IMG/VR virus record: IMGVR_UViG_3300028393_000233
Span: 1 to 32,066 of that record
From: a virus
Direction: 5' to 3' (one strand)
Length of the DNA: 32,066 bases
A model generated the notes under the pieces. That model was given only the letters and a program-made list of their open reading frames with translations, did not search any database and was not told the origin of the DNA. Within the stretch, counting starts at the first letter, position 1, and each line of letters starts with the position of its first letter. This document shows positions 1-32,066 of this stretch, one piece after another. A program made the position numbers and the translations under genes.

Positions 1-652
1 CATTCAATCCAAGTTTGTTTGTTACTTTTAACATACTTTTTTTGTTTTTTGTTTTTAAAAATTTGTTCGTGATTAAATTAGCTTCTCGAAGGAAGTTATC
101 GATATTGGCTGTTGAAAGCCGTTTTTTGTTTACGTTTGCCGTTTTTTCAATTTCCGTGCAAATACCTTTCTCCAAACATTGGTCCGCATTTAACCAAGTT
201 GTCTCCGCCATAAGCTCGGATACTTCCTCTTGCGTCATGTTTGATTTAGCGCTTAATAAGGTCGAAATACTATCCTCAAATGATTTAGCACTTTTTTTAT
301 CCATTGCACCACTAACTGGGTGCATCATAAATTGCGCAAAATCCATCGTAACACGATTACGCCCACACATAAAAATCGCACCTGCGATACTTGCCGCCAT
401 CCCTACATTGTATGTATCGACTGGCGTTTTAGTTTTCAAAATTGTAGATCCAATTGAATAGCCATCTATAACAACTCCTCCAATTGAATTTATCCAAACT
501 TGGATTCTCTTTTTACCTAAAGTATCTAAATAGAGTAATTCCTTTTGAAATATAGTGCCATCAATACCCATACCGTCAACATCATCAAAACCGATGTGGG
601 AGTTAATAAGCATTATTGGTTCGTCCAATGTTTCGTCTATGCAATATATCAT
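1..652 (-). CDS. ClpP-like prohead (head maturation) protease, 3' end cut by window edge
   Basis: The frame is open from an ATG at 652 to the window edge, giving 217 residues without a stop. It has the ClpP/SppA-like serine protease layout: an N-S-x-G-G turn at residues 55-59 (oxyanion region), the nucleophile in GMAAS at 84-88 (Ser88), and the catalytic histidine in MMHP (His111). An acidic third member probably lies around 150-165, near the N-A-D-Q segment. In tailed phages this protease cleaves the scaffold and capsid N-terminus during prohead maturation and normally precedes the major capsid gene, which should follow off-window. The gene starts 47 bases after the small ribbon-helix-helix gene. 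Near the edge the frame contains an internal Met (M-L-K-V-T) that could be a scaffold or capsid-related start; this cannot be decided here. Confidence 0.9.
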   Translation of the reverse strand, partial: MIYCIDETLDEPIMLINSHIGFDDVDGMGIDGTIFQKELLYLDTLGKKRIQVWINSIGGVVIDGYSIGSTILKTKTPVDTYNVGMAASIAGAIFMCGRNRVTMDFAQFMMHPVSGAMDKKSAKSFEDSISTLLSAKSNMTQEEVSELMAETTWLNADQCLEKGICTEIEKTANVNKKRLSTANIDNFLREANLITNKFLKTKNKKSMLKVTNKLGLN

Positions 653-699
653 ACAACAAATTTAGATTAATTCTAAATGATGGTTTAAAAATACGTTAA

Positions 700-858
700 C
701 TATTTTAACGGCTTTGGTTTATTTACATATTCCTGCAACGCTTCGGAAATTATACTGCTGACGCTTCTACCTTGTCGCTCGGCAATTACCATAAGTTTTC
801 TGTGAGTATTTGGCAAAGGATATGCCGTTACTCTACGTTGCAGGGTTTGGTTTTTCAT
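700..858 (-). CDS. Small ribbon-helix-helix (Arc/CopG-like) DNA-binding protein
   Basis: This 52-aa ORF starts 2 bases after the tail-collar stop. The layout is that of a ribbon-helix-helix protein: a short basic N-terminal strand (Q-R-R-V-T-A-Y), a first helix around residues 18-28 (H-R-K-L-M-V-I-A-E), a turn (G-R-S), and a second amphipathic helix around 31-45 (V-S-S-I-I-S-E-A-L-Q-E-Y). Such proteins bind DNA as dimers through the N-terminal strand. The target is unknown. Its place inside the late head/tail operon, between the collar gene and the prohead protease, is odd for a repressor; late-gene feedback or a structural role are alternatives. Family assignment is by pattern only. Confidence 0.7.
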   Translation of the reverse strand: MKNQTLQRRVTAYPLPNTHRKLMVIAERQGRSVSSIISEALQEYVNKPKPLK

Positions 859-860
859 AG

Positions 861-1688
861 TTATAATTTCATTATTCGTAAACGAACTACATACGGTTGC
901 ATATTTTTATCTGTTCCACTTACACCCGTTGAATCCGTAGCGCTTAAAGTTCCCATTGTTCCACCTGTTCCACCAAAAGCAACTGCGCCCGATAAACTTC
1001 TTGCGCCTGTTCCTAATGTATGCGTGTGCGCTACTACTACCGCATCTCTACTACCGCCCGTAGCTCCTAATGTAGTGTAATCAGTTCCATAAGCAATAAC
1101 AACTTTTCCGTTATCGTTTGGAGTTCCATTGTTCCCATTCATAATGGCCCATCCTTTACGCTCTGCTCTTCCTAGTCCTGTACTATCAAACATTGCGCTT
1201 AAATATCCATTTGTGCAAACAACTTCTTTTGTATCTCCGACAATCCAAGCCCCTGCTCTTTGCCAATCTCCAAAATATGGGAAACTAGAAGTATCTGTTA
1301 ATGATACTGTAAAACTTCTAATATCGTGAACGTTTCTATTTACTCCGTCGGTAAATTGTACAATATCGGCATTTGTAGAATAATGCGTTACTAATAAGCT
1401 AGGGTAAGGCAAATTAATTCCCGAAGCTGTTAAATTGAACGCTGGAACGTTGTAGAGTTCTCCGTTATAATAAACAATTCCTGCGCTTACATTGTAAGTA
1501 GGTGACGTATCCGAATTTATGCAACCGCTTAAAATATACATAGTATTATCAGCAGGAACATAACCCATTAACGAGGTTATAATTTGCGATGCAGTTTCTT
1601 TATGTGCATCTTGCAAGAAATCTAATGTACCCGATTTAATAGGCATTCCAATGCCCGAAGTAATAAATGATGTGTTTAATCTTTTCAT
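861..1688 (-). CDS. Tail fibre / tail-collar domain protein
   Basis: This 275-aa protein has a C-terminal half typical of phage tail-collar (T4 gp12-like) proteins. There is a G-W-A-I-M-N-G motif at about 179-185 ('GW..cdG' type), a gly/ser/thr-rich stretch, an H-T-H motif at 221-223 of the kind that binds metal in gp12-like trimers, and an ending N-M-Q-P-Y-V-V-R-L. The N-terminal part (T-L-D-F-L-Q-D, 21-27) resembles the entry region of Bacteroidota fibre proteins. It probably forms a receptor-contacting or baseplate-attached fibre. It follows the baseplate J and tail-protein genes by 2 bases, so it belongs to the baseplate block, not the head genes around it. The larger fibre at 23609-25654 is unrelated in sequence, so the phage appears to have two fibre types. 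Confidence 0.8.
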   Translation of the reverse strand: MKRLNTSFITSGIGMPIKSGTLDFLQDAHKETASQIITSLMGYVPADNTMYILSGCINSDTSPTYNVSAGIVYYNGELYNVPAFNLTASGINLPYPSLLVTHYSTNADIVQFTDGVNRNVHDIRSFTVSLTDTSSFPYFGDWQRAGAWIVGDTKEVVCTNGYLSAMFDSTGLGRAERKGWAIMNGNNGTPNDNGKVVIAYGTDYTTLGATGGSRDAVVVAHTHTLGTGARSLSGAVAFGGTGGTMGTLSATDSTGVSGTDKNMQPYVVRLRIMKL

Positions 1689-1690
1689 TT

Positions 1691-2350
1691 TTAGTATGTT
1701 TGAATTTTATAGGTTATTCCTGCGCTAATGTATAAATCTGTGAAACTTTTAATAATAGAGTTTCTAATGTCGTTCGTAGTACCTAAAGCGTTGAAAACTG
1801 CAATAGGCACCATTATAGTAAGATTGTATTGATCCGTAAACGAATAGGCATTAATTACAAATTCGCTAGATATGTTTTGGTAGATTGTAGAGCTTTCAAA
1901 TTCACTATGACCCACAAAAAAAACACTATCAGCTATTGTGTTAGTGACTAGATAAATATCGCTTACCGATGGCAATTGTCTAAATGCAGTATCGAACCAT
2001 AAGTTTAAAGCGTATTCCAAAACTAATTTTTCTCCCGTTATAGCCAATCTGAAATCATTACCCATAAAATTAGGGGATACCATTATCCACGCATTTGTAA
2101 AGCTAGGCTCATCGCTTGTGTTTTCAACTGCTGTATAAATAGATTTACCATAACGCACCGTGCTATATCTCGAATAAGACCCAGCACTCCAAACCGAGGC
2201 TAATTGATAACGTTTGTAAAGATTAAACAATTGGTTATGATTTACACTAACTTCTTTCGCTAATTGCTGAAGGTAAGCCGTTGTTTTAGGTTGTCGTTTA
2301 TCAGGTGGTAATGTTTCAATAACCTTTTGGCTATAATTAATACTATACAT
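1691..2350 (-). CDS. Tail/baseplate protein with CBM5/12-like segment (gpI position)
   Basis: This 219-aa protein sits directly after baseplate J (8-base overlap) and before the collar protein, where P2/Mu-like phages carry gpI, the wedge protein linking baseplate and fibre. The full sequence is not recognisable as gpI. Residues 54-88 (W54, Y59, V65, Y67, Y72, P82, W88) follow the aromatic spacing of carbohydrate-binding modules of the CBM5/12 type. The remainder (about 95-219) is predicted mixed alpha/beta with no motif I recognise. A role in joining fibre to baseplate, or in touching surface glycans, is inferred from position and the CBM-like pattern. Confidence 0.6.
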   Translation of the reverse strand: MYSINYSQKVIETLPPDKRQPKTTAYLQQLAKEVSVNHNQLFNLYKRYQLASVWSAGSYSRYSTVRYGKSIYTAVENTSDEPSFTNAWIMVSPNFMGNDFRLAITGEKLVLEYALNLWFDTAFRQLPSVSDIYLVTNTIADSVFFVGHSEFESSTIYQNISSEFVINAYSFTDQYNLTIMVPIAVFNALGTTNDIRNSIIKSFTDLYISAGITYKIQTY

Positions 2351-3188
2351 TAGAAATAAAGTTTAAAGAGTTTGTAAAGGTTTGCCCTGTAGTATCTTCC
2401 TCAACGATATACCCCGCAATAGTTGGGAACAATCTGCTTATTGTAGTTTTATTTTGTATTAGATAAGTTCCATTTGCAAAGGTTGTAAAGCTATCTCTTA
2501 CTTTTATATCCTTAATCAAAATATCGTTTACACCTGTTATAGTTCTAATTGCCAATTCTAAATCAGATATTTTTAATTGTCCGTTAAATGATAGGTTTGA
2601 TAAAAATAATTGAATAGCATTAATAACCGTGCCTTGAATAGTTGAACTATATTGTCCATCGTAGAAAATGTCCGCAGCAATATAAACTCTGTCTGCATCT
2701 TGTGAAATACAATTATATTGCACTCCTGCAACTCCTAAAGCGTTAATGTATCCTTGAAGTGCTCCAAGTTCCGCAACACTTAACGCTACTGGCGGCTCAC
2801 TCTTTGCAACTTTTACCGTTACTTTGTTTGATATTGTTGTAACTACAGAACAGCGTGTAATAATTCGCAAAGAAGCATCTACGACATTATAAGAAGGTAC
2901 TAAATTGTTTATCTGTATGATTTGCGGATTTGTAGCGGAGTATTGAAACTCGAATATTTTTTTAATTAACCAACTCGCTGTGTTTGGGATTGCTTGGCTT
3001 AAAGCTGTTTCGTTTTCTGTTTTAAAAACGTCAATAATTTGCTCTAATAATAAAATACTAACAGCAATTACATAAGAGAAAAGCCTCCAAATTGCACGGG
3101 TACTTGTGCTGTTTGCTTCCGCTAATTCGGGAGTGTTTTGAATATTTGCAATTATACTCGCTTGTATTTGTTCAATCGTTCTTGCCAT
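2343..3188 (-). CDS. Baseplate J-like protein
   Basis: This 281-aa protein has the N-terminal pattern of phage baseplate J proteins (Mu gp47 / P2 gpJ): M-A-R-T-I-E-Q-I-Q followed by a helical segment around 25-60 (S-T-R-A-I-W-R-L-F). There is a central beta domain, and a C-terminal part with I-R-T-I-T-G-V-N-D near 213-221, resembling the 'I..v.GV.dv' motif of the family. It builds the outer wedge of a contractile baseplate, so it supports a myovirus-type tail. It starts 3 bases after the preceding stop. Its usual partner, the gp25-like wedge protein, lies far away at 26922-27230, which is an unusual split. Confidence 0.85.
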   Translation of the reverse strand: MARTIEQIQASIIANIQNTPELAEANSTSTRAIWRLFSYVIAVSILLLEQIIDVFKTENETALSQAIPNTASWLIKKIFEFQYSATNPQIIQINNLVPSYNVVDASLRIITRCSVVTTISNKVTVKVAKSEPPVALSVAELGALQGYINALGVAGVQYNCISQDADRVYIAADIFYDGQYSSTIQGTVINAIQLFLSNLSFNGQLKISDLELAIRTITGVNDILIKDIKVRDSFTTFANGTYLIQNKTTISRLFPTIAGYIVEEDTTGQTFTNSLNFISNV

Positions 3189-3191
3189 TTC

Positions 3192-3659
3192 TTAATTGTT
3201 TTCTAGGTTAGTTGTTCCTGTTGTGTAATATTCTTGAGGCTTTGACGTTTCGTCTATCCAATGCGCTTTAAATTGTATTTTGTAATGATACACGTTTGAG
3301 TGCTCAAAATCTTGTTCCTCGCTAACCTTGGTAAAGATACTGCTTTTATCGGACTTAAAATGTGAAATTGATTTAACTACCAAATCCCGTAATGAAAAAA
3401 TATTAAAGTTTTCATCCATGTTAGAGCCGTTATAATAATCTTGTCCTATGTGGATAGTAATATCAATGTCCGAGCCTTGAATATATCCGCCTATTGCCTG
3501 AGTGTCGTTTGTTTGAACTTCAACCAAAGCGCAAGGCATAGGGAACGAATAAAGCGAACCGTCCTGCATGTATTGAAATTGATTATTCCAAATAGTAACA
3601 AACTTCAATTGTTCAATTAATTTTAGTCGGTTTATTATTTGTTGTATTATATCCCCCAT
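3192..3659 (-). CDS. Probable tail terminator / head-tail completion protein
   Basis: This 155-aa protein is without a motif I can name with certainty. The N-terminal helix (I-I-Q-Q-I-I-N-R-L-K) followed by alternating strands (P-C-A-L-V-E-V, S-D-I-D-I-T-I-H-I) resembles tail-terminator and minor tail proteins of the Mu gp37 / lambda gpU sort, which cap the tail tube at the neck. The location supports this: it overlaps the gpG-like tail-completion gene by 13 bases and precedes baseplate J by 3. Function is inferred from size, fold impression and neighbours only. Confidence 0.5.
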   Translation of the reverse strand: MGDIIQQIINRLKLIEQLKFVTIWNNQFQYMQDGSLYSFPMPCALVEVQTNDTQAIGGYIQGSDIDITIHIGQDYYNGSNMDENFNIFSLRDLVVKSISHFKSDKSSIFTKVSEEQDFEHSNVYHYKIQFKAHWIDETSKPQEYYTTGTTNLENN

Positions 3660-4210
3660 ATTTTATTTACTTTTTGATTAATTTTTAATAATAGCTTCTT
3701 ATTTAATTCAGCAGTAGTTCCAACGAATTGACGTTGTGGTATTACAATATCGTGCGGCCCGACTTTTACCTCTGTTTCAAAATTTCCTTTCCCTTTTTTA
3801 GCAAATCTTGTTTTATTAGTAGATTTTGTAATTTTGAAATTCATTGTTTTTACACTTGATTTTTTATGAATTACACCGCCCTCATTTTGAATTTGTGCGT
3901 AAGGATTATTTACTACCAATGTATAAGATAAATTACTATTTTTTACCCCTGTACTTACCGAGTTTGCAACGTCTTTTCGTAACCTTCCTGATCTTTTACC
4001 TTGTAAGATTGCTCTCGTGCTTCCTCCTGTTCGAATATCTTTCTTCGTTGGGTTTGTTCTACGCTTTACGTCCCTCCATGCTTTACCGTCAAAACCCTGA
4101 TTTTTAAAGTTAGACATAAACTCGTTCTTTGCCACGTTGGCTAAGTCTAACGATAAGTCCAAAGATTTGATTTTCCGCTCTATTTGTCCGAAATTAAATT
4201 TATTCGCCAT
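3647..4210 (-). CDS. Phage virion morphogenesis protein (Mu gpG / tail completion family)
   Basis: This 187-aa basic protein fits the virion-morphogenesis family. It has an N-terminal helix, then G-F-D-G-K-A-W-R-D-V (39-48, compare 'p.G..W.pl'), I-L-Q-G-K-R-S-G-R-L (68-77, 'L..sG.L'), Y-A-Q-I-Q-N-E-G-G (104-112, 'YA.ihq.Gg'), and I-P-Q-R-Q-F-V-G (about 156-163, 'iPaR.flg'). These four landmarks are diagnostic. Family members act in tail completion or head-tail joining. It overlaps the MuF gene by 11 bases and the downstream gene by 13. Confidence 0.85.
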   Translation of the reverse strand: MANKFNFGQIERKIKSLDLSLDLANVAKNEFMSNFKNQGFDGKAWRDVKRRTNPTKKDIRTGGSTRAILQGKRSGRLRKDVANSVSTGVKNSNLSYTLVVNNPYAQIQNEGGVIHKKSSVKTMNFKITKSTNKTRFAKKGKGNFETEVKVGPHDIVIPQRQFVGTTAELNKKLLLKINQKVNKIWGI

Positions 4211-4943
4211 CGTCTACTAATTTTAAAACGCTATCTAAACCTTCTTTTGGAATATCGAAGTAAGGGTGTGTTTCATTAAATATAGCTTTATCACGATACG
4301 GATTGCTATTAAATAAATCCTCTCTTTTGTCGTCCATTTCTTTACTGACTTCATCGGCTTTTGTTTGTGGTGTTAATACTGCATCAAACTCATCTAGTTG
4401 CTCAATAGTGCATCTACAGTTAAAATGATTTAACGGTGTGTTGCTATCCCAAAAGCTATCCGCTACTGGTAAACAAATCCCGTCTAAAGGTAAACAAATC
4501 TCACTTGTTTGACTATCTATTACGGCACTATATCTTAAAAATGGTAATGTTTCTTTTTGTTGTTCTATTTGTTCCCAACGTTCAACCATTTGCGCCTGTC
4601 CTATTGTAGTGCTATATTCTGTTTGTGCCCATTGTTTATAATATTGGTCAAAAGTCTTTTCAGCTTCAATCGAATATTCTTTAAATGTTTTAATATCTCC
4701 GTTATCTTTTAATAAACTTAATTCTCTAACGCTATGGTAAACTTTACAACCCGAAAATATCTCTAAATTAGAGGTAAGCTCTGCAATCATTGATTTGCTT
4801 ATAGTACCTTCTATTTTGCCAAGCCCCCCAATTAAAAACGCTGAAATAGCTTTATACAAATCTAAAGGAAGGCTATCGACATCGATATCACCCGCATAGA
4901 TGCCCTCCAATAGATTGTTAATTTGCTTTTCAGTATATTTCAT
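4200..4943 (-). CDS. Phage Mu protein F-like head morphogenesis protein
   Basis: This 247-aa protein contains the MuF minor head domain in its second half. It shows R-Y-S-A-V-I-D-S-Q-T-S-E-I-C (137-150) followed by Cys157 and the cluster N-H-F-N-C-R-C (172-178). The conserved Cys/His set (C150, C157, H173, C176, C178) is the hallmark of MuF / SPP1 gp7 proteins, which sit near the portal inside the head and may be ejected with DNA. It is shorter than many MuF proteins, and the N-terminal 110 residues are helical. The start overlaps the stop of the ferritin-like gene by one base (TAATG). Portal, ferritin-like, MuF and gpG form one tightly packed series. Confidence 0.88.
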   Translation of the reverse strand: MKYTEKQINNLLEGIYAGDIDVDSLPLDLYKAISAFLIGGLGKIEGTISKSMIAELTSNLEIFSGCKVYHSVRELSLLKDNGDIKTFKEYSIEAEKTFDQYYKQWAQTEYSTTIGQAQMVERWEQIEQQKETLPFLRYSAVIDSQTSEICLPLDGICLPVADSFWDSNTPLNHFNCRCTIEQLDEFDAVLTPQTKADEVSKEMDDKREDLFNSNPYRDKAIFNETHPYFDIPKEGLDSVLKLVDDGE

Positions 4944-5446
4944 TATTCTTCCCCGAATAGGTGTTCATCTAACAATAATAATTTCGCTTTATCTCGAATA
5001 TCCACGCCATCTAAAAGATTTAACATGTCGCTATATTCTGCAACTGATTTCAATTGTATATCTCTAAAGAATTGTAAAAATCCATAGGTAGTATGTTCCT
5101 TGCGTGTGATGATTTCATCGCTTGTAAATTCATACCCTAGATAAAGCGTGTATTCTAAATTATAGGCTTTTTCGATTACATCGACTAAATTTAAAAACGT
5201 GCTTTGTGGCGTGTTTATAATTGGCAAAGTTACATCTACATTCCAATCGACTAAAAAGTTTTCGATTTTCTTTGCGTGTACTAATTCATCGGAACTCTCG
5301 TTAGCAAAGTATTCTCCTGCTCTTTTATATCCTACGTTGTCACACCAATTAGAAGCGGACCGATAAAAATAATAAGCGGTGAACTCATCTTTTAAGCGAA
5401 CTAATAACGCATCAATTGTATTTTGATTTAAAGTGTTTGGTTTCAT
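4943..5446 (-). CDS. Ferritin-like diiron four-helix protein in head operon
   Basis: This 167-aa protein has the length and helix pattern of bacterial non-haem ferritin. The E. coli FtnA ferroxidase ligands have counterparts: Glu21 (L-K-D-E-F-T-A-Y), Glu54 and His57 in D-E-L-V-H, Glu98 in Y-N-L-E-Y, and Gln131 in D-I-Q-L. The usual Glu one helical turn later is Ser134, so a third iron site is probably absent. The F-L-Q-F-F segment (123-127) matches the ferritin 'FLQWf'. Starts and stops overlap portal and MuF by one base on each side, so it is co-expressed with head proteins. The role is unknown: iron storage or oxidative protection during infection, or a virion component, are both possible. 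The diiron fold assignment is stronger than the function. Confidence 0.8.
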   Translation of the reverse strand: MKPNTLNQNTIDALLVRLKDEFTAYYFYRSASNWCDNVGYKRAGEYFANESSDELVHAKKIENFLVDWNVDVTLPIINTPQSTFLNLVDVIEKAYNLEYTLYLGYEFTSDEIITRKEHTTYGFLQFFRDIQLKSVAEYSDMLNLLDGVDIRDKAKLLLLDEHLFGEE

Positions 5447-6756
5447 TATTTGTACATATTTTTAAGTTTATCTTTTATGCTTGTTGTCGGTGTTACAATT
5501 GGTGCTATTACCTCGGGTGCTACTTCTGCAAGTTTTATTCCTGTTTGCTCCTCGAAATAGTCTTTATCCATTTGAAGTCCTGCTTTTTTGATTTCAACAG
5601 CTTGACCTATTACCCTATCGTTATTTTCGTGAACTTCGTGATCGTTTTTAAATTCAAAAATACAATCTTCTGGAATATTAAAACCAAACTTTATTAATCT
5701 AGGTATTAACTCGCTATTAATAACATCGGTTATAAATACCCCGTCTTTAGACTGCTTATCCTCCATTGCTTGTTCGCTAGGGCTTTCACTTCCTTGTGTT
5801 GCTCCTAATTTACCTGCTGTGCTATCCAATGCGTCTGCGTGTCCTAAAATAAGTTTTGATATTAAACCTTGCAAACGTTTCTCAAAGTTTGCGTATGCTT
5901 GCCATGCACTACCAACATTACCGCTTTCAATCAATTCTATTTGGTCATCGATAGCGTCCATTAATATCCATCCTGCACTACCCATATCTTGAAGAGCAGC
6001 AGCAAAATTCTCACGCTCTGCTAATTCTGTTTTGTTTGTCTTTCCTACTCTAATAGGCTGACCGAATAACTCTAAAAAGTCGCCATTATATCCTAAAATG
6101 TTACGTAAAAAGATTTGATAAAGTGCAACCTCGTAAAATAAGCCGTAACCACTATCGCTAGTGCCTATATCATTCGGAGTGCTTAAATAAATATGCCAAT
6201 CGCTCCAAGGTTCATCTTTGAACGGTGTACCGCTTAAATTGTAAGCCATATTTGAAACTACATATCTATCAGGCGATACATACCAGCGTTTAGTAACTTT
6301 AATATCTTTAAATTGATTATCTACGCAATCCCCTAACTCAATTAAACTATAACCATAAAGCAAAGTATCCAACGAGTGCGAAATAAAACGATTAAACCAA
6401 GGCTTATTTAAAAGTTTCGCAACGTCATCGTTAACCTCTCCTTTACTATTTACAATTTGCCAATCTCTTAATGTTGTTAAATCCTTTCGACGTTCAACAC
6501 ACGCCTTTACGTGTCCGTCTAAAATTGTATCGATGTAGATTTGTTGCATTCTAACTCTAAAAGGGTTAAAAGGTCTCTCTGCTTCTTCACAAGCTACTCG
6601 CCAAGATAGGGTATCTTGTTTAATACGTGCTAATCTTATCGGAAGTGTTGTTTTTGATAAGTTTGCTTTAGCTTCTTCGCTTTGCACTATATTCGGTACA
6701 TTTGGTTGTCCGAACCAAAGAAACCCCTTAGGTAATATATTTTTAATTGATGCCAT
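5446..6756 (-). CDS. Portal protein, DUF935 (Mu gp29-like)
   Basis: This 436-aa protein is a Mu gp29-like portal, forming the dodecameric DNA channel at one head vertex. Supporting features are position after the large terminase and DUF1320 gene, length, and family-typical segments: I-L-D-G-H-V-K-A-C-V-E-R-R (about 78-90; compare 'D.hi.s.l..Rk'), the W-Q-I-V motif just after, Y-G-Y-S-L-I-E-L-G (about 134-142), and a long middle region with G-W-I-L-M-D (about 259-264). The C-terminal P-rich tail (P-I-V-T-P-T-T) is variable in the family. It begins one base after the stop of the preceding gene and ends in a one-base overlap with the ferritin-like gene. Confidence 0.9.
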   Translation of the reverse strand: MASIKNILPKGFLWFGQPNVPNIVQSEEAKANLSKTTLPIRLARIKQDTLSWRVACEEAERPFNPFRVRMQQIYIDTILDGHVKACVERRKDLTTLRDWQIVNSKGEVNDDVAKLLNKPWFNRFISHSLDTLLYGYSLIELGDCVDNQFKDIKVTKRWYVSPDRYVVSNMAYNLSGTPFKDEPWSDWHIYLSTPNDIGTSDSGYGLFYEVALYQIFLRNILGYNGDFLELFGQPIRVGKTNKTELAERENFAAALQDMGSAGWILMDAIDDQIELIESGNVGSAWQAYANFEKRLQGLISKLILGHADALDSTAGKLGATQGSESPSEQAMEDKQSKDGVFITDVINSELIPRLIKFGFNIPEDCIFEFKNDHEVHENNDRVIGQAVEIKKAGLQMDKDYFEEQTGIKLAEVAPEVIAPIVTPTTSIKDKLKNMYK

Positions 6757-7164
6757 TTAGTAAATGTTTACATTTTTTTCGTTACTACCCCATTGAATAA
6801 AGCGTCCTGTTGTTGGCTGTATTTCTAGCCTTGGAGTGACTTCTCCAAGTGCACACATTTTAAGCCATGCAATCGCATTTTCATAACGTGTAATTCTTAA
6901 CTCTGGGATGTTTCTCGGTGCTATTCTGCTATGCAAATGATATAAAGCAATATCAATAATGTAGTTCAATAGCTGTGGATCTCTTGCCGTTCCCGTTTTA
7001 TTCAATTCATCGTCAAATAAATACTTTTGGATTAAATAAGAACGAGCCTCTCCAATTGCGGTTAACTCTGCTTGTTGTCTTATTGCCTCATTTTCATTTA
7101 TTATTTGCTGCAGATTACTATCCTGTATAAGTAATAAGAAATCTTTATTATTTAAGTAACTCAT
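6757..7164 (-). CDS. DUF1320 (Mu gp36-like) head-tail connector protein
   Basis: This 135-aa protein resembles DUF1320, called gp36 in Mu. The N-terminus M-S-Y-L-N-N-K-D-F has the usual form. A helix with A-I-G-E-A-R-S-Y-L follows, then T-A-R-D-P-Q-L-L-N-Y-I-I-D-I-A-L-Y-H-L, matching the family's 'R...l......D.a.Y.L', and a C-terminal W-G-S-N-E-K segment. The start at 7164 is preferred over the ATG at 7197 because it matches family N-termini and shortens the overlap with the upstream gene from 50 to 17 bases. These proteins are thought to act as adaptor or neck proteins near the portal. Confidence 0.82.
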   Translation of the reverse strand: MSYLNNKDFLLLIQDSNLQQIINENEAIRQQAELTAIGEARSYLIQKYLFDDELNKTGTARDPQLLNYIIDIALYHLHSRIAPRNIPELRITRYENAIAWLKMCALGEVTPRLEIQPTTGRFIQWGSNEKNVNIY

Positions 7165-7336
7165 AATCAATGGATATTTTGTTTTTATACTTTGCAAAGA
7201 TATTACAAAGGTCTATCATTTCATCTTTTTTAACCTCTGTTAAATCCCCTTTCAATTCCTTTAAAAATTGTGCAGCTTCTTTAACTTTCACAAAATTAGA
7301 AATTACGCCTGTTTTTTTGTTTACTATGTAGTACAT
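7148..7336 (-). CDS. Hypothetical small protein between terminase and DUF1320 gene
   Basis: This 62-aa protein is not recognised. It starts M-Y-Y-I-V-N-K-K-T-G-V-I and is then mostly charged and helical (K-E-A-A-Q-F-L-K-E-L). It lies 2 bases after the large terminase stop and overlaps the DUF1320 gene by 17 bases, so it is a cotranscribed part of the packaging/head operon. No function can be assigned. Confidence 0.65.
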   Translation of the reverse strand: MYYIVNKKTGVISNFVKVKEAAQFLKELKGDLTEVKKDEMIDLCNIFAKYKNKISIDYELLK

Positions 7337-7338
7337 AT

Positions 7339-8703
7339 TTAATATCCTGATTTAGATTTACTTCTACCGATTGTTATTCCCATACTTTTACTACCTCTTT
7401 GGTAATTTTGAAACTCCGTATTAAAAGCCGTGCAACAAATATAATCGAATAAATCGGAATAGTGCCCCACTTTTTGAAAACGTGCCCCCGTCTGCGGATT
7501 TGTTGCCATTTCTTTTAACTTCGTTCCATCGCTTGCCTCTTTCAATCCTATGAAATCGCTTATTGCAGTCTTGCAATTCTCTCCGATTATTACCTTTATG
7601 CCGTCGAAATTCTTTTCAAAGATAGTATTAATAAAATTACCACGCATAACTACACTAGGGTTACTTGCCTGTACTCTGTTACGTGGTTTAAATTGTGCTA
7701 GGTTATCTAATATCAATCGATAAAAATTATAACCGTGTTCCAATTTAGTATCCGATTTGTTAGCCGTTGCGTCTCCATAAACAAACATTCCGCTTTCGTG
7801 CCCTTGGTATTTTCTTATGATTTCATTACATACGGCTTTAACGGTGTTGTTCGGACTAACTCCGCTTATCTCGTCAATCATTCTCAATTCTTTACCCTCG
7901 ATTTGAAAGATACCACAAGGCAAATAAGGGTTAACGTTGTCATCCCAGCTAATGTGAAGCGGTAAGGATGGATTATAGTTAGTATGTTTAACATGTTGGT
8001 CTATTTCAAAGCATTTGTAAAACTCTCCACCTGTTTTTAATTGTATATCCCAGTTGCCTTCGACAAATACCATATACTCAAACGTTGGTAAGTTTTTTAA
8101 GTTGTCAAGGTAGGCTTGTGGCAAATATGGGTTATCGGTTATTTTTGCAGGAATATAAACCCATTCAGTCGGTAGAGTTCCATTTTTCCATCTGTCATAA
8201 ATCAATGTTTTAACCCATCCAAATGTAGGGTTACATGTTGCTAATATAACGGGCTTAGGTTGGATGCTGTCTTTTATTATCCAACTCCCTGCACGTTCAA
8301 ACGCTTTGTAAAATGTTTGTTGTTGGCACTCGTTAATCTCTTCAAATAGAAAGCCATTAACCTCCAATCCTTTCATCCAATCTAGGTCTTTATCCTGGGC
8401 GTAATTTTCAGATTTGAATAATATAACGGATCCGTTTGGGTGGTGGTACTCATAAGGGGATTGTCTAACCGTACCACTTGGCTCTATTTTTCTAAACGAT
8501 GGGATTGTAGTCGTTCTTATTTTCTCCATGTCCTCCCGAATAACGCACCACCTAGAACGTGGGAAAACCTCACACATAATAAGAAGGGCGGACAAACCCC
8601 AAACAGATTTACCGCCTCTAATACTTCCGCCGTACATCAAAAAATTATATTTTTCCGATTGCAATAATATCATTGCCTCGGTTTGTTTGGCTGTTAGTTC
8701 CAT
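7339..8703 (-). CDS. terL: Terminase large subunit
   Basis: This 454-aa packaging motor has an N-terminal ATPase and a C-terminal RNase H-like nuclease. Walker A is GGSIRGGKS at residues 25-33. Walker B with the catalytic Glu is F-L-F-E-E at 118-122. A-T-C-N-P at 155-159 fits the coupling motif C. Nuclease acidic residues are D254/D255 (I-S-W-D-D), D311 (V-Y-G-D), and D417/D420 (S-D-L-F-D), in the usual order. It cuts concatemers and drives DNA into proheads through the DUF935 portal. The C-terminus is Ser/Lys-rich. It overlaps the 43-codon basic gene upstream by 10 bases. Confidence 0.95.
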   Translation of the reverse strand: MELTAKQTEAMILLQSEKYNFLMYGGSIRGGKSVWGLSALLIMCEVFPRSRWCVIREDMEKIRTTTIPSFRKIEPSGTVRQSPYEYHHPNGSVILFKSENYAQDKDLDWMKGLEVNGFLFEEINECQQQTFYKAFERAGSWIIKDSIQPKPVILATCNPTFGWVKTLIYDRWKNGTLPTEWVYIPAKITDNPYLPQAYLDNLKNLPTFEYMVFVEGNWDIQLKTGGEFYKCFEIDQHVKHTNYNPSLPLHISWDDNVNPYLPCGIFQIEGKELRMIDEISGVSPNNTVKAVCNEIIRKYQGHESGMFVYGDATANKSDTKLEHGYNFYRLILDNLAQFKPRNRVQASNPSVVMRGNFINTIFEKNFDGIKVIIGENCKTAISDFIGLKEASDGTKLKEMATNPQTGARFQKVGHYSDLFDYICCTAFNTEFQNYQRGSKSMGITIGRSKSKSGY

Positions 8704-8825
8704 TGTTTAGGGTTTCCGTACAAATCACTATAAGAAGGAAAATTATTTTTAAGTATTTTAGATTGTTTTTTTTTAAATAATTTTACTTCTTTTGTATTTC
8801 TACTTTTTTGTTTTTTTTGAGCCAT
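8694..8825 (-). CDS. 43-aa lysine-rich protein between terminase subunits
   Basis: This short ORF lies between the terminase genes. Its ATG (8825) follows immediately on the small terminase stop, with no base between, and its stop lies 10 bases inside the large terminase gene. That continuous coupling strongly suggests it is translated. The product is very basic: the first half is Lys/Gln-rich (M-A-Q-K-K-Q-K-S) and the tail is P-S-Y-S-D-L-Y-G-N-P. No family is recognised. A DNA-binding or packaging accessory role is inferred from charge and position. Confidence 0.7.
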   Translation of the reverse strand: MAQKKQKSRNTKEVKLFKKKQSKILKNNFPSYSDLYGNPKQWN

Positions 8826-9170
8826 TTAAATCTTGATCTCATTATTACCCCAAATAATTGAATTACCTTTCAATTCGTTTCCGTCGGAAGTAACGTCTAT
8901 TGCTTGGGATGCCTTGCCCTCTGTTCGGTCGGTAACTTCTTTTAAATAGTTCAATTCCTCAATAGCTTTTTTAACTGCTGCGTAGGCTGCATTTTGTGCC
9001 ATGGTTTGAGGGTCAAAAACATTAAATTCCTCAATATCTAATCGAATTAATTTATTATACCAATAGCTGATGGATGTTTCTTTACTCCATGCTCCATTTG
9101 CTCTATTTTGTGGATTATCGGCAAATCCGCCTTTTCCTTTTGGGTTATTTATATCTCCTTGCTTTGGCAT
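8826..9170 (-). CDS. terS: Probable terminase small subunit
   Basis: This 114-aa protein is upstream of the large terminase, separated only by a 43-codon gene. The N-terminus (N-N-P-K-G-K-G-G, then N-P-Q-N-R) is the GN-P-rich entry seen in many phage small terminases and DUF5681-like proteins. A helical middle follows (residues about 35-85), then R-T-E-G-K-A-S-Q-A-I (83-92), close to the 'i.GKp.q.i' ending of small terminase families. It should recognise the packaging site and assemble as a ring with TerL. It starts 18 bases after the stop of a 47-aa ORF. I could not locate a pac or cos site. Confidence 0.75.
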   Translation of the reverse strand: MPKQGDINNPKGKGGFADNPQNRANGAWSKETSISYWYNKLIRLDIEEFNVFDPQTMAQNAAYAAVKKAIEELNYLKEVTDRTEGKASQAIDVTSDGNELKGNSIIWGNNEIKI

Positions 9171-9188
9171 TTTTATCTTACTTTGAAG

Positions 9189-9332
9189 TTAATCAATCTG
9201 ATACGTTAAATAATAATAATTACTATTTTTCTTTAATTTCTTCCATTCTTTGAAAGTTATTATTTTTTCAAAGGTAGTAAAAGTTTGTTTATGTGTTGCA
9301 ACTAATCGCAATTTTGTTTCGGGGTCTAGCAT
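9189..9332 (-). CDS. 47-aa hypothetical protein upstream of small terminase
   Basis: The ATG at 9332 overlaps the stop of the 154-aa gene by 7 bases, and the ORF ends 18 bases before the small terminase start. It fills a space that otherwise looks like a gap. It begins M-L-D-P-E-T-K-L and continues with F-K-E-W-K-K-L-K-K, then Y-Y-Y-L-T-Y, giving a basic, aromatic-rich peptide. No family is recognised. Tight spacing on both sides is the main support. Confidence 0.5.
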   Translation of the reverse strand: MLDPETKLRLVATHKQTFTTFEKIITFKEWKKLKKNSNYYYLTYQID

Positions 9333-9790
9333 TCCGTATAAGTACCATCTGAATTAAGATAAACACCATCGGAAATATAAACTCCATCAAATAACTCATC
9401 ATCTGTCAAATCTTTTGATAATTCGTTGTATAAGTCAATTGCTGCTTCATTTTCATTTAAACTAAAATTTTTATTTGGTCTAGTTCTGCTCATTGTTAAT
9501 TTATCATAAATTGAACTTGAAAAATAAGTAATGTTTTTTAATTCCAATATTTCTTTAATTGTCATTTTATCTAATAAAGTATCCTTGCAAATAAATGAAA
9601 ATTCAAATATAGCTGTATGATTATTATAATAATAACTAAATATATTATCACCAAAGCATCCAATCTTTGCTTTTTTATAATAAATATTATTTAAAAGCAT
9701 TTCTTTTTTTATTTCTTCTAAAAGATTATTTAATTTTAATTCTTTTTTTTCTATTTTCATTTTAATAGATGTTAATTTTAAATTTTCCAT
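9326..9790 (-). CDS. Hypothetical protein, 154 aa
   Basis: This protein is not recognised. The N-terminal 40 residues are a strongly charged helix (K-K-E-L-K-L-N-N-L-L-E-E-I-K), the middle is mixed with aromatic strands, and the end holds a short near-repeat, D-G-V-Y-I-S then D-G-V-Y-L-N-S-D-G-T-Y. It lies after the VRR-NUC gene and before the terminase genes, at the border of the replication and packaging modules. An AT-rich leader with two -7-like boxes precedes it. Confidence 0.6.
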   Translation of the reverse strand: MENLKLTSIKMKIEKKELKLNNLLEEIKKEMLLNNIYYKKAKIGCFGDNIFSYYYNNHTAIFEFSFICKDTLLDKMTIKEILELKNITYFSSSIYDKLTMSRTRPNKNFSLNENEAAIDLYNELSKDLTDDELFDGVYISDGVYLNSDGTYTEC

Positions 9791-9805
9791 ATTTTTTATT
9801 TTTTA

Positions 9806-9821
9806 CAAATTTACAAATATT
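9806..9821 (-). promoter_or_regulatory. Possible weak promoter boxes before the 154-aa gene
   Basis: On the minus strand two TAnnTTTG-like -7 boxes stand in tandem: TAAATTTG at 9813-9806 and a weaker AATATTTG at 9821-9814. They lie about 16-31 bases upstream of the start codon at 9790. No TTG is found at the -33 position for either, and the AT-rich context makes chance matches likely. This is the only candidate for a separate start of the packaging/head transcript in this area. Confidence 0.25.
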
Positions 9822-9842
9822 TTTTTAAATTGTTCTAGCATT

Positions 9843-10100
9843 TTATATTGGATATATTTGTCCATTAATATTGTGTAAGCAAATCGCTTTTTTTCCTAGT
9901 TCAATAAGTTCGTCAATTCTATATTTTTGTAATTCTTTCAAAGTATCTTTATTTTCTTTACACTCAATCCATAAATCGACCTCTCCTGTCTTCATGCAAA
10001 GTAAATCAGGATAACCACTGTCAGACAATTTAATAATATTTAAAACTTTCCATCCTTTAGATTTATATTCTTTGATAATTTTATTTTGGAATTTGCTCAT
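9843..10100 (-). CDS. VRR-NUC domain nuclease
   Basis: This 85-aa protein is the compact VRR-NUC form of the PD-(D/E)XK nuclease fold found in phages and in FAN1. Catalytic residues are visible: Asp32 in G-Y-P-D-L, the E46-x-K48 pair in I-E-C-K, and Gln58 in K-E-L-Q-K-Y. Family members cleave branched DNA, including Holliday junctions and flaps, so it may clear junctions before packaging. Its ATG lies 20 bases inside the preceding SF2 helicase gene, and pairing a VRR-NUC with an SF2 helicase is common in phage replication modules. Confidence 0.9.
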   Translation of the reverse strand: MSKFQNKIIKEYKSKGWKVLNIIKLSDSGYPDLLCMKTGEVDLWIECKENKDTLKELQKYRIDELIELGKKAICLHNINGQIYPI

Positions 10101-11295
10101 ATTGTTTTAAAGTAAAGTTTTTCTTTTTTTCAATAACTTTTAATATTTGTAAATCTAAAGTTTTTTTAGCTAATATAAAAAACACTTCCGTTTCTTTTCG
10201 TTCCTTTATTGTTAAGCGATCAAGTGACTGTACAAAATTAGTTCCACTAAATCCAAAGTTCAAATAAATTAGTTTATCTGCTTTACTTAAATTAACCCCC
10301 ATTGCTGAACTATATTGCTGTCCTATGTAATGTTTATCGGTTGTATTAAATTCGTTTAAATTAGTTGTAGCAGTATCGCCAAATACATTTAATAACATTT
10401 CTAGCTCCTGTTTAAAATAATAAAATATAGCTAATTTTCCTTTTAGGTTTTCTTTTATGTAAATAGCTTTTGAATTATCAATTATTCCAGTATTTCCACT
10501 ATCAAAAATTATTGTACCACTTCCTAGCTGGTGTTGTTTACTCATAATTTTTACACCACTATCCGCTATAATTTTTTCATTTTTACCAATTATTATTTTA
10601 TCTTTTTTTAATTGCTCAATAAGTTTGTATGTTATTGGTTTCATTTCTACAAAAATATTTGTTTTAATAATCACATTTTCAAATCCTGCTTGTTCTTGAG
10701 TAAATTTATGAATTATTTTATTAATTTTTGCTTTTATCAAATCGTCTTTAGCTTTTGAATAATCATTGCTTTGTCCGTATGTTGTATAAATAAAATTTGG
10801 ATTTACATAATCCTTTGCCCATTTATAAAAATTAATATAATCTTTGAAAGGACTATTTTTTGAAATCCAAAATTGATGATACCATTGAGAATAACTTTCA
10901 CTTGCAGGTGTTCCTGATAAAAAAACCATTTTAGAATTAAAAAACATTTGTTTTAACAATTTAGTTCTAACGCTCGGTTTTGGGAATGCTGAAATAGAAT
11001 GAGCCTCATCTAATATTATTAAATCGTATTTTCCTTTAACCTTATGTAAACTTTCGTAATTACTAACCTCTAACTCATAATTAAAATTTAAAGCCTTGTA
11101 ATCGCTTAAAATTGATTCAATAGCTTTTTTCTTTGTTAAGAATAAAACTGATTTGGCATTTACATTTTTTGCTATTTGTAAAGCGGTTAAGGTTTTTCCA
11201 GTTCTTTGGGTGTGCTGCAAATAAACTAATCCATATTTATTTAAAATTTCAGTACACTCGTTTGCATTTTTAATTTGATAGTCTCTTAATTTCAT
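10081..11295 (-). CDS. SF2 (DEAH / SNF2-like) DNA helicase
   Basis: This 404-aa protein has the helicase superfamily 2 motifs in order: R-D-Y-Q (4-7), Walker A Q-R-T-G-K-T (30-35), L-D-E-A-H (95-99), motif III S-G-T-P (127-130), and motif VI in Q-S-L-D-R-L-T-I-K-E-R (356-366). Its short length, lack of extra domains and direct overlap with a VRR-NUC nuclease match phage SNF2/DEAD-type helicases that remodel forks or act with a junction nuclease. It is preceded by a 313-base repeat-rich non-coding region (11296-11608) that may hold the origin and its promoter. Confidence 0.92.
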   Translation of the reverse strand: MKLRDYQIKNANECTEILNKYGLVYLQHTQRTGKTLTALQIAKNVNAKSVLFLTKKKAIESILSDYKALNFNYELEVSNYESLHKVKGKYDLIILDEAHSISAFPKPSVRTKLLKQMFFNSKMVFLSGTPASESYSQWYHQFWISKNSPFKDYINFYKWAKDYVNPNFIYTTYGQSNDYSKAKDDLIKAKINKIIHKFTQEQAGFENVIIKTNIFVEMKPITYKLIEQLKKDKIIIGKNEKIIADSGVKIMSKQHQLGSGTIIFDSGNTGIIDNSKAIYIKENLKGKLAIFYYFKQELEMLLNVFGDTATTNLNEFNTTDKHYIGQQYSSAMGVNLSKADKLIYLNFGFSGTNFVQSLDRLTIKERKETEVFFILAKKTLDLQILKVIEKKKNFTLKQYEQIPK

Positions 11296-11336
11296 GTTGT
11301 TTTTATTTTTTGTTTGGAGGTAAAAAGGTAAAAAAG

Positions 11337-11344
11337 CAAATTTA
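11337..11344 (-). promoter_or_regulatory. Possible promoter -7 box for SF2 helicase/VRR-NUC genes
   Basis: The minus strand reads TAAATTTG, matching TAnnTTTG, 42 bases upstream of the helicase ATG. A TTG at 11371-11369 lies 24 bases further upstream, slightly beyond the usual spacing. Two GGAGGTAAAAA copies sit exactly between these elements, so a protein bound there would block the promoter. Confidence 0.35.
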
Positions 11345-11532
11345 GTTTTTTACCTCCGTTTTTACCTCCAAAAATTTTTCTAACTAATTGATTTATATAT
11401 ACTTATTTCTATATTTTTCTAAAAGGTAAAAAAGTAAAAAAGAAATATTAAAAACCAGTTGTAAAATATTGTTTTTAATAATCTCTATGAATTTATCAAT
11501 TTTTACTTTTTGTTTTTTACATCGTGTTAATT

Positions 11533-11547
11533 GTTTGATAATCAAAC
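11533..11547. promoter_or_regulatory. 15-bp palindrome, candidate operator
   Basis: GTTTGAT-A-ATCAAAC is a perfect 7-bp inverted repeat around one base, lying inside the repeat-rich gap and 5 bases from the GGAGGTAAAAA copy at 11553. It has the size of a dimeric repressor or initiator site. No matching second copy was noticed. Confidence 0.35.
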
Positions 11548-11608
11548 GTTATGGAGGTAAAAAAGTGTTTTACTAGTTTTTTACCTTTTATAGTTTTTTA
11601 CCTTTATT

Positions 11609-13135
11609 TTAAAATGGAAAATCGTTTTCTTCCTCATTATCAATGTATTGCGTTTTTCTACTAAAAATAAATGGCGTTCCAGTTTTATCTCCAGAAACCT
11701 CTCTAATTCCAAAAGGATAGTATTTTTTTAACTTCCCTACTGGAATTTTCATTTCATCTTTTATTACTTTTCTAATGTAAGATATTGAAAATTGATTATT
11801 ATGATTAAACCATTTTTCTTTTATATCTTTTGCGGTTGCTTCAAAAATTTCCATTGAACAATTATCAAAATAATCATTTATTATTATTTCTAAATCTTTA
11901 TATAAACCGCTTTTTGATTCTGTTTTAACTTTTTCAAGTGATTCCGTAGCAATTTCTTCTTGCGTAAATACCATCCTAGATTTTGTAAAATCAATTTCTG
12001 GCAATTGTCTTAAATATTTTAAAAATTTTGGAATTTCGTTAAACAATTCAATTTCAATATTTGTATTTAAAGACTGAATAGGTTTTATTTTTCTAATCCA
12101 AAATCTTACTTCTTCTTCGTCAATTTTCATAAAATCATTTTCTTTATTTGTACAAAGTATTACTTTACCAAAAAATGGTATTGAATATTCAGAAACAAAT
12201 TTTTGAGAAACAGAAATACTTTTAGCGGTTGCAATAGATTTTAAACGCTCAACGGTAGTATTTTTTTCTATTACTGTCTCATCAATCATTATTATATTTT
12301 TAGTTGCGTAAATCGAGTTAAAACCCCTAGCAACATCATCTGGAGAAATCAATACAGTATTTTCTCCGTATATCATATCAATCCAATTTAAAAAAGTAGT
12401 TTTTCCAGTACCTCTTTCAGTGCTAACAAGTGCTAATATTGGCAAAATTTGTTTAGGATATTCGTATAATAACTTCATATATTTTAAACCTAGTGTTAAT
12501 TGCTCACCAAAAATATGCTCCATTAATCCTAAAGAATAATTAATATCATTTCCATTTACCGGGCCATTAAATTCAGTATGAGGAAATTTACAATATAAAT
12601 TATAGCAACTATCTTTTGATGGTAAAAAATTAATATTATCCGGAATAATATCAAAGTCATCAAATTTATAAATATGATCTAAAAACGCTGCGTCATGGTC
12701 TTGTTTTATTTCTTCTTTTTTCCAATGTTTTAATAAAACAGATTTACCACCGTATCTATTTTCTTTTAAAATAGTTTTATAATAATCAGTTCCTACTCTA
12801 ATGTATGGTATATCTTGTTTCATTAAATAAAAACGAATAAAACTCATAGCTGAATGATAATCGCCTTTAAATCTAACCTTACAAAACAACATAAATTTAG
12901 TGCATTTTGAATTTGTAGCAATATCAAAATAATCATCATTATTAACTTTTATAATTCCATTTTCTAATAAGGTAAAAATAGATTCATTTTGTTTTTTTAC
13001 GGTTGCGACTTCTTTATCATTTTTATAAAAATGATTTTTATCTAATTTGAACACTTCTTTAAAATCTCCAAATAAATTAAACCAATCCACTGGATTCATT
13101 TCTTTACTTTTTGATTGATCTTTAAATTTTTCCAT
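11609..13135 (-). CDS. SF3-type replicative helicase (DUF5906 / VirE-associated)
   Basis: This 508-aa protein has an ATPase core at about residues 225-350. It carries Walker A E-R-G-T-G-K-T-T (240-247), Walker B I-I-M-I-D-E (281-286), and V-I-L-C-T-N (325-330), the superfamily 3 motif C with its terminal Asn. Arg344/Arg348 are candidate arginine fingers. The N-terminal 200 residues lack a recognisable primase motif, and the C-terminal about 120 residues may be a DNA-binding winged-helix region. It follows the primase-polymerase gene by 2 bases. Together they give the two-protein form of the primase-helicase replication system seen in Bacteroidota phages and islands. Confidence 0.88.
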   Translation of the reverse strand: MEKFKDQSKSKEMNPVDWFNLFGDFKEVFKLDKNHFYKNDKEVATVKKQNESIFTLLENGIIKVNNDDYFDIATNSKCTKFMLFCKVRFKGDYHSAMSFIRFYLMKQDIPYIRVGTDYYKTILKENRYGGKSVLLKHWKKEEIKQDHDAAFLDHIYKFDDFDIIPDNINFLPSKDSCYNLYCKFPHTEFNGPVNGNDINYSLGLMEHIFGEQLTLGLKYMKLLYEYPKQILPILALVSTERGTGKTTFLNWIDMIYGENTVLISPDDVARGFNSIYATKNIIMIDETVIEKNTTVERLKSIATAKSISVSQKFVSEYSIPFFGKVILCTNKENDFMKIDEEEVRFWIRKIKPIQSLNTNIEIELFNEIPKFLKYLRQLPEIDFTKSRMVFTQEEIATESLEKVKTESKSGLYKDLEIIINDYFDNCSMEIFEATAKDIKEKWFNHNNQFSISYIRKVIKDEMKIPVGKLKKYYPFGIREVSGDKTGTPFIFSRKTQYIDNEEENDFPF

Positions 13136-13137
13136 AA

Positions 13138-14022
13138 TTATTTTATAAATAGTGGACTTTGTTGTCCTTTTGTAATCATTGTTTTAGCTGTAGTTTTGTA
13201 AACTTCTGCCATATTTAGTCCTTTGTCTTTTCTTGATAAATAGGCATTTGAATTTATGCATTTATCAATTAAAATTATTGCATCGCTTTCACTAATATAT
13301 CCAGCACTAACATAACCGCCTAATGCAAACGAGGCTGCTCTTAATTGTGGATGTCCGTTAAAATTTATTTTAGATATTGAAGAATAAACTATTTTTTCTA
13401 TACTACTTGACTTATCGTTTATAAAATATTGTTTTACAATTGGTTTTATAATTGGAATTATTTTTTTTGTAAATGTAGTATAATCATTTCTAAATAAAAT
13501 ATTTTTATCGTAACTCATAAACATTGGTAAAACACAATTTTTAGGCGATATGTCAAAACCTTTATAAATAGAAAATTCATTTTCAACCGCATTAAAATAA
13601 TGTTTAAATTCATCTACTGAATTACATATTGGTATTTTTAATAAAGCCCTAACTCCTTTTTTAGAAGCTGAAAGCCATGTACAAATAATAAAATTATATT
13701 GATTAAAAAGAGCCTGTTTAAACTCTAACGCATAATCTGTTTCTAATCCATCAAAATCAATAGTAAGTAACCCTGTGAAACTTTCAATATTAGAATAACG
13801 TCTAGTATTTTTAACAATAACGCAAGGTGTAAAATAATATAATTCACGTTTTAAACGATCTTTTTCTACTTTGTTTTGATTTTTTGAAGCTATTTCAATT
13901 TCTTTAAAAATAGCCTCAAATTTTCCTTTTGGATTAACCATAGAATTAATCCAATAATACAAATCGACAAACCCTAACGGCTTGATGCTTTTTATATCGT
14001 TATTATAATACTGAAATTTCAT
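13138..14022 (-). CDS. VirE N-terminal / BT4734-like primase-polymerase
   Basis: This 294-aa protein has the pattern of Bacteroidota BT4734/VirE-N replication primases, a PrimPol-type fold. L-L-T-I-D-F-D (85-91) supplies the catalytic acidic pair Asp89/Asp91. S-A-S-K-K-G (118-123) resembles the 'pS.sGkG.h' nucleotide-binding loop. F-D-I-S-P-K-N (156-162) and F-M-S-Y-D (168-172) follow the family's 'D......R.rf.sYd' block. The C-terminal about 100 residues include A-S-F-A-L-G-G-Y and an alpha-helical domain typical after VirE-N. It makes primers for, or copies, DNA at the fork loaded by the SF3 helicase. It overlaps the preceding nuclease gene by 20 bases. Confidence 0.87.
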   Translation of the reverse strand: MKFQYYNNDIKSIKPLGFVDLYYWINSMVNPKGKFEAIFKEIEIASKNQNKVEKDRLKRELYYFTPCVIVKNTRRYSNIESFTGLLTIDFDGLETDYALEFKQALFNQYNFIICTWLSASKKGVRALLKIPICNSVDEFKHYFNAVENEFSIYKGFDISPKNCVLPMFMSYDKNILFRNDYTTFTKKIIPIIKPIVKQYFINDKSSSIEKIVYSSISKINFNGHPQLRAASFALGGYVSAGYISESDAIILIDKCINSNAYLSRKDKGLNMAEVYKTTAKTMITKGQQSPLFIK

Positions 14023-14626
14023 TTAGTTTTTTATAATTTTCTAAATGTAAACCCTTAATATTTTGCGTTTGCCAGTCTTTTTCAGTAGTAAAAATAACTT
14101 TATTACTAAACGAAAAATAAAAACTACGATCAAAATTTCTTCTTACTTCACCGATATTAAAACCGCCTAAAACTCCATTAAATGTATGATGCTTATTATA
14201 TTTTGTATGTCTGTCCTGATGGTGTAATAAATGTGAATTATCATTTTGAAAATGTTGAAATAAATTAGATTTTACATTTAATTCTTTTTCAAATTCATTT
14301 AAAATAAAATAATTATAACTTAATGCTGGGCAAATAAAAATAGGTATTTTTATAAATTTTGAACCATTTTTATAAACATCAAATTCGAGTTCTGAATAAT
14401 TCATAGCCTGTAAAATATATTTAGCTATTTTTTCACCTCTTTTTTTATCAGGTCTTTTAGCTTCAATTCCAAAAAATATTTCAGAGTTTGGAATTTGCAA
14501 AACTAAATCAATTCTTTTTGTGCCACATTTTGACCTACATTCTTTTTTTACTATAAAATATTTTTCAAATTCTTTTACAATAAGATTTACAAAATCTGTT
14601 TCTGTTATTACATTATTTTTTTTCAT
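14003..14626 (-). CDS. PD-(D/E)XK-type nuclease of the replication operon
   Basis: In this 207-aa protein the first 80 residues have a restriction-endonuclease-like core: Cys-Gly-T-K-R-I-D (Asp40), then G-I-E-A-K (Glu55, Lys57), then a helix with Q-A-M-N-Y (Gln73). That is the D...ExK...Q order of PD-(D/E)XK enzymes, and it resembles VSR/recB-type small nucleases. The C-terminal 100 residues are His- and Phe-rich with no recognised domain. It overlaps the primase-polymerase by 20 bases and the 70-aa gene by 4 (ATGA). It may act as a flap or origin-processing nuclease, or digest host DNA. Confidence 0.7.
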   Translation of the reverse strand: MKKNNVITETDFVNLIVKEFEKYFIVKKECRSKCGTKRIDLVLQIPNSEIFFGIEAKRPDKKRGEKIAKYILQAMNYSELEFDVYKNGSKFIKIPIFICPALSYNYFILNEFEKELNVKSNLFQHFQNDNSHLLHHQDRHTKYNKHHTFNGVLGGFNIGEVRRNFDRSFYFSFSNKVIFTTEKDWQTQNIKGLHLENYKKLNEISVL

Positions 14627-14835
14627 GGTTTTAAAAATTTACATTTATACTCTCTTTGATTCGTGTAATATTCAATAACATGACTTTTAATGTTATCGTG
14701 ATTATTCACATTTTTTTTAAATACAAAAATTAGAGTATTTTTCTTTTCAATAACGATTGAAAAATGTTCTCTAAATTCTGAACTTTCATCTAATAAATTA
14801 AACTCAAAATTTGATTTTTTTAATTTGTAATACAT
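14623..14835 (-). CDS. Hypothetical protein, 70 aa, first gene of replication operon
   Basis: This protein is not recognised. It is a small basic beta-rich peptide (S-I-V-I-E-K-K-N-T-L-I-F-V-F) ending K-F-L-K-P. It is the first gene after the structured leader 14856-14906 and overlaps the nuclease gene by ATGA, so it is probably cotranscribed with the nuclease, primase and helicase genes. Confidence 0.6.
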   Translation of the reverse strand: MYYKLKKSNFEFNLLDESSEFREHFSIVIEKKNTLIFVFKKNVNNHDNIKSHVIEYYTNQREYKCKFLKP

Positions 14836-14855
14836 AATTTATTTTTTAAATTAAT

Positions 14856-14906
14856 AAATCCGATACATCCAGCCTATTGTGAGATTTGGCTTTCTGTATC
14901 GGATTT
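14856..14906 (-). promoter_or_regulatory. Large leader hairpin upstream of replication operon
   Basis: A perfect 12-bp inverted repeat (AAATCCGATACA at 14856-14867 with TGTATCGGATTT at 14895-14906) encloses a second 4-bp stem (AGCC 14871-14874 with GGCT 14888-14891) and a 13-base loop. On the minus strand it ends about 21 bases before the ATG at 14835 and lies within the leader of a transcript from the box at 14962-14955. It could be an attenuator, an RNA-stability element or a terminator. The downstream T-run is weak on the minus strand and better on the plus strand (TTTTT), where no gene needs it. Confidence 0.6.
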
Positions 14907-14954
14907 TTATAATATTTTTAAATGTTCGTAATAAATCTCACTAAATTACTCCTG

Positions 14955-15007
14955 CAAAGATACTAGTATTTTTCTATAAATAGTATTTATTTTTTAATGA
15001 ATAGTAT
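14955..15007 (-). promoter_or_regulatory. Candidate promoter with TAGTAT operator repeats
   Basis: The minus strand has TATCTTTG (14962-14955), matching TAnnTTTG, with no clear TTG at -33. The palindrome ATACTAGTAT (14960-14969) overlaps this box. The plus-strand motif TAGTAT recurs at 14964, 14981 and 15002, spaced 17 and 21 bases. The arrangement looks like a regulated promoter for the 70-aa gene and the replication genes behind it, with a protein binding across the -7 box and upstream. Confidence 0.42.
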
Positions 15008-15035
15008 ATCTGTTATTCGTTGGAGGTTTTTCATA

Positions 15036-15224
15036 TTAAAACAATGATAATTGCATTTCTTTTTTAACTGTTAAGTCATTAATAATTTCATTCCTACGAA
15101 TTAAAGTATTTTTTAATTGATTTATCCAGTATTTTTTTTGATATGGAAATTGATTTTTTTTAATAAATGAAATATACATTAAAATTTGCCATTGCATAAC
15201 CTCTTTATAATACCTCTTTGTCAT
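15036..15224 (-). CDS. Hypothetical protein, 62 aa
   Basis: This protein is not recognised. It is a basic, aromatic-rich helical peptide (Y-Y-K-E-V-M-Q-W-Q-I-L-M-Y; later R-R-N-E-I-I-N-D-L) ending M-Q-L-S-L-F. The terminal S-L-F could in principle resemble a sliding-clamp binding peptide (Q-L-S-L-F, compare QxxLF), an inference worth noting because it lies between recombination and replication modules. It follows the DUF3127 gene after a small hairpin. Confidence 0.55.
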   Translation of the reverse strand: MTKRYYKEVMQWQILMYISFIKKNQFPYQKKYWINQLKNTLIRRNEIINDLTVKKEMQLSLF

Positions 15225-15240
15225 ATCAATTCTTTTAAAT

Positions 15241-15264
15241 AACGCCCCAAGTTAATGAGGCGTT
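15241..15264 (-). terminator. Small hairpin between DUF3127 and 62-aa genes
   Basis: AACGCCCC (15241-15248) pairs with GAGGCGTT (15257-15264) in an 8-bp stem with one G-T pair and an 8-base loop. On the minus strand it is followed by ATTTAAAAG, a poor T-run, so it is at most a weak terminator or processing site. On the plus strand TTTTG follows. It separates the recombination genes from the 62-aa gene. Confidence 0.4.
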
Positions 15265-15273
15265 TTGTTAGTG

Positions 15274-15546
15274 TTAGTTTTTTTCGATTTTCCAACCCTT
15301 TACCGAATTAAAATATTTAGTTTCTCCTTGGGGATTAACCCACTCTCGACCCCCTAAATTGATTGATACTTTTACCGATTGACCTACTTCGTAAAAATCT
15401 AATAAACTTCCTTTATCCTGTGGGAATTCAATCGCAATGCTTTGCGGATATTGTTCTTCAGTTGATATTACCAATTCTCTTTTTTTATACGATGCACTAA
15501 TTTCTTGAGTCGCTCCGATTACTTTAATCGTTCCGATTACTTCCAT
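15274..15546 (-). CDS. DUF3127 OB-fold, probable ssDNA-binding protein
   Basis: This 90-aa protein closely follows the DUF3127 pattern common in Bacteroidota and their phages. It has G-T-I-K-V-I-G-A-T-Q-E (5-15), K-K-R-E-L-V-I-S-T (21-29), E-Q-Y-P-Q (31-35), and the C-terminal G-R-E-W-V-N-P-Q-G-E (66-75) with T-K-Y-F-N-S-V (76-82). The family is a small single-domain OB-fold thought to bind single-stranded DNA. Here it overlaps the YqaJ exonuclease gene by 10 bases, so it likely coats ssDNA made by that nuclease during recombination. Confidence 0.88.
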   Translation of the reverse strand: MEVIGTIKVIGATQEISASYKKRELVISTEEQYPQSIAIEFPQDKGSLLDFYEVGQSVKVSINLGGREWVNPQGETKYFNSVKGWKIEKN

Positions 15547-16154
15547 TGTTGATTTGTTTTAATTTTGTTAATGTATTCATTTTTAATTTCGATTACTTCC
15601 TGTAATCGTTCTTTTATTTTCTCAATCATAACTTCGTCACGTTCAACGATAATTTCATGATGGTATTCTGTTCCCTCGTGAACTAAATAATTAAAAAAAT
15701 ACGCCTTGTTTCTATCCGTGGATAACATTTGCATCTGCATTTGAGCGTAATACTTCGGATCAACTTCATTTGTAGCTACTAATTTAAAAAATGTACTCGA
15801 TTTCGGGCATTTAATTTCTAAGATTGCATTGTCTGAAACTAAACCATCCGGAGAAGCTCCCGAGTGTTCGCAATTATCAAAGAAACCGCAGTTAGTTACT
15901 TCTAAAAACTCCAAAGATTTAATTTCTTTAAACTTTGCAAACGCTAGAGGTTCTGTGTCAATCCCGTTTTGCATGTCAAAGCTAATATAATTCTCTTCAA
16001 ACTCTCCATAAAGCGACTCAATAGCTTTATCAATAGCGTAATTTTTACCAGTTTCTCCAATTCCACGAACTCCAAGAATTTTAATAATTTCGGAGGCGGT
16101 AAATTTCCCGTACCGTTGTTGTTTCCAACTGTCTATCCTTTGTAATTGTTCCAT
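15537..16154 (-). CDS. YqaJ-like viral recombinase exonuclease
   Basis: This 205-aa protein is of the lambda-exonuclease/YqaJ type. It has R-Y-G-K-F-T-A-S-E-I (14-23, the 'R.g.iTaS.i' entry), G64..E68, S-P-D-G (101-104, Asp103), L-E-I-K-C-P (112-117, the E113/K115 pair), and Y-Y-A-Q-M-Q-M-Q-M (135-143). These are the motifs of the PD-(D/E)XK fold acting 5'-to-3' on double-stranded DNA ends. It produces single strands for annealing. It overlaps the 171-aa gene by 22 bases and the OB-fold gene by 10. No RecT/Erf/Redbeta-type annealing protein is recognisable; the 171-aa product is the candidate partner. Confidence 0.93.
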   Translation of the reverse strand: MEQLQRIDSWKQQRYGKFTASEIIKILGVRGIGETGKNYAIDKAIESLYGEFEENYISFDMQNGIDTEPLAFAKFKEIKSLEFLEVTNCGFFDNCEHSGASPDGLVSDNAILEIKCPKSSTFFKLVATNEVDPKYYAQMQMQMLSTDRNKAYFFNYLVHEGTEYHHEIIVERDEVMIEKIKERLQEVIEIKNEYINKIKTNQQWK

Positions 16155-16648
16155 TTTGTTTCAATTTCTTTAGTTAATGTATAATTTTTAGTAATCATTT
16201 CAATAGTTGCATTAGCTTTCTTTGCGGCTTCAAAATTTGCCTCGGTAAAGTTTGGCAATACTTTATTTAAAACTGGCTGTAATGGCTTAATTCGTATCCC
16301 GTCGGTAATTGCTCCCATCATTTTAACATTACGGTCCACAAACAACTCGATTAACATACCTTTCCAATTCTCTATAACGTGGCATTCTTTACCAACTAAT
16401 CCATTTTTCTTTGCAAATCCTGCTAAAATTTTGTTATTAGTAGAATTTAATTTTAACGGTTTAATATTTTCTACAAAATGTAAAAATATACCGTCCATTT
16501 TAGTACCTGAAACATCAACATTTGTTTCATACTTTACTTCCTTAATGCTGAAAATCAATTTAATTCCAGCAGTTTCCATAGCATCTAAATCAGCACTCGC
16601 AAGGTGTGTAGATTTACGATATTGTCTCCAGTCGGTTTTAGTTTCCAT
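16133..16648 (-). CDS. Unknown 171-aa protein paired with YqaJ exonuclease
   Basis: I do not recognise a domain with confidence. The protein starts T-D-W-R-Q-Y-R-K-S-T-H-L-A-S-A-D-L (5-21). It continues with alternating beta strands (L-I-F-S-I-K-E-V, I-F-L-H-F-V-E-N) and K-M-M-G-A-I-T-D-G-I-R-I (109-120). It resembles, in layout, short beta-rich proteins encoded beside YqaJ in other Bacteroidota phages. The C-terminal 40 residues are helical. Tight coupling with YqaJ (22-base overlap) and the OB-fold gene makes a recombination role likely, for example strand annealing or DNA-end loading. That is inference. Confidence 0.7.
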   Translation of the reverse strand: METKTDWRQYRKSTHLASADLDAMETAGIKLIFSIKEVKYETNVDVSGTKMDGIFLHFVENIKPLKLNSTNNKILAGFAKKNGLVGKECHVIENWKGMLIELFVDRNVKMMGAITDGIRIKPLQPVLNKVLPNFTEANFEAAKKANATIEMITKNYTLTKEIETKWNNYKG

Positions 16649-16808
16649 TTTCTGTAGTTCTTAAAATTGATAATCCATTAAATTTTTCATACCAGTAAAG
16701 CATACTTTTAGTGCTTTCCTCTGCTTTTTGTGTTTGTTTAATCAATTGGCTTTCTAATTGCTCAATTAACAACATTTTTTCTTGTAAAATTTTTAATAAT
16801 GTTTCCAT
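16638..16808 (-). CDS. 56-aa coiled-coil peptide, first gene of recombination operon
   Basis: This ORF runs from the ATG at 16808 to a stop 11 bases inside the 171-aa gene. Residues 1-36 form a heptad-like helix rich in Leu, Glu, Lys and Gln (L-L-K-I-L-Q-E-K-M-L-L-I-E-Q-L), likely a coiled coil. Then M-L-Y-W-Y-E-K-F-N-G-L-S follows. It has a dedicated leader with a pseudoknot. No family is known. It may be a dimeric accessory factor, or a small regulator whose translation couples to the 171-aa gene. Confidence 0.62.
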   Translation of the reverse strand: METLLKILQEKMLLIEQLESQLIKQTQKAEESTKSMLYWYEKFNGLSILRTTENGN

Positions 16809-16824
16809 TTTTTTTAAATAAATA

Positions 16825-16890
16825 CCCGAACTAAAAGAGGTAAGGCACTCTTAAAATTCGGGATTTGTTTTTTTCGTTCGACCGCCTTAC
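16825..16890 (-). promoter_or_regulatory. Pseudoknotted 5' leader of the recombination operon
   Basis: A hairpin is formed by CCCGAA (16825-16830) with TTCGGG (16857-16862), extended inward by AAGAG (16835-16839) with CTCTT (16848-16852). Its 8-base loop (16840-16847) contains GTAAGGC, which is perfectly complementary to GCCTTAC at 16884-16890. On the minus-strand RNA the order is GUAAGGC, hairpin 5' arm, loop GCCUUAC, hairpin 3' arm, which is an H-type pseudoknot. It ends 16 bases before the ATG at 16808 and begins about 17 bases after a -7 box. It could be a translational operator, an attenuator or a riboswitch-like element. No known class was recognised. Confidence 0.55.
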
Positions 16891-16906
16891 TTGTCGTTTT
16901 GTTTTG

Positions 16907-16914
16907 CAAATATA
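16907..16914 (-). promoter_or_regulatory. Promoter -7 box of recombination operon
   Basis: TATATTTG on the minus strand is an exact TAnnTTTG box, about 100 bases upstream of the first gene and just before the pseudoknot leader. No TTG lies at -33. The same octamer serves the early promoter (21384-21391) and the homing-endonuclease leader (20070-20077). Confidence 0.45.
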
Positions 16915-16944
16915 ATACTTTATTTTAATTAAATGCGTTTTTAT

Positions 16945-17136
16945 TTAAATATTTTGATCCTCCCAAAATATTATTGATAAAATAATAGATGCTAAAACAT
17001 AAATTCTTAAAAAAATAAAAGAAATGCTTATTTTAATAATGCTGAAAGTTATAAAACAAGCACCTAAATATAATACAATACCTACTACTAAAGGTACTAT
17101 TAAAATAAATAATAAAATTAATAAAAATTCTTTCAT
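16945..17136 (-). CDS. Small membrane protein, 63 aa
   Basis: This protein is strongly hydrophobic, with two membrane segments (about residues 4-26 and 32-56), a single N-terminal Lys and a short acidic tail (W-E-D-Q-N-I). It is not recognised. It overlaps the upstream 45-aa gene by ATGA and is the last gene of the early small-gene operon. An inner-membrane effector, for example in superinfection exclusion, is possible but not shown. Confidence 0.55.
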   Translation of the reverse strand: MKEFLLILLFILIVPLVVGIVLYLGACFITFSIIKISISFIFLRIYVLASIILSIIFWEDQNI

Positions 17137-17270
17137 AATAAATTCATTTTACTTTCAATTATATAAAATCCGTCTTTAATAACTATATCAGGAATAGGTC
17201 TATAATATTTCGTGTACCCATTTAAATTTTTATCTTTTAATTTCTGTGCTTGTTCCTTTGTGTATTTCAT
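17133..17270 (-). CDS. 45-aa hypothetical protein in early operon
   Basis: This short ORF is linked by ATGA overlaps to genes on both sides (17267-17270 and 17133-17136), so translation is probable. It starts M-K-Y-T-K-E-Q-A and contains G-Y-T-K-Y-Y-R-P-I-P-D-I-V, a pattern often seen at small protein cores, then I-I-E-S-K. No family is known. Confidence 0.58.
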   Translation of the reverse strand: MKYTKEQAQKLKDKNLNGYTKYYRPIPDIVIKDGFYIIESKMNLL

Positions 17271-17521
17271 AGTTTTTCTATTTCTTGTTTAACTTCTTGC
17301 CAATATTCATAATGAATTTCATAATTAAATTTAGCAGCATCACATATTTTTATAATTTCAGATAAAAACATTGATTCCATTTTAATAAGTTCATCAACGG
17401 CTATTAATGCACAACGGATACTTTCAGTAGGATCTTGGTATAGAATATACTCTTTTTTTTCAGTATCGTGAAAATGATTGAATTTAGTTACTAAATCTTT
17501 AGCTTTCTCTTTTGAATTCAT
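17267..17521 (-). CDS. 84-aa hypothetical protein
   Basis: This protein is not recognised by domain, but it has an architecture seen in many small Flavobacterium phage proteins: charged N-terminus, T-K-F-N-H-F (12-17), C-A-L-I-A-V-D-E-L-I (38-47), and a C-terminal Y-W-Q-E-V-K-Q-E-I-E. It is all-helical. It is joined by ATGA overlaps to the genes on both sides. Confidence 0.65.
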   Translation of the reverse strand: MNSKEKAKDLVTKFNHFHDTEKKEYILYQDPTESIRCALIAVDELIKMESMFLSEIIKICDAAKFNYEIHYEYWQEVKQEIEKL

Positions 17522-17718
17522 AATTTATTTTCTTTTTTATAGATTTCTAATAATTCTTTTGTTGAATATTCATCATAAATAATATCTTCATTATATCTAA
17601 TTACTAACCACTCCGCAAATCTAATAGCAAATTCATCTGCTATTTGTTCGCAAGCTTTTTCCCAATCTGCAATGTCTCTATCTAAAACCATTGTATTAAA
17701 CTTTTCTTTTAGTTTCAT
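17518..17718 (-). CDS. 66-aa hypothetical protein, paralogue of 18368-18568
   Basis: The protein has E-F-A-I-R-F-A-E-W-L (29-38) and ends E-L-L-E-I-Y-K-K-E-N-K-L. The gene at 18368-18568 has the same layout (E-F-A-I-S-F, E-L-I-E-I-Y, E-N-R-K) and the same length of 66 aa, so the two are paralogues. The overlap with the upstream gene is one base at 17718. Function is unknown. Confidence 0.65.
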   Translation of the reverse strand: MKLKEKFNTMVLDRDIADWEKACEQIADEFAIRFAEWLVIRYNEDIIYDEYSTKELLEIYKKENKL

Positions 17719-18056
17719 TATCTATTTATTTTGTTTACAATTCCTTCTATACTCTTTTGATCCTTCCTGTAAGCATCTATGATGTGACAAATATTTTCCA
17801 TATCATAAATAGCAATTTCACTAACTTTTTTTATAAACGTGTCGAAAACGGAATATACTGCATCGGTAGCATTATCATCACGTTCAAAAAATTTATCATA
17901 GTGGTTTTGCTCTGCTTTGATTAACTCTACCAAAACGCTGTTTAATTTGTTTTTAAGCGATTGTTTATAGTATGGTGTATATTTTATTTGTTCAAGTTGG
18001 TTTAGTGCAATCTGGCAACTCATAACGCTGTTAGTTATTTTATCCTCTATTTTCAT
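17718..18056 (-). CDS. 112-aa hypothetical helical protein
   Basis: This protein is all-helical and charged. Landmarks are I-A-L-N-Q-L-E-Q-I (16-24), E-L-I-K-A-E-Q-N-H-Y-D-K-F-F-E-R-D-D (45-62), and D-A-V-Y-S-V-F (66-72). I do not know a domain name. It overlaps the upstream gene by 17 bases, the same distance as the 18384 start, and the downstream gene by one. Confidence 0.65.
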   Translation of the reverse strand: MKIEDKITNSVMSCQIALNQLEQIKYTPYYKQSLKNKLNSVLVELIKAEQNHYDKFFERDDNATDAVYSVFDTFIKKVSEIAIYDMENICHIIDAYRKDQKSIEGIVNKINR

Positions 18057-18384
18057 AATTCAATTCTGTATTAGTTAAAGCAAAAAAAAAGTTTTGAAGT
18101 TGGTGGATATACTCAAGCACTACGCTACTACCGTAATCAACTATTTTCCCTTCTCTAATAACAAATAGTCTATCTTTTATTCTATATTGATTAGCATAAC
18201 TTTTACTTACTTCTGCTCCAAATCTCAATAACCATTCTTCATTTAGTGGTATTGGTTCGATTATATTTAATTCAATACTGTAATCTAAATTCATAAAATT
18301 ACTTTTTGATATGACTTTATTATATTCTCTAAGCGAATCATATACTAAATTTCCTATTCTAAAATCTTTATTTTCTATTTTCAT
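18040..18384 (-). CDS. 114-aa hypothetical protein
   Basis: From the start at 18384 the protein begins M-K-I-E-N-K-D-F-R-I-G-N-L-V, a form I associate with 'RIGN' small phage proteins of Bacteroidota. The middle includes E-P-I-P-L-N-E-E-W-L-L-R-F-G (44-57). This start gives the same 17-base overlap as the next gene's; the ATG at 18399 would give 32. Function is unknown. Confidence 0.68.
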   Translation of the reverse strand: MKIENKDFRIGNLVYDSLREYNKVISKSNFMNLDYSIELNIIEPIPLNEEWLLRFGAEVSKSYANQYRIKDRLFVIREGKIVDYGSSVVLEYIHQLQNFFFALTNTELNYENRG

Positions 18385-18568
18385 CTTGGTAAATTTCAAT
18401 TAATTCATCCACATTTTTACTCCAGTATAACTCTGGATGATTCATTTTTAATAGTTTTAAAAACCTACTAAAACTAATTGCAAATTCTTTTACAAACTCC
18501 TCTTGTTTATCAATTTTATCAGAGTTCCATGTTTCTTGATTAATTTCGAGTAGTCTATTTCTTATCAT
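18368..18568 (-). CDS. 66-aa hypothetical protein, paralogue of 17518-17718
   Basis: The start at 18568 (M-I-R-N-R-L-L) forms an ATGA overlap with the upstream stop and gives exactly 66 aa, the length of its paralogue. Two ATGs further up, in M-G-K-N-M-G-K-N, would only lengthen the overlap. Shared elements are E-F-A-I-S-F, E-L-I-E-I-Y and E-N-R-K at the end. It was probably created by duplication within the operon. Confidence 0.66.
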   Translation of the reverse strand: MIRNRLLEINQETWNSDKIDKQEEFVKEFAISFSRFLKLLKMNHPELYWSKNVDELIEIYQDENRK

Positions 18569-18792
18569 ATTTTTTCCCATGTTCTTCCCCAATTAATATT
18601 TTTAATTTCTTTTAATAACTCTTCGCAAGTTGCGTATGTCTTTTTACTTAAATAGGACTTCCTACCGTCTTGTCCTAAACATAAACTTCTTTCCTGTGAA
18701 ATCGACCATCTTTCGTAAACGCTTAATCTAGTGTATCGCATTACATCGGCTTCGTATTTCAATACTTCGGTAAATTCTGTAAATGAAATCAT
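18565..18792 (-). CDS. 75-aa hypothetical protein
   Basis: This protein is not recognised. It contains V-Y-E-R-W-S-I-S-Q-E-R-S and C-L-G-Q-D-G-R-K-S, and ends N-W-G-R-T-W-E-K-I. It has mixed charge with several Trp. It overlaps the next gene by ATGA and follows the preceding stop by 4 bases. Confidence 0.62.
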   Translation of the reverse strand: MISFTEFTEVLKYEADVMRYTRLSVYERWSISQERSLCLGQDGRKSYLSKKTYATCEELLKEIKNINWGRTWEKI

Positions 18793-18796
18793 AATT

Positions 18797-19018
18797 TTAT
18801 TTGTTTTTAAATGTTTCGTTATAATATTCTTCTCCAGTTAATATATAAGTATAGTTTGAAATACCTCTACTTTGTTTGGTTTTTTTACCATGTGCATCAA
18901 TAATCTGTTGCTTTTCTATTTCTTTGGCTTGGTTATGAATTTCTTTTGGAATACCATCTGATAATAATCCAAATTTTGACATTTCAAATAATAACCATTC
19001 TACTGCTGTTTGTCTCAT
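18797..19018 (-). CDS. 73-aa hypothetical protein, 'QTAVEWL' type
   Basis: The N-terminus R-Q-T-A-V-E-W-L-L-F-E resembles the start of small conserved proteins found in many Flavobacteriia phages, in which A-V-E-W-L is followed by a central I-E-K-Q-Q-I-I-D-A-H block. Here it includes Q-A-K-E-I-E-K-Q-Q-I-I-D-A-H (31-44). The function of that family is unknown. It overlaps the preceding gene by ATGA. Confidence 0.68.
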   Translation of the reverse strand: MRQTAVEWLLFEMSKFGLLSDGIPKEIHNQAKEIEKQQIIDAHGKKTKQSRGISNYTYILTGEEYYNETFKNK

Positions 19019-19212
19019 AATTTTACTTCTATTTGGTTAATTTTATCCTGTTCTAAAAGCGAAATCAATCTGTTATCGCTTTGTTTTTTAATTTCAATTT
19101 GATTAAAGGCTTCCATCATTTGCTCGTTATTTGAAATGTCACCCCCTAAATTCGCGAACCATGTTTGAAAACGTGCGCACTCATCGACCCATTTAGTTAT
19201 TTTATTATCCAT
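19015..19212 (-). CDS. 65-aa hypothetical protein
   Basis: This protein is not recognised. The N-terminal half has W-V-D-E-C-A-R-F-Q-T-W-F (8-19). The C-terminal half is acidic/basic helical and ends I-N-Q-I-E-V-K-L. It is the first gene after the homing endonuclease stop, 10 bases downstream of it, so the endonuclease was inserted immediately in front of it. Confidence 0.62.
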   Translation of the reverse strand: MDNKITKWVDECARFQTWFANLGGDISNNEQMMEAFNQIEIKKQSDNRLISLLEQDKINQIEVKL

Positions 19213-19222
19213 AATTTTAATT

Positions 19223-19987
19223 TTAAATTAATATAAATTTTGTGTTATTTTTTCTTTTATTATTTAATTTTCTGCCTAATAATTTTATTTTAAATATTTT
19301 TTCAACTTCAGAAATGGAATTATAAATTATTTTAGTCTCAATGTCCATAACTTTTTTCTTTACTGTTGAATTATCAGATATTAATTTTTTAGTCTCATTA
19401 CTTACTTTTCTTAATTTACTTGTTATTCTTATTTTTTCTTTATGTTCTTCAGATAATTTTTTACCATAAGAATAATGATTTATTCCAAAAACACTTTTTT
19501 TACCTTTATTAGAATTACTAATTTTTAATTTTGTTTCTTCACTATGTTTATAATTTTTATTATTTAAAACTGATTTATTAATTGCCTCAATACTTCTTTT
19601 TCTGCCTTTTAATTTTAAACCAATTTTTAAACCAATTTGAATATCTCTTTTTTTGCCAGTCAAGCTTAATCTAATTTTATTTTTAGTTTCAATACTTAAT
19701 TTTCCACTTTTATCATTAGTTGTAGTTAATTTACAATTTAACCCCGTTTTTAAAACATCATAAACATCTTGATAATATCTTTCACGTTCATTTAATAATT
19801 CAAGACTACACTTTTCTATTATTTCAAAAATATGATTTTGAACATTGTATTTTAAAAAAGATTTATATAAAACTATTTGATTTTTACAATTTAATAATCT
19901 ATAATTATTAAAACGTTTTTCAATGTTTATACTTTGTCCAATATAAACACGATTTGTAGGTGATGTAATTTTGTATATTCCTATCAT
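19223..19987 (-). CDS. Free-standing GIY-YIG homing endonuclease with NUMOD3 repeats
   Basis: From Met at 19987 this is a 254-aa protein. It has G-I-Y (3-5), Y-I-G (15-17) and Arg25 in E-K-R-F, the active-site signature of GIY-YIG nucleases. A Glu follows in the S-L-E-L-L-N-E-R-E segment. From about residue 110 there are lysine-rich repeats of the NUMOD3 DNA-binding type (S-I-E-T-K-N-K-I, S-E-E-T-K-L-K-I-S, S-E-E-H-K-E-K-I). The upstream 31 codons of the longer frame come from the leader. Such genes make a break in unoccupied sites and copy themselves between phage genomes. Neighbouring genes are intact, so this is not in an intron. A pseudoknot and -7 box directly upstream suggest own expression control. 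Confidence 0.92.
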   Translation of the reverse strand: MIGIYKITSPTNRVYIGQSINIEKRFNNYRLLNCKNQIVLYKSFLKYNVQNHIFEIIEKCSLELLNERERYYQDVYDVLKTGLNCKLTTTNDKSGKLSIETKNKIRLSLTGKKRDIQIGLKIGLKLKGRKRSIEAINKSVLNNKNYKHSEETKLKISNSNKGKKSVFGINHYSYGKKLSEEHKEKIRITSKLRKVSNETKKLISDNSTVKKKVMDIETKIIYNSISEVEKIFKIKLLGRKLNNKRKNNTKFILI

Positions 19988-19993
19988 AAAAGT

Positions 19994-20061
19994 AAATTCC
20001 CATTCAATTATACCGCCAAGTGATAAAAGAATGGGAATTTTTAAGTTCTTAATCTTGGCGG
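19994..20061 (-). promoter_or_regulatory. H-type pseudoknot in homing-endonuclease leader
   Basis: Two interleaved perfect inverted repeats are present: AAATTCCCATTC (19994-20005) with GAATGGGAATTT (20029-20040), 12 bp, and CCGCCAAG (20013-20020) with CTTGGCGG (20054-20061), 8 bp. Because each arm lies between the arms of the other pair, the minus-strand RNA can form an H-type pseudoknot with connecting lengths 13, 8 and 7 bases. The last stem ends 6 bases before the ATG at 19987, so it may hide the ribosome entry site. No known riboswitch was recognised, and the region is too small for a group I intron core. Confidence 0.65.
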
Positions 20062-20069
20062 ATTTAAAG

Positions 20070-20077
20070 CAAATATA
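20070..20077 (-). promoter_or_regulatory. Promoter -7 box of the homing endonuclease
   Basis: TATATTTG on the minus strand sits 8 bases before the first pseudoknot arm, so a transcript begun about 6-10 bases downstream would start with the structured leader. No TTG at -33 is seen. Identical octamers occur at 16907-16914 and 21384-21391. Confidence 0.45.
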
Positions 20078-20083
20078 CAAATT

Positions 20084-20320
20084 TTATTTTAAATTATTGA
20101 TTATTGAATTTATATTATTTTCAAAAAAAATTAGTTCCGTTTGCTTTGCTACATCATAAAGAAACTGTAATGCGATTTTAGAAACTCTTATTTTTTTTTC
20201 GAGTTCATTTACATATTCTTTTGCTTCGTTGCTTTGGTCATCTTGAGATAGCCAAAAATTATCCGATGCACTTGGCTCGTAGTCGTGGTCCTCTGTTGGG
20301 TCGTTTTTATATTTTGTCAT
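20084..20320 (-). CDS. 78-aa hypothetical protein
   Basis: This protein is not recognised. The N-terminus is acidic (D-P-T-E-D-H-D-Y-E-P-S) and rich in Asp/Glu. Residues 33-54 form a helix (E-A-K-E-Y-V-N-E-L-E-K-K), likely a coiled coil, and the C-terminus is N-S-I-I-N-N-L-K. It ends 7 bases before the homing-endonuclease promoter box and is intact across the insertion point. Confidence 0.62.
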   Translation of the reverse strand: MTKYKNDPTEDHDYEPSASDNFWLSQDDQSNEAKEYVNELEKKIRVSKIALQFLYDVAKQTELIFFENNINSIINNLK

Positions 20321-20322
20321 AG

Positions 20323-20556
20323 TTAATAATGTATTTCTAATTTTCCGTTTACTAATTTAATTGTACTTTGTTTTGTAATTAAATTTATTTTAAAATTAGA
20401 GTTAAGTAATTGTTTTATTATTTCTATTTCATGAGATAAAGTTGGTAAATCATTATTAAAAAAATTTTCATAGTTTCCTTCAAATTGTAATCTTATAAAA
20501 ATAAAATCACATATTAATCTATCTCTAAACTCCCCTGAATAATTACAGTTTGTCAT
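20323..20556 (-). CDS. 77-aa hypothetical protein
   Basis: This protein is not recognised. It starts M-T-N-C-N-Y-S-G and has F-I-F-I-R-L-Q-F (18-25) and a helix L-S-H-E-I-E-I-I-K-Q-L. The end is a strand pair (T-I-K-L-V-N-G-K-L-E-I). It overlaps the preceding gene by 14 bases. Confidence 0.58.
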   Translation of the reverse strand: MTNCNYSGEFRDRLICDFIFIRLQFEGNYENFFNNDLPTLSHEIEIIKQLLNSNFKINLITKQSTIKLVNGKLEIHY

Positions 20557-20695
20557 TTTTATAAGTTTTACAAATTACATCGATTGCTTTTAATATTTCG
20601 GGCATTGCTTTTAACGGTAAAAATCTGTGAAATCGTTTTAATTCCGTTTGTTCCTTCCATTTGTAGGGGCGTCCTACTGGGTTTTTATTACTCAT
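20543..20695 (-). CDS. 50-aa basic protein with GRP motif
   Basis: The start at 20695 gives an 8-base overlap with the preceding stop; the earlier ATG at 20737 would overlap by 50 bases. The protein has N-P-V-G-R-P-Y-K-W-K (5-14), a G-R-P segment of the kind found in AT-hook and small phage DNA-binding proteins, followed by a helix (A-M-P-E-I-L-K-A-I-D-V-I). DNA binding, possibly ribbon-helix-helix-like, is inferred. Confidence 0.6.
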   Translation of the reverse strand: MSNKNPVGRPYKWKEQTELKRFHRFLPLKAMPEILKAIDVICKTYKNDKL

Positions 20696-20885
20696 TTTTA
20701 AAGGGTTTACCGCACGTTTGGCAGTGGTTAATTTCAAATTCTAAATGAAAGTGTTCTTGTCTTAATTTATAATATCTTTCGATGTCGTGAAAGTATCTAC
20801 TTGCTTCTTTTAAATCAATTGAAACGGAATATTGTAATCGTTCCATTTTTTTCTCAAGGCTTTTTAATTTTGCTTTTGGTGTCAT
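20688..20885 (-). CDS. 65-aa coiled-coil protein with CxxC near C-terminus
   Basis: The start at 20885 makes an ATGA overlap with the membrane-protein gene. The longer frame's first 21 residues (hydrophobic, Tyr/Phe/Trp rich) are only the other frame of that gene. Most of the protein is a charged helix (K-L-K-S-L-E-K-K-M-E-R-L-Q), and the end has C-Q-T-C-G-K, half of a zinc-binding knuckle. Function is unknown. Confidence 0.65.
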   Translation of the reverse strand: MTPKAKLKSLEKKMERLQYSVSIDLKEASRYFHDIERYYKLRQEHFHLEFEINHCQTCGKPFKNE

Positions 20886-21064
20886 AGGCTTTCTCGTTCT
20901 GCAATATACCAAATTAAAAAACCAATAAAAATAAATCCAATAAACCAAGCATAAGCAAATCTTGCTGCTTCATTCCATAATCTAAAATCAAAATGTAAAG
21001 TAAAAAATGATATTAATAAATATAAAAATACTAATACTAAAGAAAATAATGCTAATTGTTTCAT
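20882..21064 (-). CDS. Small membrane protein, 60 aa
   Basis: There are two hydrophobic segments (about 3-24 and 34-54) around a short charged or aromatic loop with R-L-W-N-E-A-A-R. The N-terminus is M-K-Q-L and the C-terminus is acidic/basic (E-R-E-S-L). It overlaps the genes on both sides by ATGA. Function is unknown. Confidence 0.58.
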   Translation of the reverse strand: MKQLALFSLVLVFLYLLISFFTLHFDFRLWNEAARFAYAWFIGFIFIGFLIWYIAERESL

Positions 21065-21150
21065 ACTCTAGTAATTTGGATTAATAAATAAGTTAATACT
21101 ATTCCCGCAAAAATCAATTGAGGGCGTTTGTGTTGTAGAAAGTGTTTCAT
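21061..21150 (-). CDS. 29-aa single-pass membrane peptide
   Basis: The short ORF starts 4 bases after the preceding stop and ends in an ATGA overlap with the next gene. It has a basic N-terminus (M-K-H-F-L-Q-H-K-R-P) followed by a hydrophobic helix (L-I-F-A-G-I-V-L-T-Y-L-L-I). Support comes only from spacing, orientation and the membrane pattern. Confidence 0.42.
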   Translation of the reverse strand: MKHFLQHKRPQLIFAGIVLTYLLIQITRV

Positions 21151-21154
21151 TTTT

Positions 21155-21349
21155 TTAATTGTTAAATTTTATGTTACTAATTGCTTTCATTGCTATTTTT
21201 AAAGAATCAATAGCCATTGTATTTGCATTATAATTTGAATATCCAATTTTTATAAATTCTTCTTTTAAAATACTAGCACAAATAACTATTGTATTTGGGT
21301 TATTATCAGTTGCTATTTGTTCAACCATTAAAAATAATAAATCTTTCAT
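21155..21349 (-). CDS. 64-aa hypothetical protein, first gene of early operon
   Basis: This is a small helical protein (L-L-F-L-M-V-E-Q-I-A; L-K-I-A-M-K-A-I-S-N-I) with a central N-Y-N-A-N-T-M. It is not recognised. It is the first gene behind the strong promoter at 21384-21413, with a leader of about 30 bases. Confidence 0.62.
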   Translation of the reverse strand: MKDLLFLMVEQIATDNNPNTIVICASILKEEFIKIGYSNYNANTMAIDSLKIAMKAISNIKFNN

Positions 21350-21383
21350 AATAATTGTCTTTGTGTTTCGCTTTATTGCTGGT

Positions 21384-21413
21384 ACAAATATAAGGCAATT
21401 AATTTAATGCACA
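21384..21413 (-). promoter_or_regulatory. Early promoter (Bacteroidota type)
   Basis: The minus strand has TTG (21413-21411), exactly 19 bases, then TATATTTG (21391-21384). This matches the Bacteroidota sigma-ABfr consensus TTTG/TTG-N19-TAnnTTTG. It lies about 35 bases upstream of the first early gene and 31 bases downstream of the terminator at 21444-21471. It is the best promoter in the window. Confidence 0.65.
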
Positions 21414-21443
21414 ACAATTATAGATAATTTATATTCATTATAA

Positions 21444-21471
21444 ATAAAAAAACCACCCTAAAAGAGTGGTT
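21444..21471 (-). terminator. Intrinsic terminator after tRNA-like element
   Basis: On the minus strand AACCACTC (21471-21464), loop TTTTA, GGGTGGTT (21458-21451) forms an 8-bp stem with one T-G pair, followed by seven T's. This is a textbook rho-independent terminator and separates the lysis/tail transcript from the early promoter 31 bases further on. Confidence 0.85.
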
Positions 21472-21476
21472 TAATT

Positions 21477-21564
21477 AATCATTAAGGGATTCGAACCCTT
21501 ATCTAGTGGATTAACCACCGTGTTACCCCTGTATGGGCTTTACACCATATTACACCAAATGATA
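21477..21564 (-). tRNA. tRNA-like element, degenerate class II type
   Basis: On the minus strand a perfect T arm is present (AAGGG, loop TTCGAAT, CCCTT, at 21500-21484). It is followed by AATGATT, which pairs with ATCATT near the 5' end (6 of 7 acceptor pairs). The total of 88 bases fits a class II (Leu/Ser type) tRNA. A long variable arm is possible (GTGG TTAAT CCAC). The D region (T-G-G-T-G-T-A-A-T-A-T-G-G-T) looks like a Leu D loop but cannot form a D stem. The anticodon arm candidate has only a 5-base loop between CCC and GGG. No anticodon can be assigned with confidence. It may be a decayed tRNA, a tRNA mimic, or a tRNA 3' end kept as an attachment site. Confidence 0.45.
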
Positions 21565-21567
21565 TTG

Positions 21568-21597
21568 GTAGCAATAAACGTCGACTTATTCTGCTAC
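21568..21597 (-). ncRNA. Strong hairpin directly before the tRNA-like element
   Basis: GTAGC (21568-21572) pairs with GCTAC (21593-21597), and AATAA (21573-21577) with TTATT (21586-21590), leaving a 2-base bulge and an 8-base loop containing GTCGAC. It ends 4 bases before the tRNA-like element, so hairpin, tRNA-like element and terminator (21597-21444) may be one non-coding RNA. Confidence 0.5.
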
Positions 21598-21638
21598 AAG
21601 ACTTCCAGGCCTATAAATAGTCGGAAACATTAATAAAT

Positions 21639-21800
21639 TTAACTCAATTTGTGAGCAAACATTTTAATAATAGTTGTCGGTTTGATAAACTTACAAGCTA
21701 AACGTAAGAAAAAACCTGCGTTTGTAGTTGCAGGACTACTTGCGTATTGTGTCGCTGCTTCATCTAAAATGTTTTGGATCGGTTCTGGAATATTATTCAT
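21639..21800 (-). CDS. 53-aa hypothetical protein downstream of DUF5675-like gene
   Basis: The ATG lies 1 base after the stop of the DUF5675-like gene. The protein begins N-N-I-P-E-P-I-Q-N-I-L-D-E-A-A and contains F-F-L-R-L-A-C-K-F-I, an amphipathic basic helix. It is not recognised. Close coupling to the lysis gene supports translation. It is followed by the non-coding RNA block. Confidence 0.55.
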   Translation of the reverse strand: MNNIPEPIQNILDEAATQYASSPATTNAGFFLRLACKFIKPTTIIKMFAHKLS

Positions 21801-21801
21801 A

Positions 21802-22194
21802 TTATTCAATTGTTAAGGTTACTTTACCAACTTTTAATCCTGCTTCTAATTTTGGGTAAAATTTAGCGATTGCATCACGTGAGCCACCGATAAAATCGAC
21901 ACTTCTTGTTGTTCCTAATAATATACAGCCTTCGGTTTGAGTTGCATCGTTTCCGCTATGGATACGTACACCTTCGTAACCCTCAACATTTAATAACAAA
22001 GGCATCATTTTTTTAAATCTGTTGCTCATTGTCATTATTACCTCATATGTTCCTTTAGGTATTGCGGTTTTTCCAAAAACTTTAGTATCTCTTTCGACAT
22101 CCTCAAGTGTGTAAGCCTCGAATTTACCATCAATTGAAAGTTCTCCAATTGTAGAGTTTGCTGTTTTATGCAGTCTTTTTAAATTTAGTTTCAT
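21802..22194 (-). CDS. DUF5675-like protein, possible lysis enzyme
   Basis: This 130-aa protein resembles DUF5675, small phage proteins found next to lysis genes. It has G-E-L-S-I-D-G-K-F (17-25), then A-I-P-K-G-T-Y-E-V (44-52), then R-I-H-S-G-N-D-A (77-84) with His79 and G-C-I-L-L-G with Cys90. The His...Gly-Cys spacing resembles L,D-transpeptidase-type catalytic residues, so cell-wall cleavage or modification is possible. Enzymatic activity is an inference. No other endolysin is visible, which makes it the candidate for that role. Confidence 0.78.
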   Translation of the reverse strand: MKLNLKRLHKTANSTIGELSIDGKFEAYTLEDVERDTKVFGKTAIPKGTYEVIMTMSNRFKKMMPLLLNVEGYEGVRIHSGNDATQTEGCILLGTTRSVDFIGGSRDAIAKFYPKLEAGLKVGKVTLTIE

Positions 22195-22339
22195 ATCGTG
22201 TAATTATTTTAGTTTTTTTTTCGTTAAACCCTTGTATATTTAATCCGTTGTACTTTATTTTTATTTTATTAAATTTAAAAATATCTACAATCACACAATA
22301 TCCTAAAATTTCATCGTAATAAAAATCTCCTATTCTCAT
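22166..22339 (-). CDS. 57-aa hypothetical protein between nuclease and DUF5675-like gene
   Basis: The ORF begins in an ATGA overlap with the nuclease stop and runs 29 bases into the next gene. It starts M-R-I-G-D-F-Y-Y-D-E and forms likely beta strands (C-V-I-V-D-I-F, K-I-K-I-K-Y-N-G) before a basic tail. The layout suggests a small SH3-like barrel. It is not recognised. Confidence 0.5.
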   Translation of the reverse strand: MRIGDFYYDEILGYCVIVDIFKFNKIKIKYNGLNIQGFNEKKTKIITRYETKFKKTA

Positions 22340-22905
22340 TTTTTAATTATTTTTAATAATTCATTAGTATTTGTTTTATAATTATTTATTTGTCCTTTTG
22401 TAGTTATTAAATTTGGCATTAAATAACCCTCATAAACTCCATTTATTTTTAAAAGTTTCCAATAGTATAAAGGAATATTTGAATTTTTATAAATGCACCC
22501 AGTCCAAACTTCAATATTATTTTTTAAAGCTAATTTTCTAACATAATTTTCAAGTGAGTGCCATATTCCACGATTAAAACTAGATATTTGTGGGGCTTCA
22601 TTTGTATAAACCATACTTTCTAATTCGGTTGTACTATCTGCTCGAAAATCATCATTTGGGGATAAGTGTCCCTTGTCATATCCAATTAAAGAATTTGAGT
22701 TTTGTTCATTATTTGATATGGAATTATCAAAATGAAAAGCAGTCCTTTCATTATTTCCATTTAACATTGATTTAGTCAAAATATAATAAGTATAAATCGG
22801 CTCTTTCAATTTAGTATCAAAATGAATTTCATACGCTTTATGTTTAATTAAAACTATTTGCCCAAAGCAAGAAAATGAGAATAATAAAAATAGTATATTT
22901 TTCAT
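22336..22905 (-). CDS. Secreted DNA/RNA non-specific endonuclease
   Basis: This 189-aa protein has a signal peptide of about 15 residues (M-K-N-I-L-F-L-L-F-S, then C-F-G-Q). The NUC1-family beta-beta-metal core shows Y-D-K-G-H-L (76-81; the family D-R-G-H with Lys for Arg), N-D-D-F-R-A-D (84-90), Y-T-N-E-A-P-Q (100-106), and N-R-G-I-W-H-S-L-E (111-119) with the metal Asn and Glu. The His of DKGH is the general base. It is placed among small membrane proteins of the lysis region. It could degrade host DNA in the periplasm or in lysate, or act in superinfection. Lys instead of Arg occurs in some family members, so activity is probable but unproven. Confidence 0.85.
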   Translation of the reverse strand: MKNILFLLFSFSCFGQIVLIKHKAYEIHFDTKLKEPIYTYYILTKSMLNGNNERTAFHFDNSISNNEQNSNSLIGYDKGHLSPNDDFRADSTTELESMVYTNEAPQISSFNRGIWHSLENYVRKLALKNNIEVWTGCIYKNSNIPLYYWKLLKINGVYEGYLMPNLITTKGQINNYKTNTNELLKIIKK

Positions 22906-23099
22906 TTCTTAAATTGTTTATGAATTTTTATAGCTAATAATTTACCAAAATAACCAAATGCACCCCCTAAAATCCCGAAAATAATAACTTTAAACAATTG
23001 CTGTGCGTCGGTTATCAATGGATTTTCTGCAATGTATGAAAAAATACTCAATACAGAACCGAAAAAAATACTTAAAAAACTATGTCCGTGGCTATTCAT
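22902..23099 (-). CDS. Small membrane protein, holin-like, 65 aa
   Basis: The start at 23099 gives an 8-base overlap with the preceding gene; the earlier ATG at 23135 overlaps more and has no support. There are two membrane segments (about 7-24 and 36-57: F-K-V-I-I-F-G-I-L-G-G-A-F-G) and a basic end (K-I-H-K-Q-F-K-K). Size, topology and position next to lysis genes suggest a holin. Confidence 0.65.
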   Translation of the reverse strand: MNSHGHSFLSIFFGSVLSIFSYIAENPLITDAQQLFKVIIFGILGGAFGYFGKLLAIKIHKQFKK

Positions 23100-23265
23100 T
23101 GCTTTGTTTTTTAGAATTTCCAAAGTAATAACCAATAACCGACCCCATTAAACCAACCACAGCGATTTTAACATCGTTTTCGGGAGCTGTCCACCCTAAA
23201 ATATATAAACCGACGGCTATAATTATTAAAGCAATTACGCCTTGTATATTAGTTTTTTGTATCAT
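23092..23265 (-). CDS. Small membrane protein, possible holin partner, 57 aa
   Basis: The ATG at 23265 shares its A with the upstream stop (TAATG), which decides the start; the 45 codons upstream are the other frame of the preceding gene. There are two hydrophobic segments (about 9-24 and 34-49; G-L-M-G-S-V-I-G-Y-Y-F-G) around the loop A-P-E-N-D, and a charged tail. Together with the next gene it may form a two-component holin/antiholin set. Confidence 0.65.
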   Translation of the reverse strand: MIQKTNIQGVIALIIIAVGLYILGWTAPENDVKIAVVGLMGSVIGYYFGNSKKQSNE

Positions 23266-23591
23266 TAAAAAGGTGGGTTTAAAGTTATTGTTTTTGGTTG
23301 TTCTAAAAGTGCAATTTGCTCCGATATATTTGTTTGCAAAGTTTGCAATTGCGTAAATTCTTGTCCTTCTATTTCTTGTGAGTAAATATTCTCGATCCAA
23401 CCCTTAACTTGTTCAAAAGATAATTTTTCAAAGTTTGTGAAATTATCAGGGTTTGGTTCTCCAACAATAGTTTCTCCATTTACAATAAATGAAAGTTCAT
23501 TTTTTTGCCCTATATAATTCCAATTAATTGATTTCACAACTTTTTCAGAATTACAATTTAAACTATTTATTTTCCAAGTATAATTTATCAT
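23265..23591 (-). CDS. Fibre-accessory protein of DUF7936-like type
   Basis: This 108-aa protein starts Y-T-W-K-I-N-S-L, contains S-F-E-Q-V-K-G-W-I (58-66), and ends in a Q-I-A-L-L-E-Q-P segment and N-P-P-F. Small phage proteins with Y-T-W..., L-..-E-Q-V-.-G-W and a Pro-rich end are often found just after tail-fibre genes, and this pattern resembles the DUF7936 family. Their role is unknown, possibly fibre assembly. It follows the fibre gene by 17 bases. Confidence 0.6.
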   Translation of the reverse strand: MINYTWKINSLNCNSEKVVKSINWNYIGQKNELSFIVNGETIVGEPNPDNFTNFEKLSFEQVKGWIENIYSQEIEGQEFTQLQTLQTNISEQIALLEQPKTITLNPPF

Positions 23592-23608
23592 TTTTTATTT
23601 TTTAATTA

Positions 23609-25654
23609 TTAAACAAGCATTGCCCATCCTGTAGATTTGTAAACATAAACTCCCTCTGTTGCATCAGTGCAATATACCATTAATCCAATTGCAGGAGAAG
23701 TTATTGCTATACGTTGCGCATTTGTCATTCTAGGAGGTAAGAAACCTTGTGTTGTGCTATTTACTTGAAGTCTTGCACTTGGTAAATCTGTAAATGTTCC
23801 TCCATTTTGTAAAACAACATTCCCTGTTGTAGGCACTACTTTCAAATAGGTAGTACCCCCAAGTTTTAACTGTATTGCTCCTGATAGTAGTGGCGAACCT
23901 ATGGATGTTTCTTGTGTAGATAGATAAATATTATTAATAGTTGCACCTACAGTGCCTATCATACTACCATTAGCTAATCGTACATCATAATTTTTAACCC
24001 CACTAAAAGCACCATTTGTAAAAGTTGGATTAATATCTAAACCAACTAATACATCATTATTAGCTGCAGCGGTTAAAGTAGGAGTTAATATTGTTCCTTG
24101 TGCAATTGCTCCACTAGCAGTTACTGACGGACTTAAAGTCTTTTTCCCTGTAATAGTTTCGATTGCAGTTTTAGAAACTAACCCGCTTAAATCCTGGTCT
24201 CCTGTATTAGTTCCACTTAAATTAGTTGCAGAAATTGCGCCCGTAAAAGTATCTCCTGTAAGCCTTGCGTGATTTTGCCAACTTCCATTAGCATAGAACT
24301 CATCTCGTAGAGTATCGGTGTTATAACGTCGCATTCCATTTAAAGGAGTTGCTGGACGTTGTGCAGTTGTGCCATTTGGAAGCCTAAAATATCCCGTTGC
24401 AGTATTATCAATATCGCCCGTAATAGTATCACCGCTTTTAGTTAATTTACCACTTAAATCTTGGTCGCCTGTATTACTACCTGATAAAGTTGTAATTCCT
24501 AAAATAGTTTTAATATTTGCAGCTGTGAAATAATCTAAAATAGCTTTAACTACAGGAAATTTAGTTGTACTTGTTTCATTTCCTGTAAATGTTGTTACTT
24601 TATTACTACTATCCTCTTTTGCATTCCAAGTAGTTGCACTTGCAATTCTATTGTCCGCAATACTTACTCCGTTCCAAGTTGCAGAGGTTATTGAAGCAGG
24701 AACATCAAATGTATTAGTACTCCAACTTACATTGGATGGTGCTTGAAAATGTGCATCCCAACTTCCAGCAGTAGTTGAATTATCAATTAATGTTAATACT
24801 AAATAACCGCCCGAAGGTATTGACTTAATTAATGTATTGGAGTTGTTATTTACAGATATAGCACCACTTGATTGATTATTATTAAAATCATAAATTGCAC
24901 CATTTTGTAAAGTAGTAGCATTTGGTAATTTTATAGTTTGCCCACCACTACCGGTAACTAAATAAGAAGGTGTTGAATTTACAGTTAAAGTTATTAAAGT
25001 TGCAGAAGCAGCAACCGAAGTAAATCCCTCAAATACATTATTAACTTTTAAATTTTTAGTGTTTAAATCAACATCAGTACTTGCTCCAGTATAAGGAACT
25101 AAACCCGTTAAATTTTGGTCACCTGTATTAGTTCCACTTAAATTAGATAATTTAGTTATTTCAGCACTTGTAATAAGTCTTTGTCCTGTAGCTAATAATG
25201 TAGCCAAACTACTAACTGCATTATCGTAAGCCGTTTTTAATAAATCGGTTAAATCATTTTTTGTTAATGAATAACCTGCAACTTTATCAACTTTCAATGC
25301 ATCTTGAGTATCTACATAAGTAGTAGTAGCTAAACCTGCAATACTTGGTATAGTTGGCTTATTAAGTATTTGTGCGTCTCCACTCGTTGCATTCCAATCT
25401 GCATTAACATTTACTTCGGCTCCTGCTTGAATTCCTGCTAATTTTGCTTGTTCAGCAGTAGTATAATCATTTGTTGAAAGTCCTTTTCCAGTTACCTTAT
25501 CGACTTTATTAGAAATATCTAAGGAAGTAATAAACGGATGTACACCATCCGCACCGTCGTTAATTAAATCGGAAGTTTTGCTAGGTTCTTGAATAGAAAT
25601 TGTAATATTTTCAACTTCTTCGACTATTTGTATATTTATGATTTCTTCTGCCAT
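23609..25654 (-). CDS. Large tail fibre protein
   Basis: This 681-aa protein is the largest product in the window. The N-terminal 60 residues are acidic and would attach to the tail. Recurrent S-G-(T/S)-N-T-G-D-Q elements (173-180, 391-398, 480-487) start beta-rich modules, as in many Bacteroidota phage fibres. Y-N-T-D-T-L-R-D-E-F-Y (444-454) and N-G-S-W-Q are also typical. The last about 60 residues (L-P-P-R-M-T..., T-D-A-T-E-G-V-Y-V-Y, K-S-T-G-W) are a common Flavobacteriia C-terminal head. The protein is Thr/Asn/Gly-rich and probably trimeric, and it should bind the host receptor. It overlaps the preceding gene by one base. Confidence 0.85.
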   Translation of the reverse strand: MAEEIINIQIVEEVENITISIQEPSKTSDLINDGADGVHPFITSLDISNKVDKVTGKGLSTNDYTTAEQAKLAGIQAGAEVNVNADWNATSGDAQILNKPTIPSIAGLATTTYVDTQDALKVDKVAGYSLTKNDLTDLLKTAYDNAVSSLATLLATGQRLITSAEITKLSNLSGTNTGDQNLTGLVPYTGASTDVDLNTKNLKVNNVFEGFTSVAASATLITLTVNSTPSYLVTGSGGQTIKLPNATTLQNGAIYDFNNNQSSGAISVNNNSNTLIKSIPSGGYLVLTLIDNSTTAGSWDAHFQAPSNVSWSTNTFDVPASITSATWNGVSIADNRIASATTWNAKEDSSNKVTTFTGNETSTTKFPVVKAILDYFTAANIKTILGITTLSGSNTGDQDLSGKLTKSGDTITGDIDNTATGYFRLPNGTTAQRPATPLNGMRRYNTDTLRDEFYANGSWQNHARLTGDTFTGAISATNLSGTNTGDQDLSGLVSKTAIETITGKKTLSPSVTASGAIAQGTILTPTLTAAANNDVLVGLDINPTFTNGAFSGVKNYDVRLANGSMIGTVGATINNIYLSTQETSIGSPLLSGAIQLKLGGTTYLKVVPTTGNVVLQNGGTFTDLPSARLQVNSTTQGFLPPRMTNAQRIAITSPAIGLMVYCTDATEGVYVYKSTGWAMLV

Positions 25655-25971
25655 TAGATTATTGGTTGTGTTGTGTCTTGAATAACGTTAAAAGAGCCTC
25701 CGAAATATGTCTTTGTTTTACCGCTTAAATAGGTAAATTGTACATCGTAATAATAGGTATAATCAGCATCCCAATCAATAATAAAATCGCCTATTATAAA
25801 TTGATTTGCACCCGTTTTTGTAATTGTAGCCTCTTGCATTAAATCACCCGTTTTTGACCCTTGGCGAAATTGACAACGAATAGCAATAGTAGTAATATCA
25901 ATATCAATATTAATCGTTTTTGCACCGAAACTATCGCCCTTTAAACAGTCTGTAAAGTTTTGTATTATCAT
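25654..25971 (-). CDS. 105-aa baseplate/fibre-attachment protein
   Basis: This protein starts M-I-I-Q-N-F-T-D-C-L-K-G-D-S-F, then is beta-rich with pairs of strands (I-D-I-D-I-T-T-I-A-I-R, Y-Y-Y-D-V-Q-F-T-Y-L). The layout is like the BppU-type N-terminal domain that joins fibres to the baseplate ('D..i..i.f........G.....W......'). It overlaps the genes on both sides by 1 and 4 bases, directly before the fibre gene. Assignment is moderate. Confidence 0.6.
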   Translation of the reverse strand: MIIQNFTDCLKGDSFGAKTINIDIDITTIAIRCQFRQGSKTGDLMQEATITKTGANQFIIGDFIIDWDADYTYYYDVQFTYLSGKTKTYFGGSFNVIQDTTQPII

Positions 25972-26615
25972 AATCTTATTGCGTTCAATTGTTGTTTGTC
26001 TACTTCATAAAATAAATAGGTACATCCTGCCGTTGCTCCATTTGCTACGGTTATAGTTGTTGCTGCGGCTGCATAATTTGCATAACTTGGAAAACTAGCA
26101 TTTGAAAAAATAGTTTGTCCGCTTAATTGGTTTCCGTTACCCGCATCTTTTCCAAAGGCATTTACATGACTTCCCGTATTATTTTTAGCGGCTCTAGTTC
26201 CAATAGCATTTATATCGCTTCCTTCATTTTCATTTGCGCTATCAATACCAAAGGCGTTTATATCATTTCCTGTATTTGCAATTGCGGAGTTTTCGCCCAT
26301 GGCATTAATGTTATTGCCTGAATTACTAAAAGCGGATTGCTTACCTAAAGCATTTACACTATTTCCAGTATTTGATATAACAGAGCTTTCTCCAAAAGCA
26401 TTAATATTATTTCCTGTGGCTGCATCTCCTGCTCCAGAGCCTTGAAAATTATTACCATTTACTAAGTCATGATTATTATCTAAAATTTGTTGTAAGGTTT
26501 GCCCTGCTAATTGCGGAGTTATTCGATAAGTTACCCCATTTATTGAAATAGGTATATCCCCTATTGGGTTTGTCGTTCCGACATACGGAGGAAGTTCGTC
26601 AATTTTTGTGCTCAT
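25968..26615 (-). CDS. Tail protein with six 16-residue NA-x-G repeats
   Basis: This 215-aa protein has a short N-terminal attachment region (D-E-L-P-P-Y, 6-11; P-I-S-I-N-G-V-T-Y) that resembles other small baseplate proteins. It then has six exact 16-residue repeats centred on I/V-N-A-x-G at residues 71-75, 87-91, 103-107, 119-123, 135-139 and 151-155. The repeated Asn/Gly/Ser pattern resembles the beta-roll heads of trimeric autotransporter adhesins, so an elongated repetitive shaft is likely. The C-terminus includes T-I-T-V-A-N-G-A-T and one Cys. It overlaps the neighbours by 4 bases each. Confidence 0.7.
   Translation of the reverse strand: MSTKIDELPPYVGTTNPIGDIPISINGVTYRITPQLAGQTLQQILDNNHDLVNGNNFQGSGAGDAATGNNINAFGESSVISNTGNSVNALGKQSAFSNSGNNINAMGENSAIANTGNDINAFGIDSANENEGSDINAIGTRAAKNNTGSHVNAFGKDAGNGNQLSGQTIFSNASFPSYANYAAAATTITVANGATAGCTYLFYEVDKQQLNAIRL
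26118..26405 (-). repeat. Six tandem 48-bp coding repeats
   Basis: These are the 16-codon units of the tail protein at 25968-26615. The DNA copies have diverged but keep the frame, the I/V-N-A-x-G core (codons 71, 87, 103, 119, 135, 151) and an N-T-G or N-S-G turn in several units. They explain the open reverse frame seen on the plus strand here. Confidence 0.75.
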
Positions 26616-26938
26616 ATTAAAAATAAATCTCCTGCATCGCTTTGTAAAATCGCTCCGCTTTGAATTAATAAATAGTTTTCATTTGTAAAACTTGCATTCG
26701 GGATATGTAAATCACCCGTTACAAATTTATAATCATTCTTTAAAATATCTCTTTGCAAAAATTCATCTACAACAAAATCCGTATCGTAAATAAATACATC
26801 GTCAATTCCTGTAACTAAATTTAAACTTTTTAAATTATTATCCATTATGAATTTAGGCAACATATTTAAACTACAATAGACATTTAAACAAATATCTAAA
26901 ATAGTACTTCCGATACTTGGTTTAAACGATTGTAGCAT
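26612..26938 (-). CDS. 108-aa baseplate-region protein
   Basis: This protein is not recognised by name. Residues 9-39 (G-S-T-I-L-D-I-C-L-N-V, then L-N-M-L-P-K-F-I-M-D-N-N) resemble LysM-like tail proteins of Bacteroidota phages, with 'D..l......gs...l..l...N' spacing. Then F-I-Y-D and L-I-Q-S-G-A-I-L-Q-S follow. It overlaps the gp25-like gene by 17 bases. Confidence 0.58.
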   Translation of the reverse strand: MLQSFKPSIGSTILDICLNVYCSLNMLPKFIMDNNLKSLNLVTGIDDVFIYDTDFVVDEFLQRDILKNDYKFVTGDLHIPNASFTNENYLLIQSGAILQSDAGDLFLI

Positions 26939-27230
26939 TTGGATAAATATTTAGTTTGCCATCTGTTCCAAATTCAATAACGGGATTGTCCACGTTGTAG
27001 CCGTCTTTTTCAAGTTCAATTTTGATTTTACGTGCTAATTGTTGTGCTCCACCTGCTGAATTTTGATAATAACCAATTCCAACGCCATCAGTAGGATTTT
27101 CTTTCCACCATCCAACGTATGCGTTAATAGTGTCGGCAATATGTTGTTGGTCGCTTTCTACTATGGTAAAATCGCCATTGCTAAAATGCAAATCGTTGTT
27201 AATCAATCCAAAATCTTTTCTAACTGCCAT
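26922..27230 (-). CDS. gp25-like baseplate wedge protein (protein W family)
   Basis: This 102-aa protein has the T4 gp25 / P2 W signature: D-F-G-L-I-N-N-D-L (6-14), F-T-I-V-E-S-D-Q-Q-H-I (21-31), and the conserved N-P-T-D-G-V-G-I-G (45-53, 'p..G.G'), followed by a strongly helical C-terminal half with E-L-E-K-D-G-Y-N. It forms the inner baseplate wedge and, with J, nucleates the sheath. It overlaps the spike gene by 11 bases. Its partner J lies at 2343-3188. Confidence 0.87.
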   Translation of the reverse strand: MAVRKDFGLINNDLHFSNGDFTIVESDQQHIADTINAYVGWWKENPTDGVGIGYYQNSAGGAQQLARKIKIELEKDGYNVDNPVIEFGTDGKLNIYPNATIV

Positions 27231-27729
27231 GTTTTATAACTGTGTTTTCGATTTCGCTTTGTTGCGTTGGAGTTAAATTATTAGTTTCAATAACACTTGT
27301 AATGCTTGTCGGTGTTCCTGCTGCGATATGGGTGTGAGTATTGAACTTTAAAATTAAATCATTAACGATATTTTCCATTGCATTCAATTTTTGCGTTAGT
27401 TCAATCACTTTAACTAGCCCACCAAATTCACTTCCATTGATTGTCAAAGATACTACATCGGAATATTGAACGATAAAGGGTAACGTATATTTAGACATTA
27501 AAACATAAACCATGGAACCAACTAAAGGCTCTATTACTAAACCGTCTGCAATACCTGCTTGTAATTGTACATCAAAATCGAGTGTGCTTTGTCCTGTAAT
27601 AGTTGTTACGTGTGCTTTACGATTACCTAAATCGACGCTATTAACATGGCATTGTAAAAGCCGTACCTTGTCATCATTTTGATTACCGCTTAAATTTTGT
27701 ATTACGGATATTATATTAAAATCGCTCAT
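27220..27729 (-). CDS. Baseplate spike / assembly protein (gpV, Mu gp45 type)
   Basis: This 169-aa protein has an OB-like N-terminal half (C-H-V-N-S-V-D, then a beta stretch) and F-D-V-Q-L-Q-A-G-I-A (52-61), like the phage baseplate assembly protein V family. The end carries N-T-H-T-H (about 130-134), the histidine pair found before the spike tip in many of these proteins, in which tip histidines coordinate metal. It would form the central membrane-piercing spike. It overlaps the hub gene by 4 bases. Confidence 0.8.
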   Translation of the reverse strand: MSDFNIISVIQNLSGNQNDDKVRLLQCHVNSVDLGNRKAHVTTITGQSTLDFDVQLQAGIADGLVIEPLVGSMVYVLMSKYTLPFIVQYSDVVSLTINGSEFGGLVKVIELTQKLNAMENIVNDLILKFNTHTHIAAGTPTSITSVIETNNLTPTQQSEIENTVIKHGS

Positions 27730-28913
27730 ATATTTATTTTATAATCTAGTTCAATTACTTGACGCATTCCCTCAACACCTCCGCTATATTCAACACCTTT
27801 TATTTTATAAGTTCCGTTTTGCTCTGGGAGAAGTTTATTTATAATTTGGCATTGGTCACCAAACTGAACATAAGGCGTTCCAAAAGTTGTAAACTTTCCT
27901 TTTAAACCTGTGTAGTAATATTTTTTAAGTACTTCAATCCCTAAAGTTGTTAATTCAGATTCTGTTTTGGCTTTAATAAAAAAGAAAGTACGTCTTTCTC
28001 CGTCTGTGTTTGTTTCGGGTTTTTCTCCTTGCTTTATTGCTTTTGAAACAATATCATAACCTAATGCCGTTTGTGGATTCGGTCTAAAAGTAATTAACAC
28101 TTCAATTCGTGTGTTTTTAGTTTTAGTTTTACCATCTTTTGTAGTTCCGTTATCTTCTGTTACATGATTTGTAGCTATTGCCGACAAAACAATGTCATCA
28201 ACTCTTTTAAAACTTAAATCACTAGTTATGATATTATTTTGAAATTCAAATATTTTAGTATTTCCTTCTCCATCAAAATAAATAGTAAGTCCAACTCTCA
28301 AAGTATTACTATGAAAATAGGTAAATATATGATGGTCTTTTTTAAGTTTAGCTAAAAATGAACCTATTGTTTCGTTTTCTGCAACTATTAAAGAATTATT
28401 CCATTCTCCCGTAGTTTCTGAACTTACCGAACATTTAAAATCCGTGCCAAAGGTAGTGTTTGTTACTTGTAAGGCTTCGTTTAATATACTTTCAATAGAT
28501 TGACTACCGTTAAACGCTTTGTTAATCATGGGCGTTTTTTTGAGCAAGTACATGTTATCCTCAAATTCCAATGTAACGGGCATCTCAATTTTTACATTTG
28601 AAATAAACCCTTCGACAATAGTTGTCAAGGGCGTTCGTTTCTCGTTTAAATTTTCATCAAAATATACATATTGACTTTGGATTTTTACCTTATCCCCTTT
28701 TTTAAACATTTCCCCTGTTGCTATATTTTTACCAAATAACGGATAACGTTTGTTTGTTGCAGTATCTCGGACATAAATATTTTTTGGAAATACAATCTTA
28801 CCTTGTGCGCTTAAATCTTCCCAGTTGTTTGAAAATTCCCAATGATTAACAAAATCAAAAAATAGCGTTTTTGTTGCCGTTGTTATTGTAATATTTGTTA
28901 TAGGTCTTAACAT
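27726..28913 (-). CDS. Baseplate hub protein (gpD / Mu gp44-like)
   Basis: This 395-aa protein resembles contractile-tail hub proteins: an N-terminal strand-rich domain including H-W-E-F-S-N-N-W-E-D (24-33), K-G-D-K-V-K-I (71-77), then central alpha/beta regions and S-L-I-V-A-E-N-E-T-I-G-S-F (173-185). The C-terminal part (Q-F-G-D-Q-C-Q-I, G-T-Y-K-I-K-G-V-E) is a common hub ending. Position between the DUF6046-like protein and spike gene fits. The spike trimer would sit under this hub. Confidence 0.78.
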   Translation of the reverse strand: MLRPITNITITTATKTLFFDFVNHWEFSNNWEDLSAQGKIVFPKNIYVRDTATNKRYPLFGKNIATGEMFKKGDKVKIQSQYVYFDENLNEKRTPLTTIVEGFISNVKIEMPVTLEFEDNMYLLKKTPMINKAFNGSQSIESILNEALQVTNTTFGTDFKCSVSSETTGEWNNSLIVAENETIGSFLAKLKKDHHIFTYFHSNTLRVGLTIYFDGEGNTKIFEFQNNIITSDLSFKRVDDIVLSAIATNHVTEDNGTTKDGKTKTKNTRIEVLITFRPNPQTALGYDIVSKAIKQGEKPETNTDGERRTFFFIKAKTESELTTLGIEVLKKYYYTGLKGKFTTFGTPYVQFGDQCQIINKLLPEQNGTYKIKGVEYSGGVEGMRQVIELDYKINI

Positions 28914-28915
28914 AT

Positions 28916-29479
28916 CTATTGAGTTATTGTTGCCTCTACTATTTTATCCGAAATAGCGTTAATTGTAAAATATTGAGTGCTATATTCGCCCTCTGTTTGA
29001 GCAAATGAATAACCCGTAACAACTATGTCGGTTATACCTAAATTTTGCAACCACCAAGAAGTAATTGCTAAAGATTGCCCCGCATCCAAAATAGTTTTCA
29101 GTTGCTTTGTTTCTGTTTTAGGGTTAACTCCATAAGCACCATTTAAACGCCCGTTAATTTGTATTTGAAAGTCATCCATCCCGATGTACTCCTTAACCGT
29201 TCCGTTTCTTCCTTGTATCTCTGTTGTAATGATTTTTTTACCTTGCGACACTTGTAAAATAACATCGTCAATTCTAAAATCTGCCCAACTTGAAACAGCA
29301 AAACCGAAGTCGTTTAAAACTTGTCCACTATTAAAAATTACATTTGAATAAACAGCAGTTCCCAATTTGCTGACAAAATCTGTAGCATCTTGGGTTACTC
29401 CTGCGTTTATTATATAAGGCGATTTAGTTTCGTCGTGTATTTTTACGTTTACTAAATTTGCAAATTCTTTTAAATTCAT
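28916..29479 (-). CDS. DUF6046-like distal tail protein
   Basis: This 187-aa protein has T-E-I-Q-G-R-N-G-T-V-K-E-Y-I (86-99) followed by D-D-F-Q-I-Q-I-N-G (102-110), matching the DUF6046 pattern of Bacteroidota phages. It starts in a one-base overlap with the tape measure stop and precedes the hub gene, where tail proteins with LysM or distal tail (gp53/gpU-like) roles lie. Its exact role is not known. Confidence 0.75.
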   Translation of the reverse strand: MNLKEFANLVNVKIHDETKSPYIINAGVTQDATDFVSKLGTAVYSNVIFNSGQVLNDFGFAVSSWADFRIDDVILQVSQGKKIITTEIQGRNGTVKEYIGMDDFQIQINGRLNGAYGVNPKTETKQLKTILDAGQSLAITSWWLQNLGITDIVVTGYSFAQTEGEYSTQYFTINAISDKIVEATITQ

Positions 29480-31128
29480 TAGTTCCCTGCTGTTAATTGT
29501 GAATCATTTACTGCGCTTGTTAAAGCCATTACAACTTTCTCTTTGATAGCTGTTGCGCTTTCTTGTATGTTAGTCGTTTTAATGCTAAAATCGTGTATTA
29601 AAGAGCCTATTTGTATGTTAACCGTTACTGCTTTGTTTCCTTGAACTCCTGCTGTGCCCTTGGTTGGTTTTCCTCCCGCTGTTAATTTTCCATTTGGAGC
29701 GCCTCCCAAAACATTTTTATTTTTTGTTGCAACTTCTTTAATTGCTGGTTTAGTACCTTTCTTTTTAGTTTCTTCATCTGTTACTAAATTTAAAGATTTT
29801 CTAAAACCCATTAATTGATTTGCTCCATCTTTTGCCCATTGTGCTCCTGTTATTTTACCAATCCAGTGCATAGCTTGTTGTAATGGGTATAAAATAGCAT
29901 CAAACAAAACTACTCCAATTCTTTTTATTCCTGCGGTAAAACCTCCAGTATTAAAAGCATCTTTTATTGATTGCCAATGACTATAAATTGACATTATAGC
30001 ATCAATAACTAAACCTATTGGACCAAGTAATAAAGATAACGCAGCACCCCAATCATTAAAGTGAACTACTATTTCGGCAACTAAAGCTATTGCAGCGGCT
30101 ATTCCTATAATTAACAACCCTATGGGGTTAGCATCCATAGCGACATTCAACGCCCATTGTGCAGCTTCTAATACTCCTAATCCTTCGGCTCTAGCCATGT
30201 CCCATCCTAGTAATAATTCACTAGCTGTTGCAGACAGTCCTTTCCACCAAACGCTTAATTTTTCAAATCCTAAAATTCCTAACATTATACCTTTATAGCC
30301 AATATAAATTCCAGTAATAAACATAAGCGCATCAGAGTGGTCTTTCATAAATTTACCTAAACTTTTAAATTGATCGGCAATATAATTTAACGCTGGAACT
30401 AATTTTTCTAAAAATTCCATAGCTACCTCTCCTATCGCAACTTGAAAATTACCCATTCTTTTAGTAAATCCAATTAATGGGTTAGCGTCATAAGCTGCTT
30501 TAGATGCACCGCCATATTTATTTTGAATTTCGGTAAGCATTATTTGTTGTGCTTTCACAATTTCCCCCTTTGCAACTAAAGCGTCAATCGCATCGGTTTG
30601 CTCTTTTGAAAACATTACTCCTGATTTAGAAAGTTTTTTTATACCCTCACTAGGATTATCCATTGCTTTTCCAAATTGAATAGACATACTATGTAAATCT
30701 TGACCTGTTTTAGCGGCTACATTTGCGATTGCATCTCCAATTTTTGGGAAGTTTTCTTTTGTAAGTCCTCCAAAAGTTAACATTTGAGCTTGCATGTCTA
30801 AAATATCGGCTTTGCCGTAAATCATCCTAGAGGACATTTCGGAAGCCATATCTTTAATGCTATTCATAGTCATTCCTGCTGCGCCTCCAGTACTTTCTAA
30901 CCCTGCTTGTACTTGTGCAGTAGCTTGGTGTAATTTTTCCACCTTTTCAATACCTTCTTTTATAAAATCCAATCCTTTAAAAACTGAAAAACCAATTCCA
31001 AGCGTGCCCATAATTTTATTAAGCCCGCCCATTGTGCTCTCAAGTTTTACGGCTTGTCCGTCAGCTTGTTGCAATTTGCCCGAAAGCATATCGTTAGCGG
31101 TTATCGTATATCTAATTTGATTATCCAT
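29479..31128 (-). CDS. Tail tape measure protein
   Basis: This 549-aa protein follows the tail-assembly chaperone genes and precedes the hub module. The N-terminal part is amphipathic helical (D-M-L-S-G-K-L-Q-Q-A-D, 13-23). The typical segment G-L-T-K-E-N-F-P-K-I-G-D-A-I-A (about 120-134) is shared with many Mu-like tape measures. Several hydrophobic membrane-crossing segments lie in the middle (around 265-290, 335-360 and 365-390). The C-terminus is Lys/Gly-rich. At roughly 1.5 A per residue, the length predicts a tail of about 80 nm. The ATG shares its A with the stop of the frameshifted chaperone (TAATG). Confidence 0.92.
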   Translation of the reverse strand: MDNQIRYTITANDMLSGKLQQADGQAVKLESTMGGLNKIMGTLGIGFSVFKGLDFIKEGIEKVEKLHQATAQVQAGLESTGGAAGMTMNSIKDMASEMSSRMIYGKADILDMQAQMLTFGGLTKENFPKIGDAIANVAAKTGQDLHSMSIQFGKAMDNPSEGIKKLSKSGVMFSKEQTDAIDALVAKGEIVKAQQIMLTEIQNKYGGASKAAYDANPLIGFTKRMGNFQVAIGEVAMEFLEKLVPALNYIADQFKSLGKFMKDHSDALMFITGIYIGYKGIMLGILGFEKLSVWWKGLSATASELLLGWDMARAEGLGVLEAAQWALNVAMDANPIGLLIIGIAAAIALVAEIVVHFNDWGAALSLLLGPIGLVIDAIMSIYSHWQSIKDAFNTGGFTAGIKRIGVVLFDAILYPLQQAMHWIGKITGAQWAKDGANQLMGFRKSLNLVTDEETKKKGTKPAIKEVATKNKNVLGGAPNGKLTAGGKPTKGTAGVQGNKAVTVNIQIGSLIHDFSIKTTNIQESATAIKEKVVMALTSAVNDSQLTAGN

Positions 31129-31307
31129 TATATATTTTCATTATATTGTCCTGTTGAAATTAATCCCCACTTTAATTGACCCCAATTTTTAGCCAATTCA
31201 TCGTCTGACATATTTTCTACGTCTAATGTAAAATGCGAAAAGTAGCGAAGTAACGCAATCATTCTCGTTTCTTCGCTACTCTGTTCACTAATGGTGTAGT
31301 CGTCTAT
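31128..31307 (-). CDS. -1 frameshift extension of tail-assembly chaperone
   Basis: There is no ATG in a suitable position, but the frame is open for 59 codons from the A9 run to a stop touching the tape measure ATG. In the -1 frame after the run it reads I-D-D-Y-T-I-S-E-Q, with a likely helical core (R-M-I-A-L-L-R-Y-F), then D-D-E-L-A-K-N-W-G-Q-L and a short end. Ribosome slippage would fuse it to the 105-aa chaperone, giving about 164 residues. This parallels lambda gpG-gpGT. The longer product should bind the tape measure and tube protein. Confidence 0.8.
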   Translation of the reverse strand: MDDYTISEQSSEETRMIALLRYFSHFTLDVENMSDDELAKNWGQLKWGLISTGQYNENI

Positions 31308-31621
31308 TTTTTTTTAAACGTGTTTACAGCCATTTCAACCGTTTTAAAAGCCTCCATTGTTGCGCCTAAATAGTATTTATCGTCAAACATAATACGTTTG
31401 TCGCTTTCTTCCGTAAGAAAAATACTCTCGAACAATTCAGCAGCAGCAGTTACAGGAGAGGTCATTGCCTTATCCATAACTCTTAATTTAACTACTCTTG
31501 AAGGTTCTTTAATATAGCCTACAATATCCTCGTTTGTATCCTCATCGTGAAACACGATAGGTAATACCGTACAATTTAATTTAGTGCTTAATTCTTGCGC
31601 TTTTGCTTCTACTTTTTCCAT
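31304..31621 (-). CDS. Tail-assembly chaperone
   Basis: This 105-aa protein begins E-K-V-E-A-K-A-Q-E-L-S and has P-I-V-F-H-D-E-D, G-Y-I-K-E-P-S (35-41; compare 'g.v.~P....~~~a') and a helix with A-A-E-L-F-E-S-I-F-L. It ends T-F-K-K-K directly on an A9 slippery run and stop. Position before the tape measure, presence of a -1 extension and general form support the call. It coats and folds the tape measure during tail assembly. Confidence 0.85.
   Translation of the reverse strand: MEKVEAKAQELSTKLNCTVLPIVFHDEDTNEDIVGYIKEPSRVVKLRVMDKAMTSPVTAAAELFESIFLTEESDKRIMFDDKYYLGATMEAFKTVEMAVNTFKKK
31307..31318 (-). promoter_or_regulatory. TTT-A9 slippery sequence for -1 frameshifting
   Basis: On the minus strand TTT followed by nine A's (31315-31307), then TAG, ends the chaperone frame. 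Slipping one base back in the run reads A-T-A next and opens 59 codons in front of the tape measure gene. Homopolymeric A runs allow tRNA-Lys re-pairing. No stable downstream hairpin was noticed. Confidence 0.75.
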
Positions 31622-31623
31622 AA

Positions 31624-32043
31624 TTATCTAGTTATTTTACCGATTACTAACGGCAAAGATACTAATAATTTTGTATCTGATTGCGATGCTTCCAAACCTT
31701 CTTCAGTAAATTCACAAAAAAGTAAATCGTCCTGAGTTAAAAAGCCACCGTTTGCATCTTCAAATACTACTTGAATATTGAACGGAGGTATCGCCATTAA
31801 ATCTCTATTTGGAGCAGATGCAATGATTTGTTTTAATTCATCGGTGTAAAGCTCGATGCTTCCTTCATATTCTTTATTCCCGTAACCTCTTGAAACTGGC
31901 TCGTAACCTGCTCCGTATTGGTTTTCTTTTTTCTGTTTCGTTTTGTACGAAATTTTAGTAATACCTACCACGGGAACGCCAAACAAAATAAGTTTAACGT
32001 TTGCCCATGAATAATTTACTCCATTTATCAGCGGTGTTGCCAT
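31624..32043 (-). CDS. Tail tube protein
   Basis: This 139-aa beta-rich protein begins N-G-V-N-Y-S-W-A-N-V-K-L (7-18) and contains I-T-K-I-S-Y-K (28-34) and K-E-N-Q-Y-G-A-G (39-46), with R-G-Y-G-N-K-E-Y-E-G (52-61), a segment typical of Bacteroidota Mu-like tail tubes ('G.g.e.~G~i.l'). It builds the inner tail tube. It starts just after what may be the end of an upstream gene (the last six codons before a TAA at 32048-32046), probably the tail sheath, which lies beyond the window. It precedes the chaperone by 2 bases. Confidence 0.82.
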   Translation of the reverse strand: MATPLINGVNYSWANVKLILFGVPVVGITKISYKTKQKKENQYGAGYEPVSRGYGNKEYEGSIELYTDELKQIIASAPNRDLMAIPPFNIQVVFEDANGGFLTQDDLLFCEFTEEGLEASQSDTKLLVSLPLVIGKITR

Positions 32044-32066
32044 AATTATAATGAGGTTTTAAATCC

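Follow-up and report, generated by a model that had tools for sequence, protein, structure and literature searches.

A leader RNA lies directly 3' of a -7 promoter box and 5' of a GIY-YIG/NUMOD3 homing endonuclease gene in the window (the whole 32,066-nucleotide stretch analysed, a viral contig recorded as IMGVR_UViG_3300028393_000233). From comparison of related sequences, its fold is more aptly viewed as a pair of hairpins joined by kissing loops, and the leader appears to belong to an undescribed, widespread and phage-specific family of cis-acting leader RNAs in which shape and position are conserved while the sequence turns over freely. Our overall explanation, which we regard as about evenly poised between right and wrong, is that these kissing-hairpin leaders act as promoter-proximal control RNAs, most likely as attenuators. 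Phage leader pseudoknots as such are already known; we rate as new the family itself, its topology among such pseudoknots, and its breadth.

Read directly on the minus strand from box to start codon (20077-19985), the order is TATATTTG, CTTTAAAT, CCGCCAAG, attaagaactta, AAATTCCCATTC, ttttatca, CTTGGCGG, tataatt, GAATGGGAATTT, ACTTTT and ATG (Table 1). A first-pass annotation of this DNA had reported two perfect interleaved inverted repeats of 8 bp and 12 bp between the box and the endonuclease gene; both are present where it placed them, the first beginning 8 bases past the TATATTTG box and the second stopping 6 bases short of the ATG. The only box at the expected position lies upstream of the structure, and a TAnnTTT[G/A] box is found at the equivalent position ahead of other leaders too. 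The annotation had further called the structure an H-type pseudoknot; its two interleaved helices stand, but the P1 and P4 stems, which covary, enclose both P2 strands, and kissing-hairpin pseudoknot is therefore a better name than plain H-type. In the window copy P1 is short (six pairs, two of them of the G-C type, split by a bulge) and P4 consists of A-U pairs only, so the assignment of these two stems rests on the family: P1 is longer in related leaders, such as those of Polaribacter phage Freya (CTTTAAA/TTTAAAG) and elemoB. The UUAU/AUAA pairing of P4 also appears in the nested fold of the window leader. Direct reading, together with a match to the covariance model R1 described below, finds the box, P1, P2, P3/P4, the U-rich tail and the AUG all present in this leader.

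Table 1. Positions of the leader elements, the inserted cassette and the two further leaders in the window.
Feature	Position	Strand	Basis
Inserted cassette (-7 box, leader and endonuclease gene)	19213..20083	-	Comparison with L276 and L019
-7 promoter box TATATTTG, Bacteroidota type TAnnTTTG	20070..20077	-	Direct reading
P1 5' arm region CTTtaAAT	20062..20069	-	AAT:ATT and CTT:AAG pairs
P2 5' strand CCGCCAAG, in the P1 loop	20054..20061	-	8-bp perfect complement of 20013-20020
P1 3' arm ATTAAG	20048..20053	-	P1 varies with compensation in alignment A2
P3 5' arm AAATTCCCATTC	20029..20040	-	12-bp perfect complement of 19994-20005
P4 5' arm TTAT	20023..20026	-	Pairs with ATAA; P4 covaries across leaders
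P2 3' strand CTTGGCGG, P4 loop, kissing partner	20013..20020	-	P2 covariation in A2
P4 3' arm ATAA	20008..20011	-	Covariation and nested fold
P3 3' arm GAATGGGAATTT	19994..20005	-	Own-partner pairing across 26 non-redundant leaders
U-rich link ACTTTT, P3 to start codon	19988..19993	-	U-rich tail common in the family
ATG start codon of the endonuclease gene	19987-19985	-	Direct reading
GIY-YIG / NUMOD3 homing endonuclease gene, 254 aa	19223..19987	-	Pfam GIY-YIG (E 1.9e-6) and NUMOD3 (E 6.8e-13)
Second leader, ahead of gene 14623-14835 and a replication operon (BT4734-like primase N domain, DUF5906)	14849..14962	-	R1, E 6.8e-5 (rough)
Third leader, ahead of gene 16638-16808 and a recombination operon (YqaJ, DUF3127)	16811..16914	-	R1, E 0.0075 (rough)

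When 80 relatives of the endonuclease protein were taken from viral contigs, about thirty distinct leaders among them were found to share one plan in quite different letters: a -7 box, hairpin P1, an A/U-rich linker, the P3 5' arm, P4, the P3 3' arm, a U-rich tract and the ATG, with P4 a short stem whose loop pairs with that of P1 to form P2. Scanning for this architecture together with box and ATG gave 2 sites in the window but none in three shuffles; over 2.37 Mb of collected loci the same scan found 233 real against 8 shuffled, which is no unbiased rate, as these loci were partly chosen by the leader pattern. Some scan matches fell within coding sequence and represent chance; geometry filters removed most of these, and the 233 scan leaders were reduced to 193 distinct ones and then, after the filters, to 153.

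Compensating changes among related leaders, for which the first-pass annotation had recommended a search, proved abundant. In an alignment (A2) of 31 leaders of easily aligned spacing, chosen mainly by a DNA pattern that excludes P1 and P2, or by the protein encoded downstream, 91.6% of cells are paired (71.4% when shuffled, and 33–47% in slid-partner controls) and both sides have changed in 21 of the 24 pairs. The crossing helix P2 is paired in 97.7% of cells, with double changes in six of its seven pairs, and RNAalifold, run unguided, selected it as the consensus helix, with no alternative fold evident in A2. Each kissing loop in this easily aligned class is ~8 nt, 7 of them paired. The internal loop between P3 and P4 in A2 often reads UGAU / UGAU or UGAAA / GGAUU (e.g., in L014, L265 and L168), and could form tandem G.A pairs. 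Across the 153 leaders P4 has at least 3 bp in 122, in many compensating versions (e.g., TGAGT/ACTCA, TAGT/ACTA, AAAG/CTTT and CACG/CGTG), and there are ~60 distinct P2 sequences, with no primary-sequence core across leader classes.

For the class to which the window leader belongs, defined by a P2 of CCGCCAAG that was fixed by the search, the test falls on P3: in 26 non-redundant leaders its arms pair far better with their own partners than with foreign ones (0 of 20,000 permutations), and the non-standard P3 pairs comprise 26 G.U and 1 A.C, which argues that selection acts on the transcript strand. With such heavy compensatory change, the comparisons support the leader as a real structure at the RNA level. 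The same asymmetry disfavours recognition of the repeats at the DNA level, whether as an endonuclease end, a recombination end or a transposition end. The box, leader and endonuclease were inserted together (below), as might be expected of such an element, but the pairing is selected in the transcript, the sequences of P2, P3 and P4 are free, and core operons that do not move have the leader, and we hold this explanation to be very improbable.

The covariance model R1, made from A2 without any window sequence, scores the leader described above highest in the window (41 bits, E-value 2.5e-6, the E-values of this model being rough), followed by two further leaders (Table 1). The helices of that at 14849-14962 are P1 GTAAT/ATTAC, P2 GTGAGATTT/AAATCTCAC and P3 AAATCCGATACA/TGTATCGGATTT, and those of that at 16811-16914 are P2 GTAAGGC/GCCTTAC and P3 CCCGAA/TTCGGG; an antisense match of the latter ranks between the two. 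A second weak match of the leader sequence in the window, at 30439-30463, was rejected as chance, being without partner arms. With two more window copies fronting recombination and replication operons, and many gene types behind leaders elsewhere, the structure can no longer be regarded as a homing-endonuclease feature, as it had been in the first-pass annotation. The genes behind the 153 distinct leaders include GIY-YIG and HNH (NUMOD4, AP2) endonucleases, BT4734-like primases, ResIII helicases, DUF6291 proteins, a DNA methyltransferase, recombination genes and others. A fixed trait of this endonuclease family was likewise ruled out, about half of the 80 protein-selected homologues being without the leader.

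In another group of GIY-YIG homologues, a box resembling TATCTTTG is followed instead by one strong hairpin (GGGGAGTAG..CTACTCCCC or similar) and a U-run leading directly into the ATG (loci L047, L053, L055, L056, L059, L061-L063, L067-L069, L072-L081 and L083), and several of these loci sit behind an apparent capsid gene end. We also observed that DUF3127 genes, whose products we take to be SSB-like, adjoin leader-bearing operons or endonuclease genes, both in the window (15274-15546, minus strand) and in hattifnatt9-1 (gp042). Orthologous genes may carry leaders unrelated in sequence, as those of the METLLKI gene do, with a P2 of GTAAGGCG in the window, CCGCCAAG in L276 and GGTCAG in L019. 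Within one contig the kissing sequences never repeat (0 of 39 pairs against 3.3 expected, p ~0.02, counted over 27 contigs or isolates that each carry multiple leaders, L049, L087 and L179 among them), a pattern that we consider suggestive only.

In L276, whose upstream gene is 96% identical to that of the window, and in L019, the upstream stop codon runs straight into the next gene and the segment 20083-19213 is absent, which indicates that the endonuclease brought its own promoter box and leader along. The leader of this cassette is of the same kind as those of the phage's core operons. It had been suggested that the structure might be a transfer signal of the element; promoter, leader and gene were indeed inserted as one cassette, yet non-mobile core operons carry the leader too, which speaks against such a role. 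In L005 (2600-3970) the first 17 codons of a gene resembling 19015-19212 are followed by a related endonuclease cassette whose leader is a different one, and downstream we noted a fuller copy of such a gene, a partial duplication of the likely endonuclease target.

The pattern of the window's class matches 78 viral contigs and a single short contig among ~85,000 bacterial and archaeal species genomes; a search of 301 host-family genomes again returned only that short contig, and the pattern of a second class gave one match in these 301 genomes that may be chance (L285; genome G143, contig 37, 41338-41370). Patterns were used for the host genomes because R1 over a whole host genome was too insensitive and missed a known copy. 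By these searches leader-matching sequence is nearly absent from bacterial genomes. R1 finds leaders in the isolates FL-1, hattifnatt9-1, elemoB and Freya_1, the hattifnatt and mumin group of Flavobacterium phages carries the leader (34 records), and the isolates found by sequence similarity all infect Flavobacterium or Polaribacter. In hattifnatt9-1, which infects Flavobacterium sp. LMO9, leaders lie at 9.3, 13.3 and probably 14.3 kb. The window terminase is ~40% identical, over about half its length, to those of Winoviridae phages, e.g., Flavobacterium phage FPSV-S1 and pippi8-1; neither of these two relatives showed a leader with box and ATG. Rfam 15 at gathering score gave no match to the leader in the window, only to tRNA elsewhere, and no match in 20 loci, most of them with leaders, while a permissive Rfam search gave nothing credible for the leader; a literature search for pseudoknots or leaders of GIY-YIG genes or Flavobacterium phages found no description of this one. 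An Rfam tRNA match at 21476-21564 of the window (minus strand; 37.3 bits, E-value 1.6e-4) is missing from the ARAGORN output.

As to its mode of action, we tentatively favour, at somewhat less than even likelihood, an attenuator that folds at the promoter, resembles a terminator or pause element and is set by the kissing helix. Judging from the -7 box, the transcript would begin at the P1 hairpin. P1, with a loop of ~8 nt, would be connected by the A/U-rich linker to a second hairpin in which P4 caps P3 (loop ~8–11 nt); the two would join through the 7–9 bp loop-loop helix P2, and P3 would lead into the U-rich tract ahead of the start codon, P3 and tract together forming the terminator- or pause-like element. 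The kissing helix would fold first, as RNA polymerase leaves the promoter, and would set how frequently this element acts, tuning how much is made from early, replication and recombination operons as well as from endonuclease cassettes. At least five T occur within 8 nt past P3 in 136 of the 153 leaders, across all gene kinds, and the conservation of topology, promoter proximity and U-rich tract, but not of primary sequence, fits an attenuator at the promoter. As P2 and P3 are mutually compatible, no two-state switch is apparent. Against termination, P3 in the window's class ends in A-U pairs and its T-run is interrupted (AATTTACTTTT), which makes it weak as a terminator; the window P3 was not reported by a consensus terminator scan, although the 8-nt loop limit of that scan would exclude it anyway. 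Moreover, a terminator ahead of essential replication genes would require relief by some factor, and the U-richness could serve ribosome entry instead.

Ribosome entry is also part of a rather improbable alternative, in which a compact knot from +1 onwards guards the 5' end of phage mRNA from decay while the U-rich tract helps ribosomes to load without an SD. That P1 begins a few nt past the -7 box in every class, that unrelated genes follow the leader and that matching sequence is nearly missing from host genomes would all agree with a stabiliser or translation aid of this kind; it leaves unexplained, however, the U that follows P3 even where a separate A-rich start context exists, as well as the distinct spacing found in endonuclease genes. 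That spacing, from P3 to the AUG, has a median of 11 nt in endonuclease leaders and 17 nt in those of other genes, and the start context differs in parallel: A is found at -3 in 27% and 75%, and at -13 in 6% and 43%, respectively, and U occupies -3 in 71% of endonuclease leaders. The difference holds within each leader class. Initiation in F. johnsoniae benefits from A at positions -3, -6, -12 and -13 and from little structure around the AUG (PMC6847099). Based on the contrast and these rules, blocking of the start codon is probably not the general role of the leader, and reduced translation is likely for the endonuclease copies only. The first-pass annotation had proposed that the structure may hold down translation until late; spacing and start context agree with lowered translation in the endonuclease copies alone. 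In such cassettes, P3 inside the ribosome footprint and the poor start context would lower translation further, in addition to the attenuation that we favour.

The leader represents an apparently undescribed, widespread RNA family in phages about whose gene regulation little is known, and through it endonucleases that are mobile are tied to early and replication genes belonging to the phage itself. We speculate, while regarding the idea as doubtful, that it forms a shape-coded RNA regulon in flavobacterial phages, in which early operons and endonuclease cassettes share the kissing topology but have private kissing sequences, one shape-reading factor (RNA polymerase or a phage protein) controls all of them, and the private sequences prevent cross-kissing or recombining. 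The non-repeating kissing sequences of each contig raise the question of RNA orthogonality or recombination avoidance. As cultured phages (the hattifnatt and mumin groups, elemo and Freya) carry the leader, its role is testable at once.

Several known systems resemble the leader in part. The hairpins of T4-type homing endonucleases (I-TevI, mobE, segB) are likewise structures 5' of an endonuclease start codon, with a promoter close by and an expected lowering of translation; their pairing engages the ribosome-binding site, and a late promoter located within the hairpin provides a way around it (PMC3014915). In the window leader, by contrast, the region from P3 to the AUG is unpaired both in the model and in the nested fold, with neither ribosome-binding region nor start codon engaged, so it is not a T4-type endonuclease hairpin; its promoter also lies outside the structure, it forms a kissing complex, and the family serves core genes too.

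The leader of T4 gene 32, a DNA-replication gene, has a pseudoknot and, after it, an A+U-rich start region that is free of structure and to which gp32 binds (PMC3014915). The kissing-hairpin leader might similarly be an operator recognised by shape, with a phage protein, e.g., a single-strand-binding protein, binding the pseudoknot and spreading over the A/U-rich start region, as a translational or regulon operator that, late in infection, shuts off endonucleases along with the genes for replication and recombination, like gp32 on its own mRNA. A pseudoknot followed by a U/A-rich start region ahead of replication and recombination genes is what this would call for, and a DUF3127 gene is in the operon led by the 16914 leader and, in hattifnatt9-1, beside a leader-bearing endonuclease gene. 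However, we think such an operator unlikely: the gp32 pseudoknot is 67 nt upstream of its start codon, compared to 6–36 nt here, and with the leader sequence unconstrained only its shape would be readable. Gene 32 also differs in being one gene with a short H-type knot and a known autogenous ligand, whereas the kissing-hairpin leader has many genes and no known ligand.

The put RNA of HK022 is the counterpart for a third, still less likely, proposal, in which the nascent leader binds RNA polymerase, which would then ignore pauses and terminators in long early operons. Like HK022 putL, the leader has two stem-loops in ~70–90 nt directly behind a phage promoter (that it is an early one here is suggested by the genes behind it), with no dedicated protein known (PMC9378689), and it opens replication and recombination operons. 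The put RNAs, however, share sequence and make specific RNA polymerase contacts, with the beta' zinc-binding domain, and their description does not mention kissing loops or a pseudoknot (PMC9378689), whereas the leader sequence is free and short endonuclease cassettes carry it too. Compared with put by description rather than by direct alignment, the leader shows no evident common sequence.

Intrinsic terminators and attenuators, the nearest parallel to the mode that we favour, also have a stem followed at once by a U-rich tract and are free in sequence, though the window copy is weaker (AATTTACTTTT); in the leader, where termination is putative, the loop of ~16–42 nt differs in holding P4 and a kissing strand. 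For the kissing helix itself, the parallel is the ColE1 RNA I/RNA II complex, in which a 7-bp loop-loop helix is recognised by Rop through its shape and with tolerance of sequence. The two are alike in having a loop-loop helix that is, or in the leader would be, read by shape; in ColE1, however, two RNAs meet in trans in the control of plasmid copy number, whereas in the kissing-hairpin leader the contact is made within one RNA.
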